Source: Actinorhabdospora filicis
Lineage (GTDB): Bacteria > Actinomycetota > Actinomycetes > Mycobacteriales > Micromonosporaceae
Reading direction: 5' to 3'
Length of the DNA stretch: 64,000 nucleotides
Assembly: GCF_030269765.1 (NCBI RefSeq)
Contig: NZ_BSTX01000002.1
Location: 1,087,379 to 1,151,378, forward strand
Shown: positions 1 through 64,000 of the stretch, one piece after another
Layout: every line of letters starts with the position of its first letter
Numbering within the stretch: the stretch's first letter is position 1
Translations under genes and position numbers: made by a program
Notes under the pieces: model-generated
What the model was told of the DNA's origin: nothing
Databases searched by the model: none
What the model saw: only the letters and a program-made list of their open reading frames with translations

Positions 1-70
1 GGTAGTGGGCTCCGGCGGCGTCGATGTCGCGCACGGGAAGCACCGGCGCGGCCGAGGCGAAGGTGACCAT
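1..70 (-). CDS. VOC (glyoxalase/bleomycin-resistance fold) protein, 5' fragment
   Basis: Only the first 23 codons lie in the window; the gene runs off the left edge. The translation starts MVTFASAAPVLPVRDIDAA and continues to AHY, which has the first beta strand and the 'PVRDIDAAGAHY' turn typical of vicinal-oxygen-chelate proteins. The ATG at 68-70 is supported by a TAGGCT hexamer 7 nt upstream, so the message is probably leaderless. The substrate cannot be inferred from so short a piece; family membership rests on the N-terminal pattern alone. Confidence 0.55.
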   Translation of the reverse strand, partial: MVTFASAAPVLPVRDIDAAGAHY

Positions 71-77
71 GCCGGGA

Positions 78-83
78 AGCCTA
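78..83 (-). promoter_or_regulatory. -10 hexamer of a leaderless VOC transcript
   Basis: TAGGCT on the minus strand, separated by 7 nt from the ATG at 70. This places transcription start at or next to the start codon. No Shine-Dalgarno sequence is present. Confidence 0.45.
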
Positions 84-111
84 TGGCCCGGGTGTGACAT
101 GGCGGGGCGGT

Positions 112-2475
<2,364 letters not shown>

Positions 2476-2535
2476 CGTGTCTCCGTGTGCTGGAAGGAGT
2501 GCCGGGGGCGTCCGGTGGGCGCCCCCGGGCGCGGG

Positions 2536-2946
2536 TCAGGCGCGCTGCTGGATGCGGACCATGTTGCCCGCCGGGTCGCGGAAGGCGCAGTCGCGGACCC
2601 CGTAGGGCTGGTCGACGGGTTCCTGGACGACCTCGGCGCCGGCGCCGGAGATCTGCTCGAAGGTCTTGTCAAGGTCCTGGGCGGCGAGGATGACCGCGGC
2701 GTAGGTGCCCTTGGCCATCATCTCCACGATGCTCTTCTTCTCGTCCTCGGTCAGGCCCGGGTCCATCGCCGGGGGCGACAGGACGATGGCGGTGTCGGGC
2801 TGCCCGGCCGGGCCCACGGTGATCCAGCGCAGACCGTCGAAACCGACGTCGTTGCGGACCTCGAAGCCCAGCACGTCGCGGTAGAAGCCCAGGGCGGCCT
2901 CGGGGTCGTTCTGGGGGAGAAATGTCTGGTGAATGGTGATGTCCAT
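2536..2946 (-). CDS. VOC family protein (glyoxalase/dioxygenase fold)
   Basis: 136 residues, the usual size for a two-module VOC domain. The first module begins with HQTFLPQNDPEAALGFYRD followed by a VLGFEV strand. The second ends with RDCAFRDPAGNMVRIQQ, where the usual metal-ligand Glu of the last strand appears to be replaced (MVRI), so metal-dependent catalysis is uncertain and a binding or sequestration role is possible. It lies 10 bp from the AraC-type regulator on the same strand, a common actinomycete pairing. A TAGGGT hexamer 7 nt upstream of the ATG gives it its own probable leaderless promoter inside the regulator's 3' end. Confidence 0.8.
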   Translation of the reverse strand: MDITIHQTFLPQNDPEAALGFYRDVLGFEVRNDVGFDGLRWITVGPAGQPDTAIVLSPPAMDPGLTEDEKKSIVEMMAKGTYAAVILAAQDLDKTFEQISGAGAEVVQEPVDQPYGVRDCAFRDPAGNMVRIQQRA

Positions 2947-2956
2947 GTCGGCAACC

Positions 2957-3403
<447 letters not shown>

Positions 3404-3443
3404 CCGCTCATGGTGCCATAGGCGACCGGCCCGCCCCAGCGTT

Positions 3444-3457
3444 TTGAACGCGTTCAA
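3444..3457. promoter_or_regulatory. 14-bp perfect palindrome, candidate operator
   Basis: TTGAACGCGTTCAA lies in the 96-bp divergent region between the AraC-type gene and the epimerase gene. It differs from the LexA box because only 2 bp separate GAAC and GTTC. It is a plausible regulator site for either gene. Confidence 0.35.
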
Positions 3458-3499
3458 CTAGGTCTAGGCTGGTGGTGTCCCGACCCGGGAGGTGCCCGA

Positions 3500-4441
3500 A
3501 TGAAGATCGTCATGCCCGGCGGCAGCGGCCACGTGGGAGCCGCCCTCGCCCGCCACTTCGCCGCCGGCGGCCACGAGGTGGTGGTCATGAGCCGCACCGG
3601 GCGCACCGTGCCGGGTGCCCGCGGGGAGGTGTGGGACGCCTCGGGCGAGGGCCCGTGGTGGGCGCACCTGGACGGCTGCGACGCCGTGGTCAACCTCGCC
3701 GGGCGCAGCGTCGGCTGCCGCTACACCGAGGCCAACCTGGCCGAGATGATGGACTCGCGCGTCGATTCCACCCGCGCCGTCGGCGAGGCGATCGCCGCCG
3801 CGCGCCGCCCGCCGCGGGTGTGGCTGCAGATGTCGACGGCCACCGTCTACGCCCACCGCTTCGACGCCGCCAACGACGAGGCCACCGGCGTGATCGGCGG
3901 CGGCGAGCTCGGCGTCCCCCGCTACTGGGACCGCTCCATCGACATCGCCGTGGCCTGGGAGGCCGCCCTCGCCGAGGCGCGCACCCCCGGCACCCGCAAG
4001 GTCGCGCTGCGCTCGGCGATGGTGATGAGCCCCGACCGCGGCAGCGTCTTCGACGTGCTGTCCCGGCTGGCGCGGCTGGGCCTGGGCGGCCCGGTCGCCG
4101 GTGGCCGCCAGTACGTGTCCTGGATCCACGAGAGAGATTTCGCCCGGGCGGTGGAGTTCCTCATCGACCGCCAGGACCTGGCCGGGCCGGTCAACCTCGC
4201 CGCCCCGAATCCGCTGCCGCAGGCCGCCTTCGCCCGCGCCCTGCGCCGGGCGTGGCGCCGCCCGCCGGGCCTGCCGGCCACCGCCTGGATGGCCGAGATC
4301 GGCGCGTGGGCGATGCGGGCCGACACCGAGCTGCTGCTCAAGAGCCGCCGCGTGGTCCCCGGCCGCCTCACCGAGGCCGGGTTCGCCTTCACCCACCCCC
4401 ACTGGCCGAGCGCGGCGGCCGACCTGGTCGCTAGACGGTGA
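3500..4441 (+). CDS. TIGR01777-type SDR epimerase
   Basis: 313 residues of the atypical extended short-chain dehydrogenase family often annotated as nucleoside-diphosphate-sugar epimerase. The Rossmann NAD(P) loop is GGSGHVGAALARHF at residues about 8-21, VVNLAGRS follows at about 70, and the family segment YVSWIHERDFARAVEFL is near residue 205. The C-terminal DUF1731-like part (PLPQAAFARALRRAWRRPPG) is present. Its substrate is unknown for the family. ATG has GGGAGG 8 nt upstream. The stop overlaps the convergent rhomboid gene by 11 bp. Confidence 0.85.
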   Translation: MKIVMPGGSGHVGAALARHFAAGGHEVVVMSRTGRTVPGARGEVWDASGEGPWWAHLDGCDAVVNLAGRSVGCRYTEANLAEMMDSRVDSTRAVGEAIAAARRPPRVWLQMSTATVYAHRFDAANDEATGVIGGGELGVPRYWDRSIDIAVAWEAALAEARTPGTRKVALRSAMVMSPDRGSVFDVLSRLARLGLGGPVAGGRQYVSWIHERDFARAVEFLIDRQDLAGPVNLAAPNPLPQAAFARALRRAWRRPPGLPATAWMAEIGAWAMRADTELLLKSRRVVPGRLTEAGFAFTHPHWPSAAADLVARR

Positions 4442-5027
4442 CCTTCGCGCGCGCCCCGCGCAGCAGCCAGGCCGCCAGGACCCCGCCGATCAGCCCGAAC
4501 AGGTGCCCCTGCCACGAGACTCCCGCGGCCCCCGGCAGCACGCCCCACACCAGTCCGCCGTAGACGAGCACCACCGCGATCGCGATACCGGCGTACAGCA
4601 GGTTCCGGTCGAAGACCGCCCGCGCCACCACGTACCCCAGGTACCCGAACACCACGCCCGAGGCACCCACGGTGACGGTGTTGGCCGGGGCCGTCAGCCA
4701 CACCCCCAGCCCGGAGACGGCCATGATCAACAGCGTGGCCAGCACGAACCGGGCCGTCCCGGCCAGCGCCGCCAGGACCCCCAGCACCACCAGGGGGACG
4801 GTGTTGGCCGCCAGATGGCCGAAATCGGCGTGCAGGAACGGCGCCAGCAAGATCCCCATGAGACCATCGCCGTCGCGGGGGACGATCCCGGCCTCGTCGA
4901 ATTCGCCGGGCAGGACGGCGTCGGCCGCCTCGACCACCCACAGCAGGGCGGTCGCGGCGAGCAGTCCGATGACGCCCGGAAGCGCGTCGCGCACGCCTCG
5001 CCGCAATGGGCCGTGAGTCTCGCTCAT
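4431..5027 (-). CDS. Rhomboid family intramembrane serine protease
   Basis: 198 residues with about six hydrophobic segments. The catalytic serine lies in GASGVVFG (near residue 123) and the histidine in GHLFGLIGG (near residue 175), matching the GxSG...H dyad of rhomboids. HADFGHLAANTVPL fits the conserved HxxxxHxxxN of transmembrane helix 2, with both histidines and the asparagine. It would cleave transmembrane substrates in the cell membrane; the substrate is unknown. A TACCTT hexamer 6 nt before the ATG suggests a leaderless message. It is divergent from the phosphotransferase at 5066. Confidence 0.88.
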   Translation of the reverse strand: MSETHGPLRRGVRDALPGVIGLLAATALLWVVEAADAVLPGEFDEAGIVPRDGDGLMGILLAPFLHADFGHLAANTVPLVVLGVLAALAGTARFVLATLLIMAVSGLGVWLTAPANTVTVGASGVVFGYLGYVVARAVFDRNLLYAGIAIAVVLVYGGLVWGVLPGAAGVSWQGHLFGLIGGVLAAWLLRGARAKVTV

Positions 5028-5033
5028 GGTTCC

Positions 5034-5039
5034 AAGGTA
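5034..5039 (-). promoter_or_regulatory. -10 hexamer of the rhomboid gene
   Basis: TACCTT on the minus strand, 6 nt before the ATG at 5027. It supports that start and a leaderless transcript. Confidence 0.45.
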
Positions 5040-5065
5040 GACGGGTGCGACAAAGGGAGCCGACC

Positions 5066-6055
5066 GTGGACGACGTCACCGCCGCGCGCATCGCCCGCGC
5101 CTACGGCCTGGGCGAGGTCCGCGGCCACCCCCGCGCGGTCCCCGGCGCCTTCTCCCACCGCGTGTGGCGGCTGACCACGGCCAAGGGCCGCTGGGCGGTG
5201 AAGGTCTTCGACCGCAGCGTCGACCACGCCCGATCCCCCAGGTGGCCGGAGATGATGGACGAGGCGGTGGCCATCGAGATCGCCGCCGGGCGCGCGGGCC
5301 TGACCCTGCCGCGCCCGGTGTTCACCGGCGGCGCCGCCATCGCCGAGATCGACGGGCTGTGCGTCCGCGTCCACGAATGGGCCGAGGGCGCACCCGTGCC
5401 GCAGGCCACCCGCGACCCGCTGCTGGCCTCGCGCATCGGCGTCCACCTGGCCACCCTCCACCGCCTCCCGCTGGCCTGCGACCCCGACGCCGCACCCATG
5501 GTGGCCACCCACGACGACGCGCACCTGGCCGCGCTCGCAGGGCGCGCCCGGGGGCGCTCCTGGGCGGGCCTGATGCCGGATGCGCGCAGGGCGTGGCGGG
5601 TGGTGCGGGAACTGGCCGCCGAGCGCGCGACGGTGAACCGCCCGGTGATCGCCACGCACCGGGATCTGGGGCCCAAGAACGCGCTGACGGCCGCCGGTGG
5701 CTTCCCGGTGATCGTGGACTGGGACGTGGCGGGCCCGTGGACGGCCGATGAGGAGCTGGCCGCGGCCTGCCTGGAGTGGTCGGGGGTCAAGGCCGGCGAA
5801 CCCGGCCGCGCGGCGGCCCGGGCACTGCTGGAGGCCTATGCCGCCGCGGGCGGCAAGGGCCGGGTGAGCGGTGCGGAGACCCTGGCGGCGTGGCTGGTCA
5901 AGCACGCCAACTGGACCGAGATGCACCTGCGGCACGCCCTCGACGAGCACGCCGCCCGGCGGGACCTGGCCGAGGAGGCGGTGCCGGGACTGCTGGGCGA
6001 CCTCGTCCGCTACGCGCAGGGTGTGGAGCGGTGGGCGGGGTGGCTGGGCGTCTAG
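5066..6055 (+). CDS. Phosphotransferase of the APH/choline kinase fold
   Basis: 329 residues. The ATP site shows FSHRVWRLTTAKGRWAVKVF with the conserved lysine, and the catalytic loop is THRDLGPKNAL (HxDxxxxN) followed by VIVDWDVAG carrying the metal-binding Asp. This is the aminoglycoside/homoserine kinase-like fold; the substrate is not predictable. The start is GTG at 5066 with AAAGGGAG 7 nt upstream; an in-frame ATG further upstream lies across the rhomboid gene's start. The stop codon TAG forms part of the -10 hexamer of the following recombinase gene. Confidence 0.82.
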   Translation: MDDVTAARIARAYGLGEVRGHPRAVPGAFSHRVWRLTTAKGRWAVKVFDRSVDHARSPRWPEMMDEAVAIEIAAGRAGLTLPRPVFTGGAAIAEIDGLCVRVHEWAEGAPVPQATRDPLLASRIGVHLATLHRLPLACDPDAAPMVATHDDAHLAALAGRARGRSWAGLMPDARRAWRVVRELAAERATVNRPVIATHRDLGPKNALTAAGGFPVIVDWDVAGPWTADEELAAACLEWSGVKAGEPGRAAARALLEAYAAAGGKGRVSGAETLAAWLVKHANWTEMHLRHALDEHAARRDLAEEAVPGLLGDLVRYAQGVERWAGWLGV

Positions 6056-6058
6056 GGT
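6053..6058 (+). promoter_or_regulatory. -10 hexamer of the recombinase gene
   Basis: TAGGGT, whose first three bases are the stop codon of the upstream kinase gene, ends 6 nt before the GTG at 6065. This implies a leaderless recombinase message. Confidence 0.5.
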
Positions 6059-6064
6059 GGGCGG

Positions 6065-7036
6065 GTGTCGTCCATCGTGGAGGTTCCCCGGCTGCCCGAG
6101 CGGCCCGGCGGCGACCCGTACCGCACCTACCTGGACGCGCTGGACTCGGCGGAGTCGCGGCGATCCATGCGCGGCTGCCTGGACCGCATCGCGCGGCTGC
6201 TGACCGGCGATGACAACACCGACGGCTCGGGCCAGCCCTGGCACCTGCTGCGCTACGAGCACACCACCCGCATCCGGGTGATCCTGTCCGAGCAGGGCTG
6301 GTCCCCGGCGTACGTGAACAAGCACCTGGTGGCCTTGCGGCGGGTGCTGAAGGAAGCCTGGCGGCTGGGGCTGATGAGCGCCGAGGACTACCAGCGCGCC
6401 GCCGACCTGGCCACCGTGGACAACGTGCGCCTCCCCCACGGCCAGCACGTGCCCGCCGAGATCCTGGGCGCCGCCCTGGCCGCCTGCGACGCCGACGAGG
6501 GCCCCGCCGGTCGCCGCGACGCCGCGCTGCTGGCGGTGCTCTACTCCACCGGAGCCCGCCGCGCCGAGATCGCCGGGCTGGCCCTGGGCGACTACGACTC
6601 GATGGCGCGCTCGTTCACCGTCACCGGTAAACGCAACAAGCAGCGCCTGGTGTACCTGACCTCGCAGGCGGTGGCGCGGGTCGAGGCGTGGCTGGCGGCG
6701 CGCGGGCGCGTCCCCGGCGCGCTGTTCGGGGCCATCAACAAAGCCGGGCGGCTGCGCGTCCGCGACGGGGCGGTGGCGGCCATGACCGGGCAGGCGATCG
6801 CCGACATCCTCACCCGGCGCCTGGCCCAGGCCGAGGCACCCACCCGCAGCCCGCACGACTTCCGGCGCACCTTCATCGGCGAGCTGCTGGACGCCGGGGT
6901 CGACCTGGCCACCGCGCAGGGCCTGGTCGGGCACGCCTCACCGGCCACCACCGCCCGCTACGACCGGCGCCCGGAACGCGCCAGGCGGGCGGCGGTGGAC
7001 CGGCTGTCACTGCCCGAGGCCAAGCCCCTGCGATAG
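6065..7036 (+). CDS. Tyrosine recombinase (integrase/XerC-D type)
   Basis: 323 residues with an N-terminal SAM-like core-binding region (about 15-110) and a complete catalytic domain. Active-site residues are visible: Arg165 in STGARRAEI, Lys189 in VTGKRNKQR, His264 and Arg267 in SPHDFRRT, His290 in VGHASPATT and nucleophile Tyr299 in ARYDRR. It would cut and rejoin DNA at a specific site. No excisionase, phage genes or att repeats adjoin it, so it is a stand-alone recombinase rather than part of a recognisable prophage. Its 3' end overlaps the convergent kinase gene by 30 bp. Confidence 0.9.
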   Translation: MSSIVEVPRLPERPGGDPYRTYLDALDSAESRRSMRGCLDRIARLLTGDDNTDGSGQPWHLLRYEHTTRIRVILSEQGWSPAYVNKHLVALRRVLKEAWRLGLMSAEDYQRAADLATVDNVRLPHGQHVPAEILGAALAACDADEGPAGRRDAALLAVLYSTGARRAEIAGLALGDYDSMARSFTVTGKRNKQRLVYLTSQAVARVEAWLAARGRVPGALFGAINKAGRLRVRDGAVAAMTGQAIADILTRRLAQAEAPTRSPHDFRRTFIGELLDAGVDLATAQGLVGHASPATTARYDRRPERARRAAVDRLSLPEAKPLR

Positions 7037-7786
7037 GGCGCCGGCATTGGCGCGCAGGTAGGCGATGTCGGCCAGGTAGAAGGCGTCGTGGCCTTCGGCG
7101 ATGTGCCCGGCGAAGGCGGCGTCACCGGCGGCGGCCCGCGCGCGCATGTGCTCCACCAGCGCCTCCAGGCGCAGCGCGGCGGTCTCCACCAGCACCCCGC
7201 GGGACGCCTCGTCCAGCCCGTAGGCGTCGGCGAAGAGCCCCAGGCGCCTGGTCTGCCGGAGGATGTCGAATCCGCCCTCGGGCCCGAACGGGTCGGTCAG
7301 CGGCGTGAACCGGTAGGCGGCGTAGGCCAGGTCCCACACGCGCGGCCCCGGGTGGGCGGTGTCGAAGTCGATGAGCCCGGCCGGGATCGCCTCGCGGTAG
7401 ACGCAGTTGTAGGGCGCCAGATCGCCGTGGCAGATCACCTCGGCCGGCTCCCGGGCCGGGAACATCCACGGATGCTCACCGGACAAGCCCACGCTGGCGT
7501 CGTGGAAGGCGCGGATCAGGCGCCCGGCCGCCACCAGCGCCTCGTCACCGGAGGCCCAGCCCGGCAGCGGCGGATGCGCCACCCGCCCGTCGAGGTGATC
7601 GAGGATCTCCCGGCCCCGCTCGTCGAAACCGTGGACGCGCGGGGCGCCCTTGAAACCCGCGGCCTCCAGATGCCGCAACAGGGCGTGCACGGCCGGGGTG
7701 TGCCGCCCGGTGGGGCGGCGCACCGTGTCGCCCACGCGCGAGACCGCGTTCACCCCGCCACCGGCCAGGGCCTCCTCGCTCACCAC
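7007..7786 (-). CDS. Phosphotransferase of the APH fold
   Basis: 259 residues. The catalytic loop is VICHGDLAPYNCVY (H-G-D-x4-N) and the metal site GLIDFDTAHPGP, both intact; WDLAYAAYRFTPL follows, as in aminoglycoside phosphotransferase-family proteins of actinomycetes. The substrate is unknown. It starts with GTG at 7786, overlapping the stop of the M81 peptidase gene by 7 bp, so the two are translationally coupled. A second GTG three bases on is equally possible. Confidence 0.85.
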   Translation of the reverse strand: MVSEEALAGGGVNAVSRVGDTVRRPTGRHTPAVHALLRHLEAAGFKGAPRVHGFDERGREILDHLDGRVAHPPLPGWASGDEALVAAGRLIRAFHDASVGLSGEHPWMFPAREPAEVICHGDLAPYNCVYREAIPAGLIDFDTAHPGPRVWDLAYAAYRFTPLTDPFGPEGGFDILRQTRRLGLFADAYGLDEASRGVLVETAALRLEALVEHMRARAAAGDAAFAGHIAEGHDAFYLADIAYLRANAGALSQGLGLGQ

Positions 7787-9246
7787 ACCACCGGGGTCAG
7801 GTCGGGCTCGCCCATCCCGGCGTCCAGCGGGTAGATGGGCCGCACCACACCGCCATGCCCCAGGCGCACGATGTCCTGGTCGACGCCACCGGGGGTCAGC
7901 GCCAGGATCCAGTCGGCGGCGGCGTCGAACAGATCGGGCACCAGGTACCCGATCTTGACCACGACCGCGTCGACGGCGGCGATGTCCAGGCCGAGCTCGG
8001 TGAAGTCGGAGACGTAGTGGTAGGGCTTGCGGCGAGAGGTCAAGATCGCGTGGACCCCGCCGGAGGTGACCACCGCCAGATCGCCGCCGGTGGCATCATC
8101 GCGCAGGATCGAGGTCACCGTCCCCGACAGCGGCACACTCGCACCGCCCGCGTAACCCAGCGCGCCGCCGACCTCGACGTCCACGCGCCCGCCCAGCCCG
8201 GCCGCCACGCACACCGCCACCGCCTCCGGCGCCACCACCGACGCCCAGATCGCGCTCTTGTCACCGGCGGCCAGCCCGGGGTGGGCCAGCAGGCGGGTCA
8301 GGGTGTACGGGACGTCCCCGGAGCCACCGGCGGTGGGGTTGTCACCGGAGTCGGAGATGAAGAAGGGACGCTCGCTAGACTCCATCGCCTCGGCGATGGC
8401 GCCGTCGGCGTCGGCGGTGCGGGTGGAGAAACCGAAGTCGCCGCGCGCCTCCCACCAGCCGCGCGCCAGTTCCCGCGCCTTGGCCGCGATCAGACCGGCG
8501 TCGGTGCCGGTGACCAGCACGGCGGCCTTGCAGCGCGGCTCATCGGCCCAGGCGTAACCGATCCAGATCGCGGCGTCGATGACCCCGTCGAGGGCCTCGA
8601 TGGCCGGAAGGGCCCCGTAGAGGCCCTTGGCCGGCTCGTCACGGGTGCAGGCCTTCTCCCCGCCCAGCAGCACCGGCACCGTCACCCACGCCTTGCGGGG
8701 ACGCACGCCCTCGCGCAGGCACGCCACCAGGTTGTCCTGGGCGCGCTGCATGGTCAGCAGCCAGTCCTCGTGCGGCGACATCCGGTGCGAGGTCGCCAGG
8801 TCCAGGTTCTCGGCCAGCTTCCGCGAGACGTTGCCGTGCGGGTCCATCGACGCCGACACCAGCACATCGGGGCCCACGATGGCGCGCACGGCCTCGGCGA
8901 GCTCGCCTTCGGCGTCGGTGACGCCCTCGACGCTCATGGCGCCGTGGATGTCGAGGTAGACCCCGTCGAGGGGCTCGGCGGCGTGGGCGGCGGCCAGGCG
9001 GTCCAGGAGTTCGGTGGAGATCTTCTTCCAGAACTCGGCGGTGACGGCGCCGCCGGGCAGGGCGCGGGCGTGGACCAGGGGCACCCACCGCGCGTGGGGG
9101 GACAGTCCGGTGGGCAGGGCGTCGTAGCGGGCCAGCAGGTCGGCGTCGCGGGTGACGGTGAAGTCGGCGTCGGCGGCCCGGTGGGGGCTGAAGGTGCTGC
9201 TTTCGATGTGGACGCCGCCTACGGCGATGCGCGGGGAGGTGATCAT
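7780..9246 (-). CDS. M81 family metallopeptidase (MlrC/microcystinase C-like)
   Basis: 488 residues, the family's usual length. The N-terminal motif GGVHIESSTF carries the first His and Glu, DIHGAM and SASMDPHGNVS follow near residues 112 and 142, and MSPHEDW is near 165; together these form the predicted zinc site. The C-terminal MlrC domain begins around residue 310 (ISDSGDNPTAGGSGD). The characterised member degrades linearised microcystin fragments, but most homologues have no known substrate. ATG at 9246 is preceded by TAAGGT at 8 nt. Coupled to the kinase gene downstream. Confidence 0.88.
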   Translation of the reverse strand: MITSPRIAVGGVHIESSTFSPHRAADADFTVTRDADLLARYDALPTGLSPHARWVPLVHARALPGGAVTAEFWKKISTELLDRLAAAHAAEPLDGVYLDIHGAMSVEGVTDAEGELAEAVRAIVGPDVLVSASMDPHGNVSRKLAENLDLATSHRMSPHEDWLLTMQRAQDNLVACLREGVRPRKAWVTVPVLLGGEKACTRDEPAKGLYGALPAIEALDGVIDAAIWIGYAWADEPRCKAAVLVTGTDAGLIAAKARELARGWWEARGDFGFSTRTADADGAIAEAMESSERPFFISDSGDNPTAGGSGDVPYTLTRLLAHPGLAAGDKSAIWASVVAPEAVAVCVAAGLGGRVDVEVGGALGYAGGASVPLSGTVTSILRDDATGGDLAVVTSGGVHAILTSRRKPYHYVSDFTELGLDIAAVDAVVVKIGYLVPDLFDAAADWILALTPGGVDQDIVRLGHGGVVRPIYPLDAGMGEPDLTPVVW

Positions 9247-9293
9247 GGCCCGTGACCTTACTCGCGGGCGGGGCCGCGCGGAAGGGGTAACTG

Positions 9294-9731
9294 TCAGGGA
9301 GCCTGCGTGATGAGTGCGGGCAGGATCTGCGCGTGCGCGTCCATGATGGACATCCCCGGCAGGGCGGCGGTCTCGATCCAGGAGGGGCCGCTGGTGGCGC
9401 CGTCGGGTTCGGCGCGCAGGCGACCGCCGGTGACCTGCACGGCGTAGACGAAGAAGACGCAGTGGAAGTCGGCGCCGCGCACGATCTTGTGTTCGCTGCC
9501 CACGTGCAGCAGGTCCGGTCCGCTCACGCGCAGGCCGGTCTCCTCGGCCAGTTCGCGCACCACGGCCTCCTGCGGGTGCTCGCCGTGTTCGACGCCGCCG
9601 CCGGGCAGCATCCACTGCCCGGGCGCGTCGTGGAGGCCGCGCCCGGCCCGGACCATCAGGATCCGCTCGCCCTCGCGGGCCAGGCCGTAGGCGGCCACGC
9701 GCTGGATTCGCTTCTTTTTGAGGAACGCCAC
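9294..9731 (-). CDS. NUDIX hydrolase
   Basis: 145 residues with a full Nudix box, GGVEHGEHPQEAVVRELAEE then TGL, matching G-x5-E-x7-REUxEExGU. It hydrolyses some nucleoside diphosphate-X compound; which one cannot be read from the sequence. The basic N-terminus (FLKKKRIQR) is unusual. GTG start. It lies between the M81 gene on the same strand and the divergent exonuclease gene. Confidence 0.88.
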   Translation of the reverse strand: MAFLKKKRIQRVAAYGLAREGERILMVRAGRGLHDAPGQWMLPGGGVEHGEHPQEAVVRELAEETGLRVSGPDLLHVGSEHKIVRGADFHCVFFVYAVQVTGGRLRAEPDGATSGPSWIETAALPGMSIMDAHAQILPALITQAP

Positions 9732-9765
9732 GCGTCCAGGATGCCCTGCTCCGGCCGGCGGCGGG

Positions 9766-9771
9766 TACCGT
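9766..9771 (+). promoter_or_regulatory. -10 hexamer of the exonuclease gene
   Basis: TACCGT ends 7 nt before the GTG at 9779. The alternative GTG at 9770 lies inside this hexamer, so the promoter helps to decide the start. Confidence 0.45.
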
Positions 9772-9778
9772 GCAGGAC

Positions 9779-10576
9779 GTGCTGAGAGTGTCGACGGTGA
9801 ACGTGAACGGGGTACGGGCGGCGGCCAAGAAGGGCCTGGTGGAGTGGCTTTCGGCCACCGACGCCGACGTGGTGTGCCTGCAGGAGGTGCGCGCCACGCC
9901 CGAGGAGTGGCCGGCGGAGGTGCTGGCCTCGGCGGGCTGGTTCCAGGCGACCGCCTCCTCCTCGGCCAAGGGCCGCGCGGGGGTGGCGGTGCTCACCCGA
10001 CTAGAGCCCTCCCGGGTGCAGGTCGGGTTCTCCTCGGCGGAGTTCGACGAGTCGGGCCGCTACATCGAGGTCGACCTGCCCGGGGTGACCGTGGCCAGCC
10101 TGTACCTGCCCTCCGGTGAGGTCGGCACCGCCCGCCAGGAGGAAAAGGAGCGCTTCTGCAAGGAGTTCCACGCCTACCTGCTGGCCCTGCGCGACCGCGC
10201 TCTGGCCGAGGGCCGCGAGGTCGTGGTCTGCGGCGACTGGAACATCGCCCACAAGGAGATCGACCTCAAGAACTGGCGGACCAACCAGAAGCAGGCCGGG
10301 TTCACCCCCGAGGAGCGCGCCTGGCTGTCGACGGTCTTCGACGAGGCCGGTTACGTCGACGTCTTCCGTGAGCTGCACCCCGAGGGCCCGGGTCCCTACA
10401 CGTGGTGGACCTACCGCGGCCGCGCCTTCGACAACGACGCCGGCTGGCGCATCGACTACCACATCGCCACCGCCGGGCTGGCCGCCAAGGCCGTCCACGC
10501 CGAGGTCGAGCGCGCGGCCGAGCACGCCGCCCGCTGGTCGGACCACGCCCCGGTCAGCGTCCACTACGACGTGTGA
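9779..10576 (+). CDS. xth: Exodeoxyribonuclease III / AP endonuclease family
   Basis: 265 residues of the EEP fold. The metal and catalytic residues are in STVNVNGVRAA (Asn), CLQEVR (Glu), GDWNIAHKEIDLKN (Asp/Asn) and WRIDYHIAT plus SDHAPV at the C-terminus. ExoIII removes nucleotides 3'-5' from duplex DNA and incises at abasic sites during base excision repair. Start GTG at 9779 is chosen from the -10 hexamer. The last 13 bp overlap the convergent SRPBCC gene. Confidence 0.88.
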   Translation: MLRVSTVNVNGVRAAAKKGLVEWLSATDADVVCLQEVRATPEEWPAEVLASAGWFQATASSSAKGRAGVAVLTRLEPSRVQVGFSSAEFDESGRYIEVDLPGVTVASLYLPSGEVGTARQEEKERFCKEFHAYLLALRDRALAEGREVVVCGDWNIAHKEIDLKNWRTNQKQAGFTPEERAWLSTVFDEAGYVDVFRELHPEGPGPYTWWTYRGRAFDNDAGWRIDYHIATAGLAAKAVHAEVERAAEHAARWSDHAPVSVHYDV

Positions 10577-11403
10577 GACAGCAGCAGCCCGGCCGCCAGC
10601 CGCGCGACGACGTCGCGCCAGGCGAGCCGGGCCCGCTCGGCGCCCTCACCGGTGCCGGTCTGGGTCAGCAGCAGGCGTGCGCCGCCGGTGCCCTGCGCCA
10701 GTTCCCAGCGCACGTCCCCGCGCTCGGCGCCCGAGGCGTCCCGCCAGCGGTAGCCCAGGTGGAAGGGCGCCTCGACGCCGGTGACCGGCCCGGCGAGCAG
10801 GCCCGGGGCCAGGAACCCCGGCGGGACCGGCTCCCCGACGTCGGTGAAGGACGGCTCGCCCAGGTGGGCCCAGGTCGCCTCCACGCTCGCCGGAAGCTGC
10901 CGCTCTACGCGGACCTTCCAGCCGTCCCCGTCGTCTTCGGCCACGCCCTCGCCGAGTGCGAACATCGCCGCGAAGCGCTCGTGGTCGGCCGCCCACGCGG
11001 TGTTCTCCACCGGCGCCAGCCCGTGCAGGGACCCCCGCAGCGCCGCCGCGCACGCCGTCCAGCCCGCGGCGAAACTGGCCGCGCCGGGCACGTCGTCGAA
11101 GGTGTGCCGCAGCGACAGGACCCCCTCGGGTGAGACCTCCCAGCGCAGCAGGTCGCCACCCCACCCGTAGGCCAGCACCGAGCCCTCCACGCGTTCGGTG
11201 ACCTTGCCCTCGGCCGGTTCCCCGGGGTCGTCGGGGAAGCGGAAGACGATGACGTCGCCGTCGATCTCGGCGCGGGCGGGGAACCACTCGGCGAGCCGGT
11301 CGGCGTCCACCAGTGAGCGCCACACCTGCTCGGGCGGGCGGTCCATGGGCCACGACGCGGTCAGGACACCCCGGCCGCCGGTGATGGTGAAGGTCTCGTT
11401 CAT
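10564..11403 (-). CDS. Two-domain SRPBCC (AHSA1-like) protein
   Basis: 279 residues that read as two successive Bet v1/AHSA1 domains. The first has PEQVWRSLVDADRLAEWFPA (near residue 25) and the second VERQLPASVEATWAHLGEPS (near residue 150). Each is followed by strand patterns such as FRFPDDPGEPAEGKV and LRHTFDDVPGA. The fold binds hydrophobic ligands or Hsp90-like partners; no function is assignable. ATG at 11403 has TATGGT 6 nt upstream, favouring it over an in-frame upstream codon. Confidence 0.8.
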   Translation of the reverse strand: MNETFTITGGRGVLTASWPMDRPPEQVWRSLVDADRLAEWFPARAEIDGDVIVFRFPDDPGEPAEGKVTERVEGSVLAYGWGGDLLRWEVSPEGVLSLRHTFDDVPGAASFAAGWTACAAALRGSLHGLAPVENTAWAADHERFAAMFALGEGVAEDDGDGWKVRVERQLPASVEATWAHLGEPSFTDVGEPVPPGFLAPGLLAGPVTGVEAPFHLGYRWRDASGAERGDVRWELAQGTGGARLLLTQTGTGEGAERARLAWRDVVARLAAGLLLSHTS

Positions 11404-11409
11404 CACGGG

Positions 11410-11415
11410 ACCATA
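11410..11415 (-). promoter_or_regulatory. -10 hexamer of the SRPBCC gene
   Basis: TATGGT on the minus strand, 6 nt before the ATG at 11403; it fixes the start and indicates a leaderless mRNA. Confidence 0.5.
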
Positions 11416-11470
11416 CCCAGCGTGGCGGGGTCCCACTCCCGTTCCGCTCCCACCGGCGCGGCCTTGACGG

Positions 11471-11917
11471 TCAGCCCGCCCGGAGGGCGGCGATGACCTC
11501 GGCCAGCCGCGGCGGCTCCAGGCTCTCCACGCCCGCCAGCTCCTCCAGGGGCGTCCAGCGGGTGTCGACCAGCTGCTCGTTCTCGTAGTCCAGGCGCCCG
11601 GCGCCGTCCAGGGCGGGCTCGTCGGTGGCGAAGCAGGCCAGGAAGAACGATTCGGTGCCGACGAAGTTCTTGCCGGCCCAGATCACGTCGCGCTCGACGG
11701 CGACACTGGCCTCGCCCACCGCCGCCGGGTCCAGGCCGGTCTCCTCGGCCAGTTCCCGGCGCGCGGCGGTCAGGTCGTCCTCACCGGGATCGACGCCGCC
11801 GCCGGGCGGCTCCCACAGCGTGTTCCCCGAGACCGGGTCGCGCCAGCGCATCAGCAGCACGCGCCCACCGGCGTCCAGGCACACCACGCGCACGGCGCGG
11901 CGAAAGATCGTCTCCAT
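11471..11917 (-). CDS. NUDIX hydrolase
   Basis: 148 residues. The Nudix box is GGGVDPGEDDLTAARRELAE then ETGL, preceded by NTLWEPPGG and followed by an acidic C-terminal half. Unlike the other NUDIX gene at 9294 it has a typical VRVVCLDAGGRVLLMRW first strand pair. Substrate unknown. ATG at 11917 is preferred because TAGCGT ends 7 nt upstream; the in-frame GTG at 11926 overlaps that hexamer. Divergent from the GNAT gene at 11985. Confidence 0.87.
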   Translation of the reverse strand: METIFRRAVRVVCLDAGGRVLLMRWRDPVSGNTLWEPPGGGVDPGEDDLTAARRELAEETGLDPAAVGEASVAVERDVIWAGKNFVGTESFFLACFATDEPALDGAGRLDYENEQLVDTRWTPLEELAGVESLEPPRLAEVIAALRAG

Positions 11918-11924
11918 GCCGCAC

Positions 11925-11930
11925 ACGCTA
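11925..11930 (-). promoter_or_regulatory. -10 hexamer of the NUDIX gene
   Basis: TAGCGT on the minus strand, 7 nt before the ATG at 11917. Leaderless transcript expected. Confidence 0.5.
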
Positions 11931-11972
11931 GTCCCGTGGCCCGCGTCATATTTATGGGCGACCGGCGGCCTC

Positions 11973-11978
11973 TAGCCT
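11973..11978 (+). promoter_or_regulatory. -10 hexamer of the GNAT gene
   Basis: TAGCCT ends 6 nt before the ATG at 11985. Together with 11925-11930 it forms a compact divergent promoter pair, both apparently leaderless. Confidence 0.5.
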
Positions 11979-11984
11979 TCTGCC

Positions 11985-12458
11985 ATGACCGAGATCCGAA
12001 CCGCCGTCCACGACGACGTTCCCGGCCTGGTGGAGTGCTCCATCGGGCTGTTCAGCGAGGACGCCGGGACCCGTGACCCCACCATGAACCTCGACTGGCC
12101 GCGCACCAACGCCGCCCAGTCGCTGACCGAGGGCATCGGCGACCCCGAGCGGCTGATCCTGGCCGCGATCCGCGACGGGCGCGTTGTGGGGTCCCTGACC
12201 GGGGACGTCGCCCAGGCGAGCCACATGCGACCGATCCGGCTGGCGACCCTGCGCAGCATGTACGTGCGCCCCGAGGCCCGTGACGGGGGCGTCGGTTCGG
12301 CGCTGGTGGAGGCCTTCCGCGCCTGGGCGCTCGACAAGAAGGCCGACCGGCTGGCCGTCACCGCCTACGCCGCCAACGACGACGCGATCCGCTTCTACCG
12401 GCGCAACGGCTTCGCGCCCCACCACCTCGTCCTGGAGGCTCAGGTCGAGGCCACGTAG
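11985..12458 (+). CDS. GNAT family N-acetyltransferase
   Basis: 157 residues. The acetyl-CoA binding motif A is visible as LRSMYVRPEARDGGVGSALV (Q/RxxGxG/A), followed by motif B AYAANDDAIRFYRRNGFAPH. The acceptor amine is unknown. The gene ends by overlapping the convergent spermidine synthase-like gene by 19 bp. Confidence 0.87.
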   Translation: MTEIRTAVHDDVPGLVECSIGLFSEDAGTRDPTMNLDWPRTNAAQSLTEGIGDPERLILAAIRDGRVVGSLTGDVAQASHMRPIRLATLRSMYVRPEARDGGVGSALVEAFRAWALDKKADRLAVTAYAANDDAIRFYRRNGFAPHHLVLEAQVEAT

Positions 12459-13102
12459 ACCACGTCGGCCGGGCCGCGCGGCACCGGGACCTCGATGACG
12501 CGCACCGCGGCGAACCGCTCCCGCAGCCGCTCCTCGAAGGCCTCCGACGCCGAGGCGCTCCAGAACGCCGCCGCGCCACCGGGCGCCAGCCGCGAGCACA
12601 CCAGCCCCAGCCCGTCCCCGGTGTACAGCTCGGCGTTGGCCGGGGTCACCGTCCAGTCGGGACCGTTGTCGATGTCCAGGCAGATCGCGTCGAAGGCGCA
12701 GCCCTCGGGCGCCTGACGCAGCCACGCCAGCAGATCGGCGCAGACCACCGTCACATCCGGGCTGCGCACCGCCCCGGCGGAGAAGTCGGCGAGGTGAGAG
12801 GCGTGCCAGGCGATCACCGACGGCTCGCACTCCACCACCGTCACCCATCCCACGCGGGGATGACGCGCGGCCTCGGCGAGGGAGAAGCCCACGCCGAGGC
12901 CGCCGATCAGCATCCGCGCGCCATCGCCCTTGACCGCCTCCACGGCCGCGCGCACCAGGACGCGCTCCGACTCCCCGTTGCGGGTGTCCATCAGGAACAC
13001 CCCGTTGCTGATGATCTCGAAGTGCCCGTCGACTCGACGCAACACCAGCTCACCCTGACGTCCGTGAACGCGCGCCAGAACCACCGCACCACTCCGTGAC
13101 AT
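12440..13102 (-). CDS. Spermidine synthase-like (class I methyltransferase fold) protein
   Basis: 220 residues. ARMLIGGLGVGFSLAEAARH is the glycine-rich nucleotide loop and VTVVECEPSVIAWH the acidic second strand with Glu contacting the ribose; FDAICLDIDNGPDWT holds the active-site Asp region. This matches short actinobacterial relatives of polyamine synthases, in which activity toward putrescine has generally not been shown. ATG at 13102 has TAGGCT 7 nt upstream. Divergent from the sigma factor gene. Confidence 0.78.
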   Translation of the reverse strand: MSRSGAVVLARVHGRQGELVLRRVDGHFEIISNGVFLMDTRNGESERVLVRAAVEAVKGDGARMLIGGLGVGFSLAEAARHPRVGWVTVVECEPSVIAWHASHLADFSAGAVRSPDVTVVCADLLAWLRQAPEGCAFDAICLDIDNGPDWTVTPANAELYTGDGLGLVCSRLAPGGAAAFWSASASEAFEERLRERFAAVRVIEVPVPRGPADVVYVAST

Positions 13103-13109
13103 AACACAC

Positions 13110-13115
13110 AGCCTA
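13110..13115 (-). promoter_or_regulatory. -10 hexamer of the spermidine synthase-like gene
   Basis: TAGGCT on the minus strand, 7 nt before the ATG at 13102. Confidence 0.5.
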
Positions 13116-13167
13116 CGAGTCGCCGAACTCGTGCAACTAACGCGGGCCCCGCGGTGTTCTGTTCAAC

Positions 13168-13743
13168 GTGAGCCGACCTGACGATCCCGTCCCCATCCTC
13201 GACGCGCTGCGCGAGGACCTCGACACCGGCTTCGCGGGCCTCTACGACGCCTACCGCGTCTACGTGCACACCGTCGCCCTGCGCGCCACCGGCTCGCCCG
13301 CCGACGCCGAGGACCTCACCGCCGAGACGTTCCTGCGCGCCTACCGGTCGCTCATCTCCACCCGCCCGCCCGACCTGGACACCCTCCAGCCCCGGGCCTG
13401 GCTGCTGACCATCGCCCTCAACACCCTCCGCAACGACCGGCGCACCAAGGCCCGCAAGCCACCGCCCGGGCCGCTGGACAACGCCCCCGACCGCTGCGAC
13501 CCCACCCAGAACCCGGCCCGCGCCGCCGAGCAGAATGAGACCGCCCGTGAACTGGCCGCGCGCTTGGCGCTGCTACCCGAAAGGCAGCGCGAAGCGGTCG
13601 TCCTGCGCCACGTCCTCGATCTCCCGATCGCCGAGATCGCCCAGGTCCTGGGCGTGCCCGAAGGCACCGCCAAATCCCATGTCTCCCGCGGCCTCGCCGC
13701 GCTCCGCGTCCATCACAGGGAGGCCGTCAATGCCGCTCGATGA
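13168..13743 (+). CDS. ECF-type RNA polymerase sigma factor
   Basis: 191 residues. Sigma region 2 spans about 20-95 (FAGLYDAYRVYVHTVALR, DAEDLTAETFLRAYR, PRAWLLTIALNTLRNDRR) and region 4 about 130-185 (LALLPERQREAVVLRHVLDL, IAEIAQVLGVPEGTAKSHVS). There is no obvious C-terminal extension or neighbouring anti-sigma gene; the position normally held by an anti-sigma factor is occupied by ogt, which overlaps the last 14 bp. GTG start. The pair may couple promoter choice to DNA alkylation, but this is inference. Confidence 0.88.
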   Translation: MSRPDDPVPILDALREDLDTGFAGLYDAYRVYVHTVALRATGSPADAEDLTAETFLRAYRSLISTRPPDLDTLQPRAWLLTIALNTLRNDRRTKARKPPPGPLDNAPDRCDPTQNPARAAEQNETARELAARLALLPERQREAVVLRHVLDLPIAEIAQVLGVPEGTAKSHVSRGLAALRVHHREAVNAAR

Positions 13744-14281
13744 CCTCGAACAGGCCCTCGCCGGGCTGGCCGCCGCGCCACCGGCCCGCGTCTTCGACCG
13801 CATCACCGCCCGCTGGACCCGCGCCACCAGCCCCCTCGGCGACGTCGACGTCGCCTACACCGAACACGGCGTGGCGTGGCTGCGCCCGGCGGCCCTGGGC
13901 ACCCTGGCCGAGGAGTTCAAGGCCCGCTTCGCCCGCCCGCTGCTGCGCACCGACCACCCCCCGGCCGCGCTCACCGACGCCCTCGCCACCGGTGACGGCG
14001 GCGGCCTGGATTACGACCTGACGTGGCTGACGCCGTTCGCGTCCTCGGTGCTGAGCGCGGCGCGGACGATCCCGCGCGGACAGGTCAGGCCCTACACCTG
14101 GATCGCCGAGCGCATCGGCAACCCCAAGGCGGTGCGCGCGGTGGGCAGCGCGCTGGGCCACAACCCCGTCCCGCTGCTGATCCCCTGCCACCGCATCGTG
14201 CGTGCCGACGGCCTGGGCCAGTACATCTTCGGCGTGGACGCCAAGACCACGCTGCTGCGCGGTGAGGGCGCCATCGAATAA
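13730..14281 (+). CDS. ogt: Methylated-DNA-[protein]-cysteine S-methyltransferase
   Basis: 183 residues. It transfers O6-alkyl groups from guanine to its own cysteine. The acceptor is Cys153 in IPCHRIVRADG; the DNA-binding helix RGQVRPYTWIAERIGNPKAV and AVGSALGHNP precede it as in Ogt. The first 30 residues (MPLDDLEQALAGLAAAPPAR...) are an extension before the usual N-terminal domain, of unknown role. ATG at 13730 has a strong GGGAGG 6 nt upstream and lies inside the sigma gene, so translation is coupled. Confidence 0.9.
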   Translation: MPLDDLEQALAGLAAAPPARVFDRITARWTRATSPLGDVDVAYTEHGVAWLRPAALGTLAEEFKARFARPLLRTDHPPAALTDALATGDGGGLDYDLTWLTPFASSVLSAARTIPRGQVRPYTWIAERIGNPKAVRAVGSALGHNPVPLLIPCHRIVRADGLGQYIFGVDAKTTLLRGEGAIE

Positions 14282-14308
14282 ATACCGGGGCGGGCGGGCG
14301 CGGACGTC

Positions 14309-14314
14309 TACCAT
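14309..14314 (+). promoter_or_regulatory. -10 hexamer of the second GNAT gene
   Basis: TACCAT ends 6 nt before the GTG at 14321; a leaderless mRNA is expected. Confidence 0.45.
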
Positions 14315-14320
14315 GCAGCG

Positions 14321-14896
14321 GTGGACCACGCACCCGCCCCCGAGTTCGCCACCGAGCGCCTGCTGCTGCGCCGGTGGCGGGAATCCGACCGCGAGCCGTG
14401 GGCCGCGATGAGCGCCGACCCCGCGGTCATGAAGTACTTCCAGTCCACCTTGACCCGTGCCCAGTCCGAGCTCTTCGCCGAGCGCGTCGAAGAACGCTTC
14501 GAGCAGAACGGCTTCGGGCTGTGGGCGCTGGAGGTGGCCGCCACCGGTGAGTTCATCGGCTTCACCGGCCTCAACCCGGCGACCTTCGAGGCGCCGTTCA
14601 CCCCGGCCCTGGAGATCGCGTGGCGCCTGGCGCGCCCGGCGTGGGGGCACGGGTACGCCACCGAGGCCGCGCGCGCCTGCCTCGACTTCGCCTTCACGAC
14701 GCTGGGACGCGAGGAGATCGTGGCGTTCACCGCCACCGTCAACACCCGCTCGATGGCGGTGATGGAGCGGCTGGGCATGGTCCGCGACCCCGGTGACGAC
14801 TTCGACCATCCGATGGTGCCGCCCTGGACGCATTCGCACCTGGTGCGCCATGTCCTGTACCGGATGCGGTCTGCGGATTGGACACCCCGTGGATGA
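14321..14896 (+). CDS. GNAT family N-acetyltransferase (RimJ/RimL-like)
   Basis: 191 residues of the RimJ/RimL type: TERLLLRRWRESDREPW at the N-terminus, LEIAWRLARPAWGHGYATEA as the acetyl-CoA loop, and TATVNTRSMAVMERLGM as motif B. The acceptor is unknown; family members acetylate ribosomal proteins, antibiotics or small amines. GTG start. The downstream APH gene begins within its last codons. Confidence 0.87.
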   Translation: MDHAPAPEFATERLLLRRWRESDREPWAAMSADPAVMKYFQSTLTRAQSELFAERVEERFEQNGFGLWALEVAATGEFIGFTGLNPATFEAPFTPALEIAWRLARPAWGHGYATEAARACLDFAFTTLGREEIVAFTATVNTRSMAVMERLGMVRDPGDDFDHPMVPPWTHSHLVRHVLYRMRSADWTPRG

Positions 14897-15683
14897 GGCC
14901 CTGGCACTGCTGCGAGCCCGCTACGGCCGGCACGAATGGCGGCCGGTCACCGAGGGCCGGTCCGGCGCGGGCGTCTTCCACCTGAGCGGTGCGAGCGACC
15001 TGTACGTGAAGATCGGGGCGCCGCCGCTGCATCCCGACCCCGGTTTCGACGTGGCCGCCGAGGCACCGCGCCTGGACTGGCTGGCCCGGCAGGGCCTGCC
15101 GGTGCCCGAGGTCGCCGACACCGGGCGGGTCGGCGAGTGGACCTACCTGGTGACCACCGCCGTCGCGGGCGTGCCCATGTCCCCGGAATGGGAACCGGAG
15201 CGGCTGCTGGCGGCGGTGGACGCGGTGGCCGACCTCGCGCGCGTCCTGCACGCCCTGCCCGCCGACGCCTGCCCCTTCGACCGCGGCCTGGCGGTCACCG
15301 TCCCCAACGCCGCCACCGCGGTGGGCCTGGGCGAGGTGGACCTGGGCGATCTCGACGAGGCGCACCTGGGCTGGGACGGCACGCGCCTGCTGGCGTCGCT
15401 GGAGGAGCGGCTGGGCCGCGTCCAGGTGGAGGAGACGGCCGTCTGCCACGGCGACCTCACCGACGCCAACGTGCTGCTGGACCCCGTCACGCTCCAGGTC
15501 GTCGGCCTCCTCGACGTCGGGCGGCTGGGCGTGGCCGACCGCTACGCCGACCTGGCGCTGATGACGCGCGACCTGGACGACCTGGGCCGGGAGTACACCG
15601 ACCGGTTCATGTACCGCTACGGGGAGATTCCGGCCGATCCGGAACGAGTGGGGCTCTACCGGCTTCTGGACGAGTTCTGCTGA
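14889..15683 (+). CDS. APH(3')-like aminoglycoside phosphotransferase
   Basis: 264 residues. Catalytic loop VCHGDLTDANVLLD and metal site LLDVGRLGVADRYADLAL are both intact; the GRLGVADRYxDLAL stretch and the C-terminal LYRLLDEFC closely follow APH(3') enzymes, which phosphorylate the 3'-hydroxyl of kanamycin-type aminoglycosides. A true resistance role is possible but an unrelated natural substrate cannot be excluded. GTG at 14889 overlaps the preceding stop by 8 bp. A paralogue lies at 16419. Confidence 0.85.
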   Translation: MDEALALLRARYGRHEWRPVTEGRSGAGVFHLSGASDLYVKIGAPPLHPDPGFDVAAEAPRLDWLARQGLPVPEVADTGRVGEWTYLVTTAVAGVPMSPEWEPERLLAAVDAVADLARVLHALPADACPFDRGLAVTVPNAATAVGLGEVDLGDLDEAHLGWDGTRLLASLEERLGRVQVEETAVCHGDLTDANVLLDPVTLQVVGLLDVGRLGVADRYADLALMTRDLDDLGREYTDRFMYRYGEIPADPERVGLYRLLDEFC

Positions 15684-15729
15684 AACCGCACCCGTTGACC
15701 ACGCATGTTGTGTTACGAGAATGTTTCAG

Positions 15730-15735
15730 TACCAT
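15730..15735 (+). promoter_or_regulatory. -10 hexamer of the sulfotransferase gene
   Basis: TACCAT ends 7 nt before ATG 15743. The in-frame ATG at 15734 begins within it, so 15743 is the better start. Confidence 0.45.
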
Positions 15736-15742
15736 GTGGACA

Positions 15743-16375
15743 ATGCTGCGTGTGATCGGAGCGGGCCTGCCCCGCACGGGAACGTCCACACTCAAAGCCG
15801 CCCTCCCCATGCTGGTCGGCGGCTCCTGCTACCACATGACCGAGGTCTTCGAGCATCCCGACCACCTGGAGGGCTGGAAGGCCGTCACCGAGGGCGACAC
15901 AGACCGGCTCGACGGGCTCCTGGACGGCTACACCAGCGCCGTGGACTGGCCGGCCTCGGCGTACTGGCCACAGCTGGCCGAGGCCAACCCCGAGGCGCTG
16001 ATCGTGCTGTCGGTGCGCGACGACGGCCCCACCTGGTGGGGCAGCATGGACGCCACGGTCATGGCCCAGGCCTACCGCCGCCGGCCCGACTTCGCCCCGC
16101 CGGAGTTCTTCGCCATGGCGCAAGGCCTGTGGCGGCACGTCTTCGGTGAGCTCTTCGACGACCCGGCCGCCGGGGTGAAGGCCTACGACGCCTACCTCCA
16201 GCACGTGCGCGACACCGCCCCCGCCGGCCGGCTGCTGGAGTGGAACGCCAAGCAGGGCTGGGGCCCGCTGTGCGAGGCCCTGGGCGTGCCGGTGCCCGAG
16301 GAACCCCTCCCCCACCTCAACACCCGCGAGGAGTGGGCGCGGCGCCTGGCCGAGGGCGTGACACCGGGCAAGTGA
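15743..16375 (+). CDS. Sulfotransferase family P-loop protein
   Basis: 210 residues. The N-terminal GAGLPRTGTSTLKAAL is the phosphosulfate-binding loop of PAPS-dependent sulfotransferases. ALIVLSVRDDGPTWWGSM is the 3'-phosphate strand, with VRDD where many members have VRDP. GWGPLCEALGVPVPEEPLPH is the characteristic C-terminal segment of the bacterial subfamily related to N-glycan sulfotransferase-like proteins. Acceptor unknown. It lies between two APH(3')-like genes. Confidence 0.82.
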   Translation: MLRVIGAGLPRTGTSTLKAALPMLVGGSCYHMTEVFEHPDHLEGWKAVTEGDTDRLDGLLDGYTSAVDWPASAYWPQLAEANPEALIVLSVRDDGPTWWGSMDATVMAQAYRRRPDFAPPEFFAMAQGLWRHVFGELFDDPAAGVKAYDAYLQHVRDTAPAGRLLEWNAKQGWGPLCEALGVPVPEEPLPHLNTREEWARRLAEGVTPGK

Positions 16376-16418
16376 AAAGCCGGTGCTCACGGCGGCGCCG
16401 GTGGCCACAATCGAGGCC

Positions 16419-17192
16419 ATGACCCAACCGAGCCGCGACGCCGCCGTGAGCCGCCTGCGCCACCGCTACCCCGCCCACGAGTGGGAACCGGTCACCCTGG
16501 GCATGTCCGGCGCCGGGGTGTACCGCCTCAGTGGGCCTTCGCGCCTGCACGTCAAGATCGGTGACGGCGAGGTCGCCGCCGAGGGCGAGCGCCTGGCGTG
16601 GCTGGCGAAGGCCGGGGTGCCCGCGCCGGAGGTGATCGAGACCGGTGAGGTCGAGGGGCACGCGTTCGTGGTGACGGTGACGCTGCCCGGGCGCCCGGCC
16701 TCCGACCCGTGGCCGCAGGGGCGCAGGCTCGCGGTGGCCGGGGTCCTGGGCGGTTTCGCGCGTGAGCTGCACGCCGTCGCGGTGGAGGGCTGTCCCTTCG
16801 ACCGGCGGCTGGCGGTGCGCGTGCCGCGGGCCCGTGCCGATGTGGCCGCGGGCCGGGCGGATCCCGAGGACGGTGCGCGGCTGCTGGCCGAGCTCCACGC
16901 GCTGCTGGCGGCCGGGCCGGTGGAGGAGCCGGTGGTCTGCCACGGCGACTTCTGCCTGCCGAACGTGCTGCTGGAGGCCGATTCCCTGGCCGTCACCGGG
17001 ATCATCGACGTGGGGCGGCTGGGTGTCGCCGACCGCTACACCGATGTGGCGGTCATGGCGCGGTCGATCGTCTCCGATCTCAATCCGCAGTTCGGCCCGG
17101 CGCACGCCGAGGCGTTTCTGCGCGCCTACGGCGCCCACCCGCCCGACGCGCTGCGGATCGAGCTGTACCGGTTGCTGGACGAGTTCCCCTAG
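16419..17192 (+). CDS. APH(3')-like phosphotransferase, paralogue
   Basis: 257 residues. It shows VCHGDFCLPNVLLE, IIDVGRLGVADRYTDVAVMA and C-terminal LYRLLDEFP, the same architecture as the gene at 14889. The Q(F)GPAHAEAFLRAYG stretch also follows APH(3') enzymes. In the catalytic loop the spacing HGDxxxxN is kept. ATG at 16419 is preceded by CACAAT at 7 nt. Its stop overlaps the convergent MFS gene by 4 bp. Confidence 0.85.
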   Translation: MTQPSRDAAVSRLRHRYPAHEWEPVTLGMSGAGVYRLSGPSRLHVKIGDGEVAAEGERLAWLAKAGVPAPEVIETGEVEGHAFVVTVTLPGRPASDPWPQGRRLAVAGVLGGFARELHAVAVEGCPFDRRLAVRVPRARADVAAGRADPEDGARLLAELHALLAAGPVEEPVVCHGDFCLPNVLLEADSLAVTGIIDVGRLGVADRYTDVAVMARSIVSDLNPQFGPAHAEAFLRAYGAHPPDALRIELYRLLDEFP

Positions 17193-18445
17193 CCGCCGCG
17201 AGCGGCCTCGGCCTTGCGCGCGTCGTAGCGGGCGAAGGACGGCACCGCCAGGGCCAGCGCGATGATCCCGGCCAGGCACACCAGGCCGCCGGAGACCAGC
17301 GACGCGCCCGTCCCCCACCACGCCGCGGTCGCGCCGGTGCGGATGTCGCCCAGGCGCGGCCCGCCGGTGACGACCACGATGTGGGCGCCCTGGAGGCGTC
17401 CCTGCATGCCCGGTGGCGTGCCCAGTTGCAGCATGGTGGAGCGGTAGATGGCCGAGACGGTGTCGGCGGCACCGGCCACCAGCAGCGCGCTCAGGCCCAG
17501 CCACAGCCACGAGGTGGCGCCCAGCAGCGCCACCGCCAGGCCCCAGATCGCGATCGAGACGATCACGCCCAGGCCCATCCGCCGCACCCGCGCCACCGCT
17601 CCCCCGACCAGGGTCACCGCGAAGGCGCCGACGGCCGGGGCGGCGTAGAGCAGACCGGCGGTGGCCGCGTCGCCGTGGAAGGTCCCGTAGGCCAGGGCCG
17701 GGAACAGGGCCCTGGGCGCGGCGAAGACCATGGCGTTGATGTCGACCAGGAAGGTCATCAGCAGCGTCTTGTTCCCGGCCAGGAACCGCAGGCCCTCCAG
17801 GACCGACGACAGGCCCGCCGGGCGTCCCCCGTCGCCGGGCGGCATCGACGGCAGCCGCAGCACCGAGTAGAACACCGCCGCGAAGGACACCACGTCGGCG
17901 GCATAGGCCCACCCGTAGCCGCCCGCGCCGACGATGACGCCCGCCAGCAGCGGCCCGGCGATCATCCCCGACTGGAAACCGGCCTGCCGCAGGTTGTTGG
18001 CCGCCGCCAGCGACGTGCCCGGCAGCAGCTGCGGGATCATCGAGGACCGGGCGGGCGAATCGACCGCCGCCGCCCCCGCCTGCACCGCCACGCACACGAA
18101 CAGCAGCCACACGTGCGGCGACCCCAGCACCGCCTGCACCAGCAGGACCGCGCTGACGGCCAGCATCACCGTGGAGGTCACCAGCACCAGGCGGCGCCGG
18201 TCGACGGCGTCGGCGATGGCCCCGCCGTAGAGACCGAACACCACCAGCGGCACCAGACCGGCGACCCCGATCAGCGACACCGCCAGCGACGAGCGGGTCG
18301 CCTCCCACACCTGGAGCGGGACGGCGACCTGCGTGATCTGCGTACCGACCAGTGACACGACCTGCCCGCCCAGCAACCTGCGGTAGGCCGGAGACGACCG
18401 CAGCGGCCCCAGATCGGGCGCCACCCGGGCGAGCAGGCCGGGCAT
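17189..18445 (-). CDS. MFS transporter (enterobactin exporter-like)
   Basis: 418 residues with twelve predicted membrane segments. Between segments 2 and 3, GAIADAVDRRRLVLVTSTVM is the MFS loop motif; SSMIPQLLPGTSLAAANNLR and AGFQSGMIAGPLLAGVI match the EntS/MFS_3 subfamily of efflux permeases. Substrate unknown. ATG at 18445 is fused to the upstream stop as TGATG, so it is translationally coupled to the aldo/keto reductase gene. Confidence 0.86.
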   Translation of the reverse strand: MPGLLARVAPDLGPLRSSPAYRRLLGGQVVSLVGTQITQVAVPLQVWEATRSSLAVSLIGVAGLVPLVVFGLYGGAIADAVDRRRLVLVTSTVMLAVSAVLLVQAVLGSPHVWLLFVCVAVQAGAAAVDSPARSSMIPQLLPGTSLAAANNLRQAGFQSGMIAGPLLAGVIVGAGGYGWAYAADVVSFAAVFYSVLRLPSMPPGDGGRPAGLSSVLEGLRFLAGNKTLLMTFLVDINAMVFAAPRALFPALAYGTFHGDAATAGLLYAAPAVGAFAVTLVGGAVARVRRMGLGVIVSIAIWGLAVALLGATSWLWLGLSALLVAGAADTVSAIYRSTMLQLGTPPGMQGRLQGAHIVVVTGGPRLGDIRTGATAAWWGTGASLVSGGLVCLAGIIALALAVPSFARYDARKAEAARGG

Positions 18446-19470
18446 CACTCGCGCCAGGCCGGCATGACGTCCATCGCGCGGGCGACCTTGGCGCCGTCGC
18501 GTTCGACGAGGTCACCGTGGACGGGGTCGACCAGCGCGGCGTCGACGGCGGCGAAGACGTCCCCGGGCAGCGTCGCCTCCACCGCCGCGGCGTTGGCCGC
18601 GACCTGCTCGGGCCGCGAGGCACCCATGATCGCCGAGGCCACCCCGGGCCGGTGCAGGACCCACGCCAGCGCCAGCTGCGCCATGCTCAGCCCCACCTCA
18701 TCGGCGATGGGCCGCAGCCGCTGCACCGCCTCCAGGACCGCCCGCGACATGTACCGGCTCACGAACAGCTTCCCGCGCTCGGTGGTCGCCCGCGACCCCT
18801 CGGGCACGCCGTCACCGGGCGGGTAGCGCCCGGCCAGGACGCCCTGCGCCAGCGGCGACCACACGATCTGCCCCAGCCCCAGCCGCATACTGGTGGGCAC
18901 GACCTCGGCCTCGGGGACCCGCCACAGCATCGAGTACTGCGGCTGGCTGGACACCAGCGGCACCCGCAGCTCCCGCGTCAGCGCGTGCGCGGCCTCGATC
19001 TGGGCCGCCGTCCACTCCGACACGCCCAGGTACCCGACCTTGCCCTGGTGGACCAGGTCGGCGAAAGCGCTCATGGTCTCCTCCAGCGGCGTGTCGGGAT
19101 CGAAACGATGCGCCTGGTAGAGGTCGATGTGATCGGTGCGCAGCCGCCGCAGCGACGCCTCGGCCGACTCCATCACGTGCTTGCGGGACAGCCCGCGGTC
19201 ATTGGGGCCGTCCCCGGTGGGCAGGGCGACCTTCGTGGCGATGACCAGCGACTCGCGGCGCACACCGGCCAGGGCCTCGCCCAGGGCGCGCTCGCCGGCG
19301 CCGAAGTCGGGGTTGCCGTAGACGTCGGCGGTGTCGAAGGTGGTGACACCGGCGTCCAGGGCCGCGCGCACGCACGCGGCCAGCTGGGAGGGGTCGGCAC
19401 CGGCGAGCCAGTTGCCGAAGGTGAGGGCGGAGATCTTGAGGCCGCTGCTGCCGAGGGAGCGGAACAACAT
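18445..19470 (-). CDS. Aldo/keto reductase
   Basis: 341 residues of the AKR barrel with the Kv-beta-like pattern. The catalytic tetrad is visible as Asp and Tyr in FDTADVYGN, Lys in VIATKVALP and His in DLYQAHRFD. The NADPH end region IMGASRPEQVAANAAAVE is present. It reduces an unknown carbonyl. I chose ATG at 19470 (MLFRSLGSSGLK), which matches the family start; 16 further upstream codons are in frame but unlike the family. Co-transcribed with the MFS exporter. Confidence 0.87.
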   Translation of the reverse strand: MLFRSLGSSGLKISALTFGNWLAGADPSQLAACVRAALDAGVTTFDTADVYGNPDFGAGERALGEALAGVRRESLVIATKVALPTGDGPNDRGLSRKHVMESAEASLRRLRTDHIDLYQAHRFDPDTPLEETMSAFADLVHQGKVGYLGVSEWTAAQIEAAHALTRELRVPLVSSQPQYSMLWRVPEAEVVPTSMRLGLGQIVWSPLAQGVLAGRYPPGDGVPEGSRATTERGKLFVSRYMSRAVLEAVQRLRPIADEVGLSMAQLALAWVLHRPGVASAIMGASRPEQVAANAAAVEATLPGDVFAAVDAALVDPVHGDLVERDGAKVARAMDVMPAWRE

Positions 19471-19546
19471 GGGGTGGGAACCGTCCAAATGTAAGGGGGA
19501 ATTGACGCCTAGGGACATTACACCCGTTCGGTTCGGCGGGAAACGT

Positions 19547-19579
19547 GAAAACCCGCCGCGCTCAGCGCGGCGGGTTTTC
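19547..19579 (-). terminator. Rho-independent terminator of the Hsp70-like gene
   Basis: A perfect 15-bp stem (arms 19547-19561 and 19565-19579, loop of 3 nt) rich in G and C ends in TTTT on the minus strand. It follows the stop at 19594 by 15 bp; the symmetric A run could also terminate plus-strand transcripts. Confidence 0.8.
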
Positions 19580-19593
19580 GTGGAACACGCGGG

Positions 19594-21021
19594 TCAGCTG
19601 TTGCCGTTGAGGGCGACCACCAGCAGCACGATGAAACCGAGCACGAGGATGCCGGCCACCGCGATCGTGGCCACCACCGCCGGTTCCTGGTGCCAGGCCT
19701 TCTTGGCCACCGGCGGCTTGACCGGCTGCTGGACCACCGGCGGCGGCACCACCCGGGGCTGCACGATCGGCGGCTGCGGCGCCGGGCGCATCACCGGCTG
19801 CGGCTGAGGCTGCACGGGACGAATCGGGGGCTGCTGCATCACCGGCGGACGCGGCGGCTGCTGCGGCGGCGGGCCGCTGACCGGGCGGTTGGGAATCACC
19901 GCCGGACGCGCCGGGCCCGACACCGGCGGGCCCACCGGGCGCGCCGGAGCCGCCCCACCGGGACCGCCCACGGCCAGCACGCCCTCGACCACGACCGTCT
20001 CGGGCTGCTCGATGGTGCGCGGTGCCACGCCCATCTCCTTGTGCAGCAGATGCGCCGCCAGCGGGATGCGGCTGGAACCGCCCACCAGGAAGATCCCCAC
20101 CAGGTCCTTGGGCGTCAGCCGCGCCGCGGCGATCGCGCGGCCCATGCACTCCACGGTCCGCTCCAGGTGCGGGCGGGCCAGGTTCTCGAACTCCTCGCGC
20201 GTCAGGTGCGCGTCGACGTCGAGGGCCGGCAGGTGGATGTCGGCGCTGGCGGTGCGCGACAGCATCTCCTTGGCGCCGCGCACGTCCTCGTACAGCATCC
20301 GCCGGTAACGGCGGTCCTTGTCGTCGACGGGGTTGATCAGCTTCTGCCACACCGCCGGGTTGGACGCCCCGTAGGTCTGCCCCAGGTGCTCCACGATCGA
20401 GTGGTCGAAGTCCAGGCCACCGACGTCGTTGAGGCCCTCCTCGCTCAAGACCTCGAAACCGGTCTGGGTGCGCCGCACGACCGTGGCGTCGAAGGTCCCG
20501 CCGCCCAGGTCGTAGATCGCCAGCGACCGGCCCACCGGCACCGAGGTGCCCAGCACGGTCGCGAAATAGGACGCCGCGCCCACCGGCTCCGGAATCAGCT
20601 GCGGCTTGGGCAGGCCCGCGATGTGGGCGGCCTCGATCAGCAGCGACCGGCGCCGCTCACCCCAGCGCGCGGGATGGGTCATCCGCAGCTGCTCGGGCTG
20701 GCCGCCGATCTGGCGGCGGGCCTCGGTCAGGATCTGCTCCAGGACATAGGCCATCAGCCTGGGCACCGCGATCTCCTGGTCGCCCAGGAACACCGAACCG
20801 TCGTCGATACGCCGCTTCGGGTTGGGCTCGAAGCGCGACGGGTCGACGCGGGCGTTGCGTTCGGCGTCGCGGCCGACGAGCATCCGCCCGTCGGGGGCGA
20901 GGTACACCGCCGAGGGCTGCAACGGCGAACCGTCGAACAGCAGCGGCCGCGTACGCCCATCGGGCATTCGCAGGATCGCCACCGTATTGGAGGTACCGAA
21001 GTCAATACCGAGCACGCGCAT
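19594..21021 (-). CDS. Hsp70-family protein with proline-rich linker and C-terminal membrane anchor
   Basis: 475 residues. The actin-like ATPase has phosphate loops GIDFGTSNTV at residue 5 and YDLGGGTFDATVV near 170, and the adenosine motif IFLVGGSSRIPL near 310. DnaK's substrate-binding and lid domains are absent: after about residue 345 comes about 100 residues of Pro/Gln/Val-rich linker, then a hydrophobic segment (VVATIAVAGILVLGFIVLLV) and only four polar residues. So this is a membrane-tethered Hsp70-like ATPase of unknown client. ATG 21021 has GGAG 9 nt upstream. Confidence 0.86.
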   Translation of the reverse strand: MRVLGIDFGTSNTVAILRMPDGRTRPLLFDGSPLQPSAVYLAPDGRMLVGRDAERNARVDPSRFEPNPKRRIDDGSVFLGDQEIAVPRLMAYVLEQILTEARRQIGGQPEQLRMTHPARWGERRRSLLIEAAHIAGLPKPQLIPEPVGAASYFATVLGTSVPVGRSLAIYDLGGGTFDATVVRRTQTGFEVLSEEGLNDVGGLDFDHSIVEHLGQTYGASNPAVWQKLINPVDDKDRRYRRMLYEDVRGAKEMLSRTASADIHLPALDVDAHLTREEFENLARPHLERTVECMGRAIAAARLTPKDLVGIFLVGGSSRIPLAAHLLHKEMGVAPRTIEQPETVVVEGVLAVGGPGGAAPARPVGPPVSGPARPAVIPNRPVSGPPPQQPPRPPVMQQPPIRPVQPQPQPVMRPAPQPPIVQPRVVPPPVVQQPVKPPVAKKAWHQEPAVVATIAVAGILVLGFIVLLVVALNGNS

Positions 21022-21166
21022 CCGAGTTATCTCCTTCCCCGACCGCACACCATACTGCCTACCGTCACACCCGCTGGGAGTCGGCCGTGCGGGTGGCCTC
21101 ACCCGACACCCACCGCGACGTCACCGGAACGTTCTGAAGTGGACACGCCGGGTTCGACAGGCCCGG

Positions 21167-21172
21167 GATACT
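21167..21172 (+). promoter_or_regulatory. -10 hexamer of the glycerophosphodiesterase gene
   Basis: GATACT ends 7 nt before ATG 21180; no Shine-Dalgarno sequence is visible. Confidence 0.4.
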
Positions 21173-21179
21173 CGTAGCC

Positions 21180-21986
21180 ATGCCACACCGGCCCCGCCCG
21201 CACCCGTACCTCGACGCCCCCCACCCCATCGCCTTCGCCCACCGCGGCGGCGGCGCCCAGGGCGACGAGAACTCCTCGGCGGCCCTGGCCCGCGCCGCCG
21301 AGGCCGGCTACCGCTACATCGAGACCGACGTGCACGTGTCCACCGACGGCGTACCGGTCCTCTTCCACGATCCCACCCTCAAACGCCTCACCGGCGACCC
21401 CCGCCGCGTGGAGGACCTCGCCTGGCCCGACCTGGCCGCCATCCGCCTGAGCGGCGAACCCCTCATCCCGCGCCTGGACGACGTCCTGGGCGCCTGGCCG
21501 CACATCCGCTTCAACATCGACATCAAAACCGACACCGCCGTCGAATCCACCCTCGCCGCCCTCAACGCCACCAACAGCCTCGACCGGGTCTGCATCGGGG
21601 CGTTCTCCGACGCCCGCCTCGCCCGCGTCCGCAAAGCCGCCGGACCGCGCCTGGCGACCTCCATGGGCCCCAAAGAAGTCGCCCGCTTCAAACTCGCCTC
21701 CCTCATGCCGCGCTCGCGGCGCGGCGGGGTGGCGGGAGCGGTGGCGTTGCAGGTCCCGGTCCGCTCGGGACCCATCCGGGTCGTCGACCGGCGCTTCGTG
21801 GCCCACGCCCACGACCTGGGTCTTGACGTACACGTGTGGACAGTGGACGATGCCCCCACCATCAACGCCCTGCTGGACCTCGGCGTCGACGGCGTCATGA
21901 CCGACCGCCTGGACGTGCTCAAAGAGGTCTACACCGCCCGCGGCCTATGGCCTGACCCCACCCCCATGGACGGTATGCCCGCATGA
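21180..21986 (+). CDS. Glycerophosphodiester phosphodiesterase
   Basis: 268 residues, cytoplasmic because there is no signal peptide. The GDPD active site is visible as AHRGGG (His), YIETDVHVSTDGVPVLFHD (Glu, Asp and the second His) and later NIDIKTD. It hydrolyses glycerophosphodiesters to glycerol-3-phosphate and an alcohol. Its stop overlaps the next gene's ATG (ATGA), making a two-gene unit with the UMF1 permease. Confidence 0.9.
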   Translation: MPHRPRPHPYLDAPHPIAFAHRGGGAQGDENSSAALARAAEAGYRYIETDVHVSTDGVPVLFHDPTLKRLTGDPRRVEDLAWPDLAAIRLSGEPLIPRLDDVLGAWPHIRFNIDIKTDTAVESTLAALNATNSLDRVCIGAFSDARLARVRKAAGPRLATSMGPKEVARFKLASLMPRSRRGGVAGAVALQVPVRSGPIRVVDRRFVAHAHDLGLDVHVWTVDDAPTINALLDLGVDGVMTDRLDVLKEVYTARGLWPDPTPMDGMPA

Positions 21987-23320
21987 GCACCATCGAGGCC
22001 GGTTACGGCTCCAGCACCCGGCGCGAACGCACCGGCTGGTACATCTACGACTGGGCGAACTCGGCGTTCTCCACCACCGTGGTCACCGCCTTCCTCGGTC
22101 CCTACCTGACGGCGATCGCCAAGAACGGCGCCGACGCCAACGGTGAGATCTCGGTGCTGGGCTGGCACATCCCGGCCGGTTCGCTGTGGCCGTACGTGAC
22201 CAGCCTGTCGGTGATCCTGCAGGTCCTGGTGCTGCCGGTGACCGGCGCGATCGCCGACCGCTCCCGCCGCAAGCGCCAGCTGCTGGGCCTGCTGGCCTAC
22301 ACCGGCGCGGCGGCCACCACGGGCCTGGTGTTCCTGACCGGCTCGCGGTTCCTGCTGGGCGCGGCCCTGTTCCTGGTCGCCAACGTCGCCCTGGGCGCCT
22401 CGGTGGTGGTCTACAACTCGTTCCTGCCGCAGATCTCCAGCGAGGAGGACCGCGACGCCGTCTCCAGCCGGGGCTGGGCCATCGGGTACCTGGGCGGCGG
22501 GACGCTGCTGCTGCTGAACGTCGCGGCGGTGCTGGTGTGGAGCGACCACCAGGGCGAGGTGGCGCGCTGGTCGCTGGTGTCGGCGGGCCTGTGGTGGGCC
22601 GGTTTCACCACGATCACCGTCAAACGCCTGGTCAACCGGGAGCCGGTACTGGGCGAGCACCCGCGCGGCTCGGTGCTCACCGACGGTTTCCGGGAGTTCT
22701 TCCGCACCCTCAAGGGCATGCGCGCCTACCCGCTGACGCTGTTCTTCCTGATCACGTTCCTCATCTACAACGACGGCATCCAGACGGTGATCGCGCTGGC
22801 CGGGCAGTACGGCTCGGAGGAACTGGGCTTCGACAACACCGTGCTGATGCCCACGATCCTGCTGGTGCAGTTCGTGGCCTTCGCCGGGGCGATGGCGCTG
22901 GGCAGGCTGGCCAAGTCGATCGGCGCGTGGAAGACGGTGCTGGTGTCGCTGGCGGTGTGGGTGGTCATCGTGGTGGCCGCCTACTTCATCCCCGCCGGGA
23001 ACGTGGCGATGTTCCTGGCGCTGGGGGTGTCGATCGGGTTCGTGCTGGGCGGCTCGCAGGCGCTGTCGCGCTCGCTGTTCAGCCAGCTGATCCCCAAGGG
23101 TCACGAGGGCGAGTACTTCGGTCTCTACGAGATCAGCGACAAGGGCACCAGCTGGCTGGGGCCGCTGGTGTTCGGGTTCACCTACAGCGCGACCGGCTCC
23201 TACCGGTGGGCGATCGTGTCGCTGATCGTGTTCTTCCTGGTGGGCTTCGCGCTGTTGTTCTTCGTGCCGATGCGCAAGGCGATCGCCGCGGCGGGCAACA
23301 CCCCACCCGCGCGTCTGTGA
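21983..23320 (+). CDS. MFS transporter, UMF1/Atg22 type
   Basis: 445 residues with about 12 membrane segments. GWYIYDWANSAFSTTVVTAF near the N-terminus is the hallmark of the UMF1/Atg22 family; GAIADRSRRKRQLLG is the loop motif and GGSQALSRSLFSQLIPKGHE the second conserved block. In fungi Atg22 exports amino acids from the vacuole; bacterial substrates are unknown. Coupled to the GDPD gene, which may hint at headgroup or glycerol-phosphate export. Confidence 0.86.
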   Translation: MSTIEAGYGSSTRRERTGWYIYDWANSAFSTTVVTAFLGPYLTAIAKNGADANGEISVLGWHIPAGSLWPYVTSLSVILQVLVLPVTGAIADRSRRKRQLLGLLAYTGAAATTGLVFLTGSRFLLGAALFLVANVALGASVVVYNSFLPQISSEEDRDAVSSRGWAIGYLGGGTLLLLNVAAVLVWSDHQGEVARWSLVSAGLWWAGFTTITVKRLVNREPVLGEHPRGSVLTDGFREFFRTLKGMRAYPLTLFFLITFLIYNDGIQTVIALAGQYGSEELGFDNTVLMPTILLVQFVAFAGAMALGRLAKSIGAWKTVLVSLAVWVVIVVAAYFIPAGNVAMFLALGVSIGFVLGGSQALSRSLFSQLIPKGHEGEYFGLYEISDKGTSWLGPLVFGFTYSATGSYRWAIVSLIVFFLVGFALLFFVPMRKAIAAAGNTPPARL

Positions 23321-23349
23321 ACCGGCGGCTGCCCATAGGCTTCCTGCCC

Positions 23350-23991
23350 GTGACGGCGCGCTTGAAGTTCTATTACGGACCCATGGACTGCGGTAAATCC
23401 ACCCTGGCCCTGCAGATCCACCACAACCACACCCGTTCGGGACGCAGGGGCCTGCTGCTGACCCGTCACGACCGTTCGGGGGGCGCGCGCATCACCACCC
23501 GCATCGGGCTGGCCAAGGAGGCCACCGAGCTCACCGACGGCGATGACCTGCGGGCGGTGGCCCAGGCCACCGGCGCCGACTACGTGATCTGCGACGAGGT
23601 GCAGTTCTACCCCGCCGAGCACGTGGAGCAGATGGCCGACCTGGTCGACTGCGACGGCGTCGACGTCTACGCCTTCGGGCTGGCCACCGACTTCCGCTCC
23701 AAGCTGTTCCCGGCGACCCGGCGGCTGCTGGAGCTGGCCGATGAGGCGCTGCGGTTGCAGGTGGAGGTCCTGTGCTGGTGCGGGGCGGAGGGGCAGCTGA
23801 ACGCGCGCGTGGTCGACGGGCGCATCGCGCGCGCCGGGGAGCAGGTCGTCATCGGCGACACCGACTCCTCGGCGGTGCACTACCAGGTCCTGTGCCGCAA
23901 GCACTACCGCTCGGGTGAGCTGTCGCTGACGCCGATGGCCGAGGCGATGGCGTTAGACCCGGCTAGTGGATGCCCGCCATCAGGCGGCTGA
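23350..23991 (+). CDS. tdk: Thymidine kinase
   Basis: 213 residues of type II thymidine kinase, which salvages thymidine to dTMP. The P-loop is GPMDCGKST near residue 10, Walker B-like ICDEVQFY near 77, and the lasso region begins with GLATDFRSKLFPATRRLLEL. A zinc-type Cys pair is present in VLCWCGAEGQ and a further Cys in VLCRKHY. GTG at 23350 gives the family's usual start; TAGGCT lies 8 nt upstream. The 3' end overlaps the convergent POT gene by 29 bp. Confidence 0.9.
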   Translation: MTARLKFYYGPMDCGKSTLALQIHHNHTRSGRRGLLLTRHDRSGGARITTRIGLAKEATELTDGDDLRAVAQATGADYVICDEVQFYPAEHVEQMADLVDCDGVDVYAFGLATDFRSKLFPATRRLLELADEALRLQVEVLCWCGAEGQLNARVVDGRIARAGEQVVIGDTDSSAVHYQVLCRKHYRSGELSLTPMAEAMALDPASGCPPSGG

Positions 23992-25441
23992 GGTTCTTGA
24001 CCAGCCCGAAGGCGGCCACGCCCAGCAGGACCGAGGCCGAGCCGAGGATCAGGAAGTACTGCCACTGGTCGATGACGGTGGCCAGGCGCCCGACCTGGCC
24101 GCCGATGGCGTCGCCGACGGCGGTGGACAGGAACCACAGGCCCAGCATCTGCGCGGTGTAGCCGCTGGGGGCCAGCTTGGTGGTCGTGGACAGCCCCACC
24201 GGGCTGATGCACAGCTCGGCGGTGACCTGCAGCGCGTAGGTGGCCACCAGCCACAGCGGTGAGACCTTCTCTCCGCCGACGGCGGCCAGCGCGGCGAACA
24301 TCATCACGATGAACGACAGGCCGTTGAACACCAGGCCGAGGGCGAACTTGGCCGGGGTGCGCAGGCGGTGGCCCAGCCGCAGCCACACCACCCCGGCGAT
24401 GGGCGAGCCGATGATGATGAAGATCGGGTTGACCGCCTGCAGGGTGGCCGCCGAGATCTCCCCGACCACCGGCAGGTCCAGGTCGGTGGAGTTCTCGGCG
24501 AACAGGTTCAGCACCGACCCGGCCTGGTCGTAGATCAGCCAGAACGAGGCGGCGAAGATGAACAGCCACACGTAGGCCTTCAGGCGGGAGCGCTCGACGT
24601 CGCTGATCTGGCGGTCGGCGAACATCTTGGTGAAGTAGAAGATCGCGATGCCGATCGGGACGATCGTCAGCAGCGCCAGGACGGTGTTGACCCGCAGCCA
24701 TCCCAGCAGCGCCAAGACCACCGCCAGCACCGCCACCACGCCCACGGTGATCCCCACGGCCTTGGCGACCTTGGCGCCCTCGCCCTCGGCGAGGGGCTTG
24801 GTGGGCCGCGCGCCGATCTCGCCCAGGCCCTTGCGCCCGGCCACGTACCAGATCACCGCGATCGTCATGCCCAGCCCGGCCACGCCGAAGGCGATGTGCC
24901 AGTCGCCGTTCTTGCTCAGCGCGCCGGTGACCAGCGGCGCGATGAACGCGCCGATGTTGATGCCCATGTAGAACAGGGAGAACCCGGCGTCGCGGCGCGG
25001 GTCGTCCTTGCCGTAGAGGTTGCCCACCATCGCCGAGATGTTGGGTTTGAGCAGCCCGGTGCCCAGCACGATCAGGACCAGGCCCAGGAAGAACGTGCCG
25101 TGGGTGGGCACCGCCAGGCTGTAGTGGCCCAGCGCGATGACCACACCGCCCCACAGCACCGAGCGCCTGGGCCCCAGCAGCCGGTCGGCGATCCAGCCAC
25201 CGGCGATCGGCGTCAGGTACGCCATGCCGGTGTAGACGCCGTAGAGGGCGGTGGCATCGCTCTGCGACCACCCGAAACCGCCGTTGGCCACCGAGGCCGA
25301 CAGGAACAGCACCAGGATGGCGCGCATCCCGTAATAGCTGAACCGCTCCCACAGCTCGGTGGAGAACAAGGTCGCCAGGGCCCGGGGATGCCCGAAGAAG
25401 CCCCGGTCGGCGCCGGGTTGGAGCTGTCCGTTCTGGGCCAC
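23963..25441 (-). CDS. POT family proton-coupled peptide transporter
   Basis: 492 residues with about 14 membrane segments. The ExxER motif is in FSTELWERFSYYGMRAIL, coupling protons to peptide uptake; GGWIADRLLGPRR and GTGLLKPNISAMVGNLYG are PTR2 signatures, and SFWLIYDQAGSVLNLFAE near residue 300 is the conserved helix-7 region. It should import di- and tripeptides. GTG start with AGGAGG 7 nt upstream. It is downstream of the MocR regulator on the same strand with a 53-bp gap. Confidence 0.9.
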   Translation of the reverse strand: MAQNGQLQPGADRGFFGHPRALATLFSTELWERFSYYGMRAILVLFLSASVANGGFGWSQSDATALYGVYTGMAYLTPIAGGWIADRLLGPRRSVLWGGVVIALGHYSLAVPTHGTFFLGLVLIVLGTGLLKPNISAMVGNLYGKDDPRRDAGFSLFYMGINIGAFIAPLVTGALSKNGDWHIAFGVAGLGMTIAVIWYVAGRKGLGEIGARPTKPLAEGEGAKVAKAVGITVGVVAVLAVVLALLGWLRVNTVLALLTIVPIGIAIFYFTKMFADRQISDVERSRLKAYVWLFIFAASFWLIYDQAGSVLNLFAENSTDLDLPVVGEISAATLQAVNPIFIIIGSPIAGVVWLRLGHRLRTPAKFALGLVFNGLSFIVMMFAALAAVGGEKVSPLWLVATYALQVTAELCISPVGLSTTTKLAPSGYTAQMLGLWFLSTAVGDAIGGQVGRLATVIDQWQYFLILGSASVLLGVAAFGLVKNLSRLMAGIH

Positions 25442-25494
25442 TGCGCACCTCCTGGACGCCGATCATAAGCGGACCGACGGTCATCAACCGGTAT

Positions 25495-26859
25495 TTAGTG
25501 GACGTAGGCGGTGGCGAGCGCGCTGACCGCCGCGCGCATCCGCCCCACCGGGACGCCGGCGAACCCCGCCACCAGCGCCGGGCGGTGCCCCGGCGCGTAC
25601 GACGACAGCGCCGTCACCGCCACCCCGCAGCCCTGGGCGCGGCGGGCCACCGCGGCGTCGTCGCTGCCCTCGGGCAGCCGCAGCAGCACGTGCAGCCCGG
25701 CGTCGATGCCCTCCGGCACCGCCTGCGGGAACAATTCCGCCAGGGCCGCCAGGAACGCGTCGCGCCGCCGCCGGTACTCCGCGCGCGTCACCCGCAGGTG
25801 CCGGTCGTAGCCGCCACCGGACAGGAACCGCGTGAACGCCGCCTGGTCCAGCCCGCCGGCGCCCCGGCAGCGCAGCCACATCCGCCGCGCCAGGTCGGCG
25901 TGCCGCGCCACCGGCACCACCAGCCACCCCAGCCGCAGCGCAGGCGCCAGGGTCTTCGACACCGTCCCGGAGTAGACCACGTGCTCGGGCGCCATGCCCT
26001 GCACCGCGGCCAGCGCCGGACGGTCGTAGCGGTACTCGGCGTCGTAGTCGTCCTCCACGATCAGCCCGTCGCGCTCACGCGCCCAGGCCACCAGGGCCCG
26101 CCTGCGCGCCGCCGACAACGCCACGCCCAGCGGATAGTGATGCGCCGCGGTGACCACCACCGCCCGCGCCCCGGTGGCCGCCAGCGCCGCCACGTCCAGC
26201 CCCTCGCCGTCCACCGGCACGCCCACCACCTCCAGCCCCGAGCGCGCCAGCAGCTCCCGCTGCCCGGCCCCGCAGGGATCCTCCACCGCGATCACCCCGT
26301 GCCCCTCCTCGCGCAGGTGCCCGGCCAGCAGCCCCAGCGCGTCGAAGGTCCCGTGGGTGACCACGATCCGCTCGGCGGAGGCCTCCACCGACCGCACCCG
26401 CCCCAGATACCCCGCCAGCTCCGCCCGAAACTCCCGCGAACCGGCCGCCTCGGGATACCCCAATGCCGCGTCGGGGACCTCGGCCAGCGCCGCGCGCACC
26501 GCCCGCAGCCACGCCGCCCGCGGGAACGCCGCCAGCGACGGCAGGCCCGGCGACAGGTCGAACCGCGCCCGCGCGCCCCCCGGTGCCGCTCCCCCGCCCG
26601 CGCCGGGCGCGGCCAGCTCGGCCACCCGCGTCCCCGAGCCCCGCACCGCCACCAGGTACCCCTCGGCGGCCAGCTGCCGGTACACCGCCGTCACCGTCCC
26701 CCGCGCCACCCCCAGCTGCCCGGCCAGGTCCCGGCTGGACGGCAACCGCGTCCCCGGCGCCAGCACGCCCCGCCGGATCCGCTCCCGCAGCAGCCCCTCC
26801 AGCGACCGCCCGCGCCGCCCCTCCACCGGCAGCGACAGCTCCCGCAGCACCTCCTCCAC
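25495..26859 (-). CDS. MocR-type (GntR-aminotransferase) transcriptional regulator
   Basis: 454 residues. An N-terminal winged helix (LEGLLRERIRRGVLAPGTRL, SSRDLAGQLGVARGTVTAVY) is joined to a fold-type I aminotransferase domain. VEDDYDAEYRYDR and SGTVSKTLAPALRLGWLV carry the PLP aspartate region and the Schiff-base lysine, so it can bind PLP. Members sense PLP or amino-compounds and often control the divergent gene, here an MFS exporter. GTG at 26859 is chosen for the GGGAGG 9 nt upstream. Confidence 0.87.
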   Translation of the reverse strand: MEEVLRELSLPVEGRRGRSLEGLLRERIRRGVLAPGTRLPSSRDLAGQLGVARGTVTAVYRQLAAEGYLVAVRGSGTRVAELAAPGAGGGAAPGGARARFDLSPGLPSLAAFPRAAWLRAVRAALAEVPDAALGYPEAAGSREFRAELAGYLGRVRSVEASAERIVVTHGTFDALGLLAGHLREEGHGVIAVEDPCGAGQRELLARSGLEVVGVPVDGEGLDVAALAATGARAVVVTAAHHYPLGVALSAARRRALVAWARERDGLIVEDDYDAEYRYDRPALAAVQGMAPEHVVYSGTVSKTLAPALRLGWLVVPVARHADLARRMWLRCRGAGGLDQAAFTRFLSGGGYDRHLRVTRAEYRRRRDAFLAALAELFPQAVPEGIDAGLHVLLRLPEGSDDAAVARRAQGCGVAVTALSSYAPGHRPALVAGFAGVPVGRMRAAVSALATAYVH

Positions 26860-26893
26860 CCGCGCACCCCTCCCGAAGTGGACCAGCCGAACC

Positions 26894-26907
26894 GGCCATG
26901 AGTGGCC
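26894..26907. promoter_or_regulatory. Inverted repeat in the mocR/MFS divergent region
   Basis: GGCCA-N4-TGGCC, lying in the 84-bp space between the regulator's start and the exporter's ATG, about 25 bp upstream of the exporter's -10. It is a candidate operator; MocR sites are often direct repeats, so the assignment is weak. Confidence 0.3.
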
Positions 26908-26931
26908 CTGATCATTGGGCCGCAGCGGATC

Positions 26932-26937
26932 TAGCTT
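26932..26937 (+). promoter_or_regulatory. -10 hexamer of the MFS exporter gene
   Basis: TAGCTT ends 6 nt before ATG 26944, suggesting a leaderless exporter mRNA. Confidence 0.5.
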
Positions 26938-26943
26938 CGCAGC

Positions 26944-28239
26944 ATGCCACAACCCCGCACCACCCTGGCCGTCCTGCTCACCGGCGTCTTCATCCTCGGC
27001 GCCAACACCACCCTGGCCGCCGTCGCCCTCCCCGCCATCGCCACCGACCTCCACCTCACCGGCTCCACCCAGATGTGGATCGTCAACGCCCACCTCATCG
27101 CCTTCACCGCCGTCCTGCCCGCCGCCGGGCGCCTCGGCGACCACCGCAGCCCCAAGCGCCTCCTCACCACCGGCCTGGCCCTGTTCACCCTCACCGCCAC
27201 CGCCGCGGCCCTCGCCCCCGGCGGGACGTGGCTGATCACCGCGCGCGTCCTGCAGGGCGCCGCCGCGGCACTGGCCACCCCGCAGGCCCTGACGATCCTG
27301 GCCCGCACCCACCCCGCCGCCCGGCGCGGCCGCGCCTTCGGGGTGTGGGGAGCGGTGGCCGGGCTGGCGGTGGCGGCCGGTCCGTCCCTGGGCGGCGCGG
27401 CCATCGGCGCCGCCGGATGGCGCGCGGCCTTCGCGGGCCTGGCCGCCACCGCCGCCCTGGCCGCCCTGCTGGGGGCGCTGCTGCTCCCGGCGACCCCGCC
27501 CCCACCTGTCACGCCACGTGCCAAGGGCGTCGCCCGGATGCTGCTGCGCACACCGGGATTCGTGCTCATGGCCGCCGTCTCGGCGGCCCTGTCGACGGCC
27601 GTGGCGGCGATGGTCCTGCTGACCACCGGGCACCTCCAGGCCGCCGACGGGCTCTCCCCCGCCACAGCCGGAGCCCTGGTGGCCATCGGCCCGGCCGTCT
27701 CGGTGCCCTTCGCGCCCCTGTCGGGACGCCTCACCGACCGCCGCGGCCCCCTCCCGCCACTGCTGGCCGGACTCGCCCTGATGATCGCCGGGCTGGCCGG
27801 GCTGGCCACCGGACTGGGCTCCACACCGATGACGATCGCCTCCATCGCGGTCTTCGGCGTCGGCATGGGCGTGGTCTTCGCCCCACCGGGAACCCTCGCC
27901 TTCGCCCTCGTCCCCGCCGGCGCCGCCGGAGCCGCCGGCGGCGCCCTGACCACCCTGCGCACCCTCGGCTCGACCCTGGGCGCGGTCACCGTGAGCACCC
28001 TGCTGACCCGCACGCTGCCCGGCGGCGTCCTGGCCGCCGACCCCGAACACACCCCGGCCATCTCGGCGGCCGTCCGCGCCGCCTTCGCCGTACCCTTGGC
28101 CGCACTGGTCCTGGCCGGGCTGGCCTGCCTGCTGATCCGGCGACGGCTCGATGGTGTGCCTGATCACCCCGGTTCTTCACACGTCTTCGCGCGCCCCTCG
28201 GCGCCCCCGGTGTCCGCGTCGCGACAGTCACCGCGCTGA
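26944..28239 (+). CDS. MFS drug exporter
   Basis: 431 residues with about twelve membrane segments. AGRLGDHRSPKRLLTTGLAL is the cytoplasmic loop motif and RVLQGAAAALATPQALTILA the motif B/C region of DHA-type multidrug exporters. It is Ala-rich and ends in a polar 30-residue tail. Substrate unknown; the divergent MocR-type gene is the probable regulator. Confidence 0.85.
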   Translation: MPQPRTTLAVLLTGVFILGANTTLAAVALPAIATDLHLTGSTQMWIVNAHLIAFTAVLPAAGRLGDHRSPKRLLTTGLALFTLTATAAALAPGGTWLITARVLQGAAAALATPQALTILARTHPAARRGRAFGVWGAVAGLAVAAGPSLGGAAIGAAGWRAAFAGLAATAALAALLGALLLPATPPPPVTPRAKGVARMLLRTPGFVLMAAVSAALSTAVAAMVLLTTGHLQAADGLSPATAGALVAIGPAVSVPFAPLSGRLTDRRGPLPPLLAGLALMIAGLAGLATGLGSTPMTIASIAVFGVGMGVVFAPPGTLAFALVPAGAAGAAGGALTTLRTLGSTLGAVTVSTLLTRTLPGGVLAADPEHTPAISAAVRAAFAVPLAALVLAGLACLLIRRRLDGVPDHPGSSHVFARPSAPPVSASRQSPR

Positions 28240-28361
28240 CCTGCGCATACACTCCATGGGGCGTGGGTATGACGATCAACGTCACAACGGGTGCCGCGCA
28301 AAGCGCCGGAACGGACGACGTGATGCCATCCTTTCCCCGGTGGACGTCGCGGTACCCGTTA

Positions 28362-28388
28362 GGGAAACATTCAAGCGGCTGCGTCGTT
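28362..28388 (+). promoter_or_regulatory. Candidate SigR-type promoter of rbpA
   Basis: GGGAAA (28362-28367) - 18 bp - GTT (28386-28388). This matches GGGAAT-N18-GTT, the thiol-stress sigma-R consensus, except for one base. In Streptomyces rbpA is a known sigma-R target, so spacing and location agree. Upstream 28240-28361 holds no convincing gene. Confidence 0.5.
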
Positions 28389-28447
28389 ACACCGGACAGA
28401 TGTCGCAGATGTGGCCGTCTTTAGGGTCTTAGAGGGGAAGCCGGTTT

Positions 28448-28789
28448 ATGGGTGAGCGTATGCTGCGCGGCAGCCGTCTCGGCGCGATCAGCTACGAGTC
28501 CGATCGCAACACCGAGCTCGCGCCGCGGCAGACCAGGGATTACGTCTGCGAGCGCGGGCACCGTTTCGAGGTGCCCTTCGCCGTGGACGCCGAAGTTCCG
28601 TCGACGTGGGAGTGCCGCCTGGACGGCACCACCGCCCGGCTGGTGGACGGTTCGGAGCCGGAGGCCAAGTCTGGCAAGCCTCCGCGCACGCACTGGGACA
28701 TGCTCCTGGAGCGCCGCAGCGTCGACGATCTGGAGGAGATCCTCAACGAGCGTCTGGAAGAGGTCCGCGCGCGTCGCGGCAAGGCCTAA
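28448..28789 (+). CDS. rbpA: RNA polymerase-binding protein RbpA
   Basis: 113 residues, the family's usual size. RbpA binds the principal sigma factor and core polymerase and stabilises open complexes. The N-terminal GSRLGAISYESDRNTELAPR and C-terminal sigma-interaction region KPPRTHWDMLLERRSVDDLE match the family. The core domain has VCERGHRFE, but the WECxxC pair seen in Streptomyces is WECRLD here, so one zinc ligand is missing and structural zinc may be absent. ATG has GAGGGGAAG 7 nt upstream. Confidence 0.93.
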   Translation: MGERMLRGSRLGAISYESDRNTELAPRQTRDYVCERGHRFEVPFAVDAEVPSTWECRLDGTTARLVDGSEPEAKSGKPPRTHWDMLLERRSVDDLEEILNERLEEVRARRGKA

Positions 28790-28817
28790 GACGGCCTGAT
28801 TACCCGCTTCCTTCGAC

Positions 28818-28849
28818 GGGGCCGTGGTCACTTCGGTGACCGCGGCCCC
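28818..28849 (+). terminator. Hairpin terminator between rbpA and fxsA
   Basis: A 14-bp stem, with one T-G wobble, closes on a TTCG tetraloop (28832-28835). The 3' arm is followed by TCGTTGT. It starts 29 bp after rbpA and overlaps the end of the convergent fxsA reading frame, whose stop codon lies at 28828-28830. Confidence 0.7.
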
Positions 28850-29367
28850 TCGTTGTCCTCACGGGGGCCGTCGACGATCTCGCCTTCCAGGACCTCACCG
28901 TCGATGACGTCGTGGGGCCCGCTCTCATCGGGCATCCCCGCCTCGGTGCGCACCCGGCGCGGCCCGAACATCGCACCCATCTGCCCCGAGGGCAACCGCG
29001 AGGCCAGCAGCCTCTCGGCCAGCGGCCGCAGCAGCGCCCGCGTCGGCGGGAACACGCACAGCAGCCCCAGGACATCGGAGATGAACCCCGGCACCAGCAG
29101 CCCGATGGCGCCGACGAACGCGATCGTCCCATCGACGATGGTGCGCCCGGGCGGGCGCCCCTCACGGGCGTCCTCGGCATAGGCGCGGAAGGCCTTGGCG
29201 CCGAAGTAGCGCATCAGGCTCGCCCCGGCGAAACCGGTGACCAGCGTCAGCAGGATCGTCCAGCCGATCCCGATCCAGCGCGCGACGAGGATGTAGACGA
29301 CCAGTTCGCAGATCACCAGCAGCGATCCGAACGGGAAGCGGCGCCGCCGCCGGACGGGCCCGGTCAT
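28828..29367 (-). CDS. fxsA: FxsA family membrane protein
   Basis: 179 residues. FxsA proteins are small inner-membrane proteins named from suppression of phage F exclusion of T7 in Escherichia coli. Membrane segments are [20 protein letters not shown], a second one at [14 protein letters not shown], and [20 protein letters not shown] with the conserved PGFxxDxxG. The acidic tail (about 135-179) is longer than in enteric FxsA. It overlaps the next gene's start by 4 bp; the fxsA-ppm-lnt order beside rbpA is a recurring actinomycete block. Confidence 0.88.
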
Positions 29368-30152
29368 CGCCGCGCCTTGTCCTTACCGCCGAACAGCGAC
29401 GCGACCTGCCCCGCACGGTGCTTCACACCCCACGAACCCACCCGCAGCAGCGCCTCGCGCACGATCGAGCCGCCCATCTTGGACGCGCCGCGCTCGCGCT
29501 CGGCGAAGGTGATGGGGACCTCCACCACCCGCAGGCCCGCGCGCACCGCCCGCCAGGTGAGGTCGATCTGGAAGCAGTACCCGGCCGAGGCCACCGTGCC
29601 CAGGTCGAACTTGTCGAGGGCGTCCAGGCGGTAGGCGCGGTACCCGGCGGTGGTGTCGCGCACCGGCACGCCCAGCAGGATGCGGGTGTAGAGGCTGCCG
29701 CCGCGCGACAGCAGCAGCCGGTGGGCCGGCCAGTTGACGACCTTGCCGCCGGGGACGTAGCGGGAGCCGATGACCGCGTCGGCCTCGCCCAGGGCGTCCA
29801 GGAGGCGGTGGAGCTGCTCGGGGGCGTGGGAGCCGTCGGCGTCCATCTCGACCACGACGTCGTAACCGTGCTCGCGGGCCCAGGCGAAACCGGCCAGGTA
29901 GGCCATGCCCAGGCCCTCTTTCCCGGCCCGGTGCAGCACGTGGACGTTGGCGTCGGCGGCGGCCAGGCCGTCGGCGATGTCGCCGGTCCCGTCGGGGCTG
30001 TTGTCGTCGGCGACGAGGATGTGCGCCACCGGCACCGCCGCGCGCGTGCGCGCCACGATGGACTCGACGTTGTCCTTCTCGTTGTAGGTGGGGATGATCA
30101 CCAGGACCTTGCCGATGCGCGGATAGTCCTCACCGGCCGGTGTGGTCGTCAC
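29364..30152 (-). CDS. ppm1: Polyprenol-phosphate mannosyltransferase (GT2)
   Basis: 262 residues of the GT2 fold. It transfers mannose from GDP-mannose to polyprenyl phosphate, giving the donor for lipoglycan and protein mannosylation. [18 protein letters not shown] is the nucleotide strand, [17 protein letters not shown] and [15 protein letters not shown] contain the two aspartate motifs, and [16 protein letters not shown] is the Dpm1 signature. The catalytic domain is separate from lnt, which lies 21 bp upstream, unlike the fused mycobacterial Ppm1. Confidence 0.9.
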
Positions 30153-30173
30153 GAATTCCCCTCCAGGTTCATC

Positions 30174-31778
30174 TCACGCCGAGGTGCCCACGCGGCGGCG
30201 GCGCAGCACGACCGCGGCCACCACGATCGCCACCGCACCGGCGGCGATCAGCAACTCTGGAAGCATACCGAGCAGGTGAGCGGGGGTGACGCCGTCACCG
30301 AGGCGCACCGCGCGCGACATCGCCGCCCGCGTGTTGAACTCGGTGGCCTCGTGCACCGTCCCGTCGGCGTCGACGTAGGCCGACACGCCCACCGTGGACG
30401 CCATCAGGGCGCTGCGCCCGTGCTCCACCGCCCGCAGCCGCACCATCGCCAGCTGCTGCTGGGCCTCGGCGTTGTTGAAGGTGGCGTTGTTGGTCTGCAC
30501 CGCGATCAGCTCCGCGCCGGTGTCGACGGTCTCGCGGACCACGTCGTCGAAGGCGATCTCGTAGCAGATCACGTCGCCGACCTTCACCCCGCCGATGTCG
30601 ACCACGCCCGGCTCGGTGCCCGGGGCGAAGTTGCCGGCGATCTTGACCTTGTCGGTGATCTTCTCCACCAGGTCCCGAAACGGCACCTGCTCCACGAACG
30701 GCACCAGGTTGCGCTTGACGTAGCCCACGCGCGGCTCCTGACCGGCGTAGACCACCAGCCCGGAGTTCCGCGAGCGCCCGTCGGGGCCCTTGACCAGCGC
30801 GCCCACCAGGATCGGCGCCTTGATGACCGCCGCGGCGTTGTCGATGATCGCCTTGGCGTCGAGGTTGCGCACCGGGTCGATGTCGGAGGAGTTCTCCGGC
30901 CAGATCACCAGGTCCGGCTGCGGCTCGCTACCGCGCGCGACCCGCCCGGCCAGCTCGATGGTGGCCTCGGCGTGGTTGTTGAGAACCTGCAGCCGCTGCG
31001 CGTTGAAGTCCAGGCCCAGGCGTGGGACGTTGCCCTGCACGATCGCCACTACCGCCTCACGCCCACCCGGCGTCGAGGTCGGCACCACCAGCCCCGCCAG
31101 GACCAGCAGCACCGCCGCGGCGGCGAACGCCGTCACCTTCCCCCAGCCGATGTGCCGCCACCGCCACACCGCGCACAGCAGCAACCCGCCCGACAGGGCC
31201 GTCACGAACGTCACCAGCGGCGCGCCGCCCAGCCACGCGAAGGCCAGCAGCGGCGAATCGGCCTGCGCGAAGGCCAGCCGCCCCCACGGGAACCCGCCGA
31301 AGGGGAACCGGTCGCGCACCGCCTCCATGCCCACCCACAAGGCGGCCGTACCCACCGGCCACGTCCAGTGCCAGCGGTCGAAGACCCGGCCGCCACCGGC
31401 GGTGAAGGCACCCAGCATCCCCACGAACACCGCCTGCAGGGTCGCCAGCAGCAACCACGGCCAGGCGCCCACCTGCGTACCCGTCCAGTCCAGCAACGGC
31501 ACGAACAGCGCCCAGCCGGCCACCGTGCCCAGCCCGAAACCGGCCCAATGCCGCTGCCGGTGCACCGCCGCGCCCAGCCCCGCCACGCACAACGGCGCCA
31601 GCCACCACAGCCCGATCGGCGGGAACGACAGCCACAGGCCCAGGCCCGATACCAGCGCCAGGCCGTAGGCGACCGGCAGACGCAACCGCGCGCGTCCCCT
31701 CCGGTCGCGCCCGCGCCACCACGGCCCGGCCGCTTCAGTTGCCGTGACCGTGCCCGGATCCACAGACGTGGCCGCCAC
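30174..31778 (-). CDS. lnt: Apolipoprotein N-acyltransferase
   Basis: 534 residues from the chosen GTG. N-terminal half: about six membrane segments. C-terminal half: nitrilase-fold periplasmic domain with the catalytic triad Glu in VIWPENSSD, Lys in YVKRNLVPFVEQ and Cys in VICYEIAFDD, then a last membrane helix. It N-acylates lipoproteins at the outer face of the membrane. The frame extends to a TTG at 31817; I chose GTG 31778 because GGGAG lies 5 nt upstream. It precedes ppm and fxsA in one transcription unit. Confidence 0.9.
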   Translation of the reverse strand: MAATSVDPGTVTATEAAGPWWRGRDRRGRARLRLPVAYGLALVSGLGLWLSFPPIGLWWLAPLCVAGLGAAVHRQRHWAGFGLGTVAGWALFVPLLDWTGTQVGAWPWLLLATLQAVFVGMLGAFTAGGGRVFDRWHWTWPVGTAALWVGMEAVRDRFPFGGFPWGRLAFAQADSPLLAFAWLGGAPLVTFVTALSGGLLLCAVWRWRHIGWGKVTAFAAAAVLLVLAGLVVPTSTPGGREAVVAIVQGNVPRLGLDFNAQRLQVLNNHAEATIELAGRVARGSEPQPDLVIWPENSSDIDPVRNLDAKAIIDNAAAVIKAPILVGALVKGPDGRSRNSGLVVYAGQEPRVGYVKRNLVPFVEQVPFRDLVEKITDKVKIAGNFAPGTEPGVVDIGGVKVGDVICYEIAFDDVVRETVDTGAELIAVQTNNATFNNAEAQQQLAMVRLRAVEHGRSALMASTVGVSAYVDADGTVHEATEFNTRAAMSRAVRLGDGVTPAHLLGMLPELLIAAGAVAIVVAAVVLRRRRVGTSA

Positions 31779-32224
31779 AGGCGCTCCCGCGTGTCGTTGA
31801 GGTGAAGGGTCCAGCAAGTATCACCGACGCCCGCCGGATACGGCGAAGGGGCGTGGCAGCCACCACGCCCCTCGCGTTCCCAGGCCCTTTCGGCGGGTGA
31901 TCGACGCACGTCACACGACACGACCTTCGGACCAATTCGGAACCGGCCGGCTGCCAAACCCCGAACTGTTGTCTACTGGCCGATCGCGCGACCTGCGATC
32001 CTCACCTCACGGCGACCGTCTCGCACCGCCCCGCCGACCCCCGCGCGCTGAGCCTGGCCGCCGGCGGTGATGCGGCCGACCACCACCGATTGCCCAGTCT
32101 GCGAAGGAACGAAGCGAGCCGAGCCGCCCCCGATTACGGACAAGGCAACGGTAAGGCGTCCCATACGGGGGCTGTCAACCGGGTCCGGGAAATCCACCCG
32201 AGATTGACACCCGCCACACCCGTC
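31779..32224. other. 446-bp intergenic region upstream of lnt
   Basis: No gene is supported. A 10-bp hairpin (arms 31847-31856 and 31863-31872) precedes lnt and, on the minus strand, has CCCCTT after it; it could terminate the lysine operon or lie in the lnt leader. A TTGACA at 32178-32173 on the minus strand is followed 17 bp on by CTTACC (32155-32150), a candidate promoter for the lnt unit. A 74-codon frame (31973-32197, minus) has no recognisable features. Confidence 0.5.
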
Positions 32225-33619
32225 TCACACCCCACCCAGGCACCCCGCCAGCAACCGCGCCGCCGCGCCCGGCAGCACCTCCGCCAGCAGACCCGCCGCC
32301 GCCAGCACGTACCGCGCGTCCACCGTCACCGACGGCGACACCGGCAACGGCCACCCACCGGCCCCATCGGCGATCGCCGAGCGCACCACGCCCACACCAC
32401 GACCCGCCCGCGCGTGCCGCAACGCCCCACCCGAACCCACCACCAGGGCCACCTGACGCAGGTCCTTGCCACCCCGAAACGGCCCGTCGGGACCGTCCAG
32501 GCGCTCCCCCCGGGCATGGCGGCGCAACGCCACCGTGATCGCCAAAGCCGCCAGCCGCTCATCGACGGCCGCCTCGGCCCCATCGGCGGGCAGGAACCCC
32601 GGATCGGCCGCCCGGACCGCCACGGCCGCCGCCAGCCCGTCGGCCTCATCGGGGGTCAGCAGCTTCTCCCCCAGGGCCGCCTCGACCACACCGGGGGCGT
32701 TCCAGCGCATCCCCAGATCACCCTCCACCGTCCGCGCCCGCCACTGCGTACCGGCCACCTCCGCGCGCGGGCCCAGCAGCTCGGCGTCCGGCGTCAGCAC
32801 CGAGTACACATCCGTGGTCGCACCCCCCACGTCCACCAGCAGCAGATCACCCCGCCCGGGCACCTCACCGTGGCCGTCAGCCAGCAACTCCACCCCGCGC
32901 AACACCGCGTCGGGAGTCGCCGCGCGCACCATGCGCGTGAACTCCTCCCCCGCCGACAGCCGCTTCCCGGCGATCACATGCGTCAAGAACGCCTCACGCA
33001 GCGCCTCACGCGCCTCCTGCGGCCGCAACCGCCCGATCCGGGGCAGCACGTTGCCCACCGACCGCACGCTCAGCCCCGCCCGCGTGAGGATCCCCTCCAC
33101 CTCCGGCGCGGCCTTCGCGTTGGCCGCCAGCACCACCGGCACCCGCAACCGCGCCTCGGCCCCGGCCGCCTCCGCCAGCTGACGCGCGTGCTCCAGCAGC
33201 ACCGTGGCGTCCCCGCCGTCGGTACCACCCGCCAGCAGGATCGTGTCCGGGACCGTCTCGGCGATGCCCGCGACATCGGCCGCCGACAGCGCCCCCGCGG
33301 CCACCCGCACGATCCGCGCACCCGCCGACAACGCCGCCCGGTGCGCCGCGGTGGCCGTCACCAGGGGCTCATTGCCGATCACCGCGCACGTCAGGCCACC
33401 ACCGGCCGAGGAGCACACCAGCGTCCCCGACACCCCCACACCCGCCGGGAGCCGCGACTCCAGCACCGCCCGGGCCGCCCCCAGCCCCTCCAGCACATCG
33501 GTGCCCACCGTCGTGGGATGGGCCGCGGTGGCGTACAGCTCACCGGTGACCTCATCGACCGCCGCGACCTTGGTGTACGTCGAACCCACGTCGGCGCACA
33601 CCACCGCAGAAGCGCTCAT
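32225..33619 (-). CDS. GlmL/MutL-family ASKHA protein, candidate mutase reactivase
   Basis: 464 residues. VVCADVGSTYTKVAAVDE is the first phosphate loop and LLLVDVGGATTDVYSVL the second, marking the ASKHA ATPase fold; CSSAGGGLTCAVIGNE and LLAGGTDGGD match the methylaspartate mutase accessory protein GlmL (MutL) family. GlmL lies with B12-dependent glutamate mutase genes and is thought to maintain it. Here it sits 4 bp after kal and close to kamDE, so I infer reactivation or cofactor exchange for lysine 5,6-aminomutase. ATG at 33619 with GAAGG upstream. Confidence 0.8.
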   Translation of the reverse strand: MSASAVVCADVGSTYTKVAAVDEVTGELYATAAHPTTVGTDVLEGLGAARAVLESRLPAGVGVSGTLVCSSAGGGLTCAVIGNEPLVTATAAHRAALSAGARIVRVAAGALSAADVAGIAETVPDTILLAGGTDGGDATVLLEHARQLAEAAGAEARLRVPVVLAANAKAAPEVEGILTRAGLSVRSVGNVLPRIGRLRPQEAREALREAFLTHVIAGKRLSAGEEFTRMVRAATPDAVLRGVELLADGHGEVPGRGDLLLVDVGGATTDVYSVLTPDAELLGPRAEVAGTQWRARTVEGDLGMRWNAPGVVEAALGEKLLTPDEADGLAAAVAVRAADPGFLPADGAEAAVDERLAALAITVALRRHARGERLDGPDGPFRGGKDLRQVALVVGSGGALRHARAGRGVGVVRSAIADGAGGWPLPVSPSVTVDARYVLAAAGLLAEVLPGAAARLLAGCLGGV

Positions 33620-33623
33620 GCCT

Positions 33624-34013
33624 TCACGCCTTCGGCGGAACGACCACGGTCCCCGTGGCACTGGTGGCCAGGATCGGCGGATCGCACACCTCCGCCGCCG
33701 ACTCGCCCAGATCCGGGCGGCCACGGCAGATCACGTGCACCGAGAAACTGATCCGCCGCGAGCGCGTGCCGACCTTCGTCAGCACCGCCGTGGTCTCGAT
33801 GACGTCCCCCGCCCGCAGCGGAGCGTGGAACTGCACGTCCGAATACGACGCGAACAGGCCCTCGTCACCGTCGGAGCGGATGCACAACTCGGTGGCCACG
33901 TCACCGAACAACCCCAACCCGTAGGCCCCGTCCACCAGGTTCCCGGCGTAGTGGGCATGGCTGTAGGGGATGTAACGGCGGTGGGTGACGGTCAGTCCCT
34001 CAACGGCGCTCAC
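33624..34013 (-). CDS. kal: 3-aminobutyryl-CoA ammonia-lyase
   Basis: 129 residues, a single hotdog domain. Kal removes ammonia from L-3-aminobutyryl-CoA to give crotonyl-CoA in lysine fermentation. The N-terminal RRYIPYSHAHYAGNLVDGAY matches the Kal type, and FASYSDVQFHAPLRAGDVIE is the hotdog helix-strand. Start GTG overlaps the kamE stop (GTGA), indicating coupled translation. Generic hotdog thioesterases look similar, so the assignment leans on the operon context. Confidence 0.82.
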   Translation of the reverse strand: MSAVEGLTVTHRRYIPYSHAHYAGNLVDGAYGLGLFGDVATELCIRSDGDEGLFASYSDVQFHAPLRAGDVIETTAVLTKVGTRSRRISFSVHVICRGRPDLGESAAEVCDPPILATSATGTVVVPPKA

Positions 34014-34768
34014 GCCACGGGCTCCTTCGGTCGGCTCGCCAGCGCGTGGACGAGATAGGAAGCGACGTCACCGGGAGTGGTGCCGCGCGCGAAGATCCGG
34101 TCGACGCCCAGCTCGCCGGCCATGGTCTCGTCGAAGCGCGGGCCCCCGACGATCAGCAGCGGCCGCTCGGTGGGCCCGAAGGCCTCCCGGAACGCCGCCG
34201 ACATCTCCCTGGTGTTGTGAAGATGCGCGTCGCGCTGGGTCACCACCTGCGACACCAGCACCGCGTCGGCGCCCTCGTCCACCGCCCGGTTCACCAGGTC
34301 CGGCACCGGCACCTGCGCGCCCAGGTTGACCACCCGCAGCTCCCGGTAGTACTCCAGGCCCTTCTCACCCGCGATGCCCTTGATGTTCAAAATCGCGTCG
34401 ATGCCCACCGTGTGCGCGTCGGTGCCGATGCAGGCGCCCACCACCACCAGCTTGCGGCCCAGGTTCTCCTTCACCGCGGTGTTCACCTCCTTGCTCGACA
34501 GCAAGGGGTAGTCGCGCTCGATCACGTTGACCTCGGACAGGTTCACCAGATGGTTCACCGACCCGTACACCACGAAGAACGTGTGCGCGGTGCCCATCTG
34601 CTTGGCATGAACCAGCATCGCCGGGTCCATGCCCATCTTCTGCGCCAGCTGCACCGCCGCGCCCTCGGCGCGCTTGTCGTGCGGCACCGGCAGCGTGAAC
34701 GACACCTGCACCATCCCGTCACCGGTGGTGTCACCGTAGGGACGCACGATCTTGGGACTGTCGCCCAT
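34010..34768 (-). CDS. kamE: Lysine 5,6-aminomutase beta subunit
   Basis: 252 residues. This B12-binding subunit has GTDAHTVGID, where DxHxxG supplies axial His119. Lys130 in NIKGIAGEKG lies 11 residues later, the same spacing as the axial His and PLP-binding Lys of the Clostridium enzyme. Residues about 20-85 form the dimerisation part. With KamD it moves the epsilon-amino group of beta-lysine to C5. The ATG is fused to the kamD stop (TGATG); a GTG one codon earlier is possible. Confidence 0.94.
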   Translation of the reverse strand: MGDSPKIVRPYGDTTGDGMVQVSFTLPVPHDKRAEGAAVQLAQKMGMDPAMLVHAKQMGTAHTFFVVYGSVNHLVNLSEVNVIERDYPLLSSKEVNTAVKENLGRKLVVVGACIGTDAHTVGIDAILNIKGIAGEKGLEYYRELRVVNLGAQVPVPDLVNRAVDEGADAVLVSQVVTQRDAHLHNTREMSAAFREAFGPTERPLLIVGGPRFDETMAGELGVDRIFARGTTPGDVASYLVHALASRPKEPVA

Positions 34769-36336
34769 CACCCTTCACCCCCGTCGAGGATCTCCACCGC
34801 CGGGTTGAAGTAGTCACCCGCACGCTTCTCCACACCGTCCAGGCCGCGCCCGCCATCGGCCGGGCGCTTCATGATCCCGAAGGTGCCCTCGCCGATGGCC
34901 TGCAGCAGACCGTCGTCGCAGATCTTCTCCAGCAACTCCACCGCCTCGCACAGCACCAGATTCGCCCGCGAGTCGATGAACCCGCCCGCCGGCGGATGGA
35001 AGTCCTCGGCCAGCCCACCGCACGCGTTCAGCACGTAACGCACGTTCTGCAGCGCCAGGTCGCGATCCGACAGCCACGGCGTCACCACCGCCTCGGTCAT
35101 CATCCCCACCAGCAGGATCCCCTGCCCGGTCATCGAACCCACCAGGTTGAAGAACCCGTCCAGCAGATAACCCCGGAACACGTCACCGGTCATGTGCTTG
35201 GTCGGCGGCATCCACTTCAGCGGCGCGTCGGGGAACAGCTCCCGCGCCAGCAGCGCGTGCGCCAGCTCCAGCCGGAACGAATCCGGCAGATCCGGGTTGA
35301 TCTCGAAGGCGTGCCCCAGCCCCAGCAGCTCATCGGGCAGCCCCGCCTCATGCGCGAAGAACTCGTTCAGCAACTGCGACACCGTCACCGTGTGCGCCGC
35401 CTCCACCGCGTCGGCGGTGGTCAGGTAGTTGTCCTCACCGGTGTTGATGATGATCCCCGCCCGCGAGTGCACCTGCCGCGAGAACCGCTGGTCCACGAAC
35501 GTCCGGATCGGGTTGATGTCACGGAACAAGATCCCGTACATCGAGTCATTGAGCATCATGTCCAGCCGGTTCAAACCCGCCAGCGCCGCGATCTCCGGCA
35601 TGCACAACCCCGACGCGTAATTCGTCAGCCGGATGTAACGCCCCAGCTCACGCGAGGTCTCATCCAGCGCCGCCCGCATCAGCCGGAAGTTCTCACCCGT
35701 GGCATAGGTCCCCGCGAAACCCTCACGCGTGGCGCCCTCGGGCACATAGTCCAGCAGCGACTGACCCGTCGAACGGATCACCGCGATCACGTCCGCGCCC
35801 GCCCGCGCCGCCGCCTGCGCCTGCGGGATGTCCTCATAGATGTCACCCGTGGCCACGATCAAATAGATCCACGGACGCTGCTGCGGGTCACCGATCTCGG
35901 CGACCATCCGCTCCCGCTCCACCCGCTTGGCGTCCACGACCTCCAGGCCGTGCGAGACCGCCGCCCGCGCGAGCTTGCGCGCCTCGGCGTCCGCACGCCC
36001 GTCGGGAACGGTGAACCGCACCGCCCCCGACGCCGCCTTCTGCGCCAGCGCCACCAGATCCGAATGGCCCTCACTGGCCAGCGCGTGGAACACCGGCGCC
36101 GCCACACCGTGCGCGACACCAACGTCCTCACGCACCGCGTCGACCAGCCGGTTCACCCACGGGATCCCATCCGGATCGGCACCCGCCAGACCCGCCAGCC
36201 GCAGCGTCGCCCGCTCCACCGACACCGTCGTATGACTCCGCGCGATATCGACCACCGGCTGACCCGCGCGACGGGCCAGACCCCTCGCCCGCGCCACCAC
36301 ATCGGCGTCCAAACGCAACCGCGGCTGATGCGCCAC
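34768..36336 (-). CDS. kamD: Lysine 5,6-aminomutase alpha subunit
   Basis: 522 residues, close to the roughly 516 of the clostridial enzyme. This TIM-barrel subunit holds the PLP and adenosylcobalamin faces. Family blocks are visible: DVIAVIRSTGQSLLDYVPEG, YIRLTNYASGLCMPEIAALA, MMLNDSMYGILFRDINPIRT and INTGEDNYLTTADAVEAAHT. Start GTG at 36336 has GGAG 7 nt upstream and lies 4 bp after the amidohydrolase stop; the frame upstream of it is a shadow of that gene. Acts in the cytoplasm with KamE. Confidence 0.95.
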   Translation of the reverse strand: MAHQPRLRLDADVVARARGLARRAGQPVVDIARSHTTVSVERATLRLAGLAGADPDGIPWVNRLVDAVREDVGVAHGVAAPVFHALASEGHSDLVALAQKAASGAVRFTVPDGRADAEARKLARAAVSHGLEVVDAKRVERERMVAEIGDPQQRPWIYLIVATGDIYEDIPQAQAAARAGADVIAVIRSTGQSLLDYVPEGATREGFAGTYATGENFRLMRAALDETSRELGRYIRLTNYASGLCMPEIAALAGLNRLDMMLNDSMYGILFRDINPIRTFVDQRFSRQVHSRAGIIINTGEDNYLTTADAVEAAHTVTVSQLLNEFFAHEAGLPDELLGLGHAFEINPDLPDSFRLELAHALLARELFPDAPLKWMPPTKHMTGDVFRGYLLDGFFNLVGSMTGQGILLVGMMTEAVVTPWLSDRDLALQNVRYVLNACGGLAEDFHPPAGGFIDSRANLVLCEAVELLEKICDDGLLQAIGEGTFGIMKRPADGGRGLDGVEKRAGDYFNPAVEILDGGEG

Positions 36337-36340
36337 TACC

Positions 36341-37858
36341 TCACTCCTCCACGAAAATCGTGCGCCCCGCCAACACAGTGCGCACACACGACGGCGCCAC
36401 CCGGGGATCCGGCAGATCCGCCGAACGGTGCTCCCACACCGCCAGCGTCGCCGGAGCACCCGGAACCAGCACCCCCGCCACGTCATCCCCCATCGCACGC
36501 CAGCCACCACGCGTGGCCGCCGCGAACGCCGACTTCAGCGACAACCGCTGCGCCGGATTGTGATGCCACACCGCCGCGGCGACCCCACCCCACGGATCAC
36601 ACGGCGTCACCGGAGCGTCCGAACCGAACGCCAGCGGCACACCCACACCCGCCAGCGAAGCGAACGGATTCGCCGCCAGCGCACGCTCCTTACCCAACCG
36701 GCGCGCGTACATCGCGTCCGGCCCACCCCAGGCCGCGTCGAACGCCGGCTGCACACTCGCGTGCAGACCGAACGCCACGAAACCCGCGATCAGCTGCTTG
36801 TCCAGCAACTCCGCGTGCTCCACACGGTGCCGCATACCCCGCACCGCCTCCACACCCACCTGCTGCGCGGCCGCGCCCACACCCGCCACCACGTTCGCGA
36901 TCGCCTGATCCCCGATCGCGTGGAACCCACCCTGGATCCCGTGCCGGTGACAGTCCAGGATGTGGTTCTCCACATCCTCGGCCGACAAGTACGCGTGCCC
37001 CAGCGTGTCGGCGTCGACGTAGGCCTCCCGCAACGCCGCCGTGTGCGCGCCGATCGACCCGTCCACCGACAGGTCACCGCCACACGCGTGCGCGCCCAGA
37101 TCCCGCGCCTTCTCCGCCGCGCACAACTCACCCCAGTAACCCACCACGCGCGGGACGTCCTCCTCGCGCGACAGCCTCAGCAGCGCGGCGAACTCCCGCT
37201 CGGGCACCGAGGTCCCCGCCAGGCCGATGCCGCACTCGTGCAGCGCCGCCACGCCCAGGCTCGCCGCCCGGCCCAGCGCCGCGCGCTGGAACTCCGCGCG
37301 CTGCCCGTCGGTCACCGACTCGGCCGCCGCGGCCCGGTAGGACTTGTGCGAATGCAGCGTCAGCGGGCCCTCGGCGGCGAAACCCTCCTTGGCCGCGTAC
37401 TCCGGATGCGCCGCCCGCAGGGCGGGCGAGGCCAGGCCCTGATGCCCGCACACCCGCGACAGGTAGGCCTTGCGGCCACCGGTGGCGCGGTCGAGCTCGG
37501 CGAGGGTGGGCAGCCGCGGATCGGCCCAGGTCGACTCGTCCCAGCCGTGCCCGGCCACCACCGCGTCACCCGGCAGATCCCGCACGTGCGCGGCGACCCG
37601 CTCCAGCAGGTCGGCCGCCGAAGAGGTACCGGCGAGGTTGAGGCCGATCAGGTCGGCGCCCAGGCCGGTGATGTGGGCGTGGGCGTCGACGAACGCCGGG
37701 GTGACCAGGCGTCCCTCCAGCTCCACGATCACGTCCGACTGGGGCGCGTCGGCGTCGGCGCCCAGCCACGAGATCACACCGTTGTCGTCGACCTGTAGCG
37801 CCGTCGCCGCCGGAGCGGCCGGGGAGAGGATGTGCCCACCGCGGTAAAGAGTCGTCAT
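36341..37858 (-). CDS. YtcJ-like amidohydrolase (Amidohydro_3)
   Basis: 505 residues. The metal-dependent amidohydrolase barrel shows VDAHAHITG (HxH), GGFHAIGDQAIANVV (third His), MRHRVEHAELL (fourth His) and AFGSDAPVTP (Asp). LTLHSHKSY lies near residue 165. The family removes acyl or formyl groups from amines and other amides. It is embedded between kdd and kamD with ATGA overlap on one side and 4 bp on the other, so it is part of the lysine operon although the known fermentation pathway has no such step. Substrate unknown. Confidence 0.85.
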   Translation of the reverse strand: MTTLYRGGHILSPAAPAATALQVDDNGVISWLGADADAPQSDVIVELEGRLVTPAFVDAHAHITGLGADLIGLNLAGTSSAADLLERVAAHVRDLPGDAVVAGHGWDESTWADPRLPTLAELDRATGGRKAYLSRVCGHQGLASPALRAAHPEYAAKEGFAAEGPLTLHSHKSYRAAAAESVTDGQRAEFQRAALGRAASLGVAALHECGIGLAGTSVPEREFAALLRLSREEDVPRVVGYWGELCAAEKARDLGAHACGGDLSVDGSIGAHTAALREAYVDADTLGHAYLSAEDVENHILDCHRHGIQGGFHAIGDQAIANVVAGVGAAAQQVGVEAVRGMRHRVEHAELLDKQLIAGFVAFGLHASVQPAFDAAWGGPDAMYARRLGKERALAANPFASLAGVGVPLAFGSDAPVTPCDPWGGVAAAVWHHNPAQRLSLKSAFAAATRGGWRAMGDDVAGVLVPGAPATLAVWEHRSADLPDPRVAPSCVRTVLAGRTIFVEE

Positions 37859-38919
37859 GAGTGCCTAGTCTCGACCAGGCGGCGCTCGAACAACGAACGC
37901 ACCCCCGCCGAGGAACGCAGCAGCCGCAGGGCCAGCTCCGCGTGACCCGGGGTGTACCCGTTCCCGATGAGCATCCGCACGTCGGCCGCCAGGCCCTCCG
38001 CACCCAGCGCCGCCGCCGGGAACGAGGTCGCCATCGAGAAGAAGATGACCGTGCCGCCCTCGGCGGTGGCCAGCACCGCGCCGTGCTCGCAGCCGGGCAC
38101 GTCCACGCACACCACCGTCACGTCGGCCAGGCCGCCCACCGAGGACACCGCCTCGGCCGTGGCCACCGGGTCCGTCGCGTCGGCCACCACCACCGAGTCG
38201 GCCAGACCCGCCTCGGCCAGCAGCTTCGCCTCACCCGGATTGGGCACCAGGCCCGTCAGCCGGCCCGCGCCCGAGGCCCGCGCCGCCGCCAGCGACAGCG
38301 CGCCGCTCTTGCCCGCCGCGCCCAGCACCGCCACATGCGGCGCCCGGCCGGTATTGGCCGCGTACTCCTCCACCACCCGCGCGGTCATCGCCGGGGCACC
38401 GCACACGTCGAAGACCGCCAGCGACAGGTCCGCCGGAAGGTCATCGGGCAGAACCGCCGCGATCGAGCGCGCGAACAGCACCGCGTGCCCCTCGGCCGGG
38501 ACCTGCTCACTCGTGCCGTCCCAGCGCGCCAGCCCATCGGTGATCACCAGCGGCGTCAGCGTCAGCGACACCAAGGTCGCCACCCGCTGCCCCACCCGCA
38601 GGCCCAGCGGGGAGTCCGGGCCGACCGCCTCGACCGTCCCGATCAGCATCCCACCCGAACCGGTGTCCGGATTGTGCATCTTCCCGCGCTCGGCGACGAT
38701 GCGCAGCACCTCATCGCGCACCTGTCCACCGTCCCCGCCGAACTTGACGGAGAGCTGACGGAAGCTGGCCGCGTCCAGGTTGAGGCGCTCGACGCGGATG
38801 CGGACCTCATCGGCGGCGATCTCGCCGCGCGCGTCGAGCTTCCACGCCGCCTGCGGCAGCACCCCCGAAGGTTCCAGCACCCGGTGCAGACCCACAGGTG
38901 ACGAGGGGGTTTCCGACAT
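37855..38919 (-). CDS. kdd: L-erythro-3,5-diaminohexanoate dehydrogenase
   Basis: 354 residues. Kdd oxidatively deaminates 3,5-diaminohexanoate to 5-amino-3-oxohexanoate with NAD(P). RIRVERLNLDAASFRQL, GMLIGTVEAVGPDSPLGLRV and VAVLGAAGKSGALSLAAAR (Rossmann loop) follow the Kdd family, a divergent relative of medium-chain dehydrogenases. ATG 38919 has AAGGAGGAG 4 nt upstream, the strongest ribosome binding site of the cluster. It is the first gene of the minus-strand operon kdd-amidohydrolase-kamD-kamE-kal-ASKHA. Confidence 0.9.
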   Translation of the reverse strand: MSETPSSPVGLHRVLEPSGVLPQAAWKLDARGEIAADEVRIRVERLNLDAASFRQLSVKFGGDGGQVRDEVLRIVAERGKMHNPDTGSGGMLIGTVEAVGPDSPLGLRVGQRVATLVSLTLTPLVITDGLARWDGTSEQVPAEGHAVLFARSIAAVLPDDLPADLSLAVFDVCGAPAMTARVVEEYAANTGRAPHVAVLGAAGKSGALSLAAARASGAGRLTGLVPNPGEAKLLAEAGLADSVVVADATDPVATAEAVSSVGGLADVTVVCVDVPGCEHGAVLATAEGGTVIFFSMATSFPAAALGAEGLAADVRMLIGNGYTPGHAELALRLLRSSAGVRSLFERRLVETRHS

Positions 38920-38984
38920 CGCTCCTCCTTGAGCACGGGTGAAGATCCCCAGCAGGATAGCCGAAGATTCTCCGGCGGGGTAGC

Positions 38985-39015
38985 TTGACATCAGGAGGGT
39001 TTCCGCTAGTAGCCT
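38985..39015 (+). promoter_or_regulatory. Candidate kamA promoter in the kdd/kamA divergent region
   Basis: TTGACA at 38985-38990 is followed by TAGTAG at 39007-39012 (16-bp spacing) and TAGCCT at 39010-39015 (19-bp). The kamA ribosome binding site is about 30 bp further on. On the other strand TATCCT (38959-38954) is a possible -10 for kdd. No regulator gene is adjacent. Confidence 0.4.
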
Positions 39016-39054
39016 CTCGTGAATCGCGTATCTCAATGCCGAGGAGGCGTTAAC

Positions 39055-40500
39055 GTGTCTTTGACGGACGGCACCGGACCGACGGTCATGGAGCAGCCGT
39101 ACATCTACCGGCGCGCCGAACTCGCCGAGCCCGACTGGCGGCGCTTCCCCGGCTGGCGCGACGTGACCACCGAAGAGTGGGAGTCGGCGCAGTGGCAGCG
39201 CGTCAACTGCGTGAAGAACATCAAGCAGCTGCACGCCCTGCTCGGCGAGCTCGTCGACGAGAGCTTCTACAAGGACCTCGCCGACGACCAGGAGCACCTG
39301 GCGACGATGTCGATGCTGGTCCCGCCGCAGATGCTGAACACCATGGTCGTGGAATCCCCCGGTGACACCCCCGGCGCGTGGACCGAGGCCTTCTACGCCG
39401 ACCCCGTGCGGCGGTACATGATCCCGGTGGCCTCCGACCGCCGGCGCGACTGGCCGTCCCACCCCTACGCCACCCGCGACTCGCTGCACGAGCACGACAT
39501 GTGGGTCGCCGAGGGTCTCACCCACCGCTACCCGACCAAGGTGCTGGCCGAGCTGCTGTCCACGTGCCCGCAGTACTGCGGGCACTGCACGCGCATGGAC
39601 CTCGTCGGCAACTCCACCCCCACGGTGGACAAGCTGAAGCTGACCTTGAAGCCCAAGGACCGCTACGACGCCATGATCGACTACCTCCAGGCTCATCCCG
39701 GGGTGCGCGACGTGGTGGTCTCCGGCGGCGACGTGGCCAACGTGCCGTGGAAGAACCTTGAGAGCTTCCTGACCCGGCTGCTGGACATCGACACCGTCCG
39801 CGACATCCGCCTGGCCACCAAGGCCCTGGCGGCGCTGCCGCAGCACTGGCTCCAGGACGACGTGGTGGAGGGCCTGGGCCGCGTCGCCCAGACCGCCCGG
39901 GCGCGCGGGGTCAACCTCGCCATCCACACCCACGTCAACCACGCCCAGTCGGTGACGCCGCTGGTGGCGCGCGCGGCTCGCGCGGCGCTGGACGCCGGCG
40001 TCCGCGACGTGCGCAACCAGGGCGTCCTGATGCGCGGTGTCAACGACAGCACCAAGGCGCTGCTGGACCTGTGCTTCGCGCTGCAGGGCGAGGCGAACAT
40101 CCTGCCGTACTACTTCTACATGTGCGACATGATCCCCAACGCCGAGCACTGGCGGACCTCGCTGGCCACCGCGCAGGCCCTGCAGACCTCGATCATGGGT
40201 TACCTGCCCGGCTACGCCACTCCCCGCATCGTGTGCGACGTGCCCTTCGTGGGCAAGCGGTGGGTGCACCAGGTGTCGCGTTACGACGCCGAGCGCGGGG
40301 TGTCCTACTGGACGAAGAACTACCGGACGTCGATCGAGATGGCCGACCCCGAGGCCCTGATCCGCGAGTACCCGTACTACGACCCGATCGACACCCTCCC
40401 CGAGGCGGGCCAGGCCCACTGGCGCGCCGAGCACATCCCGGCGCAGGTGGCCAGTGAGGCGCGCGAGGCGGCGGCGCTGTCGCGGGCGGCCTCGCTCTAG
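39055..40500 (+). CDS. kamA: Lysine 2,3-aminomutase (radical SAM)
   Basis: 481 residues. KamA uses a [4Fe-4S]-SAM radical and PLP to turn L-lysine into beta-lysine. The cluster cysteines are 171, 175 and 178 in CPQYCGHCTR. Asp358 (YMCDMIPNAEHWRT) and Asp395 (VCDVPFVGK) match the two aspartates that hold the lysine side-chain amine in clostridial KamA, and Lys401 matches the PLP lysine. This favours lysine over glutamate as substrate. The protein is about 65 residues longer than clostridial KamA (416). GTG 39055 has GAGGAGG 7 nt upstream. Divergent from kdd. Confidence 0.9.
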   Translation: MSLTDGTGPTVMEQPYIYRRAELAEPDWRRFPGWRDVTTEEWESAQWQRVNCVKNIKQLHALLGELVDESFYKDLADDQEHLATMSMLVPPQMLNTMVVESPGDTPGAWTEAFYADPVRRYMIPVASDRRRDWPSHPYATRDSLHEHDMWVAEGLTHRYPTKVLAELLSTCPQYCGHCTRMDLVGNSTPTVDKLKLTLKPKDRYDAMIDYLQAHPGVRDVVVSGGDVANVPWKNLESFLTRLLDIDTVRDIRLATKALAALPQHWLQDDVVEGLGRVAQTARARGVNLAIHTHVNHAQSVTPLVARAARAALDAGVRDVRNQGVLMRGVNDSTKALLDLCFALQGEANILPYYFYMCDMIPNAEHWRTSLATAQALQTSIMGYLPGYATPRIVCDVPFVGKRWVHQVSRYDAERGVSYWTKNYRTSIEMADPEALIREYPYYDPIDTLPEAGQAHWRAEHIPAQVASEAREAAALSRAASL

Positions 40501-40509
40501 CGAAGCGCG

Positions 40510-40544
40510 AAAGGGCCGGAAGACGCTATGTCTTCCGGCCCTTT
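40510..40544 (+). terminator. Rho-independent terminator of kamA
   Basis: Perfect 15-bp stem (arms 40510-40524 and 40530-40544, 5-nt loop) ending in CTTTT, 9 bp after the kamA stop. Confidence 0.85.
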
Positions 40545-40686
40545 TCAGCTCCAGGTGCGGGTGCGGTTGACCGTCTCGGATCACCCCCACGCTTGTGGGA
40601 ACCGGTATCGCCGTAACTGGGCCGGAGTGAGCTCGGCTCCGGGCACGGTACCTCCGCAGGGGCGCTGATCGCCGCGCCGTACCGCC

Positions 40687-41061
40687 TCAGGCCGCGACGC
40701 GCTCCAGCTGGGCGGCCACGGCGTCCCGGTCGGCCAGGAACCACACGTGGCGGCCCCGGTTCGACTCGCGCACCAGGTCGCGGAAGGCGTCGCTGGCCTC
40801 GATGTGCGCGCTGACGTCGCCCAGCACGATCAGCCCGGCCCGGTACTGCACGAACTTCTGCATGATCCCCCCGGCCACGCCCGTGCGGAGCGTGAAGAAG
40901 TCCGCGCTCAGTCGCTCCACCGGCACCGCCACCCAGTCGGCGCCGCGGCCGTAGTTGGCGGCGATGAGGTCGACGGCCGAGCGCTCGTCGGTCACCGCGT
41001 CGCCCTCGGGATCGCAGAAGAGCACTCCCACGCCGTGCAGGGTCTCCACGATGTCGCTCAT
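40687..41061 (-). CDS. DUF4180 protein
   Basis: 124 residues. The sequence (VETLHGVGVLFCDPEGDAVT, VPVERLSADFFTLRTGVAGG, MQKFVQYRAGLIVLGDVSAH) matches DUF4180, whose function is not known. The pattern SxxFRDLVRESNRGRHVWFL is the conserved C-terminal block. ATG overlaps the stop of the HTH gene (ATGA), so the two proteins are made together and probably work together. Confidence 0.82.
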   Translation of the reverse strand: MSDIVETLHGVGVLFCDPEGDAVTDERSAVDLIAANYGRGADWVAVPVERLSADFFTLRTGVAGGIMQKFVQYRAGLIVLGDVSAHIEASDAFRDLVRESNRGRHVWFLADRDAVAAQLERVAA

Positions 41062-41474
41062 TGCCGCTCCTTCAGATAGGTGTCGATGATGGCCAGAACT
41101 CCCGCCGCCCGGCCCGGCCCGCCCAGGACCAGGATCTTCATGCTCCGGCGCGCCTCGTCGAAGACCGTCTCCACGCGCAGGGGCTCGTCGACGTCGGGCG
41201 GCCCGGCGATGGCGGCCATCAGCATGTCGGCCGCCCGACGCATCTCCACGGCGTCGATGCCGTCGACGCGGACCACCGCCGACACGTCGATCAGCCGGGG
41301 TTCCGGCTCCGGCGACGGGCGCCCGGTGAAGGCGTCGAGGTCCTCGCGCGCGACGCGGTAGCTCTTGCCGATGCGCGCGGCCTTCAGCCGGCCGTCCCGC
41401 ACGTAGGCGCGAACGGTCTTGACGTGCAGGCCGAGCAGATCGGCGACCTGCTCCACGGAATACAACTCCGCCAC
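41058..41474 (-). CDS. Excisionase/MerR-like HTH regulator
   Basis: 138 residues. The N-terminal 50 residues (YSVEQVADLLGLHVKTVRAY, VRDGRLKAARIGKSYRVARE) are a winged HTH of the excisionase/HTH_17 type. The C-terminal part (about 60-138) carries VVRVDGIDAVEMRRAADMLM and KILVLGGPGRAAGVLAIIDT and is unfamiliar; it may be a partner-binding or ligand-binding region. GTG start. Upstream lie a hairpin and a 63-bp repeat. Confidence 0.78.
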   Translation of the reverse strand: MAELYSVEQVADLLGLHVKTVRAYVRDGRLKAARIGKSYRVAREDLDAFTGRPSPEPEPRLIDVSAVVRVDGIDAVEMRRAADMLMAAIAGPPDVDEPLRVETVFDEARRSMKILVLGGPGRAAGVLAIIDTYLKERQ

Positions 41475-41755
41475 GAGAGACTCCTCGAAAGTTCCCCATC
41501 ACTCCCCTACGGACGATACACGCACCCTCATAGGGAAGGAAGCAGATAGCGAGCCGGGACACCCTTCTCTTTGGAGAAGGGTGTGAAGCCTGTGCCGGGA
41601 TCCTGGCGGTATGGGGATTCGAACATAACACTCCATTATCGAGTAAGTGTGTTCTGGGGTTCGAATCATGCTCCCATCCGTCCCTTTTCTCCGCCGGTGT
41701 TGCCGGATCGGCAATAATCCTCGCCCCGGCGCCCCTCCGCGGCGATGCTGGTGGC
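41475..41755. other. 281-bp divergent region with a perfect hairpin (41559-41584)
   Basis: The 11-bp stem (arms 41559-41569 and 41574-41584) closes on a TTTG loop. On the minus strand it lies between the 63-bp repeat and the HTH gene and so could be in its leader. No T run follows on either strand, so a simple terminator is unlikely. GATGCT at 41744-41749, 6 nt before GTG 41756, is a possible leaderless promoter for the methyltransferase. Confidence 0.45.
41613..41675 (-). repeat. 63-bp tRNA-like repeat, copy A
   Basis: Imperfect copy of 45816-45878 in the same orientation and of identical length. Both begin GGGGATTCGAAC and end with GGGGTTCGAA then TGCTCCC on the plus strand, with a diverged middle. 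Read on the minus strand, GATTCGAAC near the 5' end pairs perfectly with GTTCGAATC near the 3' end (9 bp). TTCGAA plus CCC resembles a tRNA T-loop but no tRNA can be folded. Confidence 0.65.
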
Positions 41756-42391
41756 GTGAGCGAGCATGGAACGCCGATGACGTCCGAGGCCGCGCACTTC
41801 TGGGAGGAGCGCTACGCCACCCGCCCGAAGGTGTGGTCGGGCCGGGCCAACCCTCCCCTGGCCGCCGCGATCGCCGGGCTGAAGCCGGGGCGCGCCCTCG
41901 ACCTGGGCGCCGGTGAGGGCGGCGACGCCGTCCACCTGGCCGCACTGGGCTGGCACGTGACCGCCGTGGACATCTCCCCCACCGCGCTGGAGCGCGTCCG
42001 CGAGCACGCCGCCGATGCGGGCGTGGGCGGGCGCGTGGTCACCGAACGCCACGACCTCGCCGTGTCGTTCCCCGACGGCGAGTTCGACCTGGTCGCGGCC
42101 CTCTACCTGCAGACGCCATTCGTGTTCCCGCGCGACGAGGTCCTGCGGCGGGCGGCCGGCGCGCTGGCGCCGGGCGGGACGCTGCTGGTGGTCGAGCACG
42201 GCTCGGACCGGCCCTGGGGCTGGAACCGCGAGGACCCCTACCCCACGCCCCGGGAGATCTTCGACGGCCTCGACCTGGACCCGGCGGTGTTCGAGGCGGC
42301 GCGGCTGGACACCCCGTCCAGGGAGGCGAGCGGCCCGGACGGCGAGACGGCGGTCGTCACCGACACCGTCGTCGCCGTCCGGCGGCGCTAG
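41756..42391 (+). CDS. Class I SAM-dependent methyltransferase
   Basis: 211 residues. GRALDLGAGEGGDAVHLAAL is motif I, VTAVDISPTALERVREHA carries the acidic residue for SAM ribose, and FDLVAALYLQTPF and RAAGALAPGGTLLVVEH are motifs II and III. The opening FWEERYATRPKVWSGRANPP is typical of thiopurine/tellurite-resistance-like methyltransferases in actinomycetes. Acceptor unknown. GTG start; ATG at 41777 is an alternative. It ends 3 bp before the convergent nitrilase gene's stop. Confidence 0.85.
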   Translation: MSEHGTPMTSEAAHFWEERYATRPKVWSGRANPPLAAAIAGLKPGRALDLGAGEGGDAVHLAALGWHVTAVDISPTALERVREHAADAGVGGRVVTERHDLAVSFPDGEFDLVAALYLQTPFVFPRDEVLRRAAGALAPGGTLLVVEHGSDRPWGWNREDPYPTPREIFDGLDLDPAVFEAARLDTPSREASGPDGETAVVTDTVVAVRRR

Positions 42392-42394
42392 TGC

Positions 42395-43267
42395 TCAGGC
42401 GCCGGGCGCCTTGGTGACCCGGCGGCCGCCGAGTCCCTCCAGTGGACGGTCGGCGAGCATGGTGTGCTCGCGGCGGGTCTCGGCCAGCCGCTGGGGGTCG
42501 AGGTCGGCGGCGGCGATGCCCTCGGTGTCGTCGTCGACGCGGGCCAGGACGCGTCCCTCGGGGTCGTAGATGGCGCTGCCGCCGCCGAAGGCCCACGGGT
42601 CGCTGCCGCCGACGGCACCGGCGAAGACGGTGTAGAAGGTGTTGTCCAGGGCCCGCGCGGCGTGGTACAGGTCGCGGCGGTGGCCTCCCCCGGTGAGGTA
42701 GGCGCCGCCCACGACGTAGGCGTGGGCTCCGTCGGCGGCGGCGGCGCGGGCGTGCTCGGGGAAGCAGGCGTCGTAGCAGATGCCCAGGCCCAGGTTCCAG
42801 CTGGCGAGCTCGACGCTGCCGCCCTGGTCGCCGCGGGTGTAGAGGGCGTTCTCCTCGTCCCAGACCTGCTGCTTGTGGTAGACGTCGTGCACCAGGCCGT
42901 AACGGTCGATCAGCAGCTGCGCGATGTGGCGTTCACCGTCGCGGCGGACGCTGGCTCCCATGAGGACGCTCAGGTGGTGGTGCTGGACGATCTCGCGCAG
43001 CGGGTCCAGGCGCGTGTCGGCCACGAGGTGCTCGCCGTCGGCCTCGACGTCGCAGCCGTCGGGGTCCTCGGCCAGGACGCCGAGGTGGTAGCCGGGCAGG
43101 AACAGCTCGCCGAAGACGACCAGGTCGGCGCCCTCGTTGTCGGCGCGGTCGACGAACTCGACGGCCTTGGCCACGTTGGCCGCGAGGTCGCCGGGGGTCG
43201 AGGCGGCCTGCGCCACGGCGACCCGCAGATCGGTGGAGGGTGCGTTCGGGACCGGATCTTCGCTCAT
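42395..43267 (-). CDS. Carbon-nitrogen hydrolase (nitrilase superfamily)
   Basis: 290 residues. The Glu-Lys-Cys triad is complete: Glu54 in FGELFLPGY, Lys132 in YHKQQVWDEE and Cys164 in GICYDACFPE. It hydrolyses an amide or carbamoyl bond; NIT/aliphatic amidase-like members have many substrates, and none can be chosen here. It lies 51 bp downstream of the TetR gene on the same strand. The CATCAT hexamer 6 nt before the ATG may give its own promoter. Confidence 0.88.
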   Translation of the reverse strand: MSEDPVPNAPSTDLRVAVAQAASTPGDLAANVAKAVEFVDRADNEGADLVVFGELFLPGYHLGVLAEDPDGCDVEADGEHLVADTRLDPLREIVQHHHLSVLMGASVRRDGERHIAQLLIDRYGLVHDVYHKQQVWDEENALYTRGDQGGSVELASWNLGLGICYDACFPEHARAAAADGAHAYVVGGAYLTGGGHRRDLYHAARALDNTFYTVFAGAVGGSDPWAFGGGSAIYDPEGRVLARVDDDTEGIAAADLDPQRLAETRREHTMLADRPLEGLGGRRVTKAPGA

Positions 43268-43318
43268 GAGGCGATGATGACACGCTCGGTCGAGGCCGTT
43301 CGGGGACCGTGTGTCGGG

Positions 43319-43996
43319 CTAGGACGCGGCGGGGTAGTCGACGCCGTTCTGGAGCAGGCTGAGGCAGGTGTCGATGCGCGCGGCGACGCCGGCGCCGCCG
43401 GTGGCCGCCCGCGGGGAGTGGACGCCGACGTGTGTGGCGGTGACGATGAGCGCGGCGACGAGTTCGGGGCGGATGTCGGCGGCGGGGTCGACGCCCATGC
43501 GCTCGGCGATGAGGGCGACCACGCGTCCGGACTGGATGACCTGGCGCTGCGCGGAGAGGGCGCAGAGGCGGTCGTCGGTGGCGATGACCTCGCGCAGTTG
43601 CTCCATGCGGTCGATGTCGATGCCGAAACCGCCGTCTTCGAGGCGGGCCAGGACCTGGGCCATGGCCTTGCGGACGGCGGCGACGACGGGCAGGTGGGCG
43701 GGCTGGCGGTGCCAGGCCTCGTAGACGGCGTCCCAGACGCGGTCCTGGATGTCGAGGACGACGTCCTCTTTGGAGCCGAAGTAGCGGAAGAACGTGCGCG
43801 GGGACACCTCCACCGCATCCGCGATCTGGTCCACCGTGGTCGATTCGTAGCCTTGTTCGATGACCAGGGTGTAGGCGGCCTCGATGAGCGCGTCGCGGGT
43901 GCGCCGCTTCTTGCGCTCGCGCAGGCCCGCGGCGTCCGCGGCGCCACCGTCGGCGGTGACGGAGGGGCGCGGGTCGTCGGTGGTCATGGCCGTCAT
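43319..43996 (-). CDS. TetR family transcriptional regulator
   Basis: 225 residues. The HTH is in RDALIEAAYTLVIEQGYEST, TVDQIADAVEVSPRTFFRYF and GSKEDVV (about 33-85). The C-terminal ligand domain belongs to the MftR-like actinomycete type (RMEQLREVIATDDRLCALSA). ATG 43996 is supported by TAGGAT 6 nt upstream; a second ATG nine bases in is possible. Divergent from a DHA2 exporter, which it probably represses via the palindrome at 44068. Confidence 0.88.
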   Translation of the reverse strand: MTAMTTDDPRPSVTADGGAADAAGLRERKKRRTRDALIEAAYTLVIEQGYESTTVDQIADAVEVSPRTFFRYFGSKEDVVLDIQDRVWDAVYEAWHRQPAHLPVVAAVRKAMAQVLARLEDGGFGIDIDRMEQLREVIATDDRLCALSAQRQVIQSGRVVALIAERMGVDPAADIRPELVAALIVTATHVGVHSPRAATGGAGVAARIDTCLSLLQNGVDYPAAS

Positions 43997-44002
43997 GGCC
44001 GG

Positions 44003-44008
44003 ATCCTA
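44003..44008 (-). promoter_or_regulatory. -10 hexamer of the TetR gene
   Basis: TAGGAT on the minus strand, 6 nt before the ATG at 43996, supporting the longer start. Confidence 0.5.
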
Positions 44009-44067
44009 TCGCCGTTCAGGGGTGGTGGCGGGGGTCCGTTTCCCTTCCGTATGACGATTGACACATT

Positions 44068-44081
44068 CTGACATTAGTCAG
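44068..44081. promoter_or_regulatory. Candidate TetR operator
   Basis: CTGAC-ATTA-GTCAG, a 14-bp inverted repeat in the 153-bp divergent region, immediately after a TTGACA (44058-44063) and before a TTGACG (44082-44087) on the plus strand. A further CTGACAGT follows at 44103. Position between the -35 elements fits repression of the exporter. Confidence 0.5.
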
Positions 44082-44149
44082 TTGACGTCTCTTGGCAGTC
44101 TCTGACAGTTTCTCCGAGTAGGCACCATCGACCCCGCGGAGAGACGCCC

Positions 44150-45745
44150 ATGACCAGCGCCGTGCTCGACCAGAAGAGTCCGTCCCCTCCTCCCCCGCCC
44201 GGCCGCGCCGGTAAGGGCAGCCCCTGGCTCACGATGCTCGCCGTGGCCCTCGGTGTGATGGTGGTGGGCCTGGACGCCACCGTCGTCTCCATCGCCAACC
44301 CGAAGATCGCCGAGCACTTCAAGGCCGACCTGTCCGACCTGCAGTGGGTGACCAACGGCTACCTGCTGGCCCTGGCCGTCCTGCTGATCCCCGCCGGGAA
44401 GCTGGCCGACCGCTTCGGCCGCAAGAAGATCTTCCTGATCGGTGTCGTCGCCTTCACCCTGGCGTCCATGGGCGTCGGCTTCGCCAGCTCCATCGGCATG
44501 GTCATCGGCTGGCGCGTCGTCCAGGGCATCGGTGGAGCACTGCTCCAGCCGGCCGCGCTGGCCATCATCCGCAACACCTTCCCCGCCGAGAAGCTGAACA
44601 TGGCCATCGGCCTGTTCAGCGCGACCGTCGGCCTGTCCATCGCCTCCGGCCCGGTCGTGGGCGGTCTGCTGGTGGAGCACGCCGACTGGCGCTGGGTGTT
44701 CTTCGTGAACGCGCCGGTGGCCGTGGTCGGCCTCTTCGTGGGCGTGTGGGTGATCCGCGAGTCGCGCGACGAGGAGTCCGACGGGTCCTTCGACCTCACC
44801 GGCATCGTCCTGCTCATCGGCGCGCTGTTCGGGCTCGTGTGGGGCCTGATCAAGGCGCAGGAGTACGGCTTCGGCGACAAGACGCCGATCATCTCCTTCA
44901 TCGCCGCCGGCGTGCTGTTCGTGCTCTTCTTCATCCGCGAGGCGATGGCGCGCAAACCGCTGCTGCCGCTGGCGCTGTTCAAGTCGCTGCCCCTGTCCAT
45001 CGGCACCCTGCTGATGATCGGCGGCTTCTTCGCGATGTTCGGCAGCCTGTTCTTCCTCATGCTCTGGATGCAGAACGTGCACGGCATGAGCCCCATCGAG
45101 GCCGGTGTGCGCGTCCTGCCGATGACCGGCGTCATGCTGCTCGCCTCTCCCCTCGCCGGCCTGCTGACCCAGAAGTTCGGGCCCCGCCCGCCCCTGGTGA
45201 TCGGCATGCTGACCCTGGCGGGCTCGCTGTACGCGTTCTCCCGCTTCGAGGTCGAGACGACCTACTCGGCGATCTGGCCGTGGCTGACCCTCTTCGGCGT
45301 GTCCTTCAGCCTCGTCATGGTCGCCGGCACCGAGGCCATCATCGGCAACGCGCCCGCCCGCCTCGCCGGCATCGCCGGCGGGCTCCAGCAGACCGCCGGA
45401 CAGCTCGGCGGCGTCCTGGGCACCAGCATCCTGGGCGTCCTGCTGGTCAACCGCGTCGGCGACGTCCTCGCCCCCGACCTGATCAAGGCCGGCGTCCCCG
45501 AGCAGATGGCCAACGCGCCCGAGCTCGCCCAGGCCATCCCGTTCGTGGCGCAGGGCATCGCGCCGATCAACGAGAAGGTCCCGGTGGAACTGCACGCCCC
45601 CATCACCACCGGCGCCCACAACGCCTTCATGGAGGGCTTCTCCCACAGCCTCACCGTCGCGGCGATCGTCGCCGTCGCCGGCGCGGTGGCCGCACTGCTG
45701 GTGCGCAAGGGGCAGGGCTCCGGCGGTGGCGTCGTCCACATGTGA
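44150..45745 (+). CDS. DHA2 family MFS multidrug exporter (14 membrane segments)
   Basis: 531 residues with about 14 membrane segments, as in EmrB/QacA. LGVMVVGLDATVVSIANPKI is motif D1 of the first helix, LADRFGRKKIFLIGVVAFTL motif A and GWRVVQGIGGALLQPAALAI motif B; SATVGLSIASGPVVGGLL is motif C of antiporters. It exports an unknown compound. ATG has GGAGAG 6 nt upstream. Downstream is a strong terminator. Confidence 0.9.
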   Translation: MTSAVLDQKSPSPPPPPGRAGKGSPWLTMLAVALGVMVVGLDATVVSIANPKIAEHFKADLSDLQWVTNGYLLALAVLLIPAGKLADRFGRKKIFLIGVVAFTLASMGVGFASSIGMVIGWRVVQGIGGALLQPAALAIIRNTFPAEKLNMAIGLFSATVGLSIASGPVVGGLLVEHADWRWVFFVNAPVAVVGLFVGVWVIRESRDEESDGSFDLTGIVLLIGALFGLVWGLIKAQEYGFGDKTPIISFIAAGVLFVLFFIREAMARKPLLPLALFKSLPLSIGTLLMIGGFFAMFGSLFFLMLWMQNVHGMSPIEAGVRVLPMTGVMLLASPLAGLLTQKFGPRPPLVIGMLTLAGSLYAFSRFEVETTYSAIWPWLTLFGVSFSLVMVAGTEAIIGNAPARLAGIAGGLQQTAGQLGGVLGTSILGVLLVNRVGDVLAPDLIKAGVPEQMANAPELAQAIPFVAQGIAPINEKVPVELHAPITTGAHNAFMEGFSHSLTVAAIVAVAGAVAALLVRKGQGSGGGVVHM

Positions 45746-45755
45746 CGGAGTGGTT

Positions 45756-45791
45756 CGAGGAGGCCCGCGCGGGTTCGCGCGGGCCTCCTCG
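45756..45791 (+). terminator. Terminator of the DHA2 exporter gene
   Basis: Perfect 16-bp stem (arms 45756-45771 and 45776-45791, GGTT loop) followed by CTTTC, 10 bp after the stop. Confidence 0.8.
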
Positions 45792-45815
45792 CTTTCGGGG
45801 ATCGCGGAGCCGGAC

Positions 45816-45878
45816 GGGGATTCGAACGTAACTAGCTCTTATCTATCGGGGGCACCTTGGGGTTCGAACCGTGCTCCC
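45816..45878 (-). repeat. 63-bp tRNA-like repeat, copy B
   Basis: Same length and orientation as 41613-41675. On the minus strand GGTTCGAAC near the 5' end pairs with GTTCGAATC near the 3' end through one G-U wobble, where copy A has A-U, so pairing is kept despite the base change. It lies just past the exporter terminator, between convergent genes. Confidence 0.65.
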
Positions 45879-45927
45879 GCGCCGACGGCGGGACGCGCGG
45901 CCGCCGGCGCGGGGTGCGCCGACCCCT

Positions 45928-46344
45928 CTACCCCCGCGACGAGATCTGCTGGATCGACCAGCCGTTCCCGTCGGGGTCGTCGAAGTGCACGAACCCGATG
46001 TTGTCCAGCTCGGTGTCGTCGCTCGCGCGCTCGAAGCCGTTCGCCCCGTAGACCTGCACCGCGCTGACGCCGACGCCGCGGTCCTGGAGTTCCTTGTGAG
46101 CGGCGCGTAGGTCGTTGACCACGAGCTGGAGGCCTTTGAGGCTGCCGGGGGTCATGGTGGTGAGGGTGTCGCTGACGACGATGGAGCAGCCGGAGCCCGG
46201 CGGGGTCAGCTGGACGATGCGGGGGCCGTGGGGTTCGTTGCTGACGTCGTGGTCGAGGTTGAAGCCGAGGCGTTGCGAGTAGAACTCCTTGGCGCGTTCG
46301 ACGTCGGTGACGGGTACGACCACGACTTCGAGGGTCCAGTTCAC
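45928..46344 (-). CDS. VOC family protein (glyoxalase/dioxygenase fold)
   Basis: 138 residues. First module LEVVVVPVTDVERAKEFYSQ then RLGFNLDHD; second module GLQLVVNDLRAAHKELQDRG ending in GFVHFDDPDGNGWSIQQI. In the last strand the usual Glu ligand is Ser (WSIQQ). Substrate unknown. GTG at 46344 (VNWTLEV) with AAGGA 9 nt upstream; the longer frame upstream reads antisense-like sequence. Confidence 0.83.
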   Translation of the reverse strand: MNWTLEVVVVPVTDVERAKEFYSQRLGFNLDHDVSNEPHGPRIVQLTPPGSGCSIVVSDTLTTMTPGSLKGLQLVVNDLRAAHKELQDRGVGVSAVQVYGANGFERASDDTELDNIGFVHFDDPDGNGWSIQQISSRG

Positions 46345-46402
46345 GGTGGCGTCCTTCCGCTCGGCGATTGTCGCCTCATTGTGGACGCCCGGTGCGACGT
46401 TT

Positions 46403-47041
46403 TCAGAGGTTCGCGGCGTATCCGATGGCCTCGGCGACGGTGGCGGCGGTGCGGGTGGGGGCCAGGCCCGGGAGGGTCCAGTCGCGGCCGAGGTGGATCC
46501 ACACCGAGGACAGGCCCAGGGCGTGGGCGCCGGCGATGTCGGCGTCGTCGCGGTCGCCGATGACCCAGGCGCCGTCGAGGGAGGCGCCGATGGAGGCCGC
46601 GGCGGCGTGGAAGATGGCGGGCGCGGGCTTCTTGGCGCCGACGCCCTCGCTGACCGTCCAGCCGTCGACGAGGACGTCGAGCCCGGCGTTGCGGATCTTT
46701 CCGGTCTGCTGGTCGACGAGGCCGTTGGTGACGATGACGACGCGGTGACCGGCGGCGCGCGCGGCCTGGAGGGCGGCACGGGTCTCGGGGGTGATGACGG
46801 CGTGCTCGCGGGCGCCCTTGCGCAGGAACGCCAGGACGCCCTCGGGGTCCAGGCCGTAGCGGGCGGCGACGGTCGAGGCCACTGTCGGACGGTCCGTATA
46901 GCCTGAATCGTCGAGCTCCATGACCCAGTCGACATCGGACGCGGGCAGCCCGTGCGCGTCCAGGAAGATCCCGGTGCCGCGGCGGAAGGCGGCGTCGCGG
47001 TCGATGAGGGTGTTGTCGAGGTCGATCAGGAGCAGGGTCAC
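46403..47041 (-). CDS. HAD family hydrolase
   Basis: 212 residues. Motif I LLLIDLDNTLIDRDA contains the nucleophile and second Asp, motif II is VIVTNG, motif III GAKKPAPAIF with Lys, and motif IV VIGDRDDADIAGA. The alpha-helical cap (about 20-85) is of the C1 type seen in small-molecule phosphatases. GTG start at 47041 (VTLLLIDLD); CACACT lies 7 nt upstream. Substrate unknown. Divergent from the AcnR-like gene. Confidence 0.87.
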   Translation of the reverse strand: MTLLLIDLDNTLIDRDAAFRRGTGIFLDAHGLPASDVDWVMELDDSGYTDRPTVASTVAARYGLDPEGVLAFLRKGAREHAVITPETRAALQAARAAGHRVVIVTNGLVDQQTGKIRNAGLDVLVDGWTVSEGVGAKKPAPAIFHAAAASIGASLDGAWVIGDRDDADIAGAHALGLSSVWIHLGRDWTLPGLAPTRTAATVAEAIGYAANL

Positions 47042-47146
47042 GACCGTGAGTGTGACAGCGGTCGGCAAGTCGTACGTACGGATTGCATCCCGGTCCGGCA
47101 GGTGGGACGATCGGATGCACACGGAGGAACGGGAGGGCGACCAAGA

Positions 47147-47725
47147 GTGCCACGGGTGAGTCAAGACCATCTGGACGCGCGCCGTCGGCAGATCCTGGCC
47201 GGGGCGCGGGCCTGTTTCGCCCGCCACGGCTACGAGGGCGCCACCGTGCGCCGCCTGGAGCAGGAGATCGGCCTGTCCCGGGGCGCGATCTTCCACCACT
47301 TCCGCGACAAGGACTCGCTGTTTCTGGCCGTGGCCGAGGACGACGCGGCCACCATGGTCGCCACCGTCGCCGAGAACGGCCTCGTGCAGGTCATGCGCGA
47401 CCTGGCCGCCTCCGCCCACGAGCCCGAGACCGCCGGATGGCTGGGCAGCCAGCTGGAGGTCTCCCGCAGGCTGCGCACCGACCCCGAGTTCGCCGCCCGC
47501 TGGGAGCAGCGCTCGGCGGCCATCGCCGAGGCCACCCGCGAGCGCCTGGAGCGCCAGCGCGAGGCGGGGATCCTGCGCGACGACCGTCCCATCGAGGTGC
47601 TCCAGCAGTTCCTGGAGCTGGCCTACGACGGACTGGTCCTGCACCTGGCGATGGGCCGCGACGCCAAGGACATCGAGCCGATCCTGGGCCTGATCGAGGA
47701 AGCCGTCCGCCGCCGCGCCCAGTGA
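47147..47725 (+). CDS. TetR family regulator resembling aconitase repressor AcnR
   Basis: 192 residues. ARRRQILAGARACFARHGYE, ATVRRLEQEIGLSRGAIFHH and FRDKDSLFLAVAEDDA follow the HTH and early core of corynebacterial AcnR closely, and ENGLVQVMRDL plus VSRRLRTDPEFAARWEQ continue the likeness. AcnR represses aconitase and normally sits next to acn; no acn gene is here, so the regulator is detached from its usual partner or regulates something else. GTG start with GGGAGGG upstream. Confidence 0.83.
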   Translation: MPRVSQDHLDARRRQILAGARACFARHGYEGATVRRLEQEIGLSRGAIFHHFRDKDSLFLAVAEDDAATMVATVAENGLVQVMRDLAASAHEPETAGWLGSQLEVSRRLRTDPEFAARWEQRSAAIAEATRERLERQREAGILRDDRPIEVLQQFLELAYDGLVLHLAMGRDAKDIEPILGLIEEAVRRRAQ

Positions 47726-47753
47726 ATCGACCATCTTAAGATCATCTATGCGA

Positions 47754-47759
47754 TACCTT
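47754..47759 (+). promoter_or_regulatory. -10 hexamer of the secreted protein gene
   Basis: TACCTT ends 7 nt before GTG 47767. Earlier in-frame start codons overlap this hexamer. Confidence 0.45.
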
Positions 47760-47766
47760 GTGGACC

Positions 47767-48912
47767 GTGCCGCGTTCACAGTGGACCGCAGTCGCAGCAT
47801 TGGCCCTGGCCGTCGCGCTACTCCCCCTGCCCGCGCACGCCGCCGAGGCCGCCGACCTCCGCTTCACCCCTGAGCGCGCCGACCGGTCCCTACTGGACGC
47901 CCTGGACGCCGCCCTCCCGAACACCTCGGTGAGCGCGCTGCTGGACGGCGCCAACCGCACCGGCCACGCCTGCGACGCCCCCGTGGCCGCCCTCGCCGCG
48001 TCCTTCTGCTGGAACGACGCCGACGCCGCCACCCCCGGCTGGATGCCCCAGGGCGTCACCACCTCCGCCGACGCCACCGGCACCCCCGACTACGACGGCC
48101 GCGAGACGATGATCGTCAGCTGGTACGACACCGCCGACGGCGGGGCCACCGACAAGGGCGTGCGGCTGAGCTTCGTCGACCTCACCGATCCCACCGCGCC
48201 CCGCTACCGGCACGTCCTGCTCGCCGAGCCGGTGTGGCGCGACGGCGAGGCGACCTTCGAGCCCGTGCGCGTCCACGCCGGGGGCATCGCCTGGTACGGC
48301 GACCGCCTGTACGTCGTCGACACCTGGAACGGCGTCCGCGTCTTCGGCCTGGACCATCTCTGGCGCGTGGGCGCCGACCTGCCCGGCGCCTTCGGCCGCC
48401 AGGACGACGGGACGTTCCAGGGGCGCGGCTACTCCTACGTGCTCGCCCAGACCGCCATGTACCGCCACACCGCCACCGGGGACGCCCCCGAGCTGCGGCT
48501 GTCCTTCATCTCCGTCGACCGCGGACCCGAGGACGCCCTCCTCCTCGGCGAGTACGCCGACTCCCCCGGCGCCGCCCGCCTGGCGCGCCTGCCGCTGGCC
48601 GCCGACGGCCTGCCGCGCGAAGGCGAGGACGGCGTGGCGCGGGCCGACGGGGTGTGGACGCCGGGCCTGGCGACCGCGCAGGGCGCGGTGGCCGTCGGCG
48701 ACCGGTTCCTGCTGTCGGTCAGCGACGGCGACGGCGACCGGGACGGCGGCGAGCTCGCGGTGTGGCGGCCGGGCGAGGCGCCGGTGGTCGGCTTCGACGT
48801 GCTCCCGCAGGGCCCGGAGTCGTTCTCGTACTGGCCGTCGCGGGACCGGGTGTGGTCGGCGAGCGAGCCGCCCGGGCGGCGCTACGTGTACGCGTTCAGC
48901 CCACCGTCGTGA
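47767..48912 (+). CDS. Secreted protein, propeller-like repeats, function unknown
   Basis: 381 residues. A classical signal peptide (VAALALAVALLPLPAHAAEA, cleavage near AHA-AEA) precedes a mature domain rich in Asp and aromatic residues with repeated strand-turn elements such as GVRLSFVDLTDPTAPRYRHV, GIAWYGDRLYVVDTWNGVRV and PELRLSFISVDRGPEDALLL. This looks like a beta-propeller but no named family is recognised. Two cysteines (ACDAP and FCWND) could form a disulfide. Ends by overlapping the convergent ABC gene by 17 bp. Confidence 0.75.
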   Translation: MPRSQWTAVAALALAVALLPLPAHAAEAADLRFTPERADRSLLDALDAALPNTSVSALLDGANRTGHACDAPVAALAASFCWNDADAATPGWMPQGVTTSADATGTPDYDGRETMIVSWYDTADGGATDKGVRLSFVDLTDPTAPRYRHVLLAEPVWRDGEATFEPVRVHAGGIAWYGDRLYVVDTWNGVRVFGLDHLWRVGADLPGAFGRQDDGTFQGRGYSYVLAQTAMYRHTATGDAPELRLSFISVDRGPEDALLLGEYADSPGAARLARLPLAADGLPREGEDGVARADGVWTPGLATAQGAVAVGDRFLLSVSDGDGDRDGGELAVWRPGEAPVVGFDVLPQGPESFSYWPSRDRVWSASEPPGRRYVYAFSPPS

Positions 48913-50836
48913 CGACCTCGTCGCCACCGGCCCGCTGCGCACTGGAGTCTTCGGTTCGCTGCGCGGCCCCATCCTCGGTTCGCTGCGCGAACTGGGTCCG
49001 ATACAGGTCGGCGTACATGCCTCCGGCGGCCACGAGCTCCTCGTGCGTGCCGCGTTCGGCGACGCGGCCCTGGGCCAGCACGATGATCTGGTCGGCGTCG
49101 CGGACGGTGGACAGCCGGTGGGCGATGACGAGGGCGGTGCGCCCGGCGAGGGCCTCGGTGAGCGCGGTCTGCACCGCCGCCTCGGATTCGGAGTCGAGGT
49201 GGGCGGTGGCCTCGTCGAGGATGACCACGCCGGGCGAGCGCAGCAAGAGCCGGGCGATGGCCAGGCGCTGCTTCTCGCCGCCGGAGAAGCGGTAGCCGCG
49301 CTCCCCCACCACGGTGTCGAGGCCGTCGGGGAGGGTGTGGACGAGGGGTGCGATCTGGGCGCGTTCGAGGGCGCGCCACACGTCGTCGTCGGCGACGTCG
49401 CCGAGGCCGTAGGCGAGGTTGGCGCGGATGGTGTCGTGGAAGAGGTGGGCGTCCTGGGTGACGACGCCGATCTCGGCGCGCAGGGAGGCGGCGGTGGCGT
49501 GGCGGACGTCGACGCCGCCGACGAGGACGGCGCCGCCGGTGACGTCGTAGATGCGGGGCACGAGCATGGAGGTGGTGGTCTTGCCGGCTCCGGAGGGGCC
49601 GACGAGGGCGACGAGCTGTCCGGGTTCGACGGTGAAGCTGACGCCGTTGAGGACGGGTTCGTTGACGCGCTGGTCGAGGGTGGCGACTTCTTCGAGGGAG
49701 GCCAGGGAGACCTCGGCGGCGGAGGGGTAGCGGAAGTGGACGTCGCGGAACTCGACGCGTCCGCTGCCGCGCGGGACGTCGACGGCGTCGGGGGCGTCGC
49801 GGATGGGGGGTTCGAGGTCGAGGATCTCGAAGACGCGCTGGAAGCTGACCAGGGCGCTCATGACGTCGACGCGGACGTTGGACAGGGCGGTGAGGGGCCC
49901 GTAGAGGCGGGTGAGGAGCAGCGCGAGGGTGACCACGGTGCCGGCGGAGATGGTCTTCTCGAAGGCGAGCCAGCCGCCGAGGCCGTAGGCGAGGGCCTGG
50001 GTGAGCCCGGCGGTGACGGTGAGGGCGACGAGGAAGACGCGGCCGTACATGGCGGTGGTGACGCCGATGTCGCGGACGCGCCCGGCCTTGGCGGCGAAGG
50101 CGTCGATCTCCTCTTCGGGGCGGCCGAAGAGTTTGACGAGGAGGGCGCCGCCGACGCCGAAGCGCTCGGTGGTCTGGGCGTTCATGCTGGCGTTGAGGTC
50201 GAAACCCTCTTTGGTGAGGGCGGCGAGTTTGCGGCCGAAGAAGCGGGCGGGCAGGACGAAGAGGGGCAGCATCACCAGGGACAGGACGGTGATCTGCCAG
50301 CTCTGCCCGATCATCACCGCGAGGGTGAGGGAGGCGGCGATGGTGTTGCTGGCGACGCCGGAGAGGGTGGAGGTGAAGGCTCGCTGGGCGCCGAGGATGT
50401 CGTTGTTGAGGCGGGAGACCAGGGCGCCGGTCTGGGTGCGGGTGAAGAACTGGATGGGCATGCGCTGGACGTGGCCGAAGATGCCGCGGCGCAGGTCGAA
50501 GATGATGCCCTCGCCGATGCGGGCGGAGAACCAGCGGTCGGCCAGTGAGAGCGCGCCGTCGACGATGGTGAGGGCGGCGATGATGATCGCCAGGCGCAGG
50601 ACGACGCCGAAGGTCCCGCCGTCGGTGATGGCGTTGACCACGTGCCCGGCGAGGACGGGGATGGCCACGCCGATGCCGGAGGACAGCACGACGGTGGCGA
50701 GGAAGACGGCGATCTTCCACTTGTAGGGCGTGGCGAAGCGCAGGATTCGCCGCAGTGTTCCCTTGGTGAGTTTGACCCCCGCGAGTTTGGCGCGATCGGG
50801 TCTGACCATCGCGAAGTGACCGCGCATCATCGCCAC
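48896..50836 (-). CDS. ABC exporter, fused membrane and ATPase domains
   Basis: 646 residues. Membrane domain (about 35-330, six helices) and an ATPase domain with Walker A LVGPSGAGKTT, signature FSGGEKQRLAIARLLL, Walker B GVVILDEATAHLD and H-loop VIAHRLST: a half-exporter acting as a dimer. Substrate unknown. A 40-residue insert between the domains (SLASLEEVATLDQRVNEP) is unusual. The last 30 residues contain an 8-residue tandem repeat, AQRTEDGA/AQRTEDSS. GTG at 50836 has GGAGG 9 nt upstream. Confidence 0.9.
   Translation of the reverse strand: MAMMRGHFAMVRPDRAKLAGVKLTKGTLRRILRFATPYKWKIAVFLATVVLSSGIGVAIPVLAGHVVNAITDGGTFGVVLRLAIIIAALTIVDGALSLADRWFSARIGEGIIFDLRRGIFGHVQRMPIQFFTRTQTGALVSRLNNDILGAQRAFTSTLSGVASNTIAASLTLAVMIGQSWQITVLSLVMLPLFVLPARFFGRKLAALTKEGFDLNASMNAQTTERFGVGGALLVKLFGRPEEEIDAFAAKAGRVRDIGVTTAMYGRVFLVALTVTAGLTQALAYGLGGWLAFEKTISAGTVVTLALLLTRLYGPLTALSNVRVDVMSALVSFQRVFEILDLEPPIRDAPDAVDVPRGSGRVEFRDVHFRYPSAAEVSLASLEEVATLDQRVNEPVLNGVSFTVEPGQLVALVGPSGAGKTTTSMLVPRIYDVTGGAVLVGGVDVRHATAASLRAEIGVVTQDAHLFHDTIRANLAYGLGDVADDDVWRALERAQIAPLVHTLPDGLDTVVGERGYRFSGGEKQRLAIARLLLRSPGVVILDEATAHLDSESEAAVQTALTEALAGRTALVIAHRLSTVRDADQIIVLAQGRVAERGTHEELVAAGGMYADLYRTQFAQRTEDGAAQRTEDSSAQRAGGDEVVTTVG
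48933..48994. repeat. 24-bp tandem repeat in the ABC exporter 3' end
   Basis: Two and a half units with a shared core TCGGTTCGCTGCGC at 24-bp spacing. They encode the C-terminal AQRTEDGA / AQRTEDSS / AQRAGG tail. The frame is kept, so repeat-number change would only lengthen or shorten the tail. Confidence 0.6.
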
Positions 50837-50911
50837 TGTTTCTTACCTCCGGGTAGGCCGTCGGGGGTGACAATTCCGCGCGGCGGCCTTTTATTTCGCG
50901 CGCGGGTGGAG

Positions 50912-51661
50912 CTATGCGCCGGCGAGTCCGCGTAGGCAGCGGACCTGGGCGGCGCGTTCGGCGGCGAGCTGCTCGCCGGCGGTGCGGGTGGTGGCGCCCA
51001 GGAGCAGTGCCTTGGCCTCGGTGGCCGCCGCGCGGGGCGCCGACAGCAGCGCGGCGGTCAGGTCGCGGGTGGCGCCGGTGAGTTCGGCGGCCTCGACGAC
51101 GATGGTGGCCAGTCCCCAGGCGAGGGCCTCGCGGGCGGTGACGGCGCGTCCGGTCAGGCACAGTTCGAGGGCGCGGGCGTAGCCGGTGAGTTCGATGAGG
51201 CGGCCGGTGCCGCCGAGGTCGGGGACGATGCCGAGGGTGACCTCGGGCATGCGCAGCCGCGCGTCTTCGGCCAGGACGCGGAAGTCGCAGGCGAGGGCGA
51301 GCTGGAGTCCGGCGCCGACGGCGTGGCCCTGGACGGCGGCGATGGTGAGCAGGTCGGGGCGGCGCAGCCAGGAGAAGGCGGCCTGGAACTCGGCGATGCG
51401 CTCCTCGGCCTCGGTTTCGGGGAGGGCGGCCAGTTCGCCGGGCAGGGATCCGGCCAGGACGGCGCGGTCGAGGCCGGAGGAGAAGGAGGGCCCGGCGCCG
51501 GTGACGACGACGCAGCGGACGTCGCCGCGCAGGTCCCGGCCGATCTGGCGCAGCCGGTCCCACATGGCCGGGGTCTGCGAGTTGTGGCTCGCGGGCCGGT
51601 AGAGCTCGATGTGCGCTACCGGCCCGTCCACGGTCAGACGAACGGCGTCGGCGTCGGTCAT
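50912..51661 (-). CDS. Enoyl-CoA hydratase/isomerase family protein
   Basis: 249 residues of the crotonase fold. The oxyanion-hole segments are GPSFSSGLDRAV and VQGHAVGAGLQLALACDFRV. MPEVTLGIVPDLGGTGRL has the Glu of the hydratase second site; the first catalytic Glu position is not clear, so isomerase or other crotonase chemistry remains possible. ATG has AAGGAAGG 9 nt upstream. A single gene with a palindrome 47 bp upstream. Confidence 0.86.
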   Translation of the reverse strand: MTDADAVRLTVDGPVAHIELYRPASHNSQTPAMWDRLRQIGRDLRGDVRCVVVTGAGPSFSSGLDRAVLAGSLPGELAALPETEAEERIAEFQAAFSWLRRPDLLTIAAVQGHAVGAGLQLALACDFRVLAEDARLRMPEVTLGIVPDLGGTGRLIELTGYARALELCLTGRAVTAREALAWGLATIVVEAAELTGATRDLTAALLSAPRAAATEAKALLLGATTRTAGEQLAAERAAQVRCLRGLAGA

Positions 51662-51707
51662 GGCGTTCTGCCTTCCTTGGCGGCGCTGGGTCGCTCGGAG
51701 ACACTAG

Positions 51708-51726
51708 CCCGGTGGTGATCACCGGG
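51708..51726. promoter_or_regulatory. Inverted repeat upstream of the enoyl-CoA hydratase gene
   Basis: CCCGGTG-N5-CACCGGG, centred about 55 bp upstream of the gene's ATG, the position of a promoter. It could be an operator or the downstream hairpin of the HTH gene; there is no T run. Confidence 0.35.
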
Positions 51727-51906
51727 TGGTTCCGGTCGGCCCCAGCGCGTTCTCGGTGTCGCGGTGTCGTCTTCCATCTCGCCGTCCCCCGACGGGCGGG
51801 CCGGTTTCGGACCGCAAAGAGGCCGCCTTAAGGCGACCGAAGAAAGACCCCTTGATACCGCTTGCAGAACACGTACCAGCGCCTTGCCGTACCGTGTGCT
51901 GTCGGG

Positions 51907-52134
51907 CTATGCCTGCTTGCGACGGCGGGCACCGCCGCGCTGGCGGAGTTGGACACCCGACTCGGTCAGCACACGGTGCACGAAACCGTACGACCGGCCG
52001 GTCGCGGTCGCCAGCGCGCGAATGCTCTCACCCTGGCTGTATCGCTGTACCAGGTTTCGGGCGAGTGTCGCGCGTTCGGCGCCGACGATCCGGCGTCCTT
52101 TGTCGTTGGTAGTGCTGGTGTCGGTGGCTGCCAT
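51907..52134 (-). CDS. Small actinobacterial helix-turn-helix protein
   Basis: 75 residues. GAERATLARNLVQRYSQGES, IRALATATGRSYGFVHRVLT and the basic tail LRQRGGARRRKQA correspond to a short HTH protein conserved through actinomycetes. The basic C-terminus suggests nonspecific DNA contact. Its role is unknown. ATG 52134 has GAGGG 7 nt upstream. The 245 bp downstream to 51661 contain no gene. Confidence 0.85.
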   Translation of the reverse strand: MAATDTSTTNDKGRRIVGAERATLARNLVQRYSQGESIRALATATGRSYGFVHRVLTESGVQLRQRGGARRRKQA

Positions 52135-52255
52135 TTCTTTCCCTCACAACTCACGGTGAGCGGTTGACGGTCTCACCTATTAGACCGCGCCCGGCGATCA
52201 TGCGCCAGTATTAGGTTTCCGCTCGACCGTTACCCGGCTCTTGTCGGGAACCCGA

Positions 52256-52261
52256 TACCGT
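52256..52261 (+). promoter_or_regulatory. -10 hexamer of the membrane protein gene
   Basis: TACCGT ends 8 nt before GTG 52270. The earlier GTG at 52264 is only 2 nt from it, so 52270 is preferred. Confidence 0.4.
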
Positions 52262-52269
52262 ATGTGCCC

Positions 52270-53607
52270 GTGACGACCGGACCGGGCGAGAGTTCGCCGC
52301 GCCCTATACGCGAACAGGCGGGCGCTCAGCTACGTGACCTGGTGATCTGGCTTACATTGGTGCTCATCGGGTTGCTCATCGCGGCCCTCGCGGTGGCGTT
52401 CGCCGACGACCTCGGAACGGGTGCCGCGCCCTTCTTCGGCCGTTACCGAATTGCAATCAAGTGGGTGAGCCTCCTGGCTCCGCTGGTGGCGGTTTCGGTG
52501 CTGTGGACGGCTTCCCGGCCGCGCGCGGCGCGGCTGCGGTGGGGCGTGGTGGTGTGGGGTTCCTACGTCGCGGCGCTGGCGTGGACGCTGTCGCTGGGGC
52601 TGCTGGACACCCGTGGCGGCCTGGGCCACCCGCTGACCGGCGTGGACGGGTACCTGCCCAATGTGACCGCCGCCGCCGAGCCGCTGGACTTCCTGGCGGC
52701 CTTCACCGGCATGGGCTCGCATCTCACGGCGGCCTCCTCGGGGCATCCGCCGGGACCGTTGCTGCTGCTGGCGCTGCTGGTGCCGCTGGTGGGGACGGGC
52801 CCGGGCCTGGGGGTGGCGCTGACGGCGCTGTCCACATTGACCGTGCCGCTGGTGCTGATCGCGGCGAAGTCGGCCGTCGGCGAGCGCGCCGCGCGCCGGT
52901 ACGCGCCCCTGTTGGTCCTGGCACCGTGGGCGATCTGGGTCGCGGTGAGCATGGACGGGGTGACCTCGGCGCTGCTGGCGGCGACGATGGCGATGGGCGC
53001 CTATGCCAGTGAGCGGTTCCGCAAGGGGCTGCCGGCGTTCGGTACGGCGGTGGCGGCGGGTCTGCTGCTGGGCGTGTCGACGATGTTCTCGTACGCGGCG
53101 GCGTGGATGGGCCTGGCGCTGGTGTTCTTGAACTTCGCGCGGCGGCGGCCGTTCCACAATGTGTGGATGGGCGCGGGTGCGCTGGCGCCGTTGCTGGTGG
53201 CGCAGTTGCTGGGGTTCAACTGGATGGCGGGGCTGCGGATGGCCTACGCCGATTACTCCAGCCGGATCGAGTCGCAGCGGCCGTGGGCGTGGTGGGCGGC
53301 GCTGAGCCTGGTGGTCCTGCTGGTGGCGTGCGGTCCGGCGCTGGTGGCCAGTGCGCGCAAGATGCGGAACACGCCGGGGTGGCCGTTCCTGGTGGGTTCG
53401 GCGGTGGCGGTGGTGTTCTCGGTGGTGGCGGGTCTGGCGCGCGGGGGTGTGGAGCACGCGTGGCTGCCGTTCTTCCCGTGGCTGACGCTGGCGGCGACGG
53501 CTCCGGCGCGTCCGGGTGGTCCGCCGTCTCCGTTGCCGGTGGGCGCGGCGGCGGTGGGCGCGGTGACGGCGGTGATCGTGGAAGCGGTGCTGTTGTCGCC
53601 GTGGTAG
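52270..53607 (+). CDS. Polytopic membrane protein, possible GT-C-like glycosyltransferase
   Basis: 445 residues with about 11 hydrophobic segments. SSGHPPGPLLLLALLVPLVG (near residue 155) contains the HPPG motif seen in several actinobacterial membrane proteins related to GT-C glycosyltransferases. No DxD/ExD catalytic loop is clearly visible (FADDLG near residue 45 follows the first helix), so the activity is uncertain. It precedes the EEP gene on the same strand with 16 bp between them. Confidence 0.7.
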   Translation: MTTGPGESSPRPIREQAGAQLRDLVIWLTLVLIGLLIAALAVAFADDLGTGAAPFFGRYRIAIKWVSLLAPLVAVSVLWTASRPRAARLRWGVVVWGSYVAALAWTLSLGLLDTRGGLGHPLTGVDGYLPNVTAAAEPLDFLAAFTGMGSHLTAASSGHPPGPLLLLALLVPLVGTGPGLGVALTALSTLTVPLVLIAAKSAVGERAARRYAPLLVLAPWAIWVAVSMDGVTSALLAATMAMGAYASERFRKGLPAFGTAVAAGLLLGVSTMFSYAAAWMGLALVFLNFARRRPFHNVWMGAGALAPLLVAQLLGFNWMAGLRMAYADYSSRIESQRPWAWWAALSLVVLLVACGPALVASARKMRNTPGWPFLVGSAVAVVFSVVAGLARGGVEHAWLPFFPWLTLAATAPARPGGPPSPLPVGAAAVGAVTAVIVEAVLLSPW

Positions 53608-53611
53608 GCGT

Positions 53612-53617
53612 TAACCT
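53612..53617 (+). promoter_or_regulatory. -10 hexamer of the EEP gene
   Basis: TAACCT ends 6 nt before ATG 53624, in the 16-bp gap after the membrane protein gene; a leaderless internal transcript is possible. Confidence 0.45.
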
Positions 53618-53623
53618 GCGCTG

Positions 53624-54400
53624 ATGGGCAGCGTGCGGGTCGTCAGCTACAACATCCACCACGGGGCCGATGACCGCAATCGGCCCTCGCTGGACCGGAT
53701 CGGGGCGGCGCTGGCGCGGCTGGCGCCGGATCTGGTGGGCCTGCAGGAGGTCGACCGGCGCTACGGGGAGCGCTCGGGCTGGGCCGATCAGGCCGGTGAG
53801 CTGGGTGAGCGGCTGGGCATGGAGGCGGTGTTCCTGCCGAGCATCCGGCGCGGGGACGGTGGTTACGGCAACGCGATCCTGTCGCGTTTCCCGGTGCTGG
53901 ACTCGGAGCTGGCGGCGCTGCCGACGCGGGATTCGGAGGAGGACCGGGCGGTGATCCGGGCACTGGTGTCCACTCCGGACGGTCCGCTGCACATGGTGAA
54001 CACGCACCTCAATCACCTGCCGTGGGACGGGGCGGGCCGTTCGCGGCAGCTGGTGGCGGTGGGTGAGTTCATCGCGCGGGCGCGCCAGGGGCGTCCGGCG
54101 CCAGTGGTGCTGACCGGTGACTTCAACGCGCCGCCGCGGCGGGGTGAGCTGGTGCCGTTGCGGCAGGTCCTCAATGACGGGTGGGCGGCGGTGCGGCCGG
54201 GGCCGTTGGGGTGGCTGTCGTGGTTCTGGGGCCGGGCGCCGGGTGGGACGTTCCCGTCGGTGTGGCCGGTGCGGCGCATCGACTACGTGCACGTGTCGCC
54301 GGAGCTGGTGCCGGTGGCGGCGTTCTCGCCGCGTGGGCGGGCCTCCGATCACCGGCCGATCGTGGTGGATCTGCGGGTGGGCGCCGGGGGCGCGGCCTGA
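53624..54400 (+). CDS. Endonuclease/exonuclease/phosphatase family hydrolase
   Basis: 258 residues, no signal peptide. The EEP motifs are VVSYNIHHGAD (Asn), LVGLQEVDRRYGER (Glu), NTHLNHLPWDGAGR (His), VLTGDFNAPPRRGEL (Asp, Asn), RRIDYVHVS and ASDHRPIVV (Asp, His). It cleaves a phosphodiester, either lipid headgroup or nucleic acid; NTHL favours the lipid-type branch. Substrate unknown. It ends 18 bp before the convergent GH31 gene. Confidence 0.87.
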   Translation: MGSVRVVSYNIHHGADDRNRPSLDRIGAALARLAPDLVGLQEVDRRYGERSGWADQAGELGERLGMEAVFLPSIRRGDGGYGNAILSRFPVLDSELAALPTRDSEEDRAVIRALVSTPDGPLHMVNTHLNHLPWDGAGRSRQLVAVGEFIARARQGRPAPVVLTGDFNAPPRRGELVPLRQVLNDGWAAVRPGPLGWLSWFWGRAPGGTFPSVWPVRRIDYVHVSPELVPVAAFSPRGRASDHRPIVVDLRVGAGGAA

Positions 54401-54418
54401 CCGTGCCCCCGGCGTTGG

Positions 54419-57400
54419 TCATGAGACGGCGATGGCGAAGACGTGCACGGTGGCGTTGTCGGGCAGGGTGACGGCCTGGACGGTCTTGCCGGGGTCGATG
54501 GTGAACGCGCGGTGGTAGATGCGGTATTCGACGGCCGGGTACTGGCCGGGTCCGGAGGGGGTGTTCTTGCCCTTGACGCGGACGGCGATGTCGGCGTCGC
54601 CGGTGGGCAGGCAGCACCAGTTGGGTGTGGAGAGGGTGACCTGGGTGGTCGTGCCGTCGGTGTAGCGGATGGTCATGGGGCCGCTCGCCTCGCGTGAGGT
54701 GCCGGTGGTCAGCAGCGCCAGGCGTGTCCCGGTGCCGGTGACGAGGATGGACTGGCCGGTGCCGGTGGCGTTGTCGGCGGCTCCGGTGCCGGTGGCGGTG
54801 GACGGCCAGGTGAAGGCCGTGCCCCGGTAGGTGAAGGTCTGCCCGGGCCGCAGTCCGGCCGTGGCCAGCGACTGGGCGGAGAAGCTCGATCCGCCGCCGT
54901 CGATGTCGGCCTTACCGACGTCGGCGTCGTCGGAGACGGCGGTGTTGTTCATGGCCGCGGTCAGGTCGGCGTAGGGGACGAGGGTGGAGCGGGCCGTGTC
55001 GGCCCGGTAGCGGGCCTTGTGGGCCTCGTAGGAGGCCGTGGCGGTCACCGTGGCCGTTCCGGGTGCCCCACCGGGCGTGAGGGCGAATGAGGCCGTCTGG
55101 GTGGCTCCGGGCCCGACCTTGGCGAGGGTGCGGGTGGAGGGGGTGACGCTCCAGCCTTCGGGGGCGGCCACGGTGAGCGTGACGTCCTTGAGGGTGGCGC
55201 CGGTGTCGTTGGTGAAGGAGACCGTGGCGGTGGTGGCCGTCCCCGGCGGGGTGAAGGCGGGCAGACCGAGGGCGGCGGAGGCGTCGTGGGCCTCGGGGTG
55301 GGGGCCGCCGACGGCGCTGGACCCGGTCAGGCGCAGCGTCGCGCCGGTGCGGATGCCGAGCGGGGGCGTCTTGACGCGGGTGACGTCGCCGTCCTGGATC
55401 CAGCCCTGCGCGGCGGCGTCGTAGGCGGCCTTGTCGCGCAATTCGGGCAGCTTGCGCTCGCCGAGGAAGGCGTGCGTGGGGCGCTGCCCGGTGTGGGCGG
55501 TGATCTCGTAGGGCCGCGTCGCGGTCTGCCCGGCGAAGGAGCCGCCGACGGCGCCGATGGCGACCTCCACGGTCCCCCGCCCGGCCTCGGGGGCGCGCAC
55601 GGCGAACTCCTGGCGGGCGCTCTCCCCGGCGGCGTAGCGCCTGGTCAGGCCGTCGTCCTCGTAGCGGGTGAAGGACGACTCGCCCCGCGGGTAGACGTCG
55701 AGGGTGAGGCGGTCGCCGGGGCTGACCTCGGCGTGGTTGTTGACGCCGTCGCGCCACATCGGCACGATCGCCCCGGCCCGCACGAACAGCGGGAGCCGGT
55801 CCAGCGGCGCGTGGTAGCCGTCGATGGTGGCCGGGCCTTGGTACAGGCGGCCGGACCAGTAGTCGACCCAGGTGCCCTCGGGCAGGTAGATCCCGTCGCG
55901 GACCTCGCCGCGCTGGTAGACCGGCGCGACCAGGAAGTCGCGTCCGGCGAGGAACTCGTGGGCGGCCTTGTCGCCCCAGGTGTTCGGGTCGCCGGGATAC
56001 TCCAGGACCAGCGACCGGTCGATGGGCACGCCGGTGGCGTGCGCCTCGGCGGCCAGGGTGTACAGGTAGGGCAGCAGCCGCTCGCGCAGCCGCAGGTAGT
56101 CGCGGTTGATGGCGGTGTACGGCTCGCCGTACGCCCAGGGCTGCTTGTCGCTCTCGGCCCAGCCCGACATGGTCATCAGCGCGGGCGTGAAGGCCTTCCA
56201 CTGCAGGTCGCGGACGTAGGACTCCGGCGAGCCGCCGAAGATGCCGTCGATGTCGCCGGCGCTGTAGGCGATGCCCGACAGGCCCGCGCCGTGGATGGCC
56301 GGGATCTGCCAGCGCACCGCGTCCAGGGACCCCGAGTGGTCGCCGGTCCACTGGACCGCGCACCGCTGCGTGCCCGCCCAGCCGGCCACCGTCCAGGCGT
56401 AGCCGCGCGCATCGGAGTAGCGCTCGATGCCGTCGTGGGCGTCCTCGCAGCCCGACAGGGCGTGCCGGTAGCCGTCGCCGACCCAGGCCACGTCCAGCTT
56501 GCGCACCCGCAGCCCGGCGGTGCCGACCTCGTACTCCTGGTTCGGCAGGCCGTCCTCGGTCCACAAACCCAGCTGGATACCGCGTTCCCGCAGCTCACCG
56601 CCCATCCAGTCGAGGCGCTCGTAACCGCAGCCGTAGCCGTCGTTGACCAGCATCCAGCCGCGCGGCATGTCGTGGTCGACATAGCCCTGCGCGACGGCCA
56701 CCGCGTCCTCGGGGGTCCGTTCGCCGCGGTTGGCGTTGTGCAGGTAGCAGTCGGCGTCGCCGAGCTCCATGCCGTAGATCGGCGGCATCATCGGCCGCCC
56801 GGTCAGCGCGGTGTACCGGTTCAGCGAGGTCTTCAGGTCCCCGACGAAGAAGTACGCGTCGAAGCGGTCCTCGTCGTGGCTGGTGGTCACCGGCTCGCCG
56901 AAGTCGTAGGACCCGGCGGTGAAGGTGTTGCGCAGGACCCCGTAACCGGCGGTGGACATGTAGTACGGCGAGGCGTTGGGAACGTCGCCGTCCTCCCACC
57001 CGTCCGGATCGGTGATCTTGATGGTGGTGCCGCGGTGGCTGAAGCGGCCGTTCTGCATGCCGCCGCCGAAGAACTGCTCGCGCTCGCCGCGCGCCAGGTG
57101 CTGGCTGGTCCGCCAGCCGCTCCCGGCCCTGGTCCAGGACACCGGGGCCGTCTCGCGCCACACGGGCGTGCCGTCGGCGCGCTCGACGGCGAAGGTCAGC
57201 GGCGACTTGCGGGCGATGACCCGCACCGAGGCCGTGGCCAGCACGTACGCTTCGGAGGTCTCGGTGTAGGTGGTGACCGGTGCCGGGTAGTCGGTCTTCA
57301 CCACGATGTCGGCCGCCGGGGCGCCGGGCTCCTGCGGAGGGGTGTTGGCCGGGTCGGTGAACTCGCCGTCGGGGGCGACCTGGAGCCGGAACTGGTCGTC

Positions 57401-57601
57401 CAGGGAGAACATCACGCGGGCCTTGGCGGCCCCGGCGTCGAAGGTGTAGGCGGCGCCGTCGGCGTGGAAGCCGGTCACGGCCCCCAGCGCGCCGTCGGAC
57501 GCCGGTGGTGCCGCGAAGGCCGCGGCGGGCGCGATGAGCGCCGTGGCGGCCAGGGCGGCGGCGAGCAGCCTCGCCCGTGGATGCCGCAGTCGTAAAGCCA
57601 T
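54419..57601 (-). CDS. Secreted glycoside hydrolase family 31 enzyme, multidomain
   Basis: 1060 residues. A signal peptide (RLLAAALAATALIAPAAAFA-A) is followed by the GH31 N-terminal sandwich (about 40-270), barrel (about 280-600) and C-terminal strands, then a NEW3-like domain (ATTATVSFTNDTGATLKDVT, near 790-870) and a beta-rich terminal domain. Candidate catalytic aspartates are in RKLDVAWVGDGY (nucleophile strand) and VQWTGDHSGSL (acid/base). The WxDMNE motif of alpha-glucosidases is absent, so this belongs to another subfamily; alpha-galactosidase-type activity is one option. ATG 57601. Confidence 0.85.
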   Translation of the reverse strand: MALRLRHPRARLLAAALAATALIAPAAAFAAPPASDGALGAVTGFHADGAAYTFDAGAAKARVMFSLDDQFRLQVAPDGEFTDPANTPPQEPGAPAADIVVKTDYPAPVTTYTETSEAYVLATASVRVIARKSPLTFAVERADGTPVWRETAPVSWTRAGSGWRTSQHLARGEREQFFGGGMQNGRFSHRGTTIKITDPDGWEDGDVPNASPYYMSTAGYGVLRNTFTAGSYDFGEPVTTSHDEDRFDAYFFVGDLKTSLNRYTALTGRPMMPPIYGMELGDADCYLHNANRGERTPEDAVAVAQGYVDHDMPRGWMLVNDGYGCGYERLDWMGGELRERGIQLGLWTEDGLPNQEYEVGTAGLRVRKLDVAWVGDGYRHALSGCEDAHDGIERYSDARGYAWTVAGWAGTQRCAVQWTGDHSGSLDAVRWQIPAIHGAGLSGIAYSAGDIDGIFGGSPESYVRDLQWKAFTPALMTMSGWAESDKQPWAYGEPYTAINRDYLRLRERLLPYLYTLAAEAHATGVPIDRSLVLEYPGDPNTWGDKAAHEFLAGRDFLVAPVYQRGEVRDGIYLPEGTWVDYWSGRLYQGPATIDGYHAPLDRLPLFVRAGAIVPMWRDGVNNHAEVSPGDRLTLDVYPRGESSFTRYEDDGLTRRYAAGESARQEFAVRAPEAGRGTVEVAIGAVGGSFAGQTATRPYEITAHTGQRPTHAFLGERKLPELRDKAAYDAAAQGWIQDGDVTRVKTPPLGIRTGATLRLTGSSAVGGPHPEAHDASAALGLPAFTPPGTATTATVSFTNDTGATLKDVTLTVAAPEGWSVTPSTRTLAKVGPGATQTASFALTPGGAPGTATVTATASYEAHKARYRADTARSTLVPYADLTAAMNNTAVSDDADVGKADIDGGGSSFSAQSLATAGLRPGQTFTYRGTAFTWPSTATGTGAADNATGTGQSILVTGTGTRLALLTTGTSREASGPMTIRYTDGTTTQVTLSTPNWCCLPTGDADIAVRVKGKNTPSGPGQYPAVEYRIYHRAFTIDPGKTVQAVTLPDNATVHVFAIAVS

Positions 57602-57756
57602 GGGTGGTCCGTCCTCGTGTGTGGGCAGCACTTGACCAGTGCGTTCTACCGCGTACGGGACGGAAGGGGCCAGCAGTGCGCAGGACGCCCGCGTGAAGCG
57701 CCGGCCGCGAGGCGTGTTCGCGTGCGCGTTCGGGCGCGAAAGCGCGTCCGCGCGTG

Positions 57757-57784
57757 AAAAGACCCCCGGCCGAAGCCGGGGGTC
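57757..57784 (-). terminator. Terminator of the ABC-F gene
   Basis: Perfect 10-bp stem (arms 57761-57770 and 57775-57784, 4-nt loop) followed by TTTT on the minus strand, 9 bp after the stop at 57794. The rest of 57602-57756 contains the GH31 5' region and no gene. Confidence 0.85.
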
Positions 57785-57793
57785 CCGTCGGTG

Positions 57794-59419
57794 TCAGGCG
57801 AGCTCGACCAGTTCCAGCAGGTCGTCGCTCCAGGTGTCCTCGATGCCGTCGGGCAGGATGATCGCCCGCTCCGGGCGCAGCGCGCGCACCGCGCCCGGGT
57901 CGTGGGTGACCAGGACGATCGCGCCGGGGAAGCGGTCGATGGCGTCCAGGACCTGCTCGCGGCTGGCCGGGTCGAGGTTGTTCGTCGGCTCGTCCAGCAG
58001 CAGCACGTTGGCGCCCGAGCAGACCAGCGTGGACAGCGCCAGGCGGGTCTTCTCTCCGCCGGAGAGGACCCCGGCGGGCTTGTCGACGTCATCGCCGGTG
58101 AACAGGAACGCGCCCAGGATCTTGCGCAGCTCGGTGTCGGGCAGGTCCGAACCGGCCGTGGAGGCCGCGCTGCGCATCAGCTCCAGGACCGTGCGATCCA
58201 CGTCGAGGGTCTCGTGCTCCTGCGCGTAGTACCCGATCCGCAGGCCGTGGCCGGGCACGACCTCGCCGGTGTCGGGCTCCAGCACACCGGCCAGCATCCG
58301 CAGCAGCGTGGTCTTGCCCGCACCGTTGAGGCCCAGGATGACCACCCGCGAGCCCCGGTCGACGGCCAGGTCGACGTCCATGAAGATCTCCAGGGACCCG
58401 TAGGACTTCGACAGGCCGTGCGCAGTCAGCGGGGTCTTCCCGCAGGGCGCCGGCTGCGGCAGGCGGACCTTGGCCACGCGGTCGGAGACGCGCACGTCCT
58501 CCAGGGACGACACCATCCGCTCGGCCCGCTTGAGCATGTTCTGCGCGGCGACGGCCTTGGTGGCCTTGGCGCGCATCTTCTCGGCCTGCGCGGTCAGCGC
58601 CGCGGCCTTCTTCTCGGTGTTGGCGCGCTCGCGGCGACGGCGCTGCTCGTCGCCCTCGCGGGCCTCCAGGTACTTCTTCCAGCCCAGGTTGTAGACGTCG
58701 ACGGTGGCGCGGTTGGCGTCGAGGTACCAGACCTTGTTCACCACCGCGTCCAGCAGCTCGGCGTCGTGACTGATGACGATGAGCCCGCCCTTGTGCGCCG
58801 ACAGGAAGTCGCGCAGCCAGGCGATGGAGTCGGCGTCCAGGTGGTTGGTGGGCTCGTCGAGCAGCAGCGTGCCGCCGCCGTCGGCGGTGTCGGCGAACAG
58901 GATCCGGGCCAGCTCCACCCGGCGGCGCTGACCACCGGAGAGGGTGCTCAGGGTCTGGGCGAGGATCCGGTCGGGCAGGCCCAGGTTGGCGCAGATGCGC
59001 GCGGCCTGCGCCTCGGCGGCGTAACCGCCCAGGGCCGCGAAGCGGTCCTCCAGGGCGCCGTACTTGCGGACGAGGCGGTCGCGCTCACCGGCGTCGACGA
59101 CCTCGGCCATCGCCGTCTCCAGCTTCTTCATGTCGGCCATGAGGGTGTCCAGGCCGCGCGCGGACAGCACGCGGTCGCGGGCCGACACGCCCAGGTCACC
59201 GGTGCGGGGGTCCTGGGGCAGGTAGCCGAAGGGGCCGCGGCGCTCGAAGGAACCCGCGTAGGGCAGGGACTCCCCCGCCATGGCCTTGAGCGTGGTGGTC
59301 TTGCCGGCGCCGTTGCGGCCGACCAGGCCGATGCGGTCGCCCGGCTGCACGCGCAGGCTGATGTCTTCGAGCAGGATGCGAGAGCCGGCGCGGAGTTCGA
59401 GACCGGTCACGGAAATCAT
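57794..59419 (-). CDS. ABC-F family ATPase
   Basis: 541 residues with two ABC modules and no membrane segments. Module 1: Walker A LVGRNGAGKTT, signature LSGGQRRRVELARI and LLLDEPTNHLD. A charged linker about residues 230-300 (EGDEQRRRRERANTEKKAAA) is the ribosome-contacting region of ABC-F proteins. Module 2: ILGLNGAGKTT, LSGGEKTRLALSTL and LLLDEPTNNLD. Members adjust translation or protect ribosomes from antibiotics; which applies is unknown. ATG 59419 (MISVTGLELRAG) fits the family start better than the upstream codon. Confidence 0.9.
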   Translation of the reverse strand: MISVTGLELRAGSRILLEDISLRVQPGDRIGLVGRNGAGKTTTLKAMAGESLPYAGSFERRGPFGYLPQDPRTGDLGVSARDRVLSARGLDTLMADMKKLETAMAEVVDAGERDRLVRKYGALEDRFAALGGYAAEAQAARICANLGLPDRILAQTLSTLSGGQRRRVELARILFADTADGGGTLLLDEPTNHLDADSIAWLRDFLSAHKGGLIVISHDAELLDAVVNKVWYLDANRATVDVYNLGWKKYLEAREGDEQRRRRERANTEKKAAALTAQAEKMRAKATKAVAAQNMLKRAERMVSSLEDVRVSDRVAKVRLPQPAPCGKTPLTAHGLSKSYGSLEIFMDVDLAVDRGSRVVILGLNGAGKTTLLRMLAGVLEPDTGEVVPGHGLRIGYYAQEHETLDVDRTVLELMRSAASTAGSDLPDTELRKILGAFLFTGDDVDKPAGVLSGGEKTRLALSTLVCSGANVLLLDEPTNNLDPASREQVLDAIDRFPGAIVLVTHDPGAVRALRPERAIILPDGIEDTWSDDLLELVELA

Positions 59420-59670
59420 GCGAATGTGCTCACTTTCGGGACGAACAGGACTGACCATGGGCGCGAGACATCGGCCGACCGCGTGGAGCAGGGCTCAACA
59501 CGTGATGACGGTCGGCTGGAAAGGTCAGTCTTCGCAACGGTGGAGCATGCGTCGAGTGTAACCAGTGATCGCCGATGGACCCATCCGCCTCCGACGGGCG
59601 GGGCGGAGATCTGGACCGAACGGGTCTTTCCGATCCGGCGCACGGCCCTTTGATGCCTCGTTTCGCCTGG

Positions 59671-59702
59671 TAGCGACCCGGGTGTCCGGAGCGTAGTCGC
59701 TA
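59671..59702. promoter_or_regulatory. Inverted repeat upstream of the M23 gene
   Basis: TAGCGAC-N18-GTCGCTA, directly before the M23 ATG at 59717; its right arm overlaps TAGCTT (59701-59706), a possible -10. The spacing fits a bound dimer. The rest of the 297-bp divergent region 59420-59716 contains no gene. Confidence 0.4.
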
Positions 59703-59716
59703 GCTTTCAGCGGGTT

Positions 59717-60568
59717 ATGTCTGAGCCGAAGCATCCAGCGAAGACGGCGAGGCACCGGGCCAAGGCCGGTGCCTCGACTCTCGCGCAGAAGATCGGTGCC
59801 GCGACCCGGATCGGAAGATCCCGGGCGCGGCATCTGGCAGAACAGCTCCGCGGTGGCTTCCACCGCCTTGAACCGGCCAAAGCCCGGCCGTACGTCCCCC
59901 GCGCCGCCTTCGCCGGCCTGGTCGCGGCCGCCGTGATCACCACCGGCTTCAACGTCGCCTCGGCGGCCGACGAGCCGGTGGGCGCCACCGCCGCCGCGAC
60001 CGCCGTCGCCCCCGACCCCACCCGGGTCGCCCAGGACGACCAGGCCACGCGCAACAAGGACCGGTCGCTGAGCCAGTCTTCCGGCGACGCCACCCTGAAG
60101 GAGAGCAAGGAGAAGGCCGAGAAGGAGGCCCGCGAGCGGGAGGAGGCCGAGCGCAAGGAGCGCGAGGAGGCCGCCCGGCGCTGGACCCTCCCGTCGGACG
60201 CGCCGGTCTCCGACGTGTACGGGCCGCGCGCCTGGCGCGGCGGCGAGATGCACGCCGGCACCGACTTCGCCGCCGACACCGGCCAGGACAACAAGGCCGC
60301 CTACAAGGGCACCGTCGTCCAGGCGGGCTGGAACGGCGGCTACGGCATCTCGGTGACCATCCGCCACCCCGACGGCCAGGAGACCCTCTACGGCCACAAC
60401 TCCGATGTCGTGGTCAGCGTGGGCGACGAGGTCGAGACCGGCCAGACCATCGGCCACGCCGGCTCCACCGGCGACGTCACCGGCCCGCACCTGCACTTCG
60501 AGGTGCACATCGACGGCGCGGCCATCGACCCGGTCCCGTTCCTGCGCGAGCACGGCGTCGACATCTAG
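59717..60568 (+). CDS. M23 family zinc endopeptidase, membrane-anchored or secreted
   Basis: 283 residues. A basic cytoplasmic-type N-terminus (about 1-60) leads into one hydrophobic segment (AAFAGLVAAAVITTGFNVAS), then a Glu/Lys-rich coiled coil (ESKEKAEKEAREREEAERKE) and the peptidase domain. Zinc ligands are in MHAGTDFAA (His, Asp) and GPHLHFEVHID (His). It would cut cross-bridges of peptidoglycan outside the cell. ATG 59717. A hairpin terminator follows. Confidence 0.9.
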   Translation: MSEPKHPAKTARHRAKAGASTLAQKIGAATRIGRSRARHLAEQLRGGFHRLEPAKARPYVPRAAFAGLVAAAVITTGFNVASAADEPVGATAAATAVAPDPTRVAQDDQATRNKDRSLSQSSGDATLKESKEKAEKEAREREEAERKEREEAARRWTLPSDAPVSDVYGPRAWRGGEMHAGTDFAADTGQDNKAAYKGTVVQAGWNGGYGISVTIRHPDGQETLYGHNSDVVVSVGDEVETGQTIGHAGSTGDVTGPHLHFEVHIDGAAIDPVPFLREHGVDI

Positions 60569-60612
60569 ACGGAAGAATCACCCCCGCGACGGCCTTTCGG
60601 GCCGACGATTCG

Positions 60613-60643
60613 GCGGCGGCGCCCTTTGGGCGCCGCCGCTTTT
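60613..60643 (+). terminator. Terminator of the M23 gene
   Basis: Perfect 12-bp GC stem (arms 60613-60624 and 60628-60639, TTT loop) followed by TTTT, 45 bp after the stop. Confidence 0.85.
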
Positions 60644-60972
60644 CGCACCCCGGGTTCCCGGGGGCGCCTTTCGCCCCATCGAGATCAACTGAGACCGATT
60701 CTGCACTGTTCTACTCGTCCCCCGAATCGCCCATTGACAGTTCCGGGCGGACGCGATCGCGTCATCGCTTCGAAACAACGGAAGGGAATTGACACCCTTC
60801 TCACTCCGGTCCATGATCACGTTGCGTGATTCCGGTCGTCGAAACGTTTCAACTTACCGGTGCGAATCGCCCGGTTGATCGTTCGTGTGCCATTCCGGTG
60901 GATCACCGTGCATTTCCGGGAGCCGCACGGTGCGGATCACTCCACCGCCGAGACCGCCGACTCCCGCGCGGT
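60644..60972 (+). other. 329-bp non-coding region with an orphan promoter and palindrome
   Basis: No gene is supported. TTGACA (60789-60794), 17 bp, CATGAT (60812-60817) is a good plus-strand promoter match, and GAAACGTTTC (60841-60850), a LacI-type palindrome, lies just downstream of where transcription would start. The only downstream coding sequence is antisense to the VLRF1 gene, so an untranslated or antisense RNA is possible. Confidence 0.4.
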
Positions 60973-61701
60973 TCAATCGCCGCGCGCGGCCCGGCCCTCG
61001 GCGTCCCCGGCGTCCGGCACGGGCTCCGGCTCGGGTTCGGGCTCGGTGAGGTGGATGTGGACGGCCCGGAACTGGCGCGGGGTGTCCTTGAGGGTGTTCA
61101 GCCGGGGCTCGCCGACGTCCATCGACAGCGGCAACAGCCGGTCCCCCAGCGCCGCCAGGCGCTTCTCGGTCAGCATCTCGGCGATCCCCCGCTTGTCGCC
61201 GGCGCCCACCACGGCCTCGATCTCGCCGACGAAGGGGGCCAGGACCCGCACGCAGGCCTCGGTGGCCTTCTTCAGCGCGATCGCCGCCTGCTTCTCGCGG
61301 CGGCGCGCGTAGCGCTGCTGCGACCAGCCCCCGGCGGCGGTGCGTCCCTGCACGTAGGTCGTGTCGACCTTCGAGGCCAGCAGCTTCGCCCCGCGGAACA
61401 CCCCGATCGCGAAGGCGCCCTTGCGCAGGATCACCACGGCCACCACCCGCTCGGTCTCGGCCCGCTCGACGAAGGCCTCCACCAGCTCCTCGGGCTCGAC
61501 CTCGGCCTCGAAGCGCTCGTCGAGGGGCAGCGCGCACGCCGCGACCGACCCGTCGGCGGCGGTGAGGGTGATCCCGTCCAGGGTCTGCTCGATCGCGCTG
61601 GGACCGTGCCGCCCGATGAACCCGTTCAGCCAGCGCACCACCCGCTCGGGGGCGACGGCGATGATCCGGCCTCCGCCGGTAGCGGGGCGCGAAGAGGACA
61701 T
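60973..61701 (-). CDS. acVLRF1-type peptidyl-tRNA hydrolase
   Basis: 242 residues. The eRF1-like VLRF1 core is recognised from the catalytic loop GGWSQQRYARRREKQ (Gln at 128/129) and its surroundings (VVAVVILRKGAFAIGVFRGA and LAPFVGEIEAVVGAGDKRGI). The eukaryotic relative Vms1/ANKZF1 frees stalled nascent chains from tRNA in ribosome rescue; actinobacterial proteins are inferred to do likewise. The C-terminus is an acidic Glu-Pro run. ATG has AGGTGA 5 nt upstream. The gene region is antisense to the orphan promoter's predicted transcript. Confidence 0.85.
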   Translation of the reverse strand: MSSSRPATGGGRIIAVAPERVVRWLNGFIGRHGPSAIEQTLDGITLTAADGSVAACALPLDERFEAEVEPEELVEAFVERAETERVVAVVILRKGAFAIGVFRGAKLLASKVDTTYVQGRTAAGGWSQQRYARRREKQAAIALKKATEACVRVLAPFVGEIEAVVGAGDKRGIAEMLTEKRLAALGDRLLPLSMDVGEPRLNTLKDTPRQFRAVHIHLTEPEPEPEPVPDAGDAEGRAARGD

Positions 61702-61749
61702 CGTGATCACCTGGGCCGTCTCGTCGGGGGTCTCGGCGAGGATAGTCGC

Positions 61750-62433
61750 ATGGACAACCCGCCGACCACCGCATTGGCCGACCGCCTGCGCACCGCCTTC
61801 GAAGCCGAGGCCGACACCGCGCGAGCGGCCGCGATGGCCGCCTACATGCGCGACCTCTTCCCGTTCCTGGGCCTGCCAACGCCGATCCGCCGCAGCGCGT
61901 CGCGGCCGCTGCTGGCCGAGACGAAGTCGTGGCCGGAGGCCGGCCTGGCCGCGCTGGCCCGCGCCTGCTGGGCACTGCCGGAGCGCGAGTACCAGTACTT
62001 CGCCACCGACGTCCTCGTCAAGCGCGCCCGCGCCCTCTCCCCCGCCTTCGTGCCCGTCCTGCACGAGCTGGTCACCGCCAAGTCCTGGTGGGACACCGTC
62101 GACGCCCTCGCCTCCCGCGTGGCCGGGCCGCTGGTGGCGGCCCATCCGGAACTGGCGGCGGTCATGGACGAGTGGATCGGCGAGGAGGACTTCTGGCTGG
62201 CCAGGATCGCCATCCTGCACCAGCTCACCTACAAGGGCGACACCGACACCGCGCGGCTGTTCGCCTACTGCGAGCGCCGCAAGGGCGATACCGAGTTCTT
62301 CATCCGCAAGGCCATCGGCTGGGCGCTGCGGGAGTACGCCAAGACCGACCCGGACGCGGTGCGCGAGTACGTCAAGCGCGCGAACCTGCCGGGGCTGTCG
62401 CGGCGGGAGGCCCTGAAGAACATCGGCGAGTAG
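61750..62433 (+). CDS. DNA alkylation repair protein (AlkD-like HEAT repeats)
   Basis: 227 residues, the family's usual length, made of helical HEAT-like pairs. The family signature KSWWDTVDALASRV (near residue 118) carries the Trp-Asp pair of the AlkD pocket, and KGDTEFFIRKAIGWALREYA the Arg region near 185. AlkD excises bulky or cationic N3/N7 alkylpurines without base flipping. ATG 61750. It is divergent from the VLRF1 gene (48 bp apart) and nearly touches the convergent Uma2 gene. Confidence 0.87.
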   Translation: MDNPPTTALADRLRTAFEAEADTARAAAMAAYMRDLFPFLGLPTPIRRSASRPLLAETKSWPEAGLAALARACWALPEREYQYFATDVLVKRARALSPAFVPVLHELVTAKSWWDTVDALASRVAGPLVAAHPELAAVMDEWIGEEDFWLARIAILHQLTYKGDTDTARLFAYCERRKGDTEFFIRKAIGWALREYAKTDPDAVREYVKRANLPGLSRREALKNIGE

Positions 62434-62439
62434 GCCGGT

Positions 62440-62937
62440 TCAGCCCAGCAGCACCGACAGGGTCGTCACGCCGGTCTCGGCGTAGCGGGCGCCGGCGCCG
62501 AGGTCGTGACGGACGATGACGGCGTCGCCGTCCCCGGCCGGCCGCACCCGCCAGTAGACGGGGATCCCGGCCGTGGCGAAGCGGGCCGCGCGGTCCTCGC
62601 GGGCGGCGTAGGGCGAGTTCGAGGCGTCGATCTCCACGGTCATGGCCAGCTCCTCGGGTTCGAAGAGCCAGCGCTCGCGGCCGGGTTCGCGGCGGAAGAC
62701 GGCGACGTCGGCGACGCGGCTGCTGCGCGCGCCGAGGCGGACGTGGACCCGCTCGCGCACGGGCAGCCCGTCGCGGTGCAGCGCGGCGGCCAGTTCGGCG
62801 CAGACCCGCGACTTCCACAGGATCGGCGGTCCCGAGATCAGCAGCGCGCCCTCGTGCAGTTCGTAACGCGGTCCGTGCGGCAGGCGCACGAGGTCGTCCA
62901 CCGCGAGGTCATGGCCGGGGAACTCGATCGCGTACAC
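62440..62937 (-). CDS. Uma2 family (PD-(D/E)XK nuclease-like) protein
   Basis: 165 residues. LVRLPHGPRYELHEGALLIS opens the Uma2 fold; SSRVADVAVFRRE supplies the catalytic Asp and AMTVEIDASNSP the Glu, with ATAGIPVYWRV the typical end. Uma2/DUF820 proteins look like restriction-type nucleases but their role is not established and they occur in many copies in actinomycetes and cyanobacteria. GTG at 62937 (VYAIEFPGHDL) fits the family better than the longer frame. Confidence 0.83.
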   Translation of the reverse strand: MYAIEFPGHDLAVDDLVRLPHGPRYELHEGALLISGPPILWKSRVCAELAAALHRDGLPVRERVHVRLGARSSRVADVAVFRREPGRERWLFEPEELAMTVEIDASNSPYAAREDRAARFATAGIPVYWRVRPAGDGDAVIVRHDLGAGARYAETGVTTLSVLLG

Positions 62938-62970
62938 GCGGGTACAACGACGGCGAGGGCGGGCGGACAC

Positions 62971-63003
62971 GCCGAAGGCCCGCCGCACGGGCGGGCCTTC
63001 GGC
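62971..63003 (-). terminator. Hairpin after the suf operon
   Basis: 14-bp perfect stem (arms 62971-62984 and 62990-63003) lying 59 bp downstream of the sufT stop on the minus strand. No T run follows, so it may act as an mRNA stabiliser or weak terminator. Confidence 0.5.
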
Positions 63004-63061
63004 GATAACTCACGCGTCCGCTGAAACCTCAGACGTTGCGGTGTCTCTGACGTACAGTGCC

Positions 63062-63457
63062 TCAGACGTTGAAGCCGAGCGCGCGGAGCTGGTCGCGTCC
63101 GTCGTCGGTGATCTTGTCGGGGCCCCACGGCGGGATCCACACCCAGTTGATGCGCATGTCGTTGACCAGGCCGCCGCCGGGGCCGGTGCACAGGGCCGAC
63201 CGGGTCTGGTCCTCGATGACGTCGGTCAGCGGGCAGGCCGCCGAGGTGAGGGTCATGTCGAGGGTGGCGACGTTGTCGTCGTCGACGTGCACGCCGTAGA
63301 CGAGGCCGAGGTCGACGACGTTGATGCCGAGCTCGGGGTCGACGACGTCCTTCATCGCCTCGGTGATGTCGTCCACGGCGGCCTTCTTGCCGCCGGTCTC
63401 CGGGGTCGCGCCCTCCGCCTCGGGGGCGGAGGCCGTCTCCAGCACTTCTTCGCTCAC
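63062..63457 (-). CDS. sufT: Metal-sulfur cluster assembly factor (SufT/DUF59)
   Basis: 131 residues. After a Glu-rich 25-residue lead, the MIP18/DUF59 domain shows DDITEAMKDVVDPELGINVV, DLGLVYGVHVD and TLTSAACPLTDVIEDQ with the family's conserved Cys; WIPPWGPDKITDDGRDQLRA closes it. It assists maturation of Fe-S proteins. GTG overlaps the sufU stop (GTGA). Last gene of the suf operon. Confidence 0.9.
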   Translation of the reverse strand: MSEEVLETASAPEAEGATPETGGKKAAVDDITEAMKDVVDPELGINVVDLGLVYGVHVDDDNVATLDMTLTSAACPLTDVIEDQTRSALCTGPGGGLVNDMRINWVWIPPWGPDKITDDGRDQLRALGFNV

Positions 63458-63906
63458 GACTTGTCTCCGCTCTCACTCGCCGCGCGGGCCGCGGCGTCCT
63501 TGAAGGCCATCCAGGACAGCAGGGCGCACTTGACGCGCGCGGGGTACTTCGCCACTCCGGCGAAGGCCACCGCGTCCTCCAGCACGTCCTCGTCGGGTTC
63601 GACCTCGCCCTTGCCGGTCATCAGCTCGGTGAAGGCCTCGATGGTGGTCATGGCCTCGCTCAGGGCCTTGCCGTTCAGCAGGTCGAACAGCACCGAGGCC
63701 GAGGCCTGCGAGATCGAGCAGCCCACACCGTCGTAGGACACGTCGGCGACCTTGTCGCCCTCCAGGTGGACCCGGAGGGTGATCTCGTCGCCGCAGGTCG
63801 GGTTGACGTGGTGCGCCTCGGCCTCGTACGGGTCGCGCAGTCCGCGCCCGTGCGGGTGCTTGTAGTGGTCCAGGATGATCTCCTGGTACAGGTCGGTCAA
63901 CTGCAT
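63454..63906 (-). CDS. sufU: Fe-S cluster assembly protein SufU
   Basis: 150 residues. The zinc/sulfur-relay residues are Cys38 and Asp40 in NPTCGDEI, Cys63 in GVGCSISQAS and Cys127 in ARVKCALLSW. SufU accepts sulfur from SufS and passes it to SufB in Gram-positives. The insert between the last two cysteines (GEVEPDEDVLEDAVAFAGVA) is typical of SufU rather than IscU. ATG is fused to the sufS stop (TGATG). Confidence 0.93.
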   Translation of the reverse strand: MQLTDLYQEIILDHYKHPHGRGLRDPYEAEAHHVNPTCGDEITLRVHLEGDKVADVSYDGVGCSISQASASVLFDLLNGKALSEAMTTIEAFTELMTGKGEVEPDEDVLEDAVAFAGVAKYPARVKCALLSWMAFKDAAARAASESGDKS

Positions 63907-64000
63907 CAGCCGAACACCTTCCGTACCTTCTCCAACCCCGCGATGAGGGCGTCCACTTCCGCGGTGGTGTTGTACAGGTAGAACGACGCGCGGGTGGTGG
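63906..64000 (-). CDS. sufS: Cysteine desulfurase SufS, 3' fragment
   Basis: Only the last 30 or so codons are in the window. The translation RASFYLYNTTAEVDALIAGL then EKVRKVFG is the C-terminus of SufS/CsdA-type cysteine desulfurases, which give the persulfide passed to SufU. The TGA at 63908-63906 overlaps the sufU ATG. The gene continues past the right edge. Confidence 0.85.
   Translation of the reverse strand, partial: TTRASFYLYNTTAEVDALIAGLEKVRKVFG

Follow-up and report, generated by a model that had tools for sequence, protein, structure and literature searches.

The kam gene cluster of Actinorhabdospora filicis

Computational analysis of the window (i.e., the whole stretch of 64,000 nucleotides) identified seven genes with open reading frames. 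The near-overlapping arrangement described in the sequence-only reading was confirmed: six of the genes form a tight minus-strand operon in which each gene either shares 4 bases with the next or is separated from it by 4 bases, and kamA is divergent. The features are as follows (window positions; names of the flanking genes lnt, ppm1, fxsA and rbpA are our presumption).

37855-38919, minus strand: kdd, L-erythro-3,5-diaminohexanoate dehydrogenase (NF052381, 261 bits, cut-off 200; PDB 7dl3, 227 bits)
36341-37858, minus strand: amh, hydrolase of the Amidohydro_3 family, probable resident neighbour (PF07969, 240.9 bits)
34768-36336, minus strand: kamD, lysine 5,6-aminomutase α-subunit (NF052384, 690.5 bits, cut-off 600; PDB 8t0v, 555 bits)
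34010-34771, minus strand: kamE, lysine 5,6-aminomutase β-subunit (NF052385, 353.8 bits, cut-off 280; PF02310; PDB 9q1a, 229 bits)
33624-34013, minus strand: kal, 3-aminobutyryl-CoA ammonia lyase (NF052388, 188.8 bits, cut-off 160)
32225-33619, minus strand: GlmL/MutL-family gene, putative KamDE reactivase/assembly factor (PF13941, 440.9 bits; TIGR01319, 269.4 bits, cut-off 204)
39055-40500, plus strand: kamA, divergent-clade lysine 2,3-aminomutase, radical SAM (PDB 2a5h, 142.7 bits; TIGR03820, 166.7 bits, cut-off 525.4)
40509-40545, plus strand: hairpin 3' of kamA, probable terminator (folding energy against shuffles)
38920-39054, no strand: divergent kdd/kamA intergenic region (TTGACA by eye)
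30174-31817, minus strand: lnt, conserved flank (synteny), context rather than pathway
29364-30152, minus strand: ppm1-type glycosyltransferase, conserved flank (synteny)
28828-29367, minus strand: fxsA, conserved flank (synteny)
28448-28789, plus strand: rbpA, conserved flank (synteny)

As Kdd, KamD, KamE and Kal all score above their curated cut-offs, chance similarity is not in question. The likely start of kamA is the GTG at 39055, with AGGAGG in front of it (by eye), and its stop codon ends at 40500. Of the promoter and terminator previously proposed for kamA, the latter is supported by a stable hairpin: the stretch 40495-40550 folds with -33.7 kcal/mol (z -5.45), and none of 200 shuffles was as stable, though a consensus terminator scan did not list the hairpin. 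No sigma-70-type promoter was called in the promoter scan, including the kdd-kamA gap, where TTGACA was seen by eye. Separate control of β-lysine entry is weakly suggested by the hairpin, but kamA is co-directional with the operon in all seven loci of the distant family f23, and in Glycomyces-type loci it leads into kce, which is located downstream. Among 70 named loci, 38 have a GGAAAA...TTTTCC-like box between kdd and kamA (the window's own gap being outside this count); the scan of named genomes covered the best 80 out of 533 confirmed stretches. Close kinship may be the sole cause of the conservation of this box.

KamA belongs to a divergent clade

In the profile search, KamA matched six NCBIfam models of the KamA type, in each case with a score well short of the cut-off. 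These include the lysine 2,3-aminomutase equivalog TIGR03820 and the subfamily model TIGR00238 (164.9 vs 199.2 bits); the best-scoring model was AblA, yet the score was far below the AblA cut-off. The only PDB match by sequence at E ≤ 0.001 was 2a5h, which was also the top fold match of the predicted structure (mean pLDDT 65.6, i.e., low confidence). In an alignment of 23 sequences, the CPQYCGHCTR motif, two CD aspartates and a C-terminal lysine are invariant; we take these positions to be catalytic or lysine-binding. As the expected residues are kept, KamA may act as a lysine 2,3-aminomutase despite the missed cut-off. KamA is not of the classical type: judged by its sequence, the protein is a member of a divergent lysine 2,3-aminomutase clade, and lysine is its probable substrate. 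Of the 33 loci with kamD in the order, 29 also have a kamA gene of this clade; three of the four loci lacking it are short contigs or a decayed copy.

Distribution of kamD and of its companion genes

The presence of kamD is no peculiarity of one genome. KamD is encoded in 79/79 sampled genomes of the host's family and in 136/397 genomes sampled from the order, and a PF09043 match was found in only 21/396 genomes of the phylum sample. The search of related genomes suggested earlier recovered the same gene order in loci of the order and of f23.

No kce gene is present in the window cluster, and a Kce-like gene was found on another contig of the same genome. The encoded protein matches PDB 2y7d best (212.9 bits; next match 143 bits), and its best model is NF052387, below the cut-off (274.5 vs 382 bits). 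Relatives of this protein occur in 136/136 kamD-positive vs 4/261 kamD-negative genomes sampled from the order (18/18 vs 1/60 in family f15, 34/34 vs 1/40 in f16), these counts, like the other co-occurrence counts given here, being raw and the genomes related by kinship. In 10/10 g4 genomes, the gene is less than 5 kb from kamD. This unlinked BKACE-type gene is a candidate for the Kce of the pathway. The genome has another BKACE gene (L063), which was discounted because it reaches only 65 bits with the KCE model. With a Kce-like gene present elsewhere in the genome, a replacement of Kce by the amidohydrolase, considered at first, was rejected.

The GlmL-like protein scores above the cut-off of the subfamily model TIGR01319 and below those of the GlmL equivalog NF040745 (342.9 vs 475 bits) and of the ornithine Or-4 equivalog (236.5 vs 600 bits). 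MutL/GlmL-family proteins were present in 54/59 kam-positive vs 0/20 kam-negative genomes tested, five of the 59 having no match. We propose that this protein may be a reactivase or assembly factor of KamDE.

Lysine ε-aminotransferase (Lat) functions in lysine degradation and provides another entry into it in related genomes. It was found above cut-off in 108/397 genomes, but never in the 136 that are kamD-positive. The 108 do not include G124, G153, G137 and G033, whose lat matches are either split or too low in score.

A probable Kam-type route of lysine catabolism

A catabolic role is supported by the co-occurrence of kamD with kce and MutL-family genes and by the absence of Lat from kamD-positive genomes. 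The earlier reading was right in recognizing, in an actinomycete of high GC content, the KamA-KamDE-Kdd-Kal set for lysine catabolism. We consider it quite likely that a complete Kam-type route is used in these lineages in place of Lat. In such a route, KamA would convert L-lysine to β-lysine, and the B12-dependent KamDE, kept active by the GlmL-like protein, would form 3,5-diaminohexanoate, which Kdd would convert to 3-keto-5-aminohexanoate; the unlinked Kce-like protein would cleave this compound, and Kal would release ammonia, yielding crotonyl-CoA. The actinomycete relatives of the host are aerobic; the probable fate of the products is respiration, not fermentation to butyrate, and the route would presumably be used under air. 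Several points count against a complete route: KamA and Kce score below the equivalog cut-offs, kce is unlinked, and five of 59 genomes have no MutL match.

Alternatively, the operon may mainly degrade β-lysine from another source, e.g., the organism's own natural product, KamA being biosynthetic and KamDE onward serving salvage. A second KamA (71% identical) is encoded on contig C6 near AMP-binding, amine-oxidase, SDR and MFS genes, the kamA of the cluster has its own hairpin, and kamA occurs without a PF09043 match in 37/60 f15 genomes and in G022. Nevertheless, we regard this explanation as improbable: same-clade kamA comes with kamD in most loci of the order, kamD and Lat are mutually exclusive in the sampled genomes, kamA is co-directional with the operon in f23, and salvage of a single product would not be expected in every sampled genome of one family.

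Still far less probable is that KamA makes β-lysine as an osmolyte, in an AblA-like manner, with the remaining genes disposing of the excess. The kamA-only carriers include, among the matches listed, the halophilic genera Saccharomonospora and Haloechinothrix, and AblA is the top-scoring model for KamA, even if far from its cut-off. But no common partner gene was seen by eye beside kamA in seven kamA-only loci, the ones among eight for which frames were listed, and an osmolyte role leaves the co-occurrence of Kce and MutL unexplained. The family-model scan revealed no acetyltransferase match among the window neighbours of kamA.

The amidohydrolase is probably a resident neighbour

Residues H60, H62, H313, H348 and D414 of Amh, presumably involved in metal binding, are invariant in 63 aligned sequences (rows of ≤470 aa, L249, f36 and paralogs were left out). 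Within the order, 32 loci were informative, and in 29 of them the gene is flanked by kdd and kamD (without L071, whose contig is too short, and L059, a second, divergent kamD copy; with the decayed L072); the same holds for 7/7 f23 loci. In family f10, lat is divergent from amh at a distance of 113-256 bp in all 16 genomes having both. Both observations would fit an involvement of Amh in lysine catabolism, e.g., in the release of lysine from N-acyl-lysine or in lactam reopening.

We find such an involvement rather unlikely, as amh remains at its place where kam genes are missing. It is near lnt in 20/20 fetched kamD-negative genomes, within 1.4 kb in 19 of them and at ~4.2 kb in L111 (5/30 genomes searched had no match, and 20 of the remaining 25 were fetched), and near ppm1/rbpA in 4/4 kam-less genomes from other families of the class. 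Moreover, no alignment column separates kam-positive from kam-negative amh copies (f23 being outside the comparison), and amh was not found in the operons of Glycomyces-type, Terrabacter-type and f7 loci. The lat-amh adjacency in f10 may be a single event. It was seen in 0/35 genomes of other families, in which lat lies either at a distance of more than 360 kb or on a different contig, though draft contigs may hide adjacency; in one amh search for this comparison, 11/60 genomes were without a match. Outside these 35, the lat-positive genomes G004, G007, G012, G021, G026, G034, G036, G040 and G041 are non-adjacent by coordinates. Amh is thus probably an independent resident neighbour, not specific to the pathway. 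A recent insertion of kam genes around a resident amh is weakened as an explanation by the same gene order and same-clade amh in f23.

Descent of the kam locus

In the kamD tree (without rows of ≤480 aa and rows lacking kamE), f16 forms one clade and f15 groups with Kibdelosporangium. The clade of the order also takes in rows from other orders, namely f19, f20 and the Terrabacter type (support 90-99), and f1 does not hold together; this may reflect transfer or poor resolution. Rows of other orders are also placed inside in the amh tree (without rows of ≤450 aa). The nested rows of the kamD tree and the patchy presence of kamD in the order and of PF09043 in the phylum sample could indicate that the present hosts obtained their kam genes largely through horizontal transfer. 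This is unlikely, given that locus and gene order are the same across several families, that f16 and f15 each hold together, that other orders are similarly misplaced in the amh tree, and that G020 has a decayed kam operon at the same locus with amh still open. The best reading is that the kam locus near lnt is old in Actinomycetota and was repeatedly lost, with mainly vertical descent of the kam genes.

More tentatively, Kam could be the ancestral lysine catabolism in a large part of Actinomycetota, where a separate KamA clade that may tolerate oxygen would keep it working in air. It would have been replaced by Lat in several lineages, in f10 beside amh at the usual place of kamA, and a lone amh or kamA near lnt would be its remains; on balance, we hold this wider scenario to be possible rather than probable.

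Comparison with known systems and significance

The cluster and the unlinked Kce-like gene cover the first five steps of the clostridial and fusobacterial pathway (KamA, KamDE, Kdd, Kce, Kal), as outlined in PMC3149608. That pathway is best known from fermenters that avoid oxygen, with butyrate and acetate as its anaerobic end products. In contrast to it, the host is an actinomycete, both KamA and Kce have diverged and miss the curated cut-offs, kce lies apart from the cluster, and an amidohydrolase gene is inside the operon. The Kat variant of lysine fermentation, described for Cloacimonas and a Bacteroidetes genome (PMC3149608), shares the first four steps; kal is kept in the cluster studied here. 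With the accessory proteins GlmL and ornithine Or-4, the GlmL-like protein shares the family model but neither equivalog. Searches of open-access literature, mostly at the level of abstracts, gave no earlier report of the Kam pathway from actinomycetes.

As the enzymes of the first and fourth steps both score below curated cut-offs, model-based annotation may miss them. The Kam route is a likely answer to the question of how many Lat-less actinomycetes degrade lysine. It would place a radical SAM enzyme and a B12-dependent aminomutase in the catabolism of aerobic organisms, and whether a lysine 2,3-aminomutase can tolerate oxygen becomes a question open to direct testing.

The kam operon and its enzymes

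The seven genes named in the sequence-only reading all lie where it had placed them, with open frames. On the minus strand, kdd, amh (encoding an Amidohydro_3 amidohydrolase), kamD, kamE, kal and the glmL-like gene are indeed nearly overlapping (neighbours overlap by 4 or sit 4 bases apart), and kamA is transcribed away from this operon, as claimed, with a strong hairpin behind it. The genes downstream of the operon are presumably lnt, ppm1, fxsA and rbpA. A DUF4180 protein is encoded at 40687-41037, downstream of kamA; a relative (57%) adjoins kamA in Phytomonospora endophytica (L123), the cluster's nearest named relative among the matches listed. A GGAAAA...TTTTCC-like box, a possible operator, occurs in the kdd-kamA gap of 38/70 named loci between L126 and L193 among the matches listed.

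The claim of a classical Kam set held in part. Kdd, KamD, KamE and Kal pass the curated equivalog cut-offs of their profile models, and the first three also match solved structures bearing their names, whereas KamA is divergent and no kce gene is present within the cluster. KamA scores below the cut-offs of TIGR03820 (166.7 vs. 525.4 bits) and TIGR00238 (164.9 vs. 199.2 bits). Its sole solved-structure match is lysine 2,3-aminomutase (2a5h), compared with which the three cysteines and the arginine following them are kept, as are two aspartates expected to bind lysine; these positions are invariant in 23 aligned sequences. The PLP lysine presumably lies just beyond the end of the 2a5h alignment, and a lysine near the expected place is also invariant in the 23 sequences. 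Furthermore, a KamA passing TIGR03820 (540.6 bits) is encoded in the kam cluster of a single further genome of the phylum (family f36, L255), so that KamDE is accompanied by at least two KamA types. A second KamA of A. filicis (71% identical; contig C6, L064:9316-18951) is encoded among AMP-binding, amine-oxidase, SDR and MFS genes, possibly in a beta-lysine natural-product cluster.

Kce, Lat and the putative reactivase

A. filicis possesses two BKACE genes. One encodes a protein whose best structural match is Kce of Cloacimonas (212.9 bits, against 143 for the runner-up) and which fits the KCE model best, yet below its cut-off (274.5 vs. 382 bits). Among 397 genomes sampled from the order, relatives of this protein (E up to 1e-70; raw counts, kinship ignored) are present in 140, i.e., in 136/136 kamD+ genomes and 4/261 kamD- genomes (G022, G178, G219, G304). 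With kinship likewise ignored, the counts are 18/18 vs. 1/60 in family f15 and 34/34 vs. 1/40 in f16. By coordinates, kce and kamD are no more than 5 kb apart in 10/10 g4 genomes, which probably represent Glycomyces. Among the matches listed, kce follows kamA in one MAG and in five loci named as Glycomyces, and in both g4 loci inspected base by base its likely start overlaps the kamA stop.

Lysine epsilon-aminotransferase (Lat) exceeded its cut-off in 108/397 genomes of the same sample and in 0/136 kamD+ genomes. Of the 60 f15 genomes lacking kamD, 39 also lack Lat and 36 of these have kamA (E up to 1e-60), vs. 1/21 of those with Lat; in other families, 1/19 kamD- genomes tested had it. A kamA divergent beside amh, with kamD and kdd absent from the stretch, was seen in G027 (L113), G022 (L111), G037 and G330, as well as in L166, L188, L197, L199, L200 and L201.

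PF13941 (the MutL/GlmL family) was found in 54/59 kam+ genomes tested (f15, 18/18; f16, 33/34; others, 3/7) and in none of 20 kam- f16 genomes tested. The listed misses are G343, G363, G176, G008 and G013, the last two being fragmented assemblies. Where f15 and f16 cases were compared, the gene sits at another locus, and such matches would be putative reactivases.

Distribution and descent of the locus

kamD is present in 79/79 sampled genomes of the family of A. filicis (f1), 18/78 of f15 and 34/74 of f16. Of 33 kam+ loci retrieved for the order, 25 show lnt beyond the kal/glmL end within the retrieved stretch, not always adjacent, and kamA was found in 29. In the search of relatives for the same gene order, proposed in the sequence-only reading, amh stands between kdd and kamD in 29/32 informative loci of the order and in 7/7 loci of f23, a family of the phylum outside the class. 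In f23, kamA-kdd-amh-kamD-kamE are all co-directional (7/7), kal was found in 5/7 loci and lnt within the same stretch in 4/7. The 80 named loci, the best of 533 confirmed stretches, comprise 69 with kamD, 6 with kamA beside amh and kamD and kdd absent from the stretch, and 5 interrupted by contig ends. L059 (G378:C34) holds a divergent second copy of kamD and kamE (45% and 46% identical), and no further operon gene was detected in this 20 kb stretch.

In the fetched kamD- genomes, amh lies near lnt in 20/20 (within 1.4 kb in 19), and 2/20 retain kamA. Four of four genomes without kam genes, from other families in the class, carry amh close to ppm1 and rbpA and gave no lnt match. G020, counted among the 136 kamD+ genomes, carries a decayed operon with remnants of kdd, kamD and kal and an open amh; neither kamE nor kamA was detected in this stretch, and a Kce relative is still present in the genome.

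In quick trees with SH-aLRT support only, f23 amh copies group with other amh, separate from paralogs (support 96). In the kamD tree, f16 forms one clade, f15 groups together with Kibdelosporangium, f1 is split, and f19, f20 and Terrabacter-type sequences fall inside the clade of the order; the amh tree likewise has sequences of other orders inside. We prefer old presence of the operon with repeated loss, and some transfer may have occurred.

The metal-type residues of amh are invariant and no alignment column distinguishes kam+ from kam- copies (f23 excluded), which argues for a function independent of the Kam route. In f10, however, lat lies divergently beside amh in 16/16 genomes carrying both (e.g., G009:C32:63404-66293; elsewhere, 0/35), an arrangement resembling kamA beside the kdd-amh operon in kam+ genomes, and this counts against independence. 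The adjacency may represent a single event; it is a lead hinting at a link of amh to lysine catabolism.

Sequence and co-occurrence support a complete Kam-type lysine catabolic route in A. filicis. The hosts of the route are presumably aerobic, and its operation under air is putative. The chemistry is known, the setting is new, and the first and fourth enzymes are divergent.
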